From Lophium mytilinum (Eukaryota > Ascomycota > Dothideomycetes > Mytilinidiales > Mytilinidiaceae): a stretch of DNA of 64,000 bases. The notes under the pieces were generated by a model. That model made no database searches. It worked only from the letters and a program-made list of their open reading frames with translations, and was not told the DNA's origin. The translations under genes and the position numbers were made by a program. The stretch lies in the NCBI GenBank assembly GCA_010093605.1, contig MU004183.1:868001-932000 (forward strand), read 5' to 3'. Below, in pieces: positions 1 through 64,000 of this stretch (the first letter of the stretch is position 1; every line of letters starts with the position of its first letter).

Positions 1-1183
1 TTATGCCTTCGCCATCGCATCCGGATGTTCCCCAATGACAGCCTACGGCAGCTCCTCGCAAACTATCTTCGACTGCCTAGTCTCCAAAGATACCGAAACA
101 CTCCAACGCGCTAGCTACAATATCTCTAGTTCCGGCACGTATGGCACCTGGGGGTTCCTCCCCGTTACCGACGGCGTCTTCATCCAGCAACTCCCCAGCA
201 TACAGCTCCAGTCCAAGAAAGTAAACGGACTGAACATCCTCTCCGGGGTGTGTATTACCCACTACCCCAACTAACAGAAGCCTCTTACGCAGTAGCTCTA
301 ACACGTGACTAGAACAACGCAGAAGAGGGCGCACCCTTCACGACTCCCAATATTACTACCGAAGCCGACCTCGTAGCCTGGTTGACCTTAACCTTCCCTC
401 TTTTCTCCCCTGACGACATCGACAAGATCCTGCTCTACTACCCTAGCAGCGATGCCTCTGACACGTCCGGCATGCCCGAGTACGCGACCTCCGGGATCGC
501 GAGCGGAACAGGCGCCACAGCTGTCAACGTTTCACAGGTAGCGGCGGGACAGCAACAGCGAGCTGACGTACGTAACTTTTCCTTAAAGCACTCGCAGTCC
601 CACCGTGCCCCCGGTAAATGGTTTCCTAACACAAAACTTGACGACATTGCAGAACATCTACGCCGAAACCACGTTCGTCTGCCCCAGCTACTGGCTCGCC
701 ACCGCCTTCACCCCCTCGCGCGCCTCCCCCTCCGCAAAAAGCTGGAAATACCAATACTCGGTCCCAAACGCCTACCACGGCGCCGACGTGACCTCCTACT
801 TCGGCCCCGCACATCCAAACCAAGGCCCTTCCCTCCTCGCCGCCGTGCAACACATCTGGGGCGCGTTCATCACGACGAACAACCCGTCCATCCCGGCTAG
901 TATCGCGAACAGCATGGGTGAGGTGGTTGGAGATGGGGAGACGGTGTTTAATGGGACGTGGCCGACTTTCTCTACGAAATTGCCGTGGTTGCTGAATATG
1001 AATCAGACCGGGGGGGAGGCGTTTAGCACGAATGTGGGGACGCCGAATATGGAGAATGTGACGGAGTTCCAAGGGCCGGGGTTGCGGAATGCGTTTGGCT
1101 TGGCGAATGGGTATACGTGGGAGGGGGGCAGGGGGGTGAGGTGCGATTTTTGGAGGGCGATGGGGGGGAGTGTGCCGGAGTAG
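1..1183 (+). CDS. Carboxylesterase/lipase type B, C-terminal part (5' end outside window)
   Basis: Alpha/beta-hydrolase of the fungal carboxylesterase type B family, likely secreted and cleaving carboxylic esters. Three exons are readable: up to 247, 313-567 and 653-1183. The introns (248-312, 568-652) have GTGTGT and GTACGT donors and CTAAC branch sites, and they keep the frame. Family landmarks in order are DCLVSKDTETLQ, FLPVTDGVFIQQ, ITTEADLVAWL, YAETTFVCPSYWLA, QYSVPNAYHGADV (the stretch carrying the catalytic His of the triad), IWGAFITTNNPSI and the C-terminal GVRCDFWRAMG. The reading frame is open to base 2, so the Ser nucleophile and most of the N-terminal half lie upstream of the window. 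It ends with TAG at 1181-1183. Substrate cannot be read from the sequence. Family assignment is solid; intron positions are inferred from phase and homology. Confidence 0.88.
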
Positions 1184-2210
1184 GGGACGAGGGGGTTGGG
1201 GGATAGAGGAAATGGGTAGGAGGGGGGTGAGTAGTGATATAAAAGTGATTTTTTGGTAAGCGAGGGGGTGGATGGGGATTTGGTACTCAAGCTGGTAAAA
1301 CGTTCGAAGCTGATAAGCGGCGGTATGTTGATAGCTGGCTACCGCAGCGACGTGTCAGCTAGATTAATCTAGTTTTGATCTTTTGACCGAAGTCTCCATG
1401 CCTTTTCTTGCTAGCTCGTGGATACTCAAAAACCTTATGGGCCAATCAACTTCATCCACTAACCAGAATCTTAGACTAAGATGGGTGACGAACAAAGGCG
1501 CCGGACAGCAAAGTTCAAGGAGATGCGAGGTAGGTTGTTATTCAACTGTAAGTTGATTGGCCGAGTTCTTGAAACCGAACCAGAGGTGTCAGCTCATCTA
1601 ATCAATCTGGGCCCAATGGTTAATGTAATCTAATCACGCTCCAACTAGCGCTAATGTGACCTATTATGAACTCAAATACAGTATGCGATCTATTTCAAGC
1701 CCTGGAATCATCAAAATACGCGGACAAAAGCGGCGGAAGTCCACCGGAAGTAAAAGCTATCGGCCATCTTCGGCTCCGGGGCGGGTCATAAATATAACCG
1801 AATGAACAGATTTCAGCATCGTTCCCTTATATCTAATACCTGGTTGGCTAGGGTTTGGGGGTTCGGAGGGTCTGAAACCCGTTGGAATCCCACATAAACC
1901 TTTGACCCCAGCAACGATCCAACAAGGCCTCCAACGCACTAACGGATAATCATGCAATGGTAACACCAGAAGGCTTGATTTCCCCCTCGGAATTTCCTAC
2001 ATAAAGACGGCGGTGCGACTCTTCAAGCAAGCACTAGCGACCTAGCAATCTCGTATACTGCCATAGTCACGTGAACTTCCAGAACTGTCTTCAAGCATTT
2101 AGCATCAATCGGTCAACATCCGGATAAAGATACCGTCATCCACGCCCTTAGTTTTGTTTGGCAGTTTATCCGCCGCATCTCTTCCTCTAGCTCAAAAACC
2201 CTCGGCTGTC
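1184..2210. other. Intergenic, no gene seen
   Basis: About 1 kb between the esterase stop and the next start. No open frame with a recognisable product and no RNA gene were seen. A 14-bp perfect palindrome (CTAGATTAATCTAG) lies at about 1359-1372. The last 150 bases are presumably the promoter and leader of the reductase. Confidence 0.5.
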
Positions 2211-3357
2211 ATGTCGACAACTCCACGAATTGCTCCAGGCGGCCTTGTCCTAGTCACAGGTACTTGACTCGATAAAACTATAATCCGTTATTCAGTGGCC
2301 GACTAATGTTTCGAAAGGGGCAAGCGGCTATATAGGAAGTCACGTTGTCGATCAGCTCCTCAAGAAAGGCTATCGAGTACGTGGCACAGTTCGAGACGCC
2401 ACAGCACAAGCATGGATGACCACCCATTTCGGCGACAATTTTAGCCTCGTCCAGGTGCAGGACCTCTCTGCCCCGAATGCCTTGGATGAAGCTGTAAAGG
2501 GCGTTGATGGGATTGCCCACGTAGCTTCCGACGTCCACATCAGCGCCGACGCCGAGAACTGGATCCCACCAATCGTCCAAGCAGCCATAAATGTCCTTGA
2601 AGCGGCTGCCAAAGAACCTAGTGTCAAGAGCGTGGTATATTGCTCTTCTAACGCGGCGATGCACCGGCTCCAAACAAACACCCCATATGAACTCACCAGT
2701 GATAGCTGGAATGACGAGGCAGTTGAGATGGCCTACAAGAAAGACGGAGTTGCTGATATCGAGAGAATGGTCGATGTATACTCTGCCTCAAAGGTTTTGG
2801 CCGAAAGGGCCTCTTGGGAGTGGGTCAAGAAAAATCAGCCACAGTTCGTCTTCAACACCATCATCCCCAATGTCAACTTCGGAGGCGTGGTATCGCTCAA
2901 GCATCAGGGCTTCCGTTCATCTGCCGGCTTAGTGAAGGCAATTTGGTATGGACAGACTATTGGGATGGCTTTGATCAAGCCGCAGTGGTGCTTGGATGTC
3001 GAAGACGACGCTCTGCTTCATATAGCTGCTCTCGTCCTTCCTGGCGTCAAGAACGAGCGCGTTATCGCAATGGCTTACCGGTTTGACTGGACTCAGATTC
3101 TTGATATCTTGAAGAAGCTGTATCCAGACCACGACTTCCCACTGGAATCGCTTCCGGATATGGGCAAGGACATGGGAAAGGTTTCTACGGAACGGTCTGA
3201 GGAACTGATTCGACAGATGGGTAAATCGGGTTTCACATCTCTGGAAGACACAATTAGAAAATCGGTTGAGCCAATTCTGGAGGCAGAGGGAGGGGCTGAG
3301 TATCCGCTCACTGAAATGGATAGAATCTATGAGCAGCAGAAGACTCCGCAGGAGTGA
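2211..3357 (+). CDS. NAD(P)-dependent extended SDR reductase (GRE2/aldehyde-reductase type)
   Basis: Predicted 362-aa extended short-chain dehydrogenase/reductase. Exon 1 is 2211-2259 and exon 2 is 2318-3357; the 58-nt intron (GTACTT donor, GACTAATG branch) interrupts the glycine codon of the nucleotide-binding loop. The joined N-terminus reads LVLVTGASGYIGSHVV, the Rossmann TGxxGxxG motif. The catalytic YxxxK follows as YSASK after a DIERMVDVY segment, with the typical NTIIPNVNFG region downstream. The family reduces ketones or aldehydes (methylglyoxal reductase, ketoreductase and cinnamoyl-CoA-reductase-like enzymes); the actual substrate is not inferable. Cytosolic, since no signal peptide or membrane segment is visible. 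It is convergent with another Rossmann-fold gene 220 bp away. The ATG at 2211 is chosen because it restores the complete nucleotide-binding motif. Confidence 0.88.
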
Positions 3358-3578
3358 ACTCCAGAGCTGAGTCGGCTTACAAATGTGTTTTTCACATCCC
3401 GAATTACCCATTGCAAATGCGAAAGATGGGTTGGAAGGCAAATGACAATCTTTGAAGGAAAACCCTGCTTGAAGTCTATCTTTCGGTGCTTTAAGACGCG
3501 GAGTGTTTCCATGCAAAGCCGTCAATCCTACAAATAGTTAGAAAAGTGCATTTTGTCCTGTTGCCTTCGAGTATACAC

Positions 3579-4629
3579 TTACCCTTCCCCTTTGAGTATT
3601 TCCGGTAACTCATCATCTTTGAAGCTGTCCCAGATACTCTTCTCCTTAGCCTCCCATCCTAATTCCCTCAGTCTTACTGCTCGGCTACGAGAGTTCAAAC
3701 CAAATACATTCCCGGTCGCCTCGCCCTGCGTTCGTCAGAAACCCCTCATATACAGAGTTAGAATAGAAGAGGACAAAACATACCCATAACTCTCCATAAT
3801 CCTCCTTCCCAAAAGTTCTTGGCGTCTTATCCTTAATCAACCCCTTCTCATACAGCGCCTCTCCGATATGCTCCGCAACCTCCTTCCAGCTGAACTCACT
3901 GCCATTTTCACAGAAGAAGTACGGGTTCGCAAGAAACTCCTTGCTCGGCGTAGTTTCCAGGTGACGCAAAAGGATCACGTACGCTCGTGCTAGATCCCTG
4001 ACATGGACCTGGGACTCAACCGCCAACCCCTTACCCACATGTCCAACCCAGCCGCGCTTTAGCGCAAGTCGCGCTATCATCGGAAGCTGAACCGTCAACC
4101 TCTTAACCGCAGGATTGAACCCATAGATCTCCGGCGGAATAATAATGACTATTTTCGCATCCTCCCCAATCTCTTTAGCCGCCTTCACAATCAGGGAATC
4201 TACATCCCGGTGCGCCGCGGTATCGGGCAGCGCATCGATCTCCTCAGGCTTGTTGTCGTAGTAGATCTTGTCGCCTTTCCAATCGCCCCACGCGCCGTCG
4301 TCGAGCGCGCCGGTCCCGCTCGTGTGGATGAAGATGGTCTTCTTGCCCTCGGCTTTCCGCTGCTTGATGCCGGCGATGATGGCTTCGGCCAGAGGGACGT
4401 GGTCACAGCTTGCGGTGTTGATCGTGATGTCGCTTTTTGCGGTGTGTTCTTTGATCAAGTCGTGATCTTCAAGGTTGCCGATGATGGTGATGGCGCCGGA
4501 TTTCTCGATTTGCTTTGCATGCGCTTCACGGCGGACTAGGGCGGATATCGGGTAGCCTTCTGGGATGAGGAGCTCGAGGACGTTCCACCCGACGAAGCCA
4601 GGGCCGATTATGAAGATTGATTGAGGCAT
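3579..4629 (-). CDS. NAD(P)-binding epimerase-like protein (atypical SDR)
   Basis: Predicted 330-aa protein. It reads from the ATG at 4629; the second exon starts at 3725 after an intron at 3726-3783 (GTATGT donor, CTAAC branch, GCAG acceptor) and ends with TAA at 3579-3581. The N-terminus SIFIIGPGFVGWNVLELL is a GxGxxG dinucleotide loop. Downstream are HTSGTGAL, an IIPPEIYG segment and VHVRDLARAYVILL, as in nucleoside-diphosphate-sugar-epimerase/NmrA-like SDRs. The spliced C-terminus continues NVFGLNSRSRAVRLRELGW, which fits the family and supports the intron. No canonical YxxxK is seen, so it may be a redox-sensing or atypical member rather than a standard dehydrogenase. It lies tail-to-tail with the SDR reductase. 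Function beyond nucleotide binding is unknown. Confidence 0.85.
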
Positions 4630-5339
4630 CTTGGTATTCTAGTCGTATAGACTTGGTTGAAGATCAGATTATGGAAAACGTTTTGAGGCGAGGGTTCTGC
4701 TTTTTATACTCCGGAGTAATAAGAAAGTCGGAGAGATTCTGGTTCATGAAAGTAGATGTGTTGTTCCGTTGACGTCAATGCGAAGAGATGCTATTACAAA
4801 GCATGGTGGATACATCGCGGAAGACTTACCGACCTCCTCCCCATGTTCTTGCCAAGAGGAACGGATGTGGTTTGGTTGTGGGTCTGTCGGAAACCTTAAT
4901 AGAACATCGTACCCTACCTGTTATGCACTGCTGCGATGAACGACTTCAAAGGTGCCAATGGGGACCTTCTTCATTTCTCCAGTCTTCCTTCGTAACTCAT
5001 GTCGTAGTCTGTTCACTACAACACGCTGGGGAAATCGCGACCAAACGCGATGACCGGACAACCGATGGAAAGATACGCCATGAGATGGATGCTAACGAAA
5101 GGGGCAAGCAGACTCTGAAAAGATAGTTCAACCTCTTGAACGTTTTCTAACGCCATGTAGTTAGACCATGTTCCACAAGGTTAGCGCTCACGGGAGCCTG
5201 GATATTCTAGCGTTGGGGGCCTGAGGGGAAGCTCTCCATAAGAGCAAACGAATCTGCATTTCTCACCCCCGCTCCAGCATTTCAAAATCCTCAATACTCA
5301 TCTTATTTTCAAACTACACAGGGCAGACGTGAAATTACA
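4630..5339. promoter_or_regulatory. Divergent intergenic region between the epimerase-like and SMI1-domain genes
   Basis: About 710 bp upstream of both genes. No open frame of interest. The stretch at 5260-5339 is pyrimidine/adenine-rich and leads into the plus-strand ATG (context ttacaATGG). Individual promoter elements were not identified. Confidence 0.4.
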
Positions 5340-7038
5340 ATGGCTTCTGTGGGTTCGTTGCCGCTCATACCATGGTCGCACATCAAGATACTCTCGCTGC
5401 AGGATTCCAGCGAGATAGCCAGCCTTGTCTTGCCAAGCATAGGAGATCTCATGATACTAGGCTACATCGACGAAGCAAATCAGTTAGTGTCGTTTTTCTA
5501 TGAAAATGAGCTGAAATTCGAAGTACAAGAGTGGATGTATCTTGCATGGACGAGTACGGATAAGTTTCCCACAGTATTAGGAAAGAGCGATTCAAAGGGC
5601 CGGAAAGAATGGTTTAAAGATGACGATAGCAAGGAAAGGAAACTGAAAGACTTTGAGAAGCATCCGGAATGGCCTCGGCGGCTACAAAGCGCAAACCCAA
5701 ATTTCACGAAAGAAGATCTGGAGTATGCATTAGAGGAGGCTATCGAGGATGGAATGCTACGACATGACGGGGCTGCCGTGGAGGTGGCGTTAGGGCTTGG
5801 TGACAAGCAAACTGCAGAGGAAATTGTCAAAGAGCAAATTGTGAAGAAGTTTCGATTGTTGAATGAAAAGAAAGAGAGCAAGAGTAGGATTGAGGTGGAA
5901 GACTTGCGAATCAGCAGACATCAGATTGTAGAGAGCCAAAGAGTTTGGGACATACTTAACACTAAACTTGTGGGCAACGAGCTCGGAGTTGATGGAAATG
6001 CAGTTGCGGAGTACGTCACGCAAGGGATTGAGTTGATCAAAGAACGATTGGGCAGAGGTCCGGCTCGTCCGTATGCCGATATGACTATACCAGATCTACT
6101 GATACTCTTGGATGAGAGCTACATTGCAGCACGAAAGGCCAACCCGGAGGCTGGATCGCATATGAACATCATCGGCAGTTCTCTCCCTAAGACTTTCTTG
6201 AAAGATCCAGCGACGGAGGAAGAGATCACAAACTTAGAAACGATACTAGGCGCAAACGAAGAAAATTGGTCAACAGATGAGGCTTTTGAGCTTCCTGAGG
6301 ACTACAAATCGTTTTTACGAGTTTCCAATGGTTTCTATGTTGATACCCCAGATGATAACTGCGGCGAGTTCTACGGCGCTTCTGCAGTGGAGTGGGATGA
6401 TGGCTTCATCGCGGACATTGAACCTGAACTTCTTCCGAATGATTACAACACTTATTCAGAAGAAATGGATGCGATACAAGTACCTGACCCAAAAGGCTTT
6501 TCCATCAGCGCTGGTGGCGATGAGGGGAATGTGTGGCTGGTACACCCCAAATGTTTAGAGGCTGCGCTTGAGGCTTTTGAAGAGACGTACAAAAACGCCT
6601 CCGAGAAACATCAAAGGTTGTACGAGCGAGCGGCTCAAGATCTATATGGCGGGCTGGATGAAATGAGAAACATGGAATGGCTGGTTGTCGTGGTCTTTCA
6701 CTGGAATCCGGAACCGCAGCCGTATAGGTAAGATTATGAGTGCAGCCTATCATCGTGCGACAGGAATACTTACGGGCGCCTTTAGGGAGTTTAGAGGCTA
6801 TCTAGAAGAAGCTGTCAAGTACGCTGTGGATACGAGAGCGGACGACGAGCTCGCACTAGAGATGGAGAAAAGCGGAAAACGTGGGTTGAAGCGAAAGCAC
6901 GATGACAAAGATGAAGAAGACGGCAAATCGGGAGAAGAGCAAGACGAGGAAGAGGGTGAGAGCGATGCGGAAGACGACGACGACTCTGAAGAAGGTGAAG
7001 AAGAAGACGACGGGGGAGGATCGCCTTCGGATGACTAG
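5340..7038 (+). CDS. SMI1/KNR4 (SUKH-type) domain protein with acidic C-terminal tail
   Basis: Predicted 546 aa: exon 1 5340-6727, exon 2 6786-7038, joined across a 58-nt intron (GTAAGA donor, TTTAG acceptor) inside an Arg codon. An N-terminal part of about 290 residues of unknown fold is followed by an SMI1/KNR4-like domain from about residue 297, with the landmarks LETILGANE, LPEDYKSFLRVSNGFY, a GEFYGASAVEW segment and SAGGDEGNVWLV. The tail has a basic stretch (GLKRKHDD) and then a run of about 45 residues that are almost all Asp/Glu/Ser/Gly. Yeast Knr4/Smi1 coordinates cell-wall synthesis with calcineurin and Slt2 signalling; by family this is a scaffold protein, but orthology to Knr4 is not shown. 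The frame before the intron stops almost at once, which supports the splice. Confidence 0.82.
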
Positions 7039-7552
7039 AGTCTAGGGCTGCAGGTCGAATGACCTCTCCCGTGAAGTCCTCCGAACCCCTAACTACAACC
7101 GCAGCACACTAACTTCACAAATCAAAAATAAAAGACTTCTTCAAAGTGGTAGCATACCACGTCACTGTACATCGACTACCGAATCCACATCTTGCAGAAC
7201 TTCTCTGATCCAGATCGTCAGCACTTCGACTTTAGAAGTACTCTGAGGCTCTATCCATTCCCAGCGCGCTCGCATTGTGTGACAAAATCTGCACAATTCT
7301 AGAAATTTGCTCACAAAAGTTGTCTTATTCGTCATTCGGGTTTGCAAACATCTACGTTTGCATCTAAAACTCACTATAGGCGCCAAACCACTTAATAAGA
7401 GGTGAGTACGTATATGTACACGCACAAGACTAAGGCCCGCCCCAAGCTGCCTCTGTCCCGCTTAGGACAAGCTTACCCTGGTACAATCCATTCAGGGCCA
7501 TGTAGGACTTCGAGCTAGCCATCAGCCGTGCTCGCCCGGTCCGGTCCGACTC
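7039..7552. other. Convergent intergenic spacer
   Basis: 514 bp between two tail-to-tail genes. It presumably holds both 3' ends. No gene or repeat seen. Confidence 0.4.
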
Positions 7553-8944
7553 CTAAGATGCAATAGGAGTAGAGTAATACTCTGCGTCCATCCCACGCAG
7601 GACTTCGAGCTCCTTCGCCAATGGTTCCAAAACTTCCGGACGCACGTGTTGCATATGCTTGAATGCAGACTTCATGAAAGAAGAGCTGCCTATGCTGACA
7701 GAGCGTCGGCTCCGGTCAGGATACTCCTGCATGATTTCTTCCTCCTTTAGTCCCCAACGGACTGTCTTAACAGTCTTTGGGATCGAACCGATCAACCTGC
7801 GCATGAGCTCTCTCACTTTGAGCGGTGCGTGTGCTGTCCCGTCATAGAAGGCTTGAAGCTCTGGTGGAGCGTATCCATGGAGAATGGAAATCCGCAAGTG
7901 CTGCAAATTCTTCATACCGTGGAGGCCCCGGACTGATATTTTTTCTAAGATACGGTATGGTGCGTAGCCGTACTCCGGGTCTTGCGCATGTGTGTAAACG
8001 CGCAGATTAATGGTGATATGCAGTTTTCGGATCTCGCTGAGGTTCCACCCCGGCGATCCAGCCATACCGTCAAGGAGCCACATCTCATTGTCATGTTCAA
8101 TGCATTGCTCGTGGTACTTCTCTCCCTTGCTGATTGCACGTGGATCGTGGTTCTCCGGCTCGAATACATCAAAGCACCAGCGCTTCAGACCCAAATCGAC
8201 TTGATAGATAGATTCTTCGAAGAGAACCTTCCTGCCTTCTTCGCGCAGCTGCTTTGATGCCTGGAGAATAGCGGTCCGATTTGATGAGAGACACAAGCGC
8301 GAGTAATCAAATGCGTCTAAGTTGAGAGGACGCATCTTCGGTCTATCGCCTAGGATTTGAGACACTGGGGGCAAGACGACATGATGGTAGACCATGTCCC
8401 GAATTTCCCGTGGAAGATCAAGGAATCGAAATGGCCCGGATCGTGAGAATGGCTCCCGGTTTGCGTCCATCATGTTAACATTGGCTCTCAGTTCTGCAAG
8501 TTGCTTCTTCAATTCTCCCTCTCCCTTCTTTTTATTGGGCTGAGGCTTTGCCGGAGGTGCCTTCGGCTTTTTCTTCGCTGGCTTCGCCTTCGTTGTCATC
8601 TTCTTAGCCTTCTTCACTTTCGGAGCCTCTACATCATCCTTGTCATTGATGATCTTCTTGCGTGCACTGTCAACAACTGTTAGCAACCGCGTTGCGATAA
8701 GATTACTTTGACTCCATGGGAGCAGTGCTTACTTCTTTGGAGTTGGCTGATCAACTGCGTAGTTATCCAAGGTAGACATCCTCGAATCCCGCGCAGGATT
8801 GCGTCGCGGCTGTGTAGACGGGACGACAGAAGCATCGGAGACGACCGTCGTGTCTTCCGGTTGAGCAGCGGCCTGGACCATATCCCGAACATTGAGTCGA
8901 CGCGCGGCTTTGGGAAGGACAGCAGGATGGCGTGTCTTTGCCAT
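7553..8944 (-). CDS. 2EXR-domain protein (paralogue A)
   Basis: Predicted 441 aa: exon 1 8733-8944, exon 2 7553-8666, with a 66-nt intron (GTAAGC donor, GCTAAC branch, GACAG acceptor). The first 100 residues are polar, then strongly Lys-rich (KVKKAKKMTTKAK, KKKPKAPP), suggesting nuclear or nucleic-acid contact. The conserved domain starts GPFRFLDLPREIRDMVY, the LPxEiRdxVY signature of fungal 2EXR proteins, an F-box-like motif. Further landmarks are QASKQLREEG, GWNLSEIRKLHI, VRELMRRLIGSIPKTV and the C-terminal RGMDAEYY. It is divergent from a clear paralogue 395 bp away and related to two more near 48-51 kb. The ATG at 8944 has good context (ATCACCATGGC). The biochemical role of the family is unknown. 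Confidence 0.86.
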
Positions 8945-9339
8945 GGTGATAGCTTGCACAACACTCACACTTTACGATTTAGTAGTTGGTGTGGTGCTGG
9001 AAGTGGTGGTGTGGGGTTCAGGGGGTGGGATGCAGAAAGATTTAAGGGGAGACCAAAACAAGAGCTCTCTTATATAGACACGGAGTGGTAAGATCGCATT
9101 CACTTACCGTCTCTACAGAGGGTCGAGTATATCACGTTGAATCATTACCGCCCCGGCCTATTCACTAGAAGTCTATTAGCCTGGGTATATAACCTTCATC
9201 TCGAATCCTTTTCCTGTAACTCGACCAACTTTTACCCCGTCCACCACTACCACCGGCTGCCAACACCACAAGCTTTGCTTACCACCCAGAGCACTCACCA
9301 ACAACCCAGCCTTCCGCAGCCAGTTCTCAGCTGAGAATC
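8945..9339. promoter_or_regulatory. Shared promoter of two divergent 2EXR paralogues
   Basis: 395 bp between the two ATGs. It contains TATATAA at about 9186-9192 reading toward the plus gene, and TATATAAG on the minus strand near 9068-9076 reading toward the minus gene. The plus-strand leader from about 9200 is rich in ACC/CTT. Co-regulation of the pair is an inference from the layout. Confidence 0.5.
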
Positions 9340-10563
9340 ATGCAACTGCGGTCCGGTAGAGAGGCGCAGGCCGGCGGCCCCAACGAAGTAAGAATCTCCC
9401 CCCGGTTCCGTGTCTGAAGACAATCGCTGACTGTTGATCGTAGCAAGCGCAAGAGGAACGATAACGCCACTCCAAGCACTCCCGGTGCGAAGCGGCCTAA
9501 GTTTGACCCGACAAAGCCTCAGCAGGGACAAGCCAACAGTTCGCAGACTGATCCACAGATGATCACAACGCCTCCCGCCAAACCTTGGGAGCCGACGGGA
9601 CCGTTTCGCTTTCTCGACCTCCCCAGAGAGCTTCGTGATGTGGTGTATGGTCACATCTTCAACTCACTCCCTGGTGAAGTATCAGAGTCTAAATCACCGA
9701 CCATCGTAAAGCCCGCCAAAGGGGAAGGCCCAGTATACGACCGTCCGGATTTCCGGCTTCAAAAAAGTCATGTAATCATTCAGTCCTGCAAACAGGTGCA
9801 CGAAGAGGTGAAGGACACCATATACGGCCTTCATACTTTCTCGATCACGCTAGACAAGCAGCATCCCCACTTCCATTGTCCCCTCCATGCAACACATCGA
9901 ACCGACGGAAGCAAGATTCCCCTTCCAAGCAACGCGGCGAATGCAGACATAGAAGACGCTTTCATGGACGAGGATTTGTTGGTTCGCCCACCCGTCGTTC
10001 AATACAATGGTCCTTTTCGAGGCTGGATGACCCGCAGGGCCTGTTACAATCGCAGACCAAGGACGCAACATGGATGGGACCTCACTGCAGTCCGCAAGCT
10101 GAACCTTAAGCTCGATCTTGCTCTAGGAAGAGAGCACTACGTGCTGTTCAACAATCGCGTACCCGACGTCTACAAACATTTGTCCAACTTTTCTTTCAGG
10201 GGTCTCTATGCAATGAAGGAGCTGCAAGATCTCTGCGTATCAATCGCGTACGGCCCTGATTGTCCTCCAGCACTTTTGGCATTTTTTGAAGGAAACGGCA
10301 AGGCCCTCGTCAAGGTACGCGAGCTGATACGGACTCTGATGGCCTCAATCCCGAAGACTGTGAACAACGTCCGGTGGAATTTCACGAAATCCGAATACGA
10401 CGTTGAATGGACTGTGGGCAATGCATTCCAAGTCAAAGGATGGACTGAAGTAAACGGGAATTTTTTGGAGAAGCTCGCGAAGGAGTTCGAGGCGTGCCGT
10501 GGTATGGACGCTGAATACTTCCAGGAAGAGGCCGAGGCGGAGGTCGAGGCAGAGAATGAATAA
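9340..10563 (+). CDS. 2EXR-domain protein (paralogue B)
   Basis: Predicted 387 aa. Exon 1 is 9340-9387, encoding MQLRSGREAQAGGPNE; exon 2 is 9448-10563. The donor GTAAGA at 9388 is clear. Of two nearby acceptors only the AG at 9446-9447 keeps the frame, so the junction is less certain than the rest. After the intron comes a nuclear-localisation-like block, RKRNDN then GAKRPKFD. The 2EXR domain begins GPFRFLDLPRELRDVVYGHIF (about residue 54). Shared landmarks are QSCKQVHEEVKD, GWDLTAVRKLNL, FRGLYAMKELQDL, VRELIRTLMASIPKTV and RGMDAEYF; the C-terminus is Glu-rich. The N-terminus and intron position match the paralogue at 49984, so these two are probably sister copies. Confidence 0.85.
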
Positions 10564-11968
10564 GCCTAGGTATGTAGAGGTGGTACCGGCTATCTCTGGG
10601 GAGTCAATATGACTGAGAGTCCTTGAAAACAAGTTATGCCATACTCTCATCCAGGTAATCGGTTGGTGATAGGGACTTGGGGGGATGTTTATGACCTCTT
10701 TAGCTTTTTGGAGAGATGATAGCCTTTTGACGATGCGCAAGAGGAACTACACAAACACTAGATAGAGTACCAACTAAGTATTTGAAATCATCTGATCCGC
10801 GCTCTCGTGAACGATACATCGTCGCCAAAACCTGAAGTGACATCTAAAGACATCCCTGAAAACAGCAAGAAAAGCTGAAGTAAGTCTGCGTACAATCTAT
10901 CATTGCTTCAAAAACAAGGAGTGTTACTTGGTAGGGAAAGTCGATGTCAGAGACTATGGCCAAAAAGAAATGATGTCGCAAAATGAGAAAAAGAAAGATG
11001 GCACAAGTGGGAATCGAACTCCAAAAAGTTACATCCACCCCGGTGGGGGTAAAGGTGAGGGAGCTCCGGTGAGATAGGTGAACCGAATCGCCTTCACTAG
11101 GGCATACAACCCACCACTGTAACTTTGAGGTAGCCAGAAATGTTACAAAATATATGCACATGTTAAACGCTTAGGCCCACTTATGTTTATTTACTGCTAC
11201 GTCACCACCCGTGGCTCTCTGTGACTAGTTGAACCCATTTGAAGTGCTCGAAAGACGAGACTGTATAGACGGGAGTGTGAGCCTGCTGTGAGCCATGAGC
11301 ACGTGACACGCATATAAAACCCTGTTTATTATACAAAGGGCTCTTAGAGTCTATACGCTACGTTCTTAGGGATCCCTCCTAATAAGTAGCTCGGTGTTTA
11401 AATAAATTGTCTAAATCTAAAGTTGGGGGAAGTCAGGAGCAAAAGTCTAGCGAGATCACGGAATCATGGTCACTGTAGTAGTCACAAGAGCGAAGGCAAA
11501 TGCATGAATTCCAAATATTCATTACTGTATACAAATATCCTTACATGCAACAGTGTCCCCGAGTTATCTAAAATCTAAAGAAGCAAGCCCTAGTAGCTTG
11601 TGCTGACCGGCCAAACCCGCGCCCCTTTTTTATAGTCCGCAATATACTCGCTTGACCAGAGTGACATGTCCCTATGTCTATGAAGAATAAGAAGGTACTA
11701 AAAGCAGTTTTGACATCGTTATGTCATGGAAATAAAAGACTGTGTGGAATTAGGTGAACCTGTTAGGAAGAGGTGACGACAGATAATGTACTGAGTGTTG
11801 TGAAACAAGGAAAGAGGCTACACATTGAGTGAGAACCTAGCAGACTCGCGAAAGCCATGCTAGTAGTCTACAACAATCAAACATTGCCTGCGAACGGATA
11901 TAATTGATGAACTTGAGGATCCCCACAGATCCAGACGCACAAGGTATCTAGAAGAGGTGGGAGGTGTC
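10564..11968. other. Intergenic, 3' sides of two convergent genes
   Basis: 1.4 kb with no supported gene. A short stretch at about 11000-11022 resembles a reverse-strand tRNA T-loop (GTTCGATTCC), but no acceptor, D-arm or anticodon structure can be built around it. No other repeat or RNA was recognised. Confidence 0.4.
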
Positions 11969-14578
11969 TCAAAGCTCATCAAGGTAAACAGGCCTGCCAC
12001 AAAATCTGGAATTTAAACAAACGGGCCGCCCAGAATCCGGGTATTCAGACTGTGAGCGAGAACTCATAAATAAACCCGGGTTATGAGTACTACTAAACAT
12101 GCCGTGGTTCCCAGAGCCTGTCCATCCGGCAGAAGGCGTATTGATACCAAAGCCGCCAGAAGGCGTATTTATACCATAGCTCTCGTAGCCACCGAAGCCG
12201 CCAAAATTATAAGGCCTGTAAGGAGATGGGTTTGTGGGCGGAGGCGTGGGCGGATCGTTGACAGTGAAAGACGCGAAGCCGCCCTGTGGAGCAGTCTCAG
12301 TTGGTGGTGGTGAGGGGCTCGCAAAGCTAGAAGAAGAGCTGGCCGGAGATGAGTTTGCGGGCTGTGAGAATGGCCTACGGTTGCGGTCGTACTTGGACTT
12401 CTTCACGGGGTCGCTGAGAAGTTCAAAGGCAGCGTTTACGATCTGGGTGGCTTCTGTGGCTAGGGTCATGTATGACACAGGCAGTTTGTCAGGATGGGTC
12501 TTGAGTAGGGTACCACGCCAGGCATTCTTAAATTGTGCCTTGGTCAGCATCGGGGAGTATTGTAATCCCAAGACGGCGTAGTGATTGTCTCGGTTCCTCA
12601 TGACGTGCCTCGCGGCCTTTACGCGCTTCTTGTGATCTGGCGATAGTTGATGAGGCACCGCCTCGGCAGTCGAAAGTGGCTGGCTGACCCCTGTGACCTC
12701 CGGACGGGAGAAACGGACACGCTTTGTGCCCCTAATATCAGCCTCGGGGGGCTTGGGTGAGGACTCGAGCTCGGGCTCATCCGTGTCGTCCGCCTTCCTC
12801 TTCTTTCCGGTCTGAGGTTCTTGGCGCTCTCGAAGCTCCTTCTCGAGAGCTTTGAGGCTCTCGCGCTCTGCGTCGAGATTCTCTTCCCGTTCTCGTCGAG
12901 CTCGATTGGCGAATCGTTCGCCATAGTCACGGAAATCCGACTCATATTGCTTACTATCATCGCACTTCGCCTCAGCTTCTTTCTTCCCATGTTGAAACTT
13001 TGCTTCTTTCTTGCCATTCTTCTTGTTCTTCGAGGAAAAGCTTGACGAGCTGGATGCACTCGTGGGAGGAGAGGGTTGGGTCGAGCTAGAGGCTTGATTC
13101 TTCTCGAGTTTGATATTCGTCTCCTCGGGTTTCGCCTCTTCTTTCCGGTCCGCTTTGTCTGCTGTCTTGCCCTGACCCCGACCAAGGTTAGCAAACGAAC
13201 CGCTAGTTGTCGTCGAGCTAAACGGGGCTCGCTTGACATTCGGCTCCTCGGAGCCTGGTTTCGACTCCTCTTTCTGGTCCGCTTTCCATGCCGCCTTGCC
13301 TCGACCCCGACCAAGATTAGCAAACGGACTGCTGGTGGTTGTAGAACTGAATGGGACTCGCTTGTTCCAGTTCAAGTTTTGCAGAAAAGAGCCAGAGCTT
13401 GGCCGGTGTGTGGCCTGGGTGAACGAAGCGGCCTGTCCAAACACGTGCTGTGACTTGTTCGGTACGTGAGTCGAGGACGTGGCCTGGTAAAATGAAGCCG
13501 CTTGTTGAAATACGTTCTGTGACTTGTTCGGCACATAGGTCGAGGGCGTCGCATTCTGTGAATAACGGAACGGCGACTCGAAGAGGTTTATCTCTTCTTG
13601 TGATACCGACTGTTGTTTGACCTTGCGCTTCTTTGCCAGAGGAACAAAGGTCTCAGCAGACGAAAAAGGGGTGGCCGTTGAGGCACGCCCCTTGAAAGTC
13701 GTGCTCTTTGGAGTCGCTTCACCCTCAATAGATACAGAAGACGGAGGGACCGACTTGCCCGATATTCTCTTGCCGAATCTAAAGCCCGGGGCGTGACCGA
13801 GCATCTTGGGATGTGTATTCTCCTCCTTTTCCGCTTCCAGTTCCCGAGAAGCTTTGCGCTTCCCCAGAGATGAAGCACTGGTCTCTATAGATGAAGGAGG
13901 AGTTGTGTTTGGGGTATGAGTCTCCGAGAGTGTGTTCTTTGGGGCAGATTCCAAGGAATCCTGAGAACCCAATACCTGGCTCGCGAAGGACGCATTGACA
14001 GAGCGACCATAGCGGGGAATGTATGCGTGTTTGCTCGCAGAAGAGGTCTCAACAGAGAGAGTTTTGCTAGCCGCGCCTTCTCCGTCCTGGGTCGCGTTGC
14101 TCTTCTTCGAGGAAGAGACGGGGGTGAGCTTCAGTCGGGGAGAACTCGGGGTCAACTTTGAGAAGAGAGCCGAGCGAGTGGTATCCGGAGCTGACTTGTC
14201 ACACTCAGTAGATTGCAGAGACTGAGAAGATGTTGACTCCGTCGGCAACTCGTGAGTGAAGAGTCCAGAGGTTGGGGATGAAGAGTGTCCCAAAACGGTA
14301 CTCTCTACATTCGAGTCCTGAGCCTGAGTAGGCACTGAAGTTGGCGATGAAGTAGGCATAGCGCCACGCGTAGAGGTGTGTCCTGGAGTGGAGCTCATTG
14401 AAGTACCTTGTTGCGGAGAGCTTGGGGTGAGAGGTGGGGAGGCAAGCGCACTGGTAGGTTCCTCTGGGGCTGTCGCAAGAGGCGGCGATATGGCGGGAGC
14501 AGTGATGGGCACTTGTTGAGTTTGCGTGTCTTCTGACGTTGGTGTGGGAGCTGCACTCGATGGTGGCTTGAACCGCAT
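11969..14578 (-). CDS. J-domain (DnaJ-like) protein, long and largely disordered
   Basis: Single-exon 869-aa protein. The ATG at 14578 is the first in the frame and has an AAG preceding it. Residues 1 to about 660 are low-complexity Ser/Thr/Pro-rich, then Lys/Glu-rich. A J domain lies at about 664-733 (NHYAVLGLQYSPMLTKAQF; HPD at residues 695-697; AAFELLSDPVKKSKYD). A Pro/Ser/Gly-rich tail follows with two GINTPS repeats. The HPD motif is what stimulates Hsp70 ATPase, so an Hsp70 co-chaperone role is likely, but no zinc-finger or client-binding domain is present. Two internal tandem duplications stand out: a unit of about 22 residues containing VPNKSQxVFxQAAS, twice, and a unit of about 40 containing PFSSTTTSxxFANLGRG, twice. 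Close neighbours give no functional hint. Confidence 0.83.
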   Translation of the reverse strand: MRFKPPSSAAPTPTSEDTQTQQVPITAPAISPPLATAPEEPTSALASPPLTPSSPQQGTSMSSTPGHTSTRGAMPTSSPTSVPTQAQDSNVESTVLGHSSSPTSGLFTHELPTESTSSQSLQSTECDKSAPDTTRSALFSKLTPSSPRLKLTPVSSSKKSNATQDGEGAASKTLSVETSSASKHAYIPRYGRSVNASFASQVLGSQDSLESAPKNTLSETHTPNTTPPSSIETSASSLGKRKASRELEAEKEENTHPKMLGHAPGFRFGKRISGKSVPPSSVSIEGEATPKSTTFKGRASTATPFSSAETFVPLAKKRKVKQQSVSQEEINLFESPFRYSQNATPSTYVPNKSQNVFQQAASFYQATSSTHVPNKSQHVFGQAASFTQATHRPSSGSFLQNLNWNKRVPFSSTTTSSPFANLGRGRGKAAWKADQKEESKPGSEEPNVKRAPFSSTTTSGSFANLGRGQGKTADKADRKEEAKPEETNIKLEKNQASSSTQPSPPTSASSSSSFSSKNKKNGKKEAKFQHGKKEAEAKCDDSKQYESDFRDYGERFANRARREREENLDAERESLKALEKELRERQEPQTGKKRKADDTDEPELESSPKPPEADIRGTKRVRFSRPEVTGVSQPLSTAEAVPHQLSPDHKKRVKAARHVMRNRDNHYAVLGLQYSPMLTKAQFKNAWRGTLLKTHPDKLPVSYMTLATEATQIVNAAFELLSDPVKKSKYDRNRRPFSQPANSSPASSSSSFASPSPPPTETAPQGGFASFTVNDPPTPPPTNPSPYRPYNFGGFGGYESYGINTPSGGFGINTPSAGWTGSGNHGMFSSTHNPGLFMSSRSQSEYPDSGRPVCLNSRFCGRPVYLDEL

Positions 14579-15881
14579 CTTGGAGAAGGTGAAAGAGTTT
14601 TGCAGCAGCCGATGGAGGCAATACTGTAGTGTACGGCCGATGGATAGAGAGAGGCAAAAGGAGATGTATGGTGGAGAGTGCTGTTGTGGCGTGCTTGAAC
14701 CTGGTTGGGTGCTGGCAACGTTGGTGTGTGCTGACGTGGTGGTCGGGTTGGTGGGTGGAAGGTGGAAGGTGGAAGAATGTTGTGAGCGGAGGAGGAGGCG
14801 GTTTAAATATGCTGAGCTGTCCAAACCTGCCACGCTCGATGACACCAGTGAATGGATGTGGGCGAAGTCGCGGCACGCGGGCTGTTGCCGCCAAGATTCC
14901 TCCAAAAGCGTCGCTAAGCGGGCGTATCTGACGCAGGTAGATGTCAAGAAGCGAAGAATAGCTGAATTCACCCGTGATGGTGAGCGATAGGTAGGGTCCT
15001 GCTGTGTCGTGGCCGTGTGTTCCCTGAAACAATGAAGCAGCCCCTGCGCAAAGCAAAGAAAACAAAGCTTGAAGTCAAACTACGATTTTGGACCAGCCGT
15101 TGCCTCGACCTGCCACCGCCACGAGCCCTCCAGCAACTCTAAACTAACGTAAAAGGTTTGAAAAGATCGAACACAGCAACTCAGGAGAGAGATCAAAGTG
15201 CCTCTAAAGCTTCTTCGTAGAGGCTGAAAACAATACTGTAACATAATAGCAAACGAAGAAAGACACCGCAGGGACGTAGATAATAGAGTTATGCACCTAC
15301 CTCCGGTCTAGTTTGCCGTACAATCGTATAGCACAGGTCACCAAAGCGTATATCTGTGTGTACTTCCAGCCTTTTCCCTCATCATCATCACCGGCTGATG
15401 ATCTTTAGCGTCACTAAGGATTCACCCAAATGGCATCGGACGAAACCAAAACTCACCCAGCGCCAATACAGCCCGCCACTTCCAGCAAAAAGGTTAGACC
15501 ATGGGAGCAAGCTGCTTGTGCCCCTCTCGGACTAGCAATCCGAAACTTGCCGCTCTTTTCGTGCTGGGGCTCTCTATACTTATCTAGGAGGGTAGCTTTC
15601 TGCGGTGCCTGGCATCGTGAAGAACACTCCGCCGCTGCTACCCGCTTTGCGGTGTTGTTGTAACCAAATTCACCAACACAGCTGCCAGGGGGTTCAAGAG
15701 CCAGAGGCCGGGCCGCAAAGGAACACGTAGACGTCCTTCCTTGACTGTAAGACATCTTCGCTGCCTTTCCACACCATCTACCACCGCCCGCCACACGCCT
15801 TGCCGCACCACCTCCGAAACTTACTGAAACTTACTCTGATCTCTTAGGTACCCTCGAAGGCCTCCTGCGTCAACTGCCACC
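14579..15881. promoter_or_regulatory. Divergent intergenic region upstream of the J-domain gene and an unknown gene
   Basis: 1.3 kb. The part next to 14578 stays open in frame for about 130 codons but has no ATG, so it is taken as leader. A 77-codon open frame at 15430-15663 has no recognisable product. The stretch ending at 15881 gives a CCACCATG start context for the plus gene. Confidence 0.4.
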
Positions 15882-17370
15882 ATGCCAGAAGCTCCATCGA
15901 TCGAAAATGGAACTATCGACGCCATCGTCGAGGACGAGATGAAGAAAACCTGCGAGACTTTAGAGGGGACTCCTCAACGTACCAGTGCAACAGAAGCTTT
16001 CCCACCGGCTCCAACGACGCCGTATGGGCGAGAGGGATTATTCTATGAATATGACGAGGAAGAGGAAGGAGATCAACCATCGCCCGACTCCTCTCCTGAC
16101 CTGACGGAGTGGGATGTTCTTCACGAGGAGTGCTGTCTTGAGGGTCAGGCATCGACACATGTATGTGATCACCCCCTTCATCATCTTGATGTGCTAGACG
16201 GCTCGTGCTGTCTCCCCTCTTCTTGTTGCGTATGCACATCTTGACTGACGTAACATTATCCAGGGAAACTCCCCCGTCAATGCTAAAATCCCCGAAGAAT
16301 CGTTCAACGGCCCCTGGTCGCTGGCTATTAAGAAGGCCCGCGAGACAGCATGGAAACTCGGTGGAATCGCAAAGGAAGCCGTTACAACTGCCGGAGTGGG
16401 AAGCACGGTCGCAACCGTATCCAAGGCCGCGCTGGTAACTGCAGCCATGGGAGCCACGCGTGCAGCTGACAAGATGGGCCCCGAGGCCGCGCAGCATCTG
16501 TACACAGTCCGCCAGACTGTTGGACTTGCGAGTCGTGAGTACGGTCCGGCGCCAGGCGAACGTGCAGAGATGCGCGAAGCCCGGGAAAAAGCCAGAAAGG
16601 AGCGGGAGAGGAGGAATGACGAAAAGAAGAGATTTCCTAATGGAACACCACCACCAACTGCGGCCGAGGTTAGTTGGGCCCAGGAGTACGCACGCATGAC
16701 CTCTCCGCGCCCGGATTTGGACCGTCGAGACAGCAGTGCCTCATACTTTACTAGTCCATACTCCCGGCACAGACGTGCCTCTAGCACCTACTCGACTAGC
16801 CCTTCCTCCCGCCCTTCCTCGGTGATTCAGCACCGGAGGAAGTCTACCGCGGCATTCGAAACACCTGCGGCTCCCCTTCTGGCCAACAAATACACCCCTG
16901 AGACCCCGTCGCCGCTTGCCCGACTTCACAGCAACCAGGTCGCGGAGCAGCGCCAGCGTAGTCGAGCCCAGTCAAATGTCAGCCAAAGCGCCGAGGCCGA
17001 TACGCCGCTGCCTGCTCGCGTCTCCCAGCAGCAGGTCTACGAGCAGACCGGAGAGATCAACTTTCTCCATAAACCCCGTTTTGATGACAGCGTGGATACA
17101 CACGGTAGTCCGAAGGCCGAGGATTCCTATAGAGAGGACTGTGAGTCGACTCACGAGCTGGTGGCGCCCTCTGAAGGCTCTCCCGAGGAGCGTCGGGCAT
17201 GGCGCAACGAGCGTGACGACATGGAGGCTCTCGGTCAACGGTTCGCGCGCATGCCTCCGGGTGGCTTCGTGGGCCAGACAGCCTACCTTCAGACTACCAC
17301 GACGACGGCGTGGGCGACAGCCTCTGCTCCAATCGTGATTCCTAGCCGCCGAAAGATTCACAAGGTTTGA
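15882..17370 (+). CDS. Hypothetical protein with Ala/Gly-rich amphipathic segment
   Basis: Predicted 461 aa: exon 1 15882-16160, exon 2 16264-17370, separated by a 103-nt intron (GTATGT donor, GTAAC branch, CCAG acceptor). The N-terminus is acidic (DEEEEGDQPS). Just after the intron is a stretch around WSLAIKKARETAWKLGGIAKEA followed by an Ala/Val/Gly/Thr-rich segment of about 40 residues, which could form an amphipathic or weakly membrane-active helix. A highly charged helix follows (EMREAREKARKERERRNDEKKR), then a Ser/Arg-rich disordered region. No catalytic motif or known domain was recognised. The start has an ideal CCACCATG context. I do not assign a function. Confidence 0.72.
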
Positions 17371-18559
17371 TTAGCTGTGGCTCTCCCGGGGGAGTCTGAG
17401 GGTCTACATACCTCTATTTTCCTCTTTTCTTACACTTGACGTACCACGATGTGCGAAACTTGTACTTTTACTGCTCTTTGTATTCGGTGAAACATTGTAC
17501 AAACTGGATGAATTAGGAGAAAGCCTCTCATATCGCAGCTGATGTTGGCTTGCGTCACCTAGGTAGCAATATAGACCTGGGTGCAAATGTTATCAAAGGC
17601 TCTGATGTGATAACCTGACAATCTTTGGTACAGTACTAGGCCATAAGTCTGGGCATACCTATCTGTCACTGCTTGGCTTCGATCTTGCTCACCCGACACC
17701 ACTGTAGGGGGTAGCCCAGCTGCTTAGCAGCTAATCAGTCAAGAGGCTGTCTGATCTGCACTGCTTGAAACTCGACATCGCCTTTAGATCGTTGAAATCC
17801 TCTGACATGTAGATCTGTTACTGCTAGGCTGGAATGCTGCCCACTTGACACCACTGTAGGGGGTAGCCTGACTGCTAAGCAGCTAATCAGTCAAGAGGCT
17901 GTCTGATCTGCACTGTTTAAAACTCGACATCGCCGATAGAACTTATGAATCCTTGGGGGTGCCCCTAGCAGTGGCGAACCAGTGTGCCCAAGCTCAAGGC
18001 CTGTCACTAGTTTTTGTACCTTCACGTGACTTAGATACATTAAGTTTGCCTAGATTAGGATTAGTTAGTGAGCATTCTGACAGTCTGACTACGTGTTGAC
18101 GGATTTGAAGGCCTTCTGACCTTTGAAGCATTTTCCAATTATATGCCAATATTGGTCGAGTTCGAGGCCTTGAATGAGGCGAGTTAGTATTGAACTCGAG
18201 TATCAGCTCCGTGGATATGGTACACCTGAAGGGGGTAACAGTGTCTGCCTGGCCTTGAGGCACTCTGACCCTAGAAGTAGAATGTAAAGCTCTCTTTGAG
18301 GCTGAATTGGAGATGTGTCATCGTCAATTCTTGACTGCTTGTCGAGTGCAGTTTTGAAAAGTTGATTTGAGTGATTGTCTGATTGTTTGATGGAGTGTAA
18401 AATAAACAAAAGAACTAGCCTGATTGCCAAAGTGCCTACCCGCTAATAATCAAAGGACTCCCTTACCTATGTTTGTAACGTGGAGTTAGCCAATGCTCCT
18501 AGTGAGAAGATGAAGCAGAATCCCATGTATGCTTTCCATCCCGAACTCCAGTCCGCAGA
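17371..18559. other. Intergenic region containing a short direct repeat
   Basis: 1.2 kb between the unknown gene and Lunapark, which points toward it from the right. It contains the direct repeat described separately. No coding region was supported. Confidence 0.4.
17661..17934. repeat. Two-copy direct repeat, about 122 bp per copy, 152-bp period
   Basis: Copy 1 is 17661-17782 and copy 2 is 17813-17934; both start ATCTGT and end CTCGACATCGCC. The core GACACCACTGTAGGGGGTAG and a segment reading CTAATCAGTCAAGAGGC are the same in both, with scattered differences elsewhere. An imperfect hairpin around GCTTAGCAGC is in each copy. A third copy is not visible on either side. It may be a minisatellite seed or the remnant of a small dispersed element. 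Confidence 0.85.
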
Positions 18560-19957
18560 TTATGTCTTCCTTCCCGCTCCTTTGGACTTGACTCTACTCC
18601 TCGTCGACCGTGCAGGTGTGTCTGCGTCTTTCATCACGTCCGCATCTGATGATTCGCGGCTGCTCTCGTTGTTGTCATCCGCATCGGCCTCCGTGGCGGC
18701 GACACTCTCTCCCTTCTCCTCCCTCTCGAGCTGCTTCTCCATTTCGCTCGGTTCTTTAATGCCCCGCTCCCTCTGCCACCCCTCTACTAAAGCTCCTACC
18801 TCCTCTCTCTTCTCCCGACCATTCCATGCTCGACACCCCGCGCATCTCCACCTCCCCACATCCTCCAGAGTACGCGTACCAGGTGGCGCCTGCCCATTAA
18901 CCAACCGACATTCGCTGCAAATCAGCGCCAGTCGGTTCTTGGGCTGCGTCTCGTCTTCGCCTAGCAGCACGTCTAGGATGCGGTCGTACCATCTCGACTG
19001 TGTAAAGGATGACGCGGAAGTGGCGGTGTATTGCCTCGCTAATTCGGGAGGGGCGAACGCATTGGGCGCAAACTCCGCACCTGGCATATCTTTCGGCGGG
19101 GGAGGCGGTGGCATGTCGTCGGATCTAGAGCTAGCTGGGCGAAGAGAGGCCGAAGAGCCGTGGTGGCGAAGAGAGGCTGAAGAGCCGGGTCGTGAAGGCG
19201 TCGAAGGGAGCGAGACTCCCGGACGTGGGATGTTGGCTGTAGGCGGGGGCGGCATATTTGTGCGCTGACCCTGCTTCTGCGGGCCTTCAGACTTCCGCCG
19301 GGAGGATGGAGCGTTGGAAGGGCCTTTCTCGGGTTTAGGTGGCGGCGAGCCATATTTCTCGAGGAGCTGCTGAGTGGAGTTGTATTTCGTTGCTTGCTTG
19401 AGACGCTCGATGGTGGCGTCGCGCTCTTTGTAGAGCGAGTTGAGGTAGAGTTGGGTGTTGGAGATGCGGTAGTCGTAGTAGGTTGTTAAGGAGGTTCGGA
19501 CGAGATATACCCTAATGATATCCAAAACGTATTCAGCTGGCTATCCGATTTGTAGGGTAGTAACAGGTGTAGGAGACAGAGGACAACGCTTACACTACAG
19601 GCCCTCCTGCCATGACCGAGTATTCCACGGTTCCCCAGCTTCGCCATCCCGTCACGAGTGTCAGAATCAGAGCAGTGAGTATATAGGCGAAACCAGCGTA
19701 TAACGTCCACATGACGCGCACACGCCGCGCACGCTGGCGGAGCGAGTCATTTCTGGCGGCAATCTTGGTGATCTTGATGGAGAGGGTGGAGAGAGTCTTT
19801 TCGAAGGAGGCAGCGGAGTTGTTGTCGCCCTATGACATCGTCAGCATCCAGCAGCTCATGAACACACAGTTCGCATAAGAAACCCAGCAGCATGCGGGCA
19901 GCAACAACACGGACATGAAGTGAGAATACATACCTTCCAAGGCCACAGATTTACCAT
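18560..19957 (-). CDS. LNP1: Lunapark, ER three-way-junction protein
   Basis: Predicted 403 aa from three exons: 19934-19957 (MVNLWPWK), 19594-19829 and 18560-19511, with introns at 19830-19933 and 19512-19593. Lunapark stabilises ER three-way tubule junctions. The family pattern is complete: a short N-terminus, TM1 at about 48-68 (VMWTLYAGFAYILTALILTL), TM2 at about 78-95 spanning the second splice, and the signature RTSLTTYYDYRI. A coiled-coil follows (SLYKERDATIERLKQATKY), then a Pro/Ser-rich linker and the zinc ribbon with C285-x2-C288 and C310-x2-C313 (LICSECRLVNG, WRCAGCRAWNG). The C-terminal tail is acidic then basic. Its start codon lies 114 bp from the edge of the RIP-degraded element, which therefore sits in its promoter. 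Confidence 0.93.
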
Positions 19958-20071
19958 GATGTCTCTGGTGAAGGATCACAGCCCTCCCGGGTCGCAGGAA
20001 GAAGTATACGTAGTCACTTTCGCATCGTGGGCGTGGTCTTCAGCCTCCACGTCGAAGTTGACGTCCGCAGT

Positions 20072-20271
20072 GATTTGTCGTATTCAAAACAGAGTACATT
20101 CCTTGGCGTTTTTCTCCGTGCACCCCCCCTAATTTTATATAAGCGCGCCTGGGATTATAGATAGGTTATACCTTAATTTTTAACTACTTTTTAATATACC
20201 TACTTTAATTATTAGTAAGGCCTCTTATATATATATTAGAGCTTATATACTAATAATTTTTAGTATTTCTA
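20072..20271 (+). repeat. Left terminal inverted repeat
   Basis: About 200 bp matching the reverse complement of 25418-25615, with scattered differences. It begins GATTTGTCGTATTCAAAAC and ends in RIP-type AT-rich sequence around CTAATAATTT. The outer 70 bp retain CpA and TpG; the inner part does not. Confidence 0.87.
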
Positions 20272-22549
20272 GTATAAGTTAATAACTTTATCTATAGTTA
20301 AATCCTTCTCTCTACTAGCGCGTAAACCTAACTCTAGAATTAAACCCTAATATTAGCCTTATAGCGCCTAGATATTATATAGCTTCTCTAGCTTAATAAG
20401 TACTTTAAATAGATTACTAAGGTTATTTATATCTACTAGAAAATAGTATATAATATAGAAAAATATATAATTCTTTATAGCGCGCCTATAAGGCCTCTAT
20501 AAATTAAGATAGAATAGCTAAAAAGGCTTATTATAGTAGATAAAAAGGTAGTACTCTAATAGCTTCTAGAAGATAGCTAGTATAATTAAGATAAAATTTA
20601 AATATAGCTTAATCTTAAGTATAGTATTAGAGCTTTATAGCTAACTATATTATATATAATAAAGAGAAATAAATAGAATAAGAAGTAGGCCTAGCGCTAG
20701 TTAAACTATATAAGTAAGAAGTTAAGGTTAAAGTACTTAGAGCTTACTAGTTACTATAAGCTAGAAGATCTTATTTTTCTTAATAAGTCTATCTTTAATA
20801 AAAAGACTAGCTAGTACTATTATATATATATATCTATTAGAAGTTCTACGCGCTACTAGGGGCCTATAAATTATAGAAATATATAGAGTATATATATAGT
20901 AATAAGTATAGTAGAGTAGCTACTATATATAGCTATATAAGAGGGCTACTTTAATACTAAGAAGTTTTAAAGCTAGATTATTACTACTTTTATACTAGCT
21001 ATAGAAGGTAAGTTTAAGAGCCGCTTAAAGGTTATTATTCTAGATAATATTAAAATATATACTAAGAAAGCTCTTATATATATAATCTAGGCGTAAGAAT
21101 ATCTAGTATATTTTCTACTACTATACTTACTAGATTTTAACTCTATAAAGTTAACCTTTACTATACTAAAGATATAGATCCATAGGCATTACTATTACCT
21201 ACACCTAGCCTATTATAACTTTAGTAACTTTCTAAGGGCTACTATTAAGTAGAGCTAGTATAATTACTTTACTTAAAAGTAGTTCTATTATATAGCTAGA
21301 GAAGTATACTATATAAGAAAAAAGATAGATAGAATTTAAACTAAGCTAAATATATATAAGAGAGGTAATACTAATACTTAAATTAAAAAGAAGTAGATAA
21401 AGAAGTAGATTAAAACCTAAGTATATACTATATATAGCCTTTCTATTTAATATATACTCTATATATAGCCTTACTATTTTTTATATACTCTCTAGACTAA
21501 AACTTAAGTATTAGCGCTAGTAGATAATCTAAGGCTTAAGTATTAGCGCTAGCAGATAATCTATAGCTTATATATTAGTATAGAGTAAAGTTATATAGTA
21601 AAGCTTAATAGCTATTATTTATTTTTCTATATATTCTTACCTCTTTTTTAACTCTCTTTTTTCTTTAGACTCTATATACTATTAATTACTACCTTTATAA
21701 TACTATAGCTAATAATACTATAGCTAATAATACTAGTAATTAGAGCTCTATTAATAGCCTAATTAATAATATTCTTATAGAGCCCTTCTTCTCTTTACCT
21801 CTTACTATGTACCCCTTTAGGCTTCTTAGAGTTTACCTAGATTCTCTAGTAATATAGGTAGTAGTAGCTAGGCCGCTTCTTACTAAGAAGAAGATAATAG
21901 GCGTTTAAGCTAAAGATAAGGCGCTAGAAGCTTTCTCTAGTAAGAGCCTAGAGAATTCTAGCCCTTAAAGGCTTTATATAGTGCGTAGTAGGCCTATATA
22001 TCTTCTTTCTACTCTTACTATTAGTAGAGATATCTATAATATACCTAATTAGAAGAAGAATAAGAATAAGAAAAAAGAAAAGAGAACTAATCCCTCTCTA
22101 CTATATATAATTTCTAGTATAGTAGCTTAAGAATCTAGCTAACCTATTTATATAGAAAGCGCTGCACTTACTATCTACTCTCTCCCCTTACTATTACTAT
22201 TATTCTAGGCCTGCTAACTCCCTCTTAGTATACTAATAACCTTACTACCGCCCTTAGCTTCTCTACTATTACTATAGCCCTCTAAGAGCACTTCTACTGC
22301 GCTAAGCTCGCCTATATAGAGCTTATTAATAGCTAATATAGCTAGAATTAGATAGGCCTAGCCTATAGTATATATCTAGAGTGCGCCTAGAATATACCTA
22401 CTAGAGGCTATTATTAGTATAATATTAATTTCTATACTAATAATAATCTAGGTAGTAAATATAGTATATATAGGGTTAGAAGTAAGCGCTATACTTAGAT
22501 TAATACTGCGGGAGATATAGTAGTATTTAAGTAGGCTCTAAAGCCTAGG

Positions 22550-23077
22550 GCTAGTTATGCTAGAAGAAAAAAGTAGAGAATTAAGTCTATTTAACTATAT
22601 ACTTAGAAACTATAACTATAACTTTAAAAGTTTATTACTACTAATTAATATTTCTATATATTTAGCATGCGGATATAAATATATATATCTAAACGCGTAA
22701 TTTAGCTATCTATTTATATAATTTAAACTTATATTTACTAAGATATAATAAAGTAATATATTTTATTTCTATATAGCCTTTCTATTTTATATATACTCTA
22801 TATAGTATNNNNNNNNNNGCTAGTTATACTAGAAGAAAAAAGTAGAGAATTAAGCCTATTTAACTATATACTTAGAAACTATAACTATAACTTTAAAAGT
22901 TTATTACTACTAATTAATATTTCTATATATTTAGCATGCGGATATAAATATATATATCTAAACGCGTAATTTAGCTATCTATTTATATAATTTAAACTTA
23001 TATTTACTAAGATATAATAAAGTAATATATTTTATTTCTATATAGCCTTTCTATTTTATATATACTCTATATAGTAT
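22550..23077. other. Assembly gap (10 N at 22809-22818) flanked by a 259-bp near-identical duplication
   Basis: The 259 bases up to the gap (22550-22808) and the 259 bases right after it (22819-23077) have the same start (GCTAGTTAT), the same end (ATATAGTAT) and the same length, with two single-base differences by my reading. The repeat abuts the gap exactly on both sides, as expected if two contig ends overlap but were not merged. Confidence 0.9.
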
Positions 23078-23084
23078 CTAACTT

Positions 23085-23345
23085 AAGGCTTAAGTATTAG
23101 TAGTAAGAATCTTATTTTAATATTTTATAGCTTAAGTATTAGTAGTAAGAATCTTATTTTAATATTTTAAGGCTTAAATATTAGCGTAGGGTAAATTTCC
23201 TCTACGCTAATACTTAAGCCTTAAAATAGAATTCTTACTACTAATACTTAAGCTATAAAATATTAAAATAGAATCCTTACTACTAATACTTAAGCTATAA
23301 GATATTAAGATATATTTTTATATTTTACCTATACTAATACTTAAG
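23085..23345. repeat. Inverted-repeat array inside the RIP-degraded element
   Basis: The motif GGCTTAAGTATTAG (or GCTTAAGTATTAG) occurs repeatedly on the left side and its reverse complement CTAATACTTAAGC repeatedly on the right, around a centre near 23190-23205 where GCGTAGGG faces CTACGC. Spacing between motif copies is about 40-45 bp. Further forward copies lie at about 21500-21580. Confidence 0.75.
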
Positions 23346-25417
23346 CCTTAAACTATAAATACTCTCTAATTAATAAATAGTATATATATTATAGGTAGTA
23401 TATATTAGATAGATAGTATATATTTATTACTACGCGCTCTACCCCCTATTATCTAGTAGAGTAAGATTAAACGCCGCTTTATTTTTCTAGTATAGCTACT
23501 TAAATCTATATAGCTTCTTAGTAAACTTTATAGCTATTCTATTTAATATTTCTAGCTATATAGTTTTATAATATGCCTTTAAGCTTCTATTTATTATCTA
23601 ATAGAGAAAATCTATATTTTAAGCCTAATTTATTACTACCTAGGCCGCCTACTACTAGTGCTAGTATAAACTAGCGTTTTATATACTATTAACTTTCTAA
23701 TAAAAAAATACCTCTAGTATATCTATATTCTCCTCTTTAGAGTATACTAGGCTTAAGCTCTTTAGTTAGTAAAGTTCTATAGTAGCCGGGGTATAAGTTA
23801 AGAGCGCTAGTAGTAGAGAAGAAGAAAGAGAAGGTATAAATATAGGCGTAGGTGCCGGCGCATATAGAAATACTAGATACCTAGTAGAAATATATAGATT
23901 TAGTAGATAATAAAGTAGTAGAAAAGAGAGAGAATAGTAGCTATACTACTACTATTAAGGCTATAACTAAGGCTATAACTAAGACTATAATAGAGGCTAC
24001 TATATACTTAAAAATCTCTTAGCTATAGCTATTATCTATTATATACTACTAAACTCTATAGTCTACTTTATTATTACCTTAATATTATCTATAGTACTTA
24101 CTATCTACTATACTTTTATTATCTTTACTAGCTAATAATATTCTAAATCTATAGGTCTATTTATTTAAAGCTTCTTTAATAATTTAATTAGAGGCACTAA
24201 TATAGTAGCCTTACTATATACTATAGTATTAGCCTATACCTTCTACTACTTAGTAAGTATAATAAAGTGCTTACTACTATTAAGAAAGTAGTAGCTATTA
24301 AAGTTACTATACTCTTTATTAGTATACTTCTAATACTATATTAGGTCTATATTATAGTCTCTTATATTAGTAATTCTACTTATTATAGCTTTATACTACT
24401 ATAGCAGCTTCCTACTATAACTCTTAGGCGTAGCTATAGCTAGTAAGAACTTAGGCGTAATTAACTTTCTAGATAGATTAGATAGAACTTTATATATAAA
24501 TAGAAGCGCTATAGTATTCTTTTAGAAGACTATTTACTTTATATTAAGGGCTATAAATAATCTATTAAAAGAGAATATAGAGAAGTTATCTATATTATAT
24601 ATTTATATACCGCCTTTACTATTTAAAGTATATAGTACTATAGTATAGAAAGTAATAATATACTCTATCTAGTAGTTACTATTAGCCTGCACCTTTATAA
24701 CTAGCTTATTAAGTTCTAGCTTAATATTATTACTAGAGAGGCTAAACTATATTTTTATATCTACTATCTTACTACCCGCCTTCTTCTTATTAATAAATAG
24801 CTAGAATAATAGATTAATATTATAGTCTAGAGAACTAGTAGATATTAGTAGTAATATTAATACTATATACTTATAGCGCGCTAGAGTACTAAAAGTAGAA
24901 GAGAATATAAAGAGTAGTACTCTACCTCTATTTAGTAGTAATAATAGTAGTAGGCCTAGTATAGAGTTATAACTATTTTAAATCTTTTTATTTTATACTA
25001 CTTCTTCTTACTACTATACTATCTTCTTTTACTATTACGCTACCTCCTCTTATACCGCGCGCTATCTATCTATTACTATAGCCTTACGCGTAGCCTTTTT
25101 AGCTACTTAAGCCTTATACTATAGTCTATTCTTTCTTTCTCTTACTATTTTAGCTAAAAGATTTATATCTAGTCTTATAGTAGCTTTAATAGTAGCTTAG
25201 CTATTATTAAAGTATATATACTTCTCTCTCTATTTAGTAGTCTATATATTCTCTAGTATAACTCTAAGTAATTCTATAAAAGTATCTACTTCTTCTCTTT
25301 CTTCTCTTTTTTCTCTTCCTCCTCTTTCTCTACCTTCTCTAGCCGCCGGCGGGTCTCTAGAGCGTTAGGTATTATTATTAAAAGTTATACTATATTAAGA
25401 ATATTATAGTAGTACTA

Positions 25418-25615
25418 GAATACTAGAAATTATTAGTATATAAGCTTTAATATATATATAAGAGGCCTTACTAGTAGCTAATATAGATATATTAAAAAGT
25501 AGTTAAAAATTAATATATAACCTATCTAATAATCCTAGGCGCGCGCTTATAAAATTAGGGGGGGTGCACAGAGAAAAACGCTAAGGAATGTACTCCGTTT
25601 TGAATACGACAAATC
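25418..25615 (-). repeat. Right terminal inverted repeat
   Basis: Counterpart of the left repeat, in opposite orientation, ending GAATACGACAAATC at 25615. Immediately outside is ordinary host sequence that leads in 112 bp to the MZM1 start codon. Confidence 0.87.
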
Positions 25616-25727
25616 GGCGCCGGGAAGCCCCGTGCACCCAGCCCCTGTCACTTCCCGACGTTTCTTTGCACGAGCTCGCTCTGTGAACACCTCACTCCTT
25701 CACCATCGCCGCTCCATACAGAGCCCA

Positions 25728-26205
25728 ATGTCCCGCGAAATGGCATTGCAAGCATACAGACACCTCCTGCGTTCCACGCGCATCGCCTTCCAAGGTCCGT
25801 AGTGCCCTGATGCCACCTTTATCCCGGTATTAAGAGCTCACATGCTATGCAGGGGACATCAATACACTCAGCGCAGCGCGATTCGAGGCGCGGAGACAGT
25901 TTGATTCGAACCGCAGCATCTCGTCCGGAAGTGAGGATGCGGTGGGCAAGATAGCGCAGGCGCAGGAAATCGCGAAATTCCTTCGGGAGAACGTGGTGCA
26001 GGGCGAGAAGACCGATGCCGAGGCGGAGAACTACAGTATGTCGAGACAGCGTTACAATTATTATTGATGATATTCTGGGGAAAGGATTCTAATTGAGGTT
26101 CTAGAGCTGCGGATACACGAGCACACGGAGAGAGGCAATAACGACGACATCAAGACGGCAGGGAAAGGAAACACATTAGCAGGAGTGAAATGCTGTCAAT
26201 CATAA
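25728..26205 (+). CDS. MZM1: MZM1-like LYR-motif mitochondrial protein
   Basis: Predicted 116 aa from three exons: 25728-25794, 25853-26035, 26105-26205. The introns are 58 and 69 nt; the last acceptor is the TAG at 26102-26104, the only one giving the conserved AENYKLRIHEHTE. Mzm1 is a LYR-family chaperone in the mitochondrial matrix that stabilises the Rieske iron-sulphur protein Rip1 before insertion into complex III; loss perturbs mitochondrial zinc. The LYR-like tripeptide AYR with the following basic helix (RHLLRSTRIAF) is at residues 9-21, and a helical region carrying FLRENVVQGEKTD follows. Length matches the family. It was originally head-to-head with Lunapark; the RIP-degraded element now ends 112 bp upstream of its ATG. 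Confidence 0.9.
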
Positions 26206-26370
26206 CTTTTATCTTCCTGGATTTTGATGTGATATCTATACATAATGGAGCACGCTCGGGAATGCCAAATCACTGCGACTGCCTTGATATGGTCCATTCC
26301 TAGGCGCCAAAGAACGCCTGGCTTGATCAAAGAACCCAACTGAACGCTGGATGTGAACAGTATGCCACCC

Positions 26371-27510
26371 TCAATTTCCTGCCAGACTGGCGTACTGGAC
26401 GACGTCATCTCCACCTGGCGGCGGCGCAATAGCAGCCAAGCTGTCGAGGTCTTCTTCCGGTGGAGCGGCTAAAGCTCCCCTCGCACCACCAGACCCCCGC
26501 TGTGATACTGCAGGTGCGGCAGCAGTCCTGCCCGCTCTCGCATATTGCATCCTCTCATCCCGATCCAGTGTATCCAGCGGCTTTGGCTTGCCCCACTGCA
26601 CTCGCAATGGGCAACCTTTTATCACCGCTTTCCCTTGACACGCCTCCGCGGCAGTCTCAGCGCCTTGCCTGGTTGTGTAATTTAAGAAAGCGCAATGCGC
26701 CCGATGAGAGCATACGACGGATCGTAGGGTGCCAAATTGTGTGAAGTGCTTGCGGATTTCATGCTCGGGTAGGTCGTCCTCGACGCCGGTGACGAAGAGA
26801 GATGTGATGTTGGGATCCTGCGGAGGTCGAATATCCTCTTCGCTCGGTGGCAGTTGAGCAGCGCTGGGGAATCGTCCCCCTCGACCTCCGCCGCGACCTC
26901 CTCTACCTGCCCCTCGAGAACCTGGTGTCCCTCGCGTCCGTATCGGCCCTGGCATATGTCCACCTCCTTCTCCACCGGAAGCTGGGAGAGCTTTCTGGCC
27001 ACTCTCCGCAGTCTCGCTCTCTTCTAACCTTCGCTGCTTCTTATAGTAGGGCTCGCTGTTCGCCAGCCGCCTCAGCAGCTCCCTCGCCTTCTCATCTGTC
27101 TTCTCGTATGCCTCGACAGCTCCACGACCTTCCTCAATCTCCTTCTCGTGTTCCTGCGCGTAGTATTCGCGGTTGATGGCGCTCTCCGGGCCCGGCGCAA
27201 CCATCTTCAGCGCCGCATCTCTCACGACGATGGGCAGGCCGAAGGACAAATCCAGCATGCAGCACTGGCAGCAGTTCTTGAGGCGCGCACATGTCAGACA
27301 GATGACGGTCCGCTTTTGGCGGGCGGTGCGGTCCGCCTTCCAGCGAAAGACAGTGAAGGGGCGGGTGCAGATCTTGCACTCGGCGCCGTGGTCTTCCTTC
27401 AGCATCTGCACGAAAGGGTTGTCCGGCAGGCAACGCTCGCATACGGAGGGGAAGTCGGTCGACTCCCAGCCCGACCGGTTCAGGTCCTGTTTGATCGCGC
27501 CAGTGGCCAT
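26371..27510 (-). CDS. SLT11: Pre-mRNA-splicing factor SLT11 (Ecm2/Cwf5/RBM22 family)
   Basis: Single-exon protein of 379 aa. It acts in the spliceosome (NineTeen complex/U2-U6 catalytic core), contacting the U6 ISL and pre-mRNA. An N-terminal Cys-rich zinc-finger region is in residues 1 to about 95 (FPSVCERCLPDNPF, AECKICTRPFTVFRW, ICLTCARLKNCCQCCMLDL). A helical linker follows, then an RGG-like Gly/Arg stretch at about 195-215 and an RRM at about 236-312 (ITSLFVTGVEDDLPE; CAFLNYTTRQGAE). The tail is poorly conserved. Length equals fungal orthologues. The ATG context is GGCCATGGC on the reading strand. It is convergent with MZM1, 165 bp between stops. Confidence 0.95.
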   Translation of the reverse strand: MATGAIKQDLNRSGWESTDFPSVCERCLPDNPFVQMLKEDHGAECKICTRPFTVFRWKADRTARQKRTVICLTCARLKNCCQCCMLDLSFGLPIVVRDAALKMVAPGPESAINREYYAQEHEKEIEEGRGAVEAYEKTDEKARELLRRLANSEPYYKKQRRLEESETAESGQKALPASGGEGGGHMPGPIRTRGTPGSRGAGRGGRGGGRGGRFPSAAQLPPSEEDIRPPQDPNITSLFVTGVEDDLPEHEIRKHFTQFGTLRSVVCSHRAHCAFLNYTTRQGAETAAEACQGKAVIKGCPLRVQWGKPKPLDTLDRDERMQYARAGRTAAAPAVSQRGSGGARGALAAPPEEDLDSLAAIAPPPGGDDVVQYASLAGN

Positions 27511-28036
27511 GGCGGCGGTGAGAGGGCGATGTCCGCGGGGTTTCTATGCGAGCGGGATAAGTAGAAACACGGAGAGACTCGGAGTAGGTGTGGTGGTACG
27601 GGGTAGGCGCGTGAGGTGTTTCTGCAGGTCTGTGCGAGTGGAGTCGCTGAGCAGCGCACGGCGTAACAGGCGGTGTCGTCGCAAGCAGACGGTGAATAGG
27701 CTTCCTAGGTTGGGTTGCGGAGATGTTGGCGTCGGAGGCGAAATGGATTTCATAGCGCGGCGTGCATGAGCGCGGAAGGTGCAACCAATCAGCGACTGCC
27801 CTGTACGGCAAATCCCCTTTCACGTGACTTGACCATCGCCGTCCCCCTGTCAGGGACGAATTAGCTCTCCACCATAAAGTCCACGGCGTTTCTCTCTCAA
27901 CAAAAGACGGACTCCGCTTCTCACCTCAGCCCGGACTCTGCTGCTATAATATATACACTCTCTCCCTGCCATATTCTCAGCAATCATACGCCCATCATCT
28001 GTAGTAAAAAACCCCACACCCACCAATCACACCACA
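27511..28036. promoter_or_regulatory. ERG6: Divergent SLT11/ERG6 promoter region
   Basis: 526 bp between the two ATGs. The ERG6 side has a TATA-like TATAATATATACAC near 27943-27960 and a CT-rich leader. A 10-mer ATCACACCAC at 28026-28035, just before the ERG6 ATG, matches the classical sterol regulatory element ATCACCCCAC at nine of ten positions. Function of either motif is not shown. Confidence 0.45.
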
Positions 28037-29374
28037 ATGTCTCCCATTGCGCTTGAACAGGAGGACCACGTCCGCGATGCCGCCTTCCACAAGGCTCTGC
28101 ACGGCAAGTCTGGCAAGGAACGCGCTGGCTTCCTCGCCATGATGAAGAAGGACAAGATTGCCCAGGCGGCCGCCGTTGACGAGTACTTCAAGCACTGGGA
28201 CAACAAGGCCGCTGAAGTCGAGACCGACGAGACCCGCAAGGTACTACACATAGACCACCAGGCCCAGTATACAACTAACAATCGACTTCACAGGCACGGA
28301 GAGACGAATACGCCACTTTGACCAGGCAGTAAGTGCTTCCGCTGTCTTGCGCCGTCTCAATTGCTAAATGGCCTCCTTAGTTACTACAACCTCGCCACCG
28401 ATCTCTACGAGTACGGATGGGGACAGTCGTTCCATTTCTGCCGCTTCGCATACGGCGAGCCCTTCGGCCAGGCCATTGCCCGCCACGAGCACTACCTCGC
28501 CCACGTCATGGGCCTCCGCGACAACATGCGCGTGCTGGACGTTGGATGCGGTGTGGGTGGCCCAGCCCGGGAGATGGTCAAGTTCTCCGGCTGCAACGTC
28601 ATTGGATTGAACAACAACGACTACCAAATTGAGCGCGCGACACAGTATGCGGCGAAGGAGGGTCTGTCGGACAAGCTCAAGTTCACCAAGGGTGACTTCA
28701 TGGTACGTCCAATACCGCATAGATGCAATTGAGCCCATACTAACTCAACACAGCAAATGTCCTTCCCCGAAAACTCCTTCGACGCCGTCTACGCCATCGA
28801 GGCCACCGTGCACGCCCCCTCCCTCGAGGGCATCTACAGCCAAATCTTCCGGGTGCTCAAGCCCGGCGGCGTCTTCGGCGTCTACGAGTGGTTGATGACG
28901 GAGAACTACGACAATGACAACCCGCGGCACCGCGAGATCCGCCTCGGCATCGAGCAAGGCGACGGCATCTCTAACATGGAGAAGATCTCGGTCGCCATTG
29001 ACGCCATCAAGGCCGCCGGCTTCGAGATGGAGATGCACGAGGACCTCGCGGACCGCGACGACCCCATGCCCTGGTACTGGCCCATTGCCGGCGACCTCAA
29101 GTACATGAGCTCGCTCATGGACTTCCCCACCGTCGTCCGCATGACCAAGATCGGCCGCAGCATCGTGCACAAGTTCGTCGGCGGGCTCGAGATGATCGGC
29201 ATTGCGCCCCGCGGCACCCAGAAGACGGCGGACTCGTTGGCCGTGGCTGCTGACTGCCTCGTTGCTGGTGGCAAGGAGAAGCTCTTCACACCCATGTACC
29301 TCATGGTTGCGCGGAAGCCGTTGGATGCTGCCACTGCTCTCCTCCAGGACCCCACGATCCCGGTAGAGGTTTAG
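28037..29374 (+). CDS. ERG6: Sterol 24-C-methyltransferase
   Basis: Predicted 393 aa from four exons: 28037-28240, 28294-28328 (35 nt), 28381-28702, 28754-29374. It transfers a methyl group from SAM to C-24 of zymosterol or lanosterol in ergosterol synthesis, at the ER or lipid droplets. The micro-exon encodes [12 protein letters not shown] and rebuilds the conserved [21 protein letters not shown] at residues 89-94 is sterol-binding region I. SAM motif I is [13 protein letters not shown] starting at residue 131. [10 protein letters not shown] and EWLMTENYD are further family motifs, and the C-terminal sterol-methyltransferase domain ends [13 protein letters not shown]. All intron borders are GT/AG and keep phase. 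Length and motifs indicate a complete, functional gene. Confidence 0.96.
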
Positions 29375-30786
29375 ACACCTTCCGTTCTCTTTCAATTGTT
29401 CTACTAGTTTCCTTTATTCGTATGTTCAGCGTCCAAGTCTGTCTGTTAGTTATAGACTGGGCATTTTTAGACTGGGAGCTATCGAAAAGCGCTCCCGTTC
29501 TTTGCGCGGTCGAGCCTGCAGTTTCCGCGGCTCTTGGCAACGCGCGCCCCTTTTCTTTGAAGAGAGGGGTTTTTGGTTGTGTTCCAATGCATAGTTCAGG
29601 GCCTGGTGGCCTTGGAGTGGGAGTATGGTTGTATGGATGGACGCGGGCAAGGATAGGTTATATACAGGATCGGAGATGTAGTAATGGATTGACTGATAAC
29701 TGAACTGAGTATCCTCACGCATTTCTTTTTCAGCGCTGTGAAGCAAAAACCCAGTCTCCCACCCTACCAACTTATATCGACACCAACGCTCTTCTAATCA
29801 TCCATCTCCACCAACGTTCACAAACGCCTCTCACACCACCTCCATCCCCCCTCTTCCCCCAACTCCCTCGCCTCTACCTTCATATCGTCGCGATCAAACC
29901 CTACTCAGCAACCCACCAAGAACGAAAACAGCTATGGAACAAAGTGTAAGCTCGTCAAAGAGTCCGCCTACCCCGCAAGCGCCTCCAAGGAAACAAGTTG
30001 TGAACATAGAACGTAAATCAGTTCTTATATACAGCCAGCAGACAAAACTAGCCAGGATTGCTGACTCATCAGCGCTAGTCGTTTTAATCGACTCGGTAGT
30101 GGGGCGTTATAGTCGATTAAAACGACTAGCGCTGATGAGTCATGCCAGTGCGTGTTGTGCACAGGGAGGGGTGGAATGCGTTTCGGGGTGCACATTATTG
30201 CGTGCCAGTTAGTTGTTAGCGGTCCGATTGCTCAATGTTGGAAGGGGAGGGAGGTTGGGGTCTCGGGATGTCGAAGGGGTTGAGTGGGAAAGGGCTAGAT
30301 AGCGGTAGGAGTGATCTGGTAGTCCTACCCGTTATACTTTAGGAGGAATTCGCCGTATGTGGGCACGGCGTAGGGGGGTGGGGTGAGGGAGTGAGTAGGT
30401 AGTGGCGGGCTCCAGTTGCATGCTAGTGGTATGCCGTTAGGCTGTGCGGTTGTTTTATCGCTTAGGACTCGAGAGGTTGATATAGATGTTACCGAGATAT
30501 GAGTACATGGGAAACCAGAAAGCGATATCAAGAGGAAGACCGGCTGAAGCAGGCTTGAGACATGATACAGAACCAAAAAGAGACATCTAAATCGTCAGCG
30601 GGCATCCGAAATCGTAAACTTCGTTCCGTCTTCAGAAACAGTATATTGACCTCGTAAGAATCTGGACACAAGCGACGTCAGCACGTTGATAGCGAAAGGA
30701 TAGACCCAATAACAAGAGCCTGCTTTAACTGTTCTGGCTTCTCAAGCGGACGATGCTCACCCAACACAGCCCGTTTCCCTGATTAT
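29375..30786. other. Intergenic region with a perfect long palindrome
   Basis: 1.4 kb. An open frame of 92 codons starting ATG at 29934 follows a CT-rich, leader-like stretch, but its product is not recognisable and it runs straight through the palindrome, so I do not call it a gene. A minus-strand open frame near 30325-30576 lacks an ATG. Confidence 0.4.
30062..30142. repeat. Perfect inverted repeat, 32-bp arms, 17-nt spacer
   Basis: The left arm 30062-30093 is the exact reverse complement of the right arm 30111-30142. The outer ends are TGACTCA, a bZIP (Gcn4/AP-1) site, so the structure presents that site in inverted orientation. Each arm also contains AGCGCT and an inner AGTCG...CGACT self-complement, so smaller hairpins can form as well. 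Confidence 0.95.
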
Positions 30787-32198
30787 TCATTGGAAACCAG
30801 AGCAATCCACATCCTCTTCAGCTCCCTTTAACGTCCTCACACCCATATACCTCAACTCCCCAATCGCGAGATCGAGTTCGTTCTTCGCTGCATCAAACCC
30901 CTTTAACGACAAGTCAGCATCCAAATTCTCCTCGAACCTAAACAGCTCCTCCAACCCACTCCTTCCCCACCCAGCACAACCCAACCATCAATCTCAGGAT
31001 TAAAGAAAAAAACACTCACCTCACACCCCTCCTCCTCGTCCACCTCCTTATCTAACTCCTCATCCACCTCCTCCCACTCCGCCCAACTCCCAACCAACCC
31101 CACACTCTCCAGCTGCGCAAACTCCCTCCTCCGCTGAATAACCCCCCACAACAAATCAAACGCATGCGCACAACCCTCCACCCTAACCCTCAACCTCCTC
31201 AAACTCCGCGGCAGCAAGCCCTCCAAAATCTCCGCCTCGACATCCGGCCAACACAGCTCCAAGCTCTCGACCCCACACGCCTCCGCCCTCAGCAACCCAT
31301 TCAACCTCGCCAACGTCGGAAAACTCGGCGTACTCACCACACACATCCTTAGACTCCTCAAACTCGCCCCATGCGCGTCCGCGAGCGCTGTCAAGAGCGA
31401 TGGCGTGAGCACCGACAAACTCGCTGACGCTTCCCGGACCGAGAACGCGGTCAACGGGGGGAATGTTGCTAGAGCGGCCGCAAGAGCCTTCTCGTCGCTG
31501 TTGAGGAGGTGGCGCTGGCCGTACGGTCGTGAGGCGTGGGAGACGTCTTCCGTGACGAGTTCGACCTCCGTGAGGGAAGAGAGGTGAGCTAGCGCAGTGA
31601 AAGCGTGTGCCGTGTGTTGGTCGCCGAAGCCGACGAGGCGGATAGAGCGGAGGTGCTGCAGGGAGTGGAGGAAGGAGAAATGCTGGATGTCCTCGTGCAG
31701 GGTCAGGTGGCTGATTTTGGGGCTACAGTGTGCGAGGAGCCCGCAGAACGCGCGGAGGAACTCCCGGTAGAGGTACGACTGTAGCTGGTGTGGTTTCGAG
31801 CGTGCGATGGTGAGGTTGCGGAGGCCCGGCAGCTGTTGGAACGCGAGGGTGATGCCTTCGAGTTCCTGCTCATATAGTTCCCAGCAAAGGATGCCGGGGA
31901 GGGGTGATAGGGTGAGGAGGGGGGTGAGGTCGATGTCTTGGAGGTGGAGAGTGATGGCGGAGACGTGGTGGAGGTGTTGGCGTTGGACTAGACCAAGCCA
32001 TCTGGCGAGGCTGGACTGTGAGGAGAAGGTCAACGGCCTCTTGAAGAGCAAGGGGTAGGATTCGGTGTATATCTGCCGGCAGACGCGCAGGAGGTTGATG
32101 TCACTGTTGGGCGCTAGAAGGGCCGCGGCGTATATTTGCTCTCGTAGCTCTGCGGGGAGGCATAGGATCGGGAAAGGCTGCAGTGTGCAGGAAGACAT
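30787..32198 (-). CDS. F-box-like/2EXR-like protein with LRR-like body
   Basis: Predicted 446 aa: exon 1 31020-32198, exon 2 30787-30948. The intron (30949-31019) has a GTGAGT donor; the acceptor giving an open frame yields ELFRFEENLDAD. The N-terminus FPILCLPAELREQIYAAALL followed by LLRVCRQIYTESYPLLF is the LPxELRxxIY + LLxVCRQI pattern of fungal F-box-like/2EXR proteins. The body is rich in Leu with repeated LRSLRM, LRRLRV, LESVGL-type segments, as in leucine-rich repeats. A highly acidic patch (EEVDEELDKEVDEEEG) precedes the intron. A substrate-adaptor role is possible but unproven. The 3' splice site is the least certain part. Confidence 0.75.
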
Positions 32199-34994
32199 AG
32201 CTTAGACAGTATAGGATCAAGATATCAATAGTCACTGCGAGGAAAGAGGCAAACTAATTGGAGATGGATTCGAGCGGTTGGACGCAGACTGCGAAGAGAA
32301 GGGATGGCAGTATGAGGATAGCAAGGCAGATGGAAACAAACCGGGGGATATGAGGGGACGACTCGGCACGACTACCAATATTGATAAGCCGAAACACGAC
32401 GGCAGCTGAACGTCAGGCAACCCCTTGACAGCCACACCTTGCCGCCCGAAGGCGCCATAATGACAAGATCAAGATCTCAAGCCAATCAAGCTAGCGTGAC
32501 TACCAGGTGACCATTCCCCAACTACTTTAATTCCCGTAGAGGAAGGCTCGTGATGCTGGGGTAGAAGACTCGAGTCCCATGGTGTCGAACGCCACGACAG
32601 GCAAGAGGACCCTGAATTGGAAAAGCCATACCCGCAGCTAGGACCAGCACCAGCTAATCGCACAAGTAATCACCCCAGAAGGTTTGCTAGTCGAGGAAAG
32701 AGGAAGGAAACGCAGGGTTCATGAACTTCGAGTGAAGACTCATGCATATTGAGACTAGGAACCCACGCCGATGGCGTTTTGAGGCGCGGGAAAAACGGCA
32801 AAATCGTGACGGCTGAAGAACAAGCACTTCGAGAATAACGAATTGCCGCTAACGGGGCCACGGCGATGGGATAACAGGAGTTAGAAGCTGGTAGAGTGCA
32901 TGCATATCTGCATGGCGTGGTGGGACTTGGCTTGAGAAATAAGTGAACACTGACCAAACCTAAGCAAGCGGTGCAGTTGCACGAGGCACGCGGCGGCCAT
33001 TGGGCTCCGCGGCATGTCGCCTGTCTGATCTGGAGAAGCTCGGTAGAGCTGGTGTGGGTGATGGACGCACAAGACGCTACGGCTTGGCCGCCAAACGGGG
33101 TCAACGCATGTAGTCGTGAGGGATATCGTACGATGTCAGACCATATTCTTCCCATTCTTCAAGCCATTGACGCGATCCAGTGACTTCTACATCCAAGTTG
33201 GGCAAAGGTCCCAACCCGGCGACAATGTAACAGGTTGGCTAGCCGTCCTGCGTCGACGCCGTTGTCGACGCGAGGAACGTTTGCATCGTGCCCCCTGCGG
33301 CTGGAGAAGGCCTTCTGCGGGCCGAGAGACGGGTCCATAACGGACATGACCGGCAAGCGGTGCGCGCAACGGGGGTAAAACTCGCAAGGGCCCTGTTCCG
33401 TGGCCGGATCCCGATTGCAGGCCAGAATTCGGCATACCGAGCATGTCCGAGTAGGACGAGCCGACCCTAGATCGGTGAGCAAGAAGCGAGACGACGTGCT
33501 GGGGAAGGTGTAGACTGAGGCCGTATGCTAGCTCTCGCGTCCGACAGCCACTGGTTGCTGGCGGATGGGGAGGTGGGTAGTTCAACACCAGTGCGATGCA
33601 GGCAAACGCTCGATGGCAGTCTCCAAGCCAAGTACGTCACGATCGAAGGGTCTGAGCGGTCCGATTGGCATCTTGCAGGATATGAGTGTGTGCAGAAGGG
33701 GAAGCTTGGAACAGAGAGTGGTGTCAGAATGGGAGGAGGTGCGGGCAGCTGAAGAGAGACCGTTGGCTTGGGGGTTCAAGGTGCTGCATCTAGACCGCAG
33801 CTTTTCTAGAACCACCATCTGCCCTTTAGGCCTTCTAGCGCCCCGGCATCCCTACCGACCACGCGAGAGCCCGGAGATTCTGGCAGATCGCACTCGGCCC
33901 GCATACACTGCAGCCCGCTAGCCGTAAACGGCCGAGTATTTGGCATCGTGTTCGGGACGACGACAGTCTGGAAAAGAAACCCAATCTCTCACCGGATTCC
34001 ACAGCCCAGACCTTCATGCTCGCAGCTCTTGTACTCATCTACCGTTCGCATTTGCCGCCTCCGGGTCCTAATCCTACACAGCATGCAGGCGTAATAGCGT
34101 TTACCGGCACCGAGTGTATTCTTGTGACACCTGGGCGTTGGGCGGAGATCTTCGGGCCCAGGCCTGCCAGTCTTGACGCCTCCACGCTGTGCCGCAGAAG
34201 CCACAGCATCCATTCACAAATGGCATTCATTTCCCCAGTCGGAGCTCTGCCCGTCTAGCAGCCTCATACGACACCGCGCCACAGTGGAGTGATTGTTGCA
34301 GACGCCGGAGAGCTTGACATATGCACTCGAGCCCGATCCAGATGCTAAGGCATGTGCTGTATTGCATCTTGAAATGAGAAAAAGTCAGAATAGTCTCTCA
34401 TCTGCGGTAGCGTCCCCGTGGTGAGGTAGTGATGCAGTAGCACGGCTGTGAGACTATGTTACCAGACCGAAGCGACGGGAGAGGCAGTAAGAGGCCGCAG
34501 AAGGCTGCGATATGTCCGGCTGTGGAACACTGGAAGCGTGTGGTGGCCACGTGTGATGGCTCTCCAAGCGAAGTAGATCAGTGCATGAGATGAGACGCAT
34601 AACATGGTAGTGGGCAGCTGAGAGAGGCATTTTCTCGCAGAACGGGTTGCTCGTTACGCTCAGAATGGCTGGAAAGAAGCGAGAGCGGCGTGCAGCCCGC
34701 GGCAACTACAGACGAGCTGGCTGCACGATGAGCAAAGTTACGCCAACTTCCTCTTCTTCCTGCACCCTATCACCGCGTATTTGCTTTTCACACGAACCTG
34801 TCCACGCACTTCAATCACTCAAATCAGTCCGAAATCGGCCCGCGCTCCTGCATGAGTTGACAATTATTGACCGCTATGCTGCCGCGACCAAGAAATGAAA
34901 CCTTCCGAACAAACAGGCGCATTAAAAGTACAGTCCAAGCACCCTACACATTGACAAACCAATTGATCTTTTGATACAGTATGAACCCCCACCC
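32199..34994. other. Large intergenic region, no gene recognised
   Basis: 2.8 kb of ordinary base composition. It has several open frames of 60-160 codons on both strands, none with a recognisable product, good start context or spliceable continuation. No tRNA, repeat array or mobile element was seen. The part before 32469 is probably the promoter of the minus-strand F-box-like gene, and the part just left of 34995 the 3' region of PDB1. Confidence 0.4.
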
Positions 34995-36445
34995 TTACAC
35001 CCGCAGCAGCTTAGCAGCGTAGTCCGCTATCAGCGTTTCGGTCGGGAAAGCCATCTGTTCCAGCTTCTCCGCATATGGTGTGGGCACTTCGGCACCAGTA
35101 ACACGGACTGGTGGTGCCTCAAGGTAATCGAAAGCGTACTCGCATGTGAGCGCCATAATCTCAGCCGCTACGCCAAACGACGGGAAGCCAGACTCAACAG
35201 CCATCATGTGGCCCGTCTTCTTTACGGATTTGACAATAGTCTCGACGTCCAGGGGCTTGATTGACCGGAGGTTGATCACCTCTGCCTCGATGCCGTACTT
35301 CTTCTTCAGCTGCTCAGCCGCGACTAGGGACTGGCCAACACAGCGGGACAGGGTCACGATGGTGAGGTCCTTTCCAGGGCGCTCAATCTTGGCTTTGCCG
35401 AACTGCAGATCTGATTAGTATGTGGCGTCCCCCATAACTCTTCTGTATGGGTTTACGTACTGGAATGACAAAGTCGTCCCTCTGTGCCTCCTCGCTCATT
35501 GGGAATGAAAGACCGTATAGTAGCCTGTCAGACGTCAGCTCAGCTCTCCTGAAACTTGCTTCAGGTTCCATACTCGTTCTCCAAAACGACGACGGGGTTA
35601 GGATCCCGGATAGCAGCCTTGAGCAGCCCCTTAGCATCCTCCGCACTGTATGGCGAGACGACCTTCAACCCAGGTATGCTTCCGTACCACGCACTGTAGT
35701 CCTGGGAGTGCTGTGCAGCCACACCCGACGCGAAACCGTTGGGACCGCGGAATGTGATGTTGCAGGGCTGGATACCGCCGGACATGTAGTGGGTCTTTGC
35801 GGCAGAGTTGATGATCTGGTCAATGGCTTGCATGGCGAAGTTGAAGGTCATGAACTCGCACTGTTGATTCGTAAGTTGGTTTCCTGTGTATTATAAAGAC
35901 CAGAGACAACATACAATAGGGTGCAAGCCCGCAAGGGCAGCACCAACGGTCAGACCAGCGAATCCAGACTCAGTAATAGGGCTGTCAATGACCCTCTTCT
36001 CGCCGAAGCGGTCAAGGAGACCCTTCGTGACCTTGTATCTTGGAGGCCATTAGCGTCGATCTGCTAGGGTCGTGCTATTCACATGGAAATTGTTGACAAT
36101 GCATGGGCGGACTTGGCGGGAGGGTCCCAGAGTGCTAGAGGCCGCCATATAGCGGCGATCGACGCGCAATTGGGTCCCCCGGAGGTGTACTTACGCTCCG
36201 TTGTACTGCGCGACCTCCTCGCCCAAGACGAACACCTTGTCGTTCTGCTCCATCTCCTCGGCCATGGCCTCATTCAGCGCATCTCGCACCGTCATCTCCT
36301 TGACACCGCTGGCGGCGGCATAGTTCCGACTCCTGACAATCGAGGGTAATGAGGTCGCCGGGCGGAACGCAGGTCGCAGTGTTGGGGCCGATCGCGTGGC
36401 TGACAGCAGTCGGGCAGCAGGACGGAAGAGGCGGGCGGCAGACAT
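34995..36445 (-). CDS. PDB1: Pyruvate dehydrogenase E1 component, beta subunit
   Basis: Predicted 377 aa from five exons: 36195-36445, 35915-36038, 35574-35860, 35461-35524, 34995-35402. All introns are GT/AG (49-156 nt) and the phase is consistent. Mitochondrial matrix; forms the alpha2beta2 E1 heterotetramer that decarboxylates pyruvate with thiamine diphosphate. The N-terminus [19 protein letters not shown] is a typical basic, hydroxylated presequence. Conserved blocks are [85 protein letters not shown] and, in the C-terminal transketolase-like domain, [15 protein letters not shown]. Length and content match the family, so the gene looks intact. Confidence 0.95.
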
Positions 36446-37175
36446 AGCTACTACGCAGTTCGCGATGTCGAGGAGAAGGAGGACGACGACGGGGGAGATT
36501 GTCCGATGGGATTGAAGAGAGTGATGAGGGTCGGGTGTAGCTGGAGCGAGAGAGACGTCTTATTTCGGACATGTCGGGGAAGCCGCGATCAAAAATGTTG
36601 AGGTCCAAGCTCCCGGGCCTGATTGAATCGCCAAGACAGATTGCATCCCGTCTCAACCGTGGAAGCCCATCATATCTACCACGGGCGAAAGATAGGCCTT
36701 GTTTTGACCTCACTGACATGACAGCTTCTGGAGGGCATGGGCTATTGCTCCTGTTCCAATCATGCTTCATAGCTTTTACGACATTGAAAACCCAACCGTT
36801 GGAGATATGAGATCACAACTATCCCTCTCTCTAAACGTTATGCACTTAAGAATTGTAGTAGCTACGATATAAACTCGCTCTATCCAGCTTGAACAAGTGA
36901 CCCTTTCACAGTTCGCAAGCTCTTCTTTGTTCAATGCACGAGTCCGTTTGTGGTTGGCGAGTGCACGCCTACAAAGGAATTCAAATGTCCAGGCTGTACG
37001 CATACCTCATCGACGCCCACAATCCGACAATGTAAATATTAAACGCTTCCGCCGTTTGCATCATTTTTCTTTGAGCGTCTGCATTCTGGTCTTCCTTCTC
37101 TACTTCTACCACCTTGTCGTTCCGTCTCTCTTCCTACGGTATCCCGAGCCTCACAATCCCCATTCTCTCTCCACC
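36446..37175. promoter_or_regulatory. Divergent region between PDB1 and a membrane-protein gene
   Basis: 730 bp. The plus-strand frame of the next gene is open upstream from about 36897 but has no in-frame ATG that keeps a sensible N-terminus before 37176, so this part is taken as leader. No specific regulatory motif identified. Confidence 0.35.
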
Positions 37176-38063
37176 ATGGCCCGAGAATCCCACAAAAACT
37201 TCCTCAACACCGGCTTCCGCAGCCGCGACACCAACAAGCTTCGCTTTACCTCCTCCACAAAAGGCGGTACCGCCACCCCCTCCGCCGTATCAGAAGACCC
37301 TCTCGACTTCCTCGACACCGAGCCCGCAGAGTTGGAGCCCCCGTCCTCCCCCTTCAACCTCGACCTCAACTCTTCGCGATGGATCACCTACGGCTGGATC
37401 CTCGTCACGGCCGTCTTCCTCATCAGCCTGTTATACAGCTACGGCCCCAGCATTCATAAACACCTCCCCCTCGTTACAATCCCCCTCGAGACCTGCGGCT
37501 ACCGCACGGACCACTTCTCATTCCTCGCCGACACGCCCGCCGAGATCCTGGGCTTCCGCAAGCAAGCCGTCAAGCTCTACGACATCGCCATTGCGTCTCA
37601 AGCTCCGAACATCACAGCCTCGTTCGACGAGTTCCGTGAGCTTATTGCCGCGCGCCACGCGGCGCTCGAGTCGTTCTGGTTCCCCGTCGCTTCACCGCCC
37701 AACACTCAGAGCGGCCTGGAAGATGCGCAAATAGAGTGGATTGTAGACCGGTTGGGGAAGGCGAAGACGGAGATGCTGAGCGACGTTGACGCGGTAGCCG
37801 ACAAGAGGGCGAAGTGGCACTTCAGACTCGCCTATGCGACGCCGCACCGGGACTTAAGTGAGAAAGACTTGGAATTTGCGGCGAAGCAGGGCATGTCGAG
37901 AGAATGGCTGGAGGGCGAATGGAAGAAGTTGGAGGTCCAGAGGGAAGGGCCGCGGCCAGTGGACTCGGACTTTGTGAGGAGGCAGAATGCGGCCGCCGGG
38001 GTGCCGACGGCGGCACCGGAGTTCAATCGTGAGGGGTTGAAGACGAAGCCGGTGGGGTTGTAA
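37176..38063 (+). CDS. Single-pass membrane protein of unknown function
   Basis: Single-exon protein of 295 aa starting at an ideal CCACCATGG context. Residues 1-65 are polar and basic then acidic. One transmembrane segment, WITYGWILVTAVFLISLLYS, lies at about residues 68-90, followed by a soluble part of about 200 residues with helices rich in Glu/Lys/Ala (e.g. IEWIVDRLGKAKTEM, EKDLEFAAKQGMSREWLEGE). No signal peptide cleavage is expected and no catalytic motif is visible. The arrangement suggests a type II anchor. It is divergent from PDB1, which does not by itself imply a mitochondrial role. I do not recognise the family. Confidence 0.78.
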   Translation: MARESHKNFLNTGFRSRDTNKLRFTSSTKGGTATPSAVSEDPLDFLDTEPAELEPPSSPFNLDLNSSRWITYGWILVTAVFLISLLYSYGPSIHKHLPLVTIPLETCGYRTDHFSFLADTPAEILGFRKQAVKLYDIAIASQAPNITASFDEFRELIAARHAALESFWFPVASPPNTQSGLEDAQIEWIVDRLGKAKTEMLSDVDAVADKRAKWHFRLAYATPHRDLSEKDLEFAAKQGMSREWLEGEWKKLEVQREGPRPVDSDFVRRQNAAAGVPTAAPEFNREGLKTKPVGL

Positions 38064-40253
38064 GCGAAGGGCGATGAGCATGGCGGCGGTAGGGGGCTAT
38101 CCCAGGCCGGTTGAATCAGGTAAATGTGTTTTGGGCGCTGGGGGTTTTGCTATTGTCTTAGGGTGTGCACTTGAAGCGTATGATCTGGTGCGAACCATTT
38201 AATAGGATACACATGGGAAGATAATCAACTTCTTAGACAAAGAACCCACCAATGTGACTCTCGTTCATTTTGTATCTCGTCACCCGATGTCTGATACGCT
38301 TCCCCTTTAGTGTTCACCAAGAACCCGATGCCGCTGTAATGCAAACCGCATCAATCTGGATTCCTTCGACGTCGAGTGAGTTTGGCCAGACCGCGTACCT
38401 TTACAACACGCTTACGTCGTGTTACCACCTATCCTGCGATAATGGAAGTGAAACTATATCGAATCCAACCGCACAGACCTTATTTAGTAGGCTTCGAGTA
38501 GCCATACGAGCACGTTCCGTGCCCAGCACACACCCTTCCTGGGTGTGAATGGGAGTGAAAGTAACGAATCGAACCGCGCTGGTTTCCATTTTATAGAGGC
38601 TGAGTAGGAATACAAGGGCTTTGTGTGCCACACTGCGTAACCTTCTGAGGGCTAAATGCGAGTAAAAGTAACAAATCGAACCGAAAGGTTTTCGCTTTTA
38701 CTAGACGCGGTGCTAGGGGATAAACACGCTGCGTGCCATACACCCCTGGTGTCTATTATCCAAGAATGTGAATAAAAGTTACAACTCGACCCGTAAGGGT
38801 TTTAGTTTGCTAGACCTTAGGTCAGGGGATAACACGCTGCGAGCTACACACCACGGGTGTCTGATATCTAACAATGTGAGTAGAAGTAACAGATCAAACC
38901 GCGAGGATTTCGGTTTAAGTGGGGCTAGGGGATACATACGCTGGGTATGTGCTATACACCACGGGTGCCCATTATCCAACAATGTAAGTAAAAGTGACAA
39001 ATCGAACTGTAATTATTTTGGGTTTACTAGACATTAGGATAGAGGATAAACACGCTGTGTGCAATATACTACAGGTGTACACTATCCAACAATGTAAGTA
39101 AAAGTAACAAATTGAACCGCGAAGATTTCGGGTTTTTAGACGTGGAGTTAGGGGATAAACATAACGCGTGCTACTTACCACGGGTGTCTATTATCCAATA
39201 ATGTAAGTACAAGTAATAAATCAAACTATAAAAATTTCTATTTTGCTAGGCATTAGATTAGGATATATACACGCTGTAGCCTATACACCACAGGTGCCTA
39301 TTATCTAACAACATGAGTAAAAGTAACATATTGAACCGCCAAGTTTTTAATTCTGCTGGACGTGGAGTTAGGGGTAAACACGCAGCGTACCACAGACCAC
39401 GGGTACCCATCAACCAACAATATGAGTGAAAGTAACGGATCGAACTGCAAAAGCCGTGATCTGTCAACCGCGCTGAGTATCACACACTATGGGTGCCCTT
39501 TCTACAATAATGTGAGTACATGTAACGAATCGAACCGCAAAATCCGCGGTCGCGTACCGGAACAAGTATACTGCGCCCCTCCCTCACAAGCTAGCTACAC
39601 TTCCTCCATCAACGTGACCCTGGGCAACGCACCAAACGCTGTCGAGCTGGAGTGGTAGCCGGCTTGTAAGTGATAACAGTGGTACTACAACAAGCCGTCA
39701 CATGAAAGAGGGAGTAAAAAATATCAAGACCCAAAAAGCAACGAACCGCGTTCCATTTTTAGTTATCACAAATGCCTGACTTTCCCAATCAGCAGCAGCA
39801 CACACACACAGACATCAACAATATCGCGCCACACCGCTCCAGTCCGATCCGAGCCATTCCAAGCAGAAACCCACAACCAAAACCAATACCACACCGCTAT
39901 CCGCTCCATGCGCAGATATGAGCCAGGAGACTCCATTACATTCCGCCCAAAATCGATTCAGTTGTCCAACCAAGCGAGCATCGTCGCAACCGAAAACAAT
40001 AACAAAAATGTCAAAAGATGAAAAAGGCAAAGACGAGAGCCGGATCCGACCCAAGCTTTAAAAAAGTCTCAGATGAACTTCCAGCTCATCAAAAAATCCA
40101 ATGGCAATACAATTCTTTTTTTGAACGCGGTGAGATGTGACAGAGTGCTAAAGCACAGTCGGGACAGTACGAAAAGTTGAAAACGAGCAAATTTAAGATG
40201 CAAGATTTATCATATAAGTACAGCCTCTAACTTTGAAATGACGAGGGTAGGCG
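38064..40253. other. Intergenic region carrying the 109-bp tandem array
   Basis: 2.2 kb between a plus-strand gene and the 3' end of SFL1. The centre is the tandem array given separately; the flanks (38064-38420, 39550-40253) show nothing recognisable apart from an A-rich stretch at about 39960-40140. Confidence 0.4.
38420..39545. repeat. Tandem repeat array, about 11 units of roughly 109 bp
   Basis: The segment GTAACAAATCGAACCG (with variants) recurs at about 38458, 38568, 38675, 38783, 38892, 39001, 39111, 39220, 39330, 39439 and 39529: spacings of 107-110 bp, with a short last unit of about 90. Between these each unit carries TAGGGGATAAACACGCTG, then a CACCACGGGTG block and a TATTATCCAACAATGTGAGTA block. 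Units differ by point changes and are most regular in the middle. On the minus strand each unit shows GGTTCGATT, like the tRNA/Pol III B-box core, but no full tRNA fold is present. Confidence 0.9.
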
Positions 40254-42221
40254 TCATTGTATTCGCTTCCGCTTCCTGGCATCGGGGTCTTGCTCGTCCT
40301 CGTCGGCTCTCTCGGCAGTCTCAGCGGGGTTCAGCAAGGAGTGGACGTTGCTGGCCATACTCGAGCGTCGTGTTGGCGGGCCAGAAGCATCGATGCCTTT
40401 AAAGGGATATGCCCGCCCAGGAAGCGACCAGCCGCTCTCCGCGCTAAGGTTAGACGGCCCTGCGTCGTTCCCGAGCGGAGGGGTTGCTTGGCGAGAACCT
40501 TGCGGGCGAGGGTTGCGGGGCAGTTCGTACTGTGCTAGGGCATCCCGGATCTGCTGGTCGCCACCACTGATAGGGGTCCGGTGAGGCGATGAGGGCCATT
40601 GGGATGAGTTTTGACCGGAGGCATAGGGTGAGTGAGCTGGTGGTGGCGGAGGTGCTTGCCAGCCATGTAATCGGATGTCGGCTGATGTGTGTCGCCTGTA
40701 CAGACTGTAGGGTGGAGATGAAGAGCTGGATGAAGCTGGATGCTGGATCGTTGGCGGTGGTGGCGGCGGCGGTTGGTGCACTGGGGTTCTTGCGGACGAT
40801 GGGGAATATGTGCCTGTCCCTATCGACCCATAGCGGCGGGGTGATATGGCCAAGTGTGCGGGTACGGGAGGCCTGTAAGGTGCTTGTCGAGAATTGGCAG
40901 CAAGTGATGCTCTTCGGTGATCGTCTTGAGGCATTTGGCGCGGAGAAAGCGGGGGCGCATTATCAATTTGCATAAAATAAGGTTGCCGTGCCGAGAGTGG
41001 CTCTGCGGGTTCCTCGATTGTACGGAGCATTTCTGATTGTCTTGCAATCTCTCGTTGCATTATCGATACTATAATCATGAGAAAGGCGTATAAAATATTA
41101 GGGAGAAGGCACGTACCATCTTTGTGAATTTGATTTTCCGGGTCTTGCACCATTGCCATAATGTAGTTCGTGAGTTCATGATTCCACTGCGCATCATCAG
41201 TACGGTATTCTGTTGGTAATTTGAGTGGTGGACCTACCTGGTGACATTTCACTAAACCCTCCATGACGACCTGGTACTTCTGGTTGAGATATGCATAGCT
41301 GTCTTCGGCGCGGTTCATTCGATTAGTCATTTCGTAATATCCATGCTCAAGCATACCCAGCCTTGACTCGACTGGGTCAGGCATGGGCTCCACCGGTACC
41401 CCGGCGGGTGGGCCCGTAGGAACCTTAGGACCTGCGGAAAAAGAATCTCGGTGAATAAGAGCATGTCTCGAGGCGCGTCGCTTGATCTCCCGCAATCCGA
41501 CTAGATCTCCTCGTTTGAAGCTTCCGTTTCCGTGCTTGAATTCCCAGAGTGGCGAGTCTGGCGAGCCGGTATGGAAGACATCGCTCACTAGATCATGGTC
41601 AGAAAATATTTGTGATCGTAGACTGCATTCTTACCTTTATGGAATCCATACATATTCAGCTGGCGAACAAAAGAAGAAATGTTGGTGTGTTTAAAATATG
41701 ATCTACAGAATGAGGTTAGGATAGAGCAAACTGGAGATTAATGATCAACATACGATAAGACTTTTGAAAATTCGCTGGAAGGTGACATGACAAAACTCTC
41801 GTTAGTATTCGACCATGAGATCAGATGCTGAATAGTCTGGTCCTCAAGCATGCTGCGACAACGTTAGCGGATTTTTGACCGGGGGGTTTCGCTAGACTGA
41901 CTTGTATAGCTTGTGGATGAATGCAGTTTGGACAACCTTCGGCTGCTGAGCTGCAGCGGCAGCGCCAATCGCCGTGGCAGCGTTCCCATTCGTCGCGCTT
42001 TCGACGTCTCCGTTTGTGCCGTTGCGCTCGCCAACCGGGCTGCTGAGAATCGGGGGTCCCATGGTCGGCATCGAAGGCGTCACGTCCATGGGGTCCCGTG
42101 GGGGTGTGAGGGACGAAGCACCCGAAGACGACGGTAGGATGGGAATCGACTTGTGCATGCCTTGGATGTGAGGATCTGCCGAGAAAGGACTGCGCCGGAT
42201 GGAATCGGCGGTAGAGGCCAT
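40254..42221 (-). CDS. SFL1: HSF-type transcription factor, SFL1 orthologue
   Basis: Predicted 573 aa from six exons: 41902-42221, 41754-41852, 41635-41702, 41238-41587, 41117-41186, 40254-41068. Sfl1 is a nuclear repressor of flocculation and filamentation genes. The HSF DNA-binding domain spans about residues 96-205, split by three introns, with LYNMLEDQTIQHLISWS, SSYFKHTNISSFVRQLNMYGFHK and SPLWEFKHGNGSF. A helical region (YLNQKYQVVMEGLVKCHQWNHELTN) follows, then a long Pro/Ser-rich part with the Sfl1-typical RRHTSADIRLHGW and HRTPISGGDQQIRDALAQYE, ending in the basic KRKRIQ. Introns 4 (51 nt) and 5 (48 nt) are multiples of three without stops, so the frame also reads through them; removal is preferred because splicing yields the expected CHQWN and KDVSIMQRE sequence. 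Confidence 0.9.
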
Positions 42222-43263
42222 GTTCTTGGATAAAAATGATGCGTTAAGCCAAATGCGCCCGCAGGTCGCCGTGTCGTCGGCCGTGGGTTCTGAGGGATGC
42301 GCTCAGAAGAAGCGAGGAATTCTGCCAGCTGTATCCAGTGCCAGTTCCGATCCGCAGTGTTCCAATATGCAGTGGTGCGGCCCTAGTAGGCTCTGGCAGG
42401 CCAAAGAATGATGCTCAATGATAGGATGTATCGCGCGTTATAGCATAGCAGGGAGGCAGGGTTGGTGGTGGACAGCGAAGTCGCAGGACGATTGACCGGA
42501 GCATTCGAGACGTCCGAAGGCGATAGTAGGCGAAAGAATACTGGTGCGGGGACTCGAGGTGAGGGTGGACAGCGCTCGGGCTAGGGGTATGGCGGTGGTT
42601 TGGGAAGGTGGAGGAGCTCCCGCCCTTTGTCGGCTGATGATAGGGAGGTGGTCGTGCGCTCCCGATAGAGCTGCCCGCAGCTGGCGCAAGCTCGACGCGG
42701 CAAGCTGGAGAACAGTGGGATAAGAATGTAGACGGGCAGCGCAGCAGAGTGGACGAGCGGGAGATGCTGCGGTGAAGGCTTGGCAGCGAGGCGTTGGAGT
42801 TTGATAGATGGAGCAAGTGAACCACGGCGGCGGAAGTGTTTGCGGCGCAAGCACGGGCCGGCGACGTGGAGACAGGTCAGTCAATTGGGCGTGCGGAGAC
42901 GGTTTGTGCATGTGGCCTCGTGTTGCGCAATGCGACTGCAGCTACAGGCCGATCATCTGGAGCAGTGCAGTGGAGGAAGGGCATGCAGTCTGCATCAGGT
43001 TGTGTATAGGCATAGCGAAGAGTGCAAGTATCGTAGAAGTACAGAATTGGAAGAAAGATCATCCCAACGGCCAGGGCGGCAGGGTGCCCGCCGCCGCCGG
43101 AGGAGCTCAACCGTCTGGCCTTCTCCCGATCACTCCGCTCCAGACCCCTACAACACGGCTCCATCCGAAACCGTTCGGCGCCGTGCTCAACACCACCCGC
43201 TCGTCGAACGCCAGATCAGCGCCTGTGGTTGGTGCTAACGGCGACCTCTCTGATACGGCGATA
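42222..43263. promoter_or_regulatory. SFL1: SFL1 upstream region
   Basis: About 1 kb between the SFL1 start and a MITE. It is GC-rich, with several long but unsupported open frames on both strands. A long regulatory region is common for developmental regulators, but no site was identified. Confidence 0.35.
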
Positions 43264-43599
43264 CAGTAAAACCTCGGTATAGTGTTTCCGGTGGATAGTG
43301 ATATACTCTATAGAGTGATAAATTTCGACTAACCGTGGAAATTTATATGGGTATAGTAATATTGTTGGTTACTATGGTATCACTAGTACCCTCTCACCAA
43401 AATCATACTAACCAGGGGGATTTTTGTATGGGCGTGTGGTGCGTGGCACCTCCAACCACCCTCAAGACCCCTTAATCTCGCTCTTTTGGGGGCTAATGGC
43501 TTACAAATCATCCACACGTGACTTTTGTTACAGTAATACTCTCTGTATAGTGATACGAAACCTCGCAAAAAACCGTATCACTATACCGAGGTTTTACTG
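43264..43599. mobile_element. MITE, Tc1/mariner-pogo type, 336 bp
   Basis: Ends are perfect inverted repeats of 21 bp beginning CAGTAAAACCTCGGTATAGT. The element is flanked by TA on both sides (43262-43263 and 43600-43601), the target duplication of Tc1/mariner-pogo elements, and the CAGT..AACCTCG start is of the pogo/Fot1 kind. There is no coding capacity. The right half contains a second inverted pair, GTATAGTGATACG with its complement. The sequence is not visibly RIP-mutated, unlike the 20-25 kb island. It ends 141 bp before the F-box gene start codon. Confidence 0.92.
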
Positions 43600-43740
43600 T
43601 ATCTCTGATTTTCTCAGGCACAACTCATATCTACCTAATCTTCACAATTCTCAACCATCCAATTCTTAGGCCTGTTGAATAGCTGATTGTCTTCAGAGCC
43701 CAGCTTCCGGCTCATAACCACAACAGCAGGGTGCCCCAGT

Positions 43741-45490
43741 ATGGACAACCCCTTAAACGTAGCCCACGCGTTCCGGCAGCTTCCCTCGTCTACTGCACGT
43801 GCAGTCGCTCTCGATGCTTTGATCAATGAGCTCAACCACACTGAATGGCGACAAATGCTTGCAAGACTAGGTGGCGAAACGTTCTGGTTCGATATCGTAG
43901 GCTCCCTACCAGTGGAGATCGTCATTCAAGTATTCAGCTACCTTGATATCTCGACACCCTTTCAACTGCAGCGGGTAGGCACAATGATCAGCAATGTGCT
44001 CACTGTCTAACCTTCTAACACTTAGTCTAGGTTTCTAGGCGCTGGCAGACGGTCTTAAGCAGTCCTGATGTTCTAAGAGGCCTGATATGTCTGTTAGGCT
44101 ACGATAGCGGCCTTCCAGCTGGGCTTCGGCTTCCCGGGCAATCACCTGACGTCGACCAGGACTACCTGCATTGCAGGAAGACTGCAGAGTACGTACATCG
44201 TTTCCAAGCAGGAGTTCTTGCGAGGTCAATTATGATAGACCTTCCTCCGGGGGCCGCTTGCTCTGTTACCTACAGTTCCTTCGAGGACACAATTGCGTGG
44301 CCTAAACATGACGCCTGCGCCGTCACTGTGTTGAATCTAAGATCCGGTAAATTATTATCTTTCACAGGCGAAGCACGGGAGACAATCACAGAGATCGCGT
44401 TGAGTGACCAACTTGTTGTGTTCTTCACGTTCACGGGAGTTTGGTACGCTGGCGATATCGTTACCGGCCAACGAAAGTCTTTTAGATTGCCATCTGCGCA
44501 TATACCAGTCTTCTCCTGCCGTGGAAGAACTATTGCGGGCGTTATGAGATATGAGAATGGTTATGATGAGCATGTCGCTTATATCTGGGACTTCGACACG
44601 CAGAAATGCAGAACTTTCGATTTGCGCACTCCACGTCACAGTAGCTCAGAACCAGATCCTACTGGTGAAGCCATCGCGTGAGTCAAATCTATACATTCGC
44701 CTTACACGACGGCGTAATTCTGGCTCACCGTGTCTATAACTTTTCTATATCTCGGTTACTAATAATGTGTTGCTAGTGTAAGCCCTCCTTTAGCAATGCT
44801 AGTTGACCCTACCTCGGAGAGCGTCTTGATATGTTCAAGATTGGCTTCAAGAAGCGATTCGCTTTGCTCAGATGCACTTCTCTACCACCGGTACAGTTAC
44901 ACTGGCGTCCTGATACGAAGTGGATCAATGAACGACATACCAAAGATGTCCCCACCAGTATATTTCAAGCCGGTTGATCGACGAGGCCGCTTTAAGCTCT
45001 ATTTTCGAACGAAGACGTTAGCGGAAAGTCAAGCCGACCCCGGAGAATACTGCCTGACTTACGACGAATCGGAGGACCACTTTGGCCATCCTAACACCCG
45101 GTCGATTGGTTATAGACGAGATGCGTGGTGGCTCGGCGCTCATTATCGGATCGATTATGCGCATCGTGTGCCTGTGCCAGAGCCAAGTCTAGGATGTGTA
45201 TTGAACAGGTATGTGTGTCAATTTCGATACAGTGATTTCAAACTCAACTTTCCATAAAGATATTTTTTGACTGATCTGTACGAAGCATGGCATTTCGATG
45301 CCTCCACGAGCTTAGGTACAACGAATACGAGTGGTTCCAGGAGCACGATCCGCTTCAATTGAACGATAGCTTTCTTGCTTTGACCGGCCGGCGGTTCATT
45401 CGTATTTGGGCATTCGACAAGGACTTCAGTTTCGAAGACATTCCTCCTTTCGATAGGGTCTCAACCTTGGAAGGTGTTACTTTCTTCTGA
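43741..45490 (+). CDS. F-box protein
   Basis: Predicted 505 aa from four exons: 43741-43974, 44031-44677, 44777-45208, 45286-45490. Introns of 56-99 nt have GTAGGC, GTGAGT and GTATGT donors, and the joined frame is free of stops. The F-box is at about residues 50-95: FDIVGSLPVEIVIQVFSYLD, TPFQLQRVSRRWQTVLSSPDVLRGLI, with the first intron in the middle. The rest resembles a beta-rich propeller-like body (VTVLNLRSGKLLSF, VVFFTFTGVWYAGDI, HVAYIWDFDTQKCRTF), but no exact WD signature is certain. F-box proteins link substrates to SCF ubiquitin ligases via Skp1; the target is unknown. The gene lies between two different MITEs. Confidence 0.85.
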
Positions 45491-45703
45491 CCTCTGACCT
45501 AAATTTTCGACCACTTATTCAGAACACAGAACCCACCACTCTCAAGTTGTCTCATCTTCGAAACACACAAAAAGCATTACTTATTGAACTCACTCAACAG
45601 CTTCTTGTAGCCCATATTGCGATGCGCATGAAACATGGCATCCTGTTTCGCTTAGTGCTCAAAAAACGAAGCCCTTCATAAAGTAGATACTCTAGCAAGA
45701 CTA

Positions 45704-45908
45704 CCGTATTCTCTGAGATTATACAAAAGCCACGCTTGGCAGCGCTATCTTAACCTTACTCGTTGAGCGAATCATGTCACGCCTATCAAGCTGATTTGTG
45801 GGCCTGTCGGCGCCCATCGGCGTGTGACAGCTCGATTTCCCGATAAACTATACGCTTATAGGCTTAGGGGTGCCAAGCGTGGCTTTTGTATATTCTCAAA
45901 GAATACGG
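45704..45908. mobile_element. MITE with TA duplication, 205 bp
   Basis: Inverted ends of about 38 bp (left 45704-45741, right 45871-45908) starting CCGTATTCT and reaching CCACGCTTGGCA, differing at a few positions. TA flanks both ends (45702-45703, 45909-45910). The middle is about 130 bp without coding capacity. The TIR is unlike that of the element at 43264, so this is a separate family. It lies about 210 bp downstream of the F-box stop codon. Confidence 0.87.
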
Positions 45909-46211
45909 TATCCAGTAACATACGCCAACACTTAGGATCACCGCCCCAGTCGCGCTCGGTGATACTACTTAGCCGTTATCGCGGATAAATCCCTGAGTTA
46001 AGATTGACTCGATTTGTGTGGTCGGCGCGGCATGTTTTTCCGGGCCGCATCTAGTCCCAATGCGCACTAGCAGATCGCGGGGTGAGTCGATTTTTTGGCA
46101 GGTAGGATCTTAAACATCCAGCGGAGCCTCGAGGTGACTCTGCGCAAGCAAACCTCGAGTATCCAACCCTCCATTCCTATCTGCCCTCTACAGACGACCA
46201 TCGCAAATACC

Positions 46212-47215
46212 ATGGTCGAAAAAGTCTACGTCTCTTACAACCAGGTACGCCTCTGCTCAAACAAACCTTACATACCCCACACTGCGTCTGGCGTACCTGG
46301 CTGCAGCTTGGGCCCTGCGACTCCCCGAAGTCCTATCCCTGGGCTGAATATATGCACTTATTGCCCTGCCTTCGCCTTTGCTCCGCTGGCGATTGTGGCT
46401 GCTTCCGGCACCCAGCAGCCAGACGCATTCCAGCCAGCATGCCTATCTACTCCCAATCACCCCGCGCCGGGGCCCTGGTCAAGAATTCTGCTAAACACCT
46501 TCCGCGCAGGTCCACAAGCTCTGCCAGGCATCGGCAGAGCGGATCCTCGATGATTTCCATCCGAACCTCATGATCGCCATTGGCGGCGGCGGCTACGTGC
46601 CCGCGCGCATTTTGCGGTACGTACATTTCTTACGGCCTCGACATCCGCGCCCCAGAATGAACCCCCAGCTAATTTCACATGCGCACCTTAGATCGTTCCT
46701 TAAGAGGCCCGGCAGCCCCAACATCCCCATCCAAGCCATCGGGCTCTCCCTCTACGAGTCCCTCGGCACCGACGAGGTCGAGGAGCCTGGTACCAAGGTC
46801 ACACGGACGCAGTGGCTCGACCTCAGCAGCCTCGAGATGGCGAACTTGATCGGCAAGAATGTTCTGATCGTGGACGAGGTGGACGACACCCGGACGACAC
46901 TGGAGTATGCGGTGCGCGAGCTGCAGAAGGATGTGGATGTGGCAGCTAGCAAGCTCGGAAGGCTGAGCGAGAAGACGAACTTCACCATCTTCGTGCTGCA
47001 TAACAAGGACAAGCCGAAAAAGGGACATCTGCCTACTGACATCATTGGCGAGGGGAAGTATCTGGCGGCGCAGACGGTCGGGGATGTGTGGATCAATTAT
47101 CCCTGGGAGGCTACGTATGTGCAGACTTTCTGATATTGGCTTTGTGAGATAGACGGACTAATACTATGACAGGGACATCGACGAGCATGACCGTTTGGCT
47201 AATGCGCAAAAGTAG
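46212..47215 (+). CDS. XPT1: Xanthine phosphoribosyltransferase
   Basis: Predicted 201 aa from four exons: 46212-46244, 46510-46616, 46692-47114, 47173-47215. It transfers phosphoribose from PRPP to xanthine (and possibly hypoxanthine/guanine) in cytosolic purine salvage. Landmarks are VEKVYVSYNQVHKLCQ, PNLMIAIGGGGYVPARILR and the PRPP-binding loop VLIVDEVDDTRTTLEYA. IFVLHNKDKPKK, VWINYPWEATDIDEHDR and a C-terminal LANAQK also match fungal XPRTs. The first intron is long for this window (265 nt). The second (46617-46691) is 75 nt, a multiple of three without a stop. The last exon of 43 nt is needed for the normal C-terminus, since the unspliced frame stops soon after 47115. Confidence 0.92.
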
Positions 47216-48289
47216 ACTAGAGGCCGGGGTGAGTAGACGTGGGGTGAGTAGATGGAGATCAGTCGGCAGATAGACTTCCTAACCTACAAAGTACATCATC
47301 ATGGCGTTACAGTTGGAAAGCTGTCTTTGAGATATACAGTTGCATACAGGGGGTGAACAACACCTCTCGTATCGAAAATGTCGATCGAGCCTTGTGAGTA
47401 AACTCTCCAAAGCATACACTAGATCTGTAGACGCGCTGCGCCGAGTTCAAGGTGGGTCAGTGGAGTGAGGGTGTCTTTACTCTTCCCATGCGCATCGGCC
47501 CTTCAGCACTGGGTCTAAATTCTACATGTCTAGTATATAATGTATAAATCTGTAGCCTAAGTATGCTCTCTTACCTCATAACTCCGTCTAGACCGTCGGC
47601 AACTGCTCTTTGTACCGAGGACTCCAGTACGCAGAGCCTCCGAAGGGTGGCCTTCTCGTTTAGTAGGTAGATTGTGTTGAAATGCGGAAACCCATATTCT
47701 CTCTTAAGAGGAGGGTGTATCTTCTGACATAGGCTACAGATGGTTTTGTCTGAAACAGCTTGTCTCATCCGATACTGTTTAGGGGCTTACAGTCCAACAT
47801 TACGTATAGTCTAACTAGATACGATGGGCATAAAAAAAGGTGCCACTCTTAGCAGCCATTATCTCTCGGGTGGTGCACCTGTCTATCACTGCTTGAAGTC
47901 CTCCAACGAGTTTCCGCATAGCCTAAAGCTAAGAGTTATTATCTCATTTCTATTCTTGAATTCACATTGAAGCACCTCGAACAGCGGTAGAGAGGTGAAA
48001 GAAAGGCAGAATGTGTGCTGAGTGTGCCAGCTTCTTCTCTATGCCTGGCGTGCTAGCTACGGAGGTGGTGGTCTACGGTTCACCGCGGGACCATTCAGGC
48101 GGCTTAGCTGACTAAGCTTGTCTCCTGCCTAAACAGCCCACACCATTAAATTCATTACACACTCACACTACACCTGTTCAACACCGCTTGATTTCCTCCG
48201 GCAGGGCAACAACAGAAGTAAATCGACGATTTCAACAAGGCTAGTGGCTCCCCGAGCCAACTCAGAAGGTGTTGATCACCACCAACACC
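47216..48289. other. Intergenic, no gene seen
   Basis: 1.07 kb. Open frames are short and unconvincing. A small GCTTAG/CTAAGC hairpin lies near 48103-48118. The last 150 bp are the leader of the following 2EXR gene. Confidence 0.4.
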
Positions 48290-49303
48290 ATGACCGACGC
48301 CAGCCAAGTCTCCCTACATCATGGTAGGAAGCGGACGAAGATGGCCCCTCCGTGGAGGCATCCGTCATTTCGCTTTCTCGATCTCCCGCGAGAGATTCGC
48401 GACATCGTGTACGGCATCCTCATGACGAACTCGAGGTCCGGGTCCGAGGGTCTCTTCCATAGCATCAAAGACCGGCATGCTCCAAAGGCACGTCTCAAGT
48501 CACGCCCTGGACGACCGCTGAAGCCTCGAACCGCCCTCTTGTGCGTTAACAAGCAGATCTATGAGGAAGCGAAGGAAGCCTTATACACCAACAACGTCTT
48601 CTCTGTTGCACTCGCTCAGAACAACTTGCGTTTTACCAATAAGCCGGTGCCTGGGCCCTTCAGATTCGAAGCTATTCTTCCTGGCGCATCCAAGGCGCAC
48701 AACGAAGCTTTCCACAACGAATTCGACAGAAAAGTAGTAGCTCCATCCAAAAACGAATGCCCTTCCCAGCCCGCCATTCCTTTCGGGTGGGATCTCACTG
48801 CGATCCGCTACCTCCACGTGCAGATATATTTGGAGGATACCGAGCTCGAGTATGCTCAATCTGAACCGTGCTACTCAGGAGCATACGCACAGATGTCAAA
48901 GCTGTCGTGGGAGAGTTTCCACAAAATGGGGAAGTTGGTCAATCTGAGTGTTAGACTTCTCTTCCTAGATGATTCTCCACCGACGCTCTTGAGGTTTTGT
49001 CTCGGAATTGGGCCAGCACCAATGCAACTACGACATATGCTGAGAGGTCTGGTGGCTGCGGTGCCGCGGAGTGCAGGAGAGATTCGTTGGGGATGCGGGG
49101 TTACGAAGGATGAACTCAAGTGGTTCGAGAAGGTCGAACGTAGCGCCGAGCATTTCGCCTTCAACGACTTCGACGGTAACTCGTACGAAATGGTGGACGG
49201 CAAGGCGCTAGAGAAGTTGGTCGTTGGTCTAGATGCGATCAGAGGCATAGATGCTGACTACGAGGCCGAATATCCTGCTGAGAGGGAGGCAGAGGAGATG
49301 TAA
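48290..49303 (+). CDS. 2EXR-domain protein (paralogue C)
   Basis: Single-exon 337-aa protein; ATG at 48290 (context ACACCATGA). The domain begins early, FRFLDLPREIRDIVYGILM at about residue 24, with no long basic N-terminal extension as in paralogues A, B and D. Shared landmarks are LLCVNKQIYEEAKEALY, GWDLTAIRYLHVQI, SFHKMGKLVNLSVRL, LRHMLRGLVAAVP and RGIDADYEAEYP. It lacks the intron found near the N-terminus of A, B and D. It is followed in the same direction by paralogue D after 680 bp. Function unknown; family role in fungi is not established. Confidence 0.86.
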   Translation: MTDASQVSLHHGRKRTKMAPPWRHPSFRFLDLPREIRDIVYGILMTNSRSGSEGLFHSIKDRHAPKARLKSRPGRPLKPRTALLCVNKQIYEEAKEALYTNNVFSVALAQNNLRFTNKPVPGPFRFEAILPGASKAHNEAFHNEFDRKVVAPSKNECPSQPAIPFGWDLTAIRYLHVQIYLEDTELEYAQSEPCYSGAYAQMSKLSWESFHKMGKLVNLSVRLLFLDDSPPTLLRFCLGIGPAPMQLRHMLRGLVAAVPRSAGEIRWGCGVTKDELKWFEKVERSAEHFAFNDFDGNSYEMVDGKALEKLVVGLDAIRGIDADYEAEYPAEREAEEM

Positions 49304-49983
49304 GAGGCCTAAGCTGATACGAAGTCGGTGGACTGCGTTCATTTCATATCAACAGGATTCAGGGCGGCGGATGCACTTCTAACCTGCGCACACCATACTG
49401 GCGCTGTCTGGAGTAGCCTCACGAGTTCACAAGTAGTCCAAAATGCCGAACATCTCTCGCATTCCGAAGGCTAAATCTCTTGGGGCTCCTCACACAGCGG
49501 GAAACGAGTGTACGGGTATCTTTGACCTTCTAGAGTGCCCCCAGGAATGAACTCAATCATTGGAAATCGCTTTATTATTTTTCTAGCTGTGAATAATCTT
49601 TGTCCAATAGCTATGTGATGCTCGTCAAGCACGACATATTTAGTCATGTCGCCCCTTTACTCAGACGAATCTCCATCTTTACTCCTATCAAGTTTTGCTA
49701 TCCAGAATGCATTGACTGACTCCAAGTCGTGCCGGGCACGTGCATACAGGTTTGTATTCTGTTTATTTAGCCAGTTCCGTGCATTCACTGTCAGCGCAAA
49801 AGGCTTGGCACGTCCTCACTTTTCTATTCAGCCCTATTCAACTTACCCATCTACCCATCGCATCAAACACTCTCCATACAACCCCTACCTCACCACAACA
49901 ATCCTCCAAAATACTCCACCACTTCCGTCAAGGCTCACGACCGCCTTTTCACCCCTACCACTGCCTCTTTTGCTCCATCCAAG
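49304..49983. other. Spacer between tandem 2EXR genes
   Basis: 680 bp. The half next to 49984 is rich in ACC/CTC and looks like promoter and leader. An open frame through it has no recognisable product. Confidence 0.4.
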
Positions 49984-51138
49984 ATGCCGATGCAACTCCG
50001 ACCTCGTCCCGCAGCTAATGCGGCTACGGTTGCTAACACGCAGTCTCAATCCAAGTCAGTCTCATCTCTATCGGGCTTACCGCTACAAAATGCTTTGGTG
50101 TGCCGCGCTAACGACTCATGAAGGAAACGCAAGCGGAACGACAACGACAGTACCCAGCCAGCCAAGAAGCGAATAGTCAAGACGCAAGGCACCAAAAAAA
50201 TGCGTGCGATCGCAGTGAAGCCAGCGCCCTGGAAGCCAACCGGTCCCTTCAAATTCCTCGAGCTCCCTCGAGAACTCCGCGATATGGTCTACGACAAGAT
50301 CTTTGAGGACCTCCCAGAGCGCCATCCCTGGGGCAATCTTGTCCATGACGCTTCTGAAGCGCTCTTCTATCCATGGCGGGGAAGCCCTATGCTAGCCGGG
50401 CTCCTTGGCTATGATGACGTCCCCATCGCGTTGAATGGCCCTACTGCTGTTCTCCGGACTTGTAAGCAGGTGAACGAGGAAGCAAAGGAGGCGTTGTATC
50501 GCGATCGAATCTTCATCGCAACCTTCAACGAGATGAAGCGACGCTTTGGCTCCCGACGCCAACTACACTATGACCACCCTTTCCAACACATACCGAGTAG
50601 TGCCATCGACTGTCGGTGGGATTTCGCCTCTATCCGCCGCTTAGTCATTCTGTTCGACATGGGAGACGGCATGGCAGGAGAGGTTAACGACGACGATGGC
50701 CCCAACTTCGAATATTCGGGAGATATCCTGCTCTCTACAGCCTCATTCGAGGCCCTCCGCACTATGCCAAATCTGAAGGAACTACGCATTGGCATGACGT
50801 ACGACAGTGCAGCAGCACCGCAGCTGCTACGCTTCTTCAAGGGTGGGGATAAGGCACCATATCTCTTGCGTAACATGATGCGGTCTCTGATAGCGTCGAT
50901 CCCGAAGACCGTTCCTGTTGAGTGGGGACTCGCGGAGCAGGACTATCGCGATATGTTTTGGATGAACAGTGCAAAAGATGTGCGAGAGATGCAAATCTTT
51001 CAATGGGGCACAGTGGAGGGAAAGGTGCTGAAAGGACTGGCGGACGAGTTCGAAGGTCTCCGAGGGACCGATATCGACTACTACGCCGACGACGCGGATG
51101 TTGAGGGTTCGGAGACGTCGGGGAAGGATGTGAAGTAG
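49984..51138 (+). CDS. 2EXR-domain protein (paralogue D)
   Basis: Predicted 361 aa: exon 1 49984-50054 (MPMQLRPRPAANAATV...), exon 2 50124-51138; the 69-nt intron has a GTCAGT donor and GCTAAC branch. Right after the splice comes a nuclear-localisation-like block, KKRKRNDND then AKKRIVK, in the same place as in paralogue B. The domain begins GPFKFLELPRELRDMVYDKIF (about residue 72). Further landmarks are RTCKQVNEEAKEALY, WDFASIRRLVI, LLRNMMRSLIASIPKTVPVEWGL and RGTDIDYYADD. B and D share the MQLR start, intron position and basic block, so they appear most closely related although about 40 kb apart and next to other paralogues. Confidence 0.86.
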
Positions 51139-52396
51139 TGGGCTATGTGGGAAGAGGATAGCGAGCAGCCGGGGTGTACCTACTGTTTGATAAGGCTGCT
51201 AGCGAGGAGTGGCTTGCGAGTCACTAAGTTGCACTGCGATGGTGAGAAGATGACGTCCTGCAAGTCCTTGGCGGCGATATAGCGGCAAGAGGGGTGCTTT
51301 GAATTACTTCTGCCAGGGATCGAGATCCCTCGATCTCATGATTTAGGACTTCTTGTAATCACTTGCTTGCAAACCAGCTGCTACGGACCAAGTAGTGTAA
51401 ACAGTATACAGTTTATCACGGTTTCAACTAGCCGCCCCATTCCATGCCCTTCCTAGCCGTAACTCTAAATGCATCTTCTTGTTGTTTATCTATACGAGCT
51501 CACGATTTTGCTTGGAAAGGCAGTAGAATTAGTGTTAGGCCGTGAGATTTAATACACAAAGGGGCAACATATTGGCGCCGTTCTGTCTCTTCTAAGACCG
51601 AAGGGTTATCCGTATTTGCTAAGGATTTGCCGACATGGTTAAATTATTTTTCTGCGATGTTGAAGCAAGTCGTACTTATCTGAACGCAAGACCCAAATGC
51701 CGAGAACAGCCCTATTAAAATGTCACTTTGGTGAAACTCTGGGTGGATGTTAATTTAAAGCCTGGGCCTGAGGGCCATACAAGAGCCGTCCCAAGGGTCA
51801 TGGACTCAAGAGTGGGACTGTGCAGTGCGACGTCAGGTCCCAGGCCGACGACACGCGCATCTAGACAGGGATTGTGCGACCACTTTGCTGCATCAGGTGC
51901 CGCCAGCGGGCCGCTGTATGTACCCCAGACTCGATCCCCGTCGTACAGGGTGCGGGGTGGATGTTGACTTGATCTCGGAAAACTGTCAACTCCGCTGCCT
52001 CTATCGTGAATATTCTACGGTCGTATCGCTATGTCATAGGCCCTTGGCTCCTGTCCTACCAAGTGTAGACCAGAACCTTGAATCAGTACCTACTGTCTTG
52101 CTTGGACATACGCACATAGAACCATTAATTTCACAGTGCAGAGGCCACCTGGCTGATACATTTCACCTGCTTTGCCTGCTGACCGTCGACAGTTCGAAAT
52201 GACCTGCTTTGCCAAATACGGAAGCCGTCATCAGGACGACCTCTTGTCACTGACCTCTTTCTCCACGTTCCCCAATTATACCCACTCACAAACTTACCAC
52301 TTATAGCCCCACTTCCCTCAATCTCAAGCATTTCATTTTCCCAGACTCTATTCTCACTTCTATCTTTCTGCCCTTGCTAGTGCCGCACTTGTCAAT
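51139..52396. promoter_or_regulatory. Upstream region of the GH55 gene
   Basis: 1.26 kb. No gene supported. Positions 52260-52390 are pyrimidine-rich and act as the probable leader. No carbon-catabolite or other site was assigned with confidence. Confidence 0.35.
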
Positions 52397-55037
52397 ATGC
52401 GGCCTCTATTCTTGCCCATATATGCCTCGCTGGCTGCATTGGTCGGCGGTGCAGCTATACCACTGGCCCTGCGAGACGACCTCTACGCTGAAGACCTCCC
52501 CACTACCAATGTCACAGACTCAGCTGCTGTCCCTAGCGAAACGGCGACTGTGTTGAGTATCGCCGCTGCCGATCCGGGCTACTGGTTGAAGGACATGCCT
52601 CGCAAAGGACGTTCACCTTTCAACCCAGATCCCGGATATCAGGTCTTCCGCAATGTGAAGGACTTTGGCGCCAAAGGTAAGACTTAAAGTTTATGCCCAC
52701 CGAATAGAACCTACTCTCCCACCAACTCCAAGCTCCTTCGAAAAGATCTCCGCTGACCATATGCAGGTGATGGCATTACGGATGATACCGTAGCCATCAA
52801 CACGGCTATGGCTTCCGGGGGTCGATGTGCACCGGGCGCTTGCCAGTCCTCGACCTTAACTCCAGCGATCTTATACTTCCCTGCTGGAACCTATCTCGTG
52901 TCCGGCTCGATCGTCATGTACTACAACACTCAGCTCATCGGTAATCCGAACTCGCTTCCTGTGCTCAAGGCTACATCAAACTTCCAAGGGCTTGGGCTCA
53001 TCGACGGTGACAAATATGTTGGATCAAATCAAGGGTGGCCTTCTGTCAATGTCTTCTGGCGATCTGCTAGACACTTGAAGATCGACTTGACCGCTATTGC
53101 TCCTGCAACTGGTGCGACTGGTATTCATTGGCCGACTGGCCAAGCTACTAGTCTTCAGGATATCCAGATCATCATGACTGCCTCGAGTGCATCTACTCAT
53201 CAAGGACTCTTTATCGAAGATGGTAAGCATCTCTGAACCACTCAAATGGTGTAATTGGAGGTCTTCGATGAAATGGTTGCGCTGACTATATTGCCTAGGA
53301 TCTGGCGGCTACATCGGGGATCTTACCATAACTGGCGGTTTGTATGGAATGAACATCGGGAATCAGCAATTTACCATGCGGAACATTGCCATCTCGAACG
53401 CTATCGTTGGTATCTCGCAGATCTGGAACTGGGGCTGGCTTTACTCAGGGATGACTATCTCGAACTGTGGCACTGCATTCTCTATGAGCAACGGAGGGAC
53501 CACATCTCAGAGTGTAGGGTCTGTTACCATCATTGATAGCACGATCACGAACTGCCCGGCCTTTATCGATACAGCTTGGACTCCTAACGCATCTCCGGCT
53601 ACTGGTGGGAGCCTGATTCTCGAAAACATTGTACTCAGCAACGTACCAACCGCCATCAGGGGACCAAATAGTGCCACAATCCTCTCCGGCGGGACAACGA
53701 CAATTGCTGCCTGGGGCCAGGGCCACAAGTACACATCTCAAGGGCCAACAGAATGGCAAGGCATTTTTACTCCTGTCGCCCGACCTAGCTCGCTCCTCGA
53801 TGGTAACGGCCGGTACCATATCAAGTCCAAGCCTCACTACTGGGAGTGGACAGTGTCCCAGGTAATGAGCATCCGTGACGCAGGCGCCACCGGTGACGGA
53901 GTGACCGACGATACGCAGGCGATTCAGGCCGCCCTTAACGCTGCTGCTTCGGCGGGCAAGATTCTTTACTTCAACTACGGGGTTTACAAGGTCAGCACCA
54001 CGATCAAAATCCCAGCTGGGTCCCGTATTGTCGGCGAGACTTATCCCGTGATCCTGGCGAGCGGAGGCCCATGGGGTAGCGCCACGAACCCCGTACCCGT
54101 TATAAAGATCGGTAATCCCGGCGAATCCGGTAGGATCGAGTGGCAAGATATGATCGTCAGCACTCAAGGCCCAGCTCCCGGTGCAGTCCTCATTGAATGG
54201 AATCTTGCGGCTTCACGTGATTCGGGAATGTGGGACGTTCATACTCGCATCGGCGGTTTTAAGGGCTCCAACCAGCAGGTTGGCCAGTGCCCGATCCAAG
54301 TTCCAGTTTCTGGTGCTTGTATGGCCGCGTACATGTCCATGCACATCACGACTTCGGGAACCGGCGCCTACCTCGAGAATTGCTGGTTCTGGACTGCCGA
54401 CCACGACGTCGACGAGGGCAAGAATACGCGGATTTCAGTCTACACTGGCCGTGGACTACTCGTCGAGGCATCTGGGGTGTGGCTCTGGGGGACCGCCGTT
54501 GAGCATCACTCACTGTACCAGGTTAGTAAATTGCCACCTCCGATAAACCTCAAACCTCAGACGAACTCGGCTAACTTCACCTAGTATCAATTCGCCAACG
54601 CCCGCGAAATCTTCGCTGGCTTCATCCAAACCGAGTCCCCATACTACCAGCCAGCGCCTGACGTCCGTAACTCGCCTTACCCAACAACCCAAGCTATCAA
54701 CGACCCAACATACGCCAACTGCCAGTCCGGCAACTGCGATGCCCTCGGTCTCCGTGTGCTCAACTCCAAGAACATCTACGTCTATGGAGCAGGCCTGTAC
54801 TCGTTCTTCAACAACTACAGCACCCTGTGCAGCAACAAGCCCACGGCAGGCGGCACCAAGGACTGCCAGAGCGAGATGTTCAGCATCGAGGGCTCCACGG
54901 ACCATCTCTGGATGTACGGCCTCAACACTATCGGTACGATGAACATGGTCGTGCAAGACGGGAAGAGCGTGGCGAAGTGGAGTGATAACGCAAACGACTT
55001 TTCAGATACCATTGCGCTGTTTACGTATCGCATCTGA
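52397..55037 (+). CDS. Secreted GH55 exo-beta-1,3-glucanase
   Basis: Predicted 803 aa from four exons: 52397-52676, 52767-53222, 53299-54521, 54585-55037. GH55 enzymes release glucose from beta-1,3-glucan chain ends, acting on fungal cell walls or laminarin. The N-terminus MRPLFLPIYASLAALVGGAA is a signal peptide. The fold is two tandem right-handed beta-helices, and the sequence shows both starts: VKDFGAKGDGITDDTVAI at about residue 88 and IRDAGATGDGVTDDTQAIQ at about 440. Other family landmarks are PAGTYLVSGSIVMYY, ITGGLYGMNIGNQQF and CWFWTADHDVDEG. Also matching are AVEHHSLYQYQFANA (formed by the last splice) and PYYQPAPD near the C-terminus. The gene appears intact. The catalytic Glu was not pinned down from sequence alone. 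Confidence 0.95.
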
Positions 55038-58000
55038 TAGGCCGAAGCAGCTTTGAAGAGGGAAGGATACAGCTCGTGTTGTGGGTTGCGAGATTGTGGA
55101 TGTTGGGGTTTCTTTTTGCTGTCTGTGGCAGATATTTTTGGTTCGGCGGGCCTTGGACTTCTATTCTCATTCCTGTGAATATTTTCGATCGGTGTGGTGG
55201 AGACTTTATGGTGGTTATGTGGGCATAGTTGCTAGAATGAGTCTATCTCATGGTGGATATGGTTGGTATGCATCGTCGGCGATTTTCAAACCGAAGAGAC
55301 GCGCAGATTAGGGACATTGAGTAGTTTCCGGAAGACCGGACGTATCAAAGGAACATCTGAACAATCTTGGGGATTTCGGTGTCGAAGTTGTAGTGTGATG
55401 CTACCGAGTTGTGATTTTTGAGGGCTTTGATATGTTGGCGTCTATCTTTCGAAGTCCTCCTGCCAGGCAGTCACCTTGACCTGACGAAGTTAGGGCTCGG
55501 GGGCAGGAGGAAGAGAGAGAGTGTAGCCGTGCGCTGCGAATTCTTTGAAACTTGATAGTTGATGTCCGTACCTCTCAAGTTTTGCGGGATTTTCTAAGCT
55601 TCGGATTGCTAAACATTCCGGACAGGGTTTCTTAGTGGTCCGAAGATATGATGATGAGATAGTCTTTGAAGCTGAACGGGCTCCTGAATAGGGATGGGCC
55701 TCCTGGCGTGGCCATCTTCTAGTCGATGTGTCGAGGTTGGGCTTTTTGCAATGCCACTGTAGACTACAATGGTATTGAAAAGAGATTCTATACTTGAATG
55801 AGAATGAAGCTAAGATGAGACATTTACGTTCTGGATTCAACACTTTTACAGAGGGTGCTGCAGCTTGCCGGCATTATTGCGGTGCGGACTGTGAACTTCG
55901 CAGGGACAGTGAAAGCCTCTCGTCGTCTAGTCTGAAATGGCTTCAATGGACGTAAGAACGGCGATACCACTTAACCTCGTCCTTGAAACTAAGAATAGGG
56001 GCTACACACCTGAAAGGCCGGTGGACTTCATTGTTGCTGTTAAATTATGAGGAGGCTATGCTGGACTCTCACATGCAATGCTATACTTTGAAGTGAAGAT
56101 CGCGCCGGTGCTGCAGCGTGTGGCACTAGTATGGCATAATATATCCGTCGTGGATCCAGCTAACTCTATGATCAGGTGGCACAGCGGCGCGAGAGGCTAG
56201 CGACTGACGGCATAACGGCGCGACATTCGGCGATGTCCCTGCCGCAGTCAGGCGAAAGAGCGTTCCTGGCGGGAGGCATTCCGACGCAGATTTGTGACTG
56301 GCGGGAGGGTCTTGATAGAGGAACGATAGCGGAGTCCAGATTTTGGTACTAGAAAATGTGCGTAACAGCTCGCCGGAATGCGGCGATCATGAACCTTGAT
56401 GTCGGGAACAATTTGTGCCAGCTGGACCAATAGTGGAGCATGCAGGTAGAAAGAAAAAGAAAGTGACGGATCACCGGATGAGGAGAATATCCACACAGAA
56501 GCCTTTGGGATGACACTGTTAAGCACTCACAACTGCTAACCTTTCTATCGGAATCAAGAGTTGAAGGCTAATCTAGTGGGCGCGTGCTGGTGTTATGAAG
56601 ATCTCTGTACCGTTCCCCAGCTCCCTGTGTCGGACTTTTCTCCAAGCTGCTCTATGGTTGACGAAATCAGGAACCATCAGGTCCCGCGCAGCCCAGACAT
56701 CCGACTGGGCGACTGGACTGAGCAGGAATTGACGAGATTGTTGGGCATCTCATCCCGCAAGTAGGCCGGTCGGAACGCCCGCCGTCTTGGATCCATTGGC
56801 CCGCCTGTCAGCTGCAAATGCGACGGCTTGGCAAGCCCATCGGTGGCGTCCCAATATCTAGCCTTCTTGCAACGATGCGTTGGGGCTGCATTTGCGGGAT
56901 GGGCCCTTGGGCTTCTGATGCACCGTGTTCTCCCGAAGGCATGGTGCATGGGATAAGTAGTGCTGAATGTTGCGAGGGTCCATCTGGCACAGTGCAGAGA
57001 GCAGAGTGCGATGAGGCACATAGAAAAGGTTCTACATGAATGAAGTTCAGAAACGAGGATGTATAAAGCGACAAATGGGCTTGATGGGAAAGACTGCAAT
57101 GCGGCGGGGAGGTGGAAGACCTACAAAGTTGTGAGGTCGTCAGATTTGTCTCTCAGCTCCCCGTCGAGATCCGCTGCCGGCCAGACATCTGTTCATGCGA
57201 GCGACCTTTCCCGACCAAGCTTAGCTTCGGCCTACTCAATCGAGATCGGCCGTGCGGTCGGTCCCGCTTCATCCCTCATCCTCTAGGTCGCGGACTTCAA
57301 CACTAAACGCGTCTCGAAAACGCGTCCTTTTATGGCCGTTTAGTTATCTCTTCGAGCAAGGAGCAGGCGTCTAGCTTCATTGATGGTATGAGTCTGTCTC
57401 TATTATTCATCAACCGTCTGTCATCGCATTTCAAACCTACCTGCTCCAAGAGCTGTTTGTGATACCTCGTATTGCTGCACGCGCGGCATTTTGACGAGCC
57501 AGCCTCCAATGGCTGGCGTTTCTGCCCCTATTGACGGCTTTTCTGGTAGCATTCTCGGCCACGTAAGTTGTCGAGACTTCCGGCCTGCAGACAGCCACAA
57601 GATGGGCCCTCAACCTCTCTCCGCCCATTCTACCCCACATATACAGCCCCTAGACCCGTCCTGCCGTTAGTCTCCAGGTGGCTTTCCGTGAAGTACGGTA
57701 CGGAAGTTCAATTGAGATCCGGCCCGCTGGTTCCAAACTGCTGCTCCAGGGATCATCGGCCATTTCTGCACAGCAGCCGCTTGGTACGCTACCCACAAGA
57801 TGCGTCTAGTGGCTGCAATCGTGGTCAACCACTCGATTGCCGACAAGGGGGCAGCATGGTCCAGACCGGCACGGAAAACCCGAACCGTTCTTGAACAGCC
57901 CTTGAATTCTTACTAACTAAAGGGATGCATGAGATCTTCTGCCCAAGCTCATATGTGTACCACCGTTGAGGTTGACAATACTGGGCAGCTTGCTCTTCTC

Positions 58001-58336
58001 TCATGCACCCTAGCACTGATGCTCAAGATTAGTTTGTAATCCAGCATATGTACAACTAGCTCTGCTTCCCTGCACTCGAAGGCTATATTGATACAGCAGC
58101 GCTGGTATCTAGCGCGAACCATCGTCCTGTGAACCCTGCCTCCTTCTGGTGAACAAATCTTAGCCTTTCAGCCTCGCGGCGATTCTCGTTTGGCATCAAA
58201 TACCGCCGTCTGCCACACACTTACCGGGGTGCATGTATAAACCACCTCCCATCCGGTGCTGAGAACTTCTTAACGGAGTCAGTCTTCTATTAGCCACTTT
58301 GATTGTGTTCAGCCTACTAAGCAAGTACTCGACAGC
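55038..58336. other. Large intergenic region
   Basis: 3.3 kb. Many short open frames on both strands, none with a recognisable product or a sensible splice partner. Two ACGCGT sites lie close together at 57307 and 57320 (see findings). No tRNA, transposon end or tandem repeat seen. The sequence is not AT-rich, so RIP is not evident. Confidence 0.4.
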
Positions 58337-59834
58337 ATGCCGGACCATGCAAGCAAGTTCAATGAAGTCCCTCTAGCAGGCAATCTCGTCTCCGTCATGC
58401 TATCTATGACCACGATTGCGGTGCTTGCTGTTTGCCTCAGTATGTCAAGAAAGCGATGAGAACGAAAGAAGGCTTGCTGATCTGCTGTATAGCTCGAAGA
58501 CTTCAGACCATTCAATCTTGGAGAGCGCTCCCGCTCACAAGTTGGCGTACGTCTAGACATTATAGCGTCTATACCTTGGTCACACCTTTCGTCATTCGCT
58601 AATCCTAACATTCGATTAGTACTTATCGCTATTTACATCGACTCGAGTTTATTCGTCTTTGTCACTGCAGTCATTTCGCAGGGAGTAAATATCAACGGCT
58701 CTGGTAAACTCTGCGGTGGAGCAATTTTGCTGTGTAAGTCAAAATCAGTTGTGATGGCAGTTTCAATGACTAATGCCAGGATAAAGGTCTAATATGCTAT
58801 CTGACCACCAAACTCATGATATATTTATTCCTCGTGGAAAAGGCCGTAAGCACACTCTTTAGTAATCTTGGCTTGCATATTGAGTCAACTAACTTTACCT
58901 CGCAGTACATTATTAGAGGAAGCCGTCAATCGCGTCTCAAGAACAAACTTTACCTCTTCAACTTCTTCGGCTTGATAATTCCCTATCTGGTCGTTGTTAT
59001 CATGAACTTTGTCTAGTGAGTTACTAATGTTTGGCATTCGAACCGTTGCTGATACATTGATCGATAGTCGATTCTCTTACATCAATACGAAGGGCGTCTG
59101 CATTATCGGAATGAAACGGATTTCAATGATACCATTGATAACCTTGGACGTTGTTCTCAATGTTCGTGTCATTCCTGATGTCTACGGCTTCTCTTACCTG
59201 TTACTGACTTTGCATATAGGTCTACCTAACGATGCTATTCCTACTCCCCCTTCGACGTAAGCTCAGCACTCAACCTTTTACATTTTCTTTCGGGCGCTGA
59301 TCAAGATGTGCAGAACTCTACTCCTACCAGCATAATGTGAATCCTGCTCTCCGCAAAACGGCCATGCGGACGTTCATTGGCAGTTGCTCCACTCTCGCCT
59401 CCAGCGTGGTAAACCTAACTATCCTCATGATGTTGAAGGGTGAGCCAGGCTGGGTATGTCTCATGTGTTGTAACGCGGATATTCTCTTCAGCGTGCTTGT
59501 GCTACACTGGGTCACAGCCGTCGACAGGGTCCGCTCTCCCAATAACTCCTCAGCAAGACCGGCCGGTTCCAAGTCACGCGTTAGCAAAGCTGGAAATGGT
59601 ACCAACATCTGGAACAGCAAAAATAGTGGGAAGGGAACCGCTGTGGTCACAACTAGCTGTGTGGGCGGCAATACAAATAATCCGACAAGAGAGCTCGAAC
59701 TGGATAAGATTCGGGTGCAGACTGAGCAGACTCAGGAGGTCGAGGTCGATGCGAGAAGTGCGGTTACGTTCGATAGTGCGCAAGCGCACCAAGACTTCCC
59801 AGGCCGCAGTAACTCGACTGAACGAATGGTATAA
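58337..59834 (+). CDS. Seven-transmembrane fungal protein of unknown function
   Basis: Predicted 363 aa from eight exons: 58337-58439, 58493-58546, 58620-58733, 58787-58845, 58906-59015, 59068-59161, 59220-59256, 59314-59834. Joining them gives an uninterrupted frame with seven hydrophobic helices: VSVMLSMTTIAVLAVCL; IAIYIDSSLFVFVTAVI; ILLCLICYLTTKLMIYLFLV; LYLFNFFGLIIPYLVVVIM; IPLITLDVVLNVYLTMLFLL; SCSTLASSVVNLTILMML; ADILFSVLVLHWV. It ends in a polar Ser/Asn/Gln-rich cytoplasmic tail. The blocks NPALRKTAMRTFIGSCSTL and KGEPGWVCLMCCNADILF are, as I recall, conserved in uncharacterised fungal membrane proteins. The topology resembles a receptor, but no known receptor class was recognised. Exon order is well supported by phase; the donor at 59162 (GTTCGT) is the weakest. 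Confidence 0.8.
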
Positions 59835-60731
59835 TGGGACAGCTTTCTTTGCGTATAGAAGATATCTCGGCGTCAGGAACATGTTGACTACTTTTCGGTT
59901 CTTGGCTTGGCACCTACAGAAGTCGTGAAAGCCAAAGTGTTGATGGCTCGGTATGATCCACGGCTTAAAATTAATGATTTGTACTTGTGCTCCCTCCAGA
60001 GTGCTGAGAAATCAGCAATGTATAATCATGGACTATTTTTTGACACTGCCCAGACACTAAGACAACCCTATTCGGATTTGGGAACCTTAAATACGATCAA
60101 CTAAAGCACAAGCGAAACTCCACAACAGCTTTGACAGTTGACAACGCCCACGAAGAGTCGAAGACTCAAATTCACACAATCGAGAGAGTGCGATCTCTTA
60201 AGCGTGGAAAACCGTACCGTTTCAGCAATACCAGAATACATTTTGAGTCGTGTTGGACTGGCGCGGAGGTGTTGAAGCTGCCGATGTTCGTTGGGTGGTG
60301 ACTCAAGAAATATGAACTCCTTCGTAATGCTATGTTCTAGATCTTGGATCTGAGAGAGAAGCTGTTTTTACTGGGCGCCGTCAAGCCCCCCGATGCCTTT
60401 ATTGGAAGCGAAGCTGTAGCAGCTCTATGCGCTTCCAGACGTGCTTACCTACCCTCTACCCACCCGGCAAAGTCCAGATCTAGTCAGTGTCAAACTTCAA
60501 TCTTGGCTGCTTTACGCCTTACTAATTACTTTCACGGCTGAAGATGACTCGCTATCATACTCACTGCTCCCTAGCTTTTGAAACCTATTTAAGTAGGTGA
60601 CGTTCTCCCCATCATGAAAACCATCCAAGGCATCACTTCTCATTTACCGTATCAACCAAACATCTCCGTCCCTACGCTTCCCAGTCCTCTTTTCCACTCT
60701 CCCAACAATCCCTTCACCCTCCCCCTTTACC
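59835..60731. other. Intergenic, leader of the Rid-family gene at right
   Basis: 0.9 kb without a supported gene. From about 60600 the sequence is rich in CCT/ACC, a typical leader for the ATG at 60732. Confidence 0.4.
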
Positions 60732-61219
60732 ATGTCCCACCTCCAGTACTCTAAATACGAGGGGTACGGCGAAAGAGCCAAAAACGAGATCCACTACAGC
60801 CAGGCGGTCCGCTACGGCAACATCATCGAGATATCCGGCCAAGGTACGTCAAACCCCACCCCTCACAACACTATCCCTCCCAACCCCTTCTCCAGCTCCG
60901 CAAGACTCATGCCCACCCCCCAGGCGGATGGGACCGCCTAACCGAAGCCATCCCCTCCTCCGAAGGCCCGCAAGTCGACCAAGCCTTCGCCAACGTCGAG
61001 CACACGCTGCAAAAAGCAGGCGGGAAAGGCTGGAGCCAGGTCTACAAAATCCGTTGCTATGTGGTGAAGATGGATACGCTGGAGAGCGGCCACATTGTGC
61101 GGAACCTGCGGAAGTATTGTCCCGATCATCAGCCGATTTGTACGGTTGTTGGCGTGGAGAGTTTGGCGCTGAAGGAGATGCGGATTGAGATTGAGGTTGC
61201 GGCGCATTTGGGGGAGTGA
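60732..61219 (+). CDS. Rid (YjgF/YER057c/UK114) family protein, atypical
   Basis: Predicted 135 aa: exon 1 60732-60843, exon 2 60924-61219; the splice is inside a Gly codon (ISGQGGWD). Canonical RidA proteins hydrolyse reactive enamine/imine intermediates of PLP enzymes and form trimers. Family landmarks are HYSQAVRYGNIIEISGQGG, VDQAFANVEHTLQKAGGKGW, VYKIRCYVVKM and MRIEIEVAAHL. At the position of the catalytic Arg (in a PxRS segment in RidA) this protein reads QPICTVVGVE, with Cys instead of Arg. It probably belongs to a Rid subfamily without imine deaminase activity. No targeting sequence is seen, so cytosolic. Confidence 0.9.
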
Positions 61220-63716
61220 GGGGCTGGTGATGGTTTCTGGGTTGAAGGGTGGGGGGATGATGGGGCTTAGCAAGTCTTTGGGAGCTTTGTGTCTTGGAAC
61301 GCTTTTATCTGGTGGGCTGTGGGGTGCCTCAGGGTTGTGGATACGCTGTCAAAACGTCGATTAGATAACATATAATTTGAAGTGTACGGAAATATAACAC
61401 CTCGACTATAGTGTTGTGGAGTTTGCGTCTATATCGGCTTCTAGTTTGAAGAGGATAGATATAACATCCGTAATTTAGGGCCTTGCAAACTTGATATCTG
61501 TAGCAGCATGTGCTCAGTAGGTTCGGGGTGTCTTTAAGCCACGTGCATGCTGCCAAAATGCTATCGATATGCATTTGATTTACAGTATCCAAACCTTTCC
61601 CAAATATATTCGGACTGATAACTTCGGGGTGTCTCGCGGCCATATGTACATTATCAAAGTGTACGTAGGATATCTTTCACTTATAGGTCATGTGTTTAGC
61701 TAGTGTCGACCTGAGTTTTAGGACCGGAAGCTTCACACCGGTGAGTTCTTCCGGTTGACAGCTTCGGATGTGGCCCGGACGACACGCATAGGTATCTGAT
61801 ACTTGGACCGTTCCCGCGTAAGTTGGCACTTCGGAGATCGCGTGACAGTGTAGCTAACTGGAGTACGGTGAATAGAGTGAGTGGAAGCGAGTCCGTGGTA
61901 AGCTGTCCATTGAGGGACCTCTCCTCGAGTGAGGGTATATAGTTTGCTTATATTTGGCTGTCTACTATTAATCCTGGGATTGGGACAGTCTGCTGGTCAG
62001 CTGGGTCCTGTTAAACAAAAATCTCTACTAAAGTCCTTCGTTCGCCGATGGCCGTCCAGGGTTACGAGTTCGACGCCTGGTGTGTCCGTCCACTCGTTAG
62101 AAAACAACACCTATCTACAAACCAAAACCAGTTGTTTTTTTGCTTTTTGATACGCCCCCGGAAGCAGAAGGAGTAATATGGAGGCCTGCTCACCACCTTT
62201 TTTGCTAGAGCGCGCGGATATGAATGAGGGACTTATCACTGATGCAGGCCTTAGTGTATGATATACTCGGATAACGAGGTCGTGAGAAGATGACGCGCGT
62301 ATGGTATAGGCTGAATATCAAAGGTTGGAGCTTTCGACGGTATTTTACCCAGAAATCCGGGTGTGGAGTATCGGTTGCTGAAAGACTTTGTTTGTAAAGG
62401 GAGGGGCTGGTGTTTACGTGGCATGGCGCTGTGTCGCACAGTACACTATGAAGCTTTTATCCGATATCTTTTGCTTTATACGATCTACATTGACATTTTA
62501 TGGCAGCGTTTGCTGTCTTTTCGCAGGATCACTCACGGCCGAAGTGGTAAAAGCGGACCAAACATCCCGTCCGGTCGCAAGTAAAGAGTGGTCTCCAAGA
62601 TGGCAAGCATTTACTTCATGATAACTCGCCGCAGTTCTTAAGTAGCAAGGTCTAAAAGTGGAAGAAGCTCCTAGGGGTCTTTATGGGTCATATGCCGAGT
62701 TCATATTTGTGACAATCGAAATAGGCCAACTCGATTGATTGTCGGTCTTTGTCTGTCATATTTTTTAAGTTCCAGGCGCAACTCAAAATCGCCTTTCAAT
62801 CTCTCTTGATCCGTGATAGAGCAGAACGAGCGAGAGCAGTCCTCAGGAGAAGGGACCAATCGTTCTCGGATTGAAGCGATTTGAAATGAGCTCTCAACTT
62901 CTCTTGGTTGAGTTCTGGGTCGATCATGCGAATGAGTTGCTCAAAAGAGGGCATCTTGCATCAACGGCGCGTAATATTGCAGTTCTGGAGGCCATACCGG
63001 AAATAATGCCTGGAGGTACCAATGGCGACTTGTGTGGCACTTTCTTGTCTTCTTCAAACATGAGAACGATCCGGTGGCAGTAAAAACAACTATGGGCATC
63101 CCATTCGCTGGGCTCCAAGGGTCTAGACATGATAGAGAGGCTCCGTTGAACATGAAGAGGCAGTACGGGTAGCCCGAAGTTCGACCAGGCTTGCGAACTC
63201 TGTTACTTCTGGTTTCATAGTGGCTTACTAGAGGATATGGAATAGTCGTAGGCGATTTACACATGTCTAGAGAGAATGATTCTTAGACGGAGCTTGGAAC
63301 AGGTTTTCGCATGTATTCCTCGACCGCCACTCGATGATCGACGGAGCTAATAAGATTGTAATGTCTCATGGAGAGAACGTACCAGTCTGACTGCTGCGCT
63401 GTGAAAGTGTCGCCAAAGGTGGTGGAAGTATTGGCGTTGATGCTCATAATGATGTTGACGGTTGGCGCTAGGAGCCTAGCACGTACGTAGGTTCCAGGTA
63501 TATAGAGAAGAGCCCCGCGTTGTTAATATTGCCAAGGAGCAAAGTCTGACAGTTAGGTCAATCAACCGATACTTAACACAGAAAGAACCTACCTAGACTT
63601 CGAACTCACCGTCCTAGAACTCTAGCCAACCACTCGCATATCTTCTAACAAAGGCCTGGCAAAAAGGCGAGTACAGATTGGTATTTCTACAGACACAAAA
63701 GCCTACATCTATCTAT
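61220..63716. other. Intergenic region, no gene recognised
   Basis: 2.5 kb of ordinary composition. Short open frames only; one at 61929 has a hydrophobic start resembling a signal peptide but begins with GTG, so it is not called. The 3' region of SAM50 lies at the right. Confidence 0.4.
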
Positions 63717-64000
63717 CTACAAGAACTCTATTCCCACACCGAACGCGACCCCCTTGCGCCCGGCCTCTCCCCTCCGCTGCACCAATGGCAGTGAGAAAGC
63801 AACCTCGAACCTAGCGACGGGATGCGCGTACACAAGGCCCAATCCAGCCGCACAGCTCGGTAGGCCATCCTTCAGCGCCCCGAGCGTGCGCTGCATGCTG
63901 CCTAGAGTAGAGTCGCTGCCGTCCTTGCCCTTGCCTTTCAGCGCAAGCAGTCGTCCACCATTGATGAAGGCCTGCACACGTAGCGGTGTCTCGGCGCCGA
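63717..64000 (-). CDS. SAM50: SAM50/Tob55 mitochondrial outer-membrane assembly protein, C-terminal part
   Basis: Minus-strand frame open to the window edge, so only the last 94 or so residues are present. SAM50 is the Omp85-family beta-barrel of the sorting and assembly machinery, inserting beta-barrel proteins into the outer mitochondrial membrane. The visible part contains ETPLRVQAFINGGRLLAL, a CAAGLGLVYAHPVARFEVAF segment and the terminal strand RKGVAFGVGIEFL, ending in a hydrophobic-aromatic beta signal as the family requires. The stop TAG is at 63717-63719. The N-terminal POTRA domain and most of the barrel are beyond the window. Confidence 0.9.
   Translation of the reverse strand, partial: GAETPLRVQAFINGGRLLALKGKGKDGSDSTLGSMQRTLGALKDGLPSCAAGLGLVYAHPVARFEVAFSLPLVQRRGEAGRKGVAFGVGIEFL

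What the first reader, a model, noticed from the sequence alone, without database searches (positions are those of the whole stretch)
19957..25728. A dead, RIP-hit transposable element splits a bidirectional housekeeping promoter
Lunapark (minus, ATG at 19957) and MZM1 (plus, ATG at 25728) face away from each other. Subtracting the TIR-bounded island (20072-25615) leaves about 230 bp between the two starts, so a compact shared promoter was split by a 5.5 kb element that is now extremely AT-rich. RIP-degraded DNA in fungi usually carries H3K9me3/heterochromatin, yet both neighbours look intact and are important genes. How each keeps expression with only about 115 bp of unaltered upstream sequence is a real question.
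Basis: partly seen in the sequence, partly recalled or inferred. Interest (0 to 1): 0.75.

Follow-up and report, generated by a model that had tools for sequence, protein, structure and literature searches.

The report
Mutated transposon between two divergent genes
A fungal jumping gene of an unusual kind, which lands at the two letters AT, sits in the roughly 230-letter gap between two genes; what looks like the fungus's own defence has mutated its inside beyond use but has largely spared its outer ends and the neighbouring gene starts.

Summary
Window 20073-25614 is a full-length, RIP-degraded copy of a dispersed TIR transposon (8 loci with both ends found in this 43-Mb fungal genome). It lies between intact Lunapark and MZM1-like genes, each found at one locus. 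Removing it leaves about 230 bp between the ATGs. About 269 bp of the apparent length is a scaffold-gap duplicate; true size is about 5.27 kb. RIP is extreme inside (27 CA+TG against 421 AC+GT), absent from the 115/113-bp flanks, and weak in the outer ~60-80 bp of the TIRs (16 of 16 ends). Each gene thus keeps roughly 160-195 bp of un-RIPped upstream DNA. The shared-promoter claim remains inference: no relatives, TSS or chromatin data were available.

Unexpected: the family does not use the TA target of Tc1/mariner elements. 23 of 24 scored insertions have AT at both ends, one paralogous empty site has a single AT, and one short relative has CT/CT. Full-size members carry a DDE_3 (IS630/Tc1-mariner-type) transposase remnant 673-702 bp inside the end. 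This resembles the AT-specific ATon elements of Aedes, whose transposase was reported unknown, and offers a candidate enzyme type.

The parts
18560..19957 (-). Lunapark gene (start codon A at 19957, stop codon ending at 18560; introns not all modelled)
   Evidence: PF10058 E=1e-21; frames read; stop position; only PF10058 match in the genome
19958..20072 (.). 115-bp un-RIPped flank between the Lunapark ATG and the element
   Evidence: CA o/e 1.35, composite RIP index -0.08; length
20073..20074 (.). left AT (inferred 2-bp target duplication)
20073..20267 (+). left TIR (about 200 bp); outer ~78 bp largely un-RIPped, rest saturated
20770..21200 (+). degraded DDE_3 transposase domain with many in-frame stops (approximate coordinates, transferred from the C4 copy)
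   Evidence: C4 copy, E=2.4e-5, below curated cut-off; related element L026, 37.1 bits; copy C11, 34.4 bits; window frame read
21585..22667 (.). tract with one difference from the copy on contig C4, flanked by 4.4% (left) and about 7% (right) divergence: post-RIP gene conversion or assembly artefact
22809..22818 (.). N gap; 22550-22808 repeats 22819-23077 with 2 differences: unmerged contig overlap
25419..25614 (-). right TIR, ending in AT at 25613-25614
25615..25727 (.). 113-bp un-RIPped flank upstream of the MZM1-like gene
   Evidence: CA o/e 1.35, composite RIP index -0.73; length
25728..26205 (+). MZM1-like LYR protein gene, 116 aa, three exons (25728-25794, 25853-26035, 26105-26205)
   Evidence: spliced frame intact to the stop; LYR Pfam matches below cut-off; one locus

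Best explanation
The island is a RIP-killed copy of an AT-targeting TIR transposon with an IS630/Tc1-mariner-type (DDE_3) transposase. It inserted at an AT dinucleotide in the ~230-bp space between the divergent Lunapark and MZM1-like genes, duplicating AT. RIP then converted nearly all CpA/TpG sites of the repeated interior to TpA. It largely spared the outermost ~60-80 bp of each end and did not enter the unique flanks. Each gene therefore keeps its own 113-115 bp plus about 50-80 bp of un-RIPped TIR. Shown: multi-copy element, common ends, RIP pattern, spared ends, intact genes at one locus each. Supported but not proved: AT target duplication and own DDE_3 transposase. Inferred: the 230 bp held the core promoters of both genes, and these now lie in the native flanks.
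For: 8 loci with the same two ends. RIP statistics. Edge sparing over 16 ends, against an un-RIPped relative: within 80 bp, of 176 cells 87 kept the site, 26 became TA and 63 were otherwise; at 81-203 bp, of 192 cells 5 kept it, 185 became TA and 2 were otherwise. Every one of the 16 ends keeps 4-7 CA/TG in its first 60 bp and 0-3 at 86-203 bp. AT on both sides of 23 of 24 scored insertions. The paralogous empty site C6:1240790-1241003 has one AT where the C6 copy has two. The short relative L020 has CT on both sides as a direct repeat. DDE_3 lies 673-675 bp from an ATTTGTCG end and reads inward in L036, L040 and L047, about 673 bp in L026 and about 702 bp in the window's subfamily. Genes intact, one locus each.
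Against: No empty site for this locus in a relative. The island contains a scaffold gap, so adjacency across it rests on a 259-bp overlap. The C6 empty-site alignment (71% identity) has gaps of 12 and 8 bp close to the junction and is one case. AT is palindromic, so the AT/AT copies cannot separate duplication from a terminal AT; L070 has AT/AA. The CT/CT match has a 1 in 16 chance. 16 of the 24 scored insertions were found with a pattern beginning ATTT and are biased towards AT. 9 of 12 fetched DDE_3 loci show no such end within the 1.5 kb held on each side; one of these (L044) lies in a family copy whose end is displaced. So the domain is not exclusive to this family. No solved-structure match to the degraded transposase profile. 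The outer 80 bp also shows some RIP (26 of 113 kept-or-TA cells). Three un-RIPped short relatives are themselves poor in CA/TG at 120-200 bp, so native composition may add to the contrast in other subfamilies.
Confidence: 0.75

Rival explanations
1. The two genes were not neighbours before: recombination between element copies, or a wrong scaffold join at the N gap, placed them on either side of the element, so no promoter was split.
For: N gap inside the element. A 1.08-kb tract nearly identical to the C4 copy shows exchange or mis-assembly between copies.
Against: The contig overlap differs at 2 of 259 positions, against 4.6-6.3% from three other copies, and the C4-like tract is bounded on both sides by divergent sequence. 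AT at both junctions is uninformative because nearly all copies have it.
Confidence: 0.15
2. The element has no target duplication and simply ends in AT, or inserts between A and T as Helitrons do; the DDE_3 gene is a passenger.
For: AT is palindromic, so the two readings look alike at AT/AT copies. Aedes ATons were compared with Helitrons for this reason (PMC3422177, section 10). Most fetched DDE_3 loci in this genome are not seen with such ends.
Against: Long TIRs. No Helitron domain in six read-through frames of the degraded C4 copy. The C6 paralogous empty site keeps one AT, which speaks against a purely terminal AT there but not against insertion between A and T. CT/CT direct repeat at L020. 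DDE_3 at a nearly fixed distance from the end in several subfamilies.
Confidence: 0.2
3. The spared outer 60-80 bp reflects selection, bound protein or local sequence (for example promoter use by the neighbours) rather than a positional RIP edge effect.
For: The fall is steep and at about the same place at 16 of 16 ends: sites at 25 and 49 bp are kept in 16 of 16, at 64 and 78 bp in 6 and 9 of 16, beyond 98 bp in 0-3 of 16.
Against: It is the same at 8 loci whatever the neighbours, so gene-specific selection at this locus is not needed. The other-subfamily ends L026, L036, L040 and L047 also keep CA/TG in roughly their first 80-120 bp, although L036 has CA/TG again at 200-280 bp.
Confidence: 0.15

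Closest known systems
ATon elements of Aedes aegypti (PMC3422177; abstract, passages, sections 5 and 10 read)
   Same: TIR elements found specifically at AT, with related empty sites carrying AT; many short non-autonomous copies
   Different: In Aedes no autonomous partner or transposase was found; here full-size relatives with a DDE_3 transposase remnant share the ends. Common descent was not tested.
IS630/Tc1-mariner superfamily transposons
   Same: DDE_3 domain; 34 residues between the second and third catalytic positions in alignment A2; TIRs; 2-bp target duplication inferred
   Different: Target is AT, not TA; about 5.25 kb with ~200-bp TIRs; the rest of the element gives no convincing Pfam match
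RIP-degraded transposon relics of filamentous ascomycetes (recalled)
   Same: CpA/TpG turned to TpA, AT-rich islands with sharp borders
   Different: Spared ends of about 60-80 bp measured at 16 of 16 ends; insertion within a very short divergent intergenic space

Membership tests
RIP-mutated repeat | Multi-copy DNA with CpA/TpG depletion and TpA excess | tested here: met
RIP-mutated repeat | RIP machinery and sexual cycle in the host | not tested
   Inferred from the mutation pattern only
IS630/Tc1-mariner superfamily | DDE_3-type transposase inside the element | tested here: met
   C4 copy 24.7 bits (below cut-off 28.6); C11 copy 34.4 bits and related L026 37.1 bits, both above
IS630/Tc1-mariner superfamily | TA target duplication | tested here: not met
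   AT, not TA, at both ends of 23 of 24 insertions; the other is AT/AA
ATon | TIR element inserting at AT, with AT at the empty site | tested here: met
   one paralogous empty site only
ATon | Sequence kinship with Aedes ATons | not tested
   Aedes sequences were not compared
Helitron | Rep/helicase protein, no TIRs, no target duplication | tested here: not met
   Long TIRs; no such Pfam domain in six frames of one degraded copy
Split bidirectional promoter | Both genes transcribed from one shared region in the empty allele | not testable with these tools
   No relatives, TSS or expression data held

The most novel reading that the evidence does not exclude
An IS630/Tc1-mariner-type (DDE_3) transposase lineage in fungi that targets and duplicates AT instead of TA, with its own short non-autonomous derivatives: a candidate enzyme type for AT-inserting elements such as the Aedes ATons, whose transposase was reported unknown. 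Secondarily, transposon ends of about 60-80 bp escape RIP in a position-dependent way, buffering neighbouring genes.
Probability: 0.55. Interest if true: 0.65.

Novelty: new variant of a known kind. Interest (0 to 1): 0.5.

Why it matters
The TA target is regarded as the hallmark of the Tc1/mariner superfamily (recalled). A lineage using AT would show that target choice can change within it and would give ATon-like elements a candidate enzyme type. The locus is also a natural test of how two neighbouring genes work beside a RIP-killed island: the measured spared ends and un-RIPped flanks define how much promoter DNA remains.

Tried and rejected
No adjacent target duplication of 3 bp or more was found. 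60-bp left and right flanks were compared within and between 7 copies; the longest shared strings were 4-8 bp. With AT supplied at the joint, all 24 flank pairs gave exactly 2 bp; AT was assumed in that test, L070 included although its right end reads AA. Read directly, 23 of 24 are AT/AT. The scarcity of T just outside AT was noticed after looking at the flanks, so its p values are post hoc.

Pfam on forward frames of the C4 copy with stops as X gave nothing. With stops as Q/W the six frames gave DDE_3 and one weak Sas10_Utp3 match, E = 0.058. The profile of the degraded DDE region found no solved structure, and the MZM1-like protein found only one unconvincing chain at E = 0.1.

A search for the exact end sequence in papers gave 0. 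AT TSD plus transposase gave 4 papers: only passages of the truffle paper were read (it reports TA for both its elements), the other three were not read. RIP-edge searches gave 0 papers and 1 unrelated listing. A bidirectional-promoter search gave 2 papers and a heterochromatin search 364 (15 listed); none was read.

The flank gene scan of the 7 other copies used crude ORF scoring. The nearest scored ORF was 9-1730 bp away on 13 of 14 sides and 2921 bp on the other, so no claim of promoter preference is made. In alignment A1 one row (L011) was out of frame, so it was dropped for A2. The large spans at C6, C7, C11 and C17 (12.5-31.7 kb between the TIRs) are taken as nested insertions but were not dissected; L029-L035 were fetched and only checked for N runs.

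Weakness of the AT count: 16 of the 24 insertions came from a pattern beginning ATTT with up to 3 mismatches. Its listing was cut, and the control counts (252/244) exceeded the real ones (218/213), so only paired ends with 0-2 mismatches were taken, plus one 3-mismatch pair (L072). They are biased towards AT. The 8 full copies were found by DNA similarity and are not biased in this way. The paired C23 copy was not fetched.
Full report
What is there. The AT-rich island is real and has exact borders. Its TIRs are about 200 bp and 91-92% complementary. A DNA search of the window's own genome (43.18 Mb, 24 contigs) gave 26 matches, among them 8 loci with the same two ends; at four of these the ends lie 12.5-31.7 kb apart. 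Aligning 16 ends shows that similarity begins at AT (20073) and stops at AT (25614), with the next base outward variable. Three gap-free copies are 5249, 5256 and 5286 bp long. The window copy reads 5542 bp, but its N run is flanked by a 259-nt duplicate with 2 differences, so its true length is about 5.27 kb.

RIP. The interior has 27 CA+TG against 421 AC+GT and TpA/ApT of 1.80; both flanks look like normal sequence. An un-RIPped 529-bp relative (L020) served as reference for which CA/TG sites were lost. Over 16 ends, within 80 bp of the end 87 cells kept the site, 26 became TA and 63 were otherwise; at 81-203 bp 5 kept it, 185 became TA and 2 were otherwise (reference L020a; the other arm, L020b, gave 87/26/63 and 2/147/27). 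The fall is steep rather than a step: sites at 25 and 49 bp are kept at 16 of 16 ends, at 64 and 78 bp at 6 and 9 of 16, and beyond 98 bp at 0-3 of 16. Each end keeps 4-7 CA/TG in its first 60 bp and 0-3 at 86-203 bp; pooled counts agree. In the window the outer CA/TG sites reach 78 bp (left) and 49 bp (right) from the ends, with none further in within 600 bp. The un-RIPped DNA upstream of each gene is therefore about 193 bp and 162 bp, not 115 bp. All 12 fetched short relatives of 481-722 bp are not RIP-saturated. Against the simple reading: three of them profiled are also poor in CA/TG at 120-200 bp, so native composition can mimic part of the contrast; the L020 comparison is the safer test.

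Neighbours. Lunapark is supported by its zinc-ribbon domain and frames, and is the only PF10058 match. The other gene encodes an intact 116-aa protein with weak LYR matches below the Pfam cut-offs, at one locus; MZM1 is a recalled name.

What kind of element. A DDE_3 domain was found in read-through frames of the C4 copy (24.7 bits, below cut-off), and above cut-off in the related L026 and the C11 copy. Of 12 fetched DDE_3 loci (14 hits in all), three (L036, L040, L047) have an ATTTGTCG end 673-675 bp upstream of the domain, reading inward. Nine do not show one in the stretch held; of these L044 lies in the C11 copy, whose end is displaced. The second and third catalytic positions are 34 residues apart in alignment A2; two of the three catalytic positions are altered in the window copy. 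The rest of the element gave no convincing Pfam match.

Target. Tc1/mariner elements duplicate TA (recalled). Here 23 of 24 insertions have AT at both ends and one (L070) has AT/AA; 16 of the 24 came from a pattern that favours AT, the 8 full copies did not. T just outside AT is rare: 2 of 48 positions, binomial p = 0.008 against flank composition, 0.0013 against NAT in flanks (noticed post hoc). Searching the genome with 24 joined flank pairs gave one match across a junction apart from the sites themselves: a paralog 3.7 kb beyond the C6 copy reads GTA-AT-GTC where the occupied site reads CTA-AT-[element]-AT-GTC, and the join with AT scores 284 against 278 without. Gaps of 12 and 8 bp lie close to the junction, so this is useful but single evidence. 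The relative L020 has CT on both sides as a direct repeat, expected of a duplication and not of an inverted terminus, though 1 in 16 by chance.

Known relatives. The closest published case found is ATon in Aedes aegypti (PMC3422177; abstract, passages and sections 5 and 10 read): AT-specific TIR elements with no identified autonomous partner. A follow-up search listed only that paper and one unrelated one. That I saw no fungal AT-targeting Tc1-like family in print rests on the searches only, mostly listings.

History. Copies differ mainly by transitions: ts/tv 8-39 in the nine pairs of full copies and window halves with 2.7 kb or more aligned, with transversions at 0.17-0.98% per site; no date is given. 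Window 21585-22667 differs from the C4 copy at one position, while the left side differs at 67 positions in 1,512 bp (4.4%) and the right side at 10 in 141 bp (7%); the longest difference-free run is 577 columns here against 77-117 in the other eight pairs. This is either gene conversion after RIP or an assembly artefact.

Judgement. The split shared promoter is plausible but untested, and the expression puzzle is milder than stated. The AT-targeting DDE_3 family and the measured spared ends are the more informative results.

Noticed in passing
window 21585-22667: Tract with a single difference from the copy on contig C4, with 4.4% and 7% divergence on its two sides: gene conversion after RIP or assembly artefact.
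   Followed up: partly
window 22550-23077: Unmerged contig overlap around a 10-N gap inflates the island by about 269 bp.
   Followed up: yes
L062-L073, L020: Short (481-722 bp) related TIR elements that are not RIP-saturated, unlike the 5-kb copies: consistent with a length threshold for RIP.
   Followed up: partly
L018, L019 (contig C11:253911-285605): Element copy split by about 26 kb of inserted DNA; the two query pieces overlap by 9 bp, perhaps a 9-bp target duplication of a nested element.
   Followed up: no
window 25630-25639 and both TIRs: The string CCGTGCACCC occurs in the flank upstream of the MZM1-like gene and in the left TIR (CTGTGCACCC in the right TIR); possibly chance.
   Followed up: no
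L059, about 3746-4001: Paralogous copy of the C6 insertion site about 3.7 kb away, giving an empty site.
   Followed up: yes
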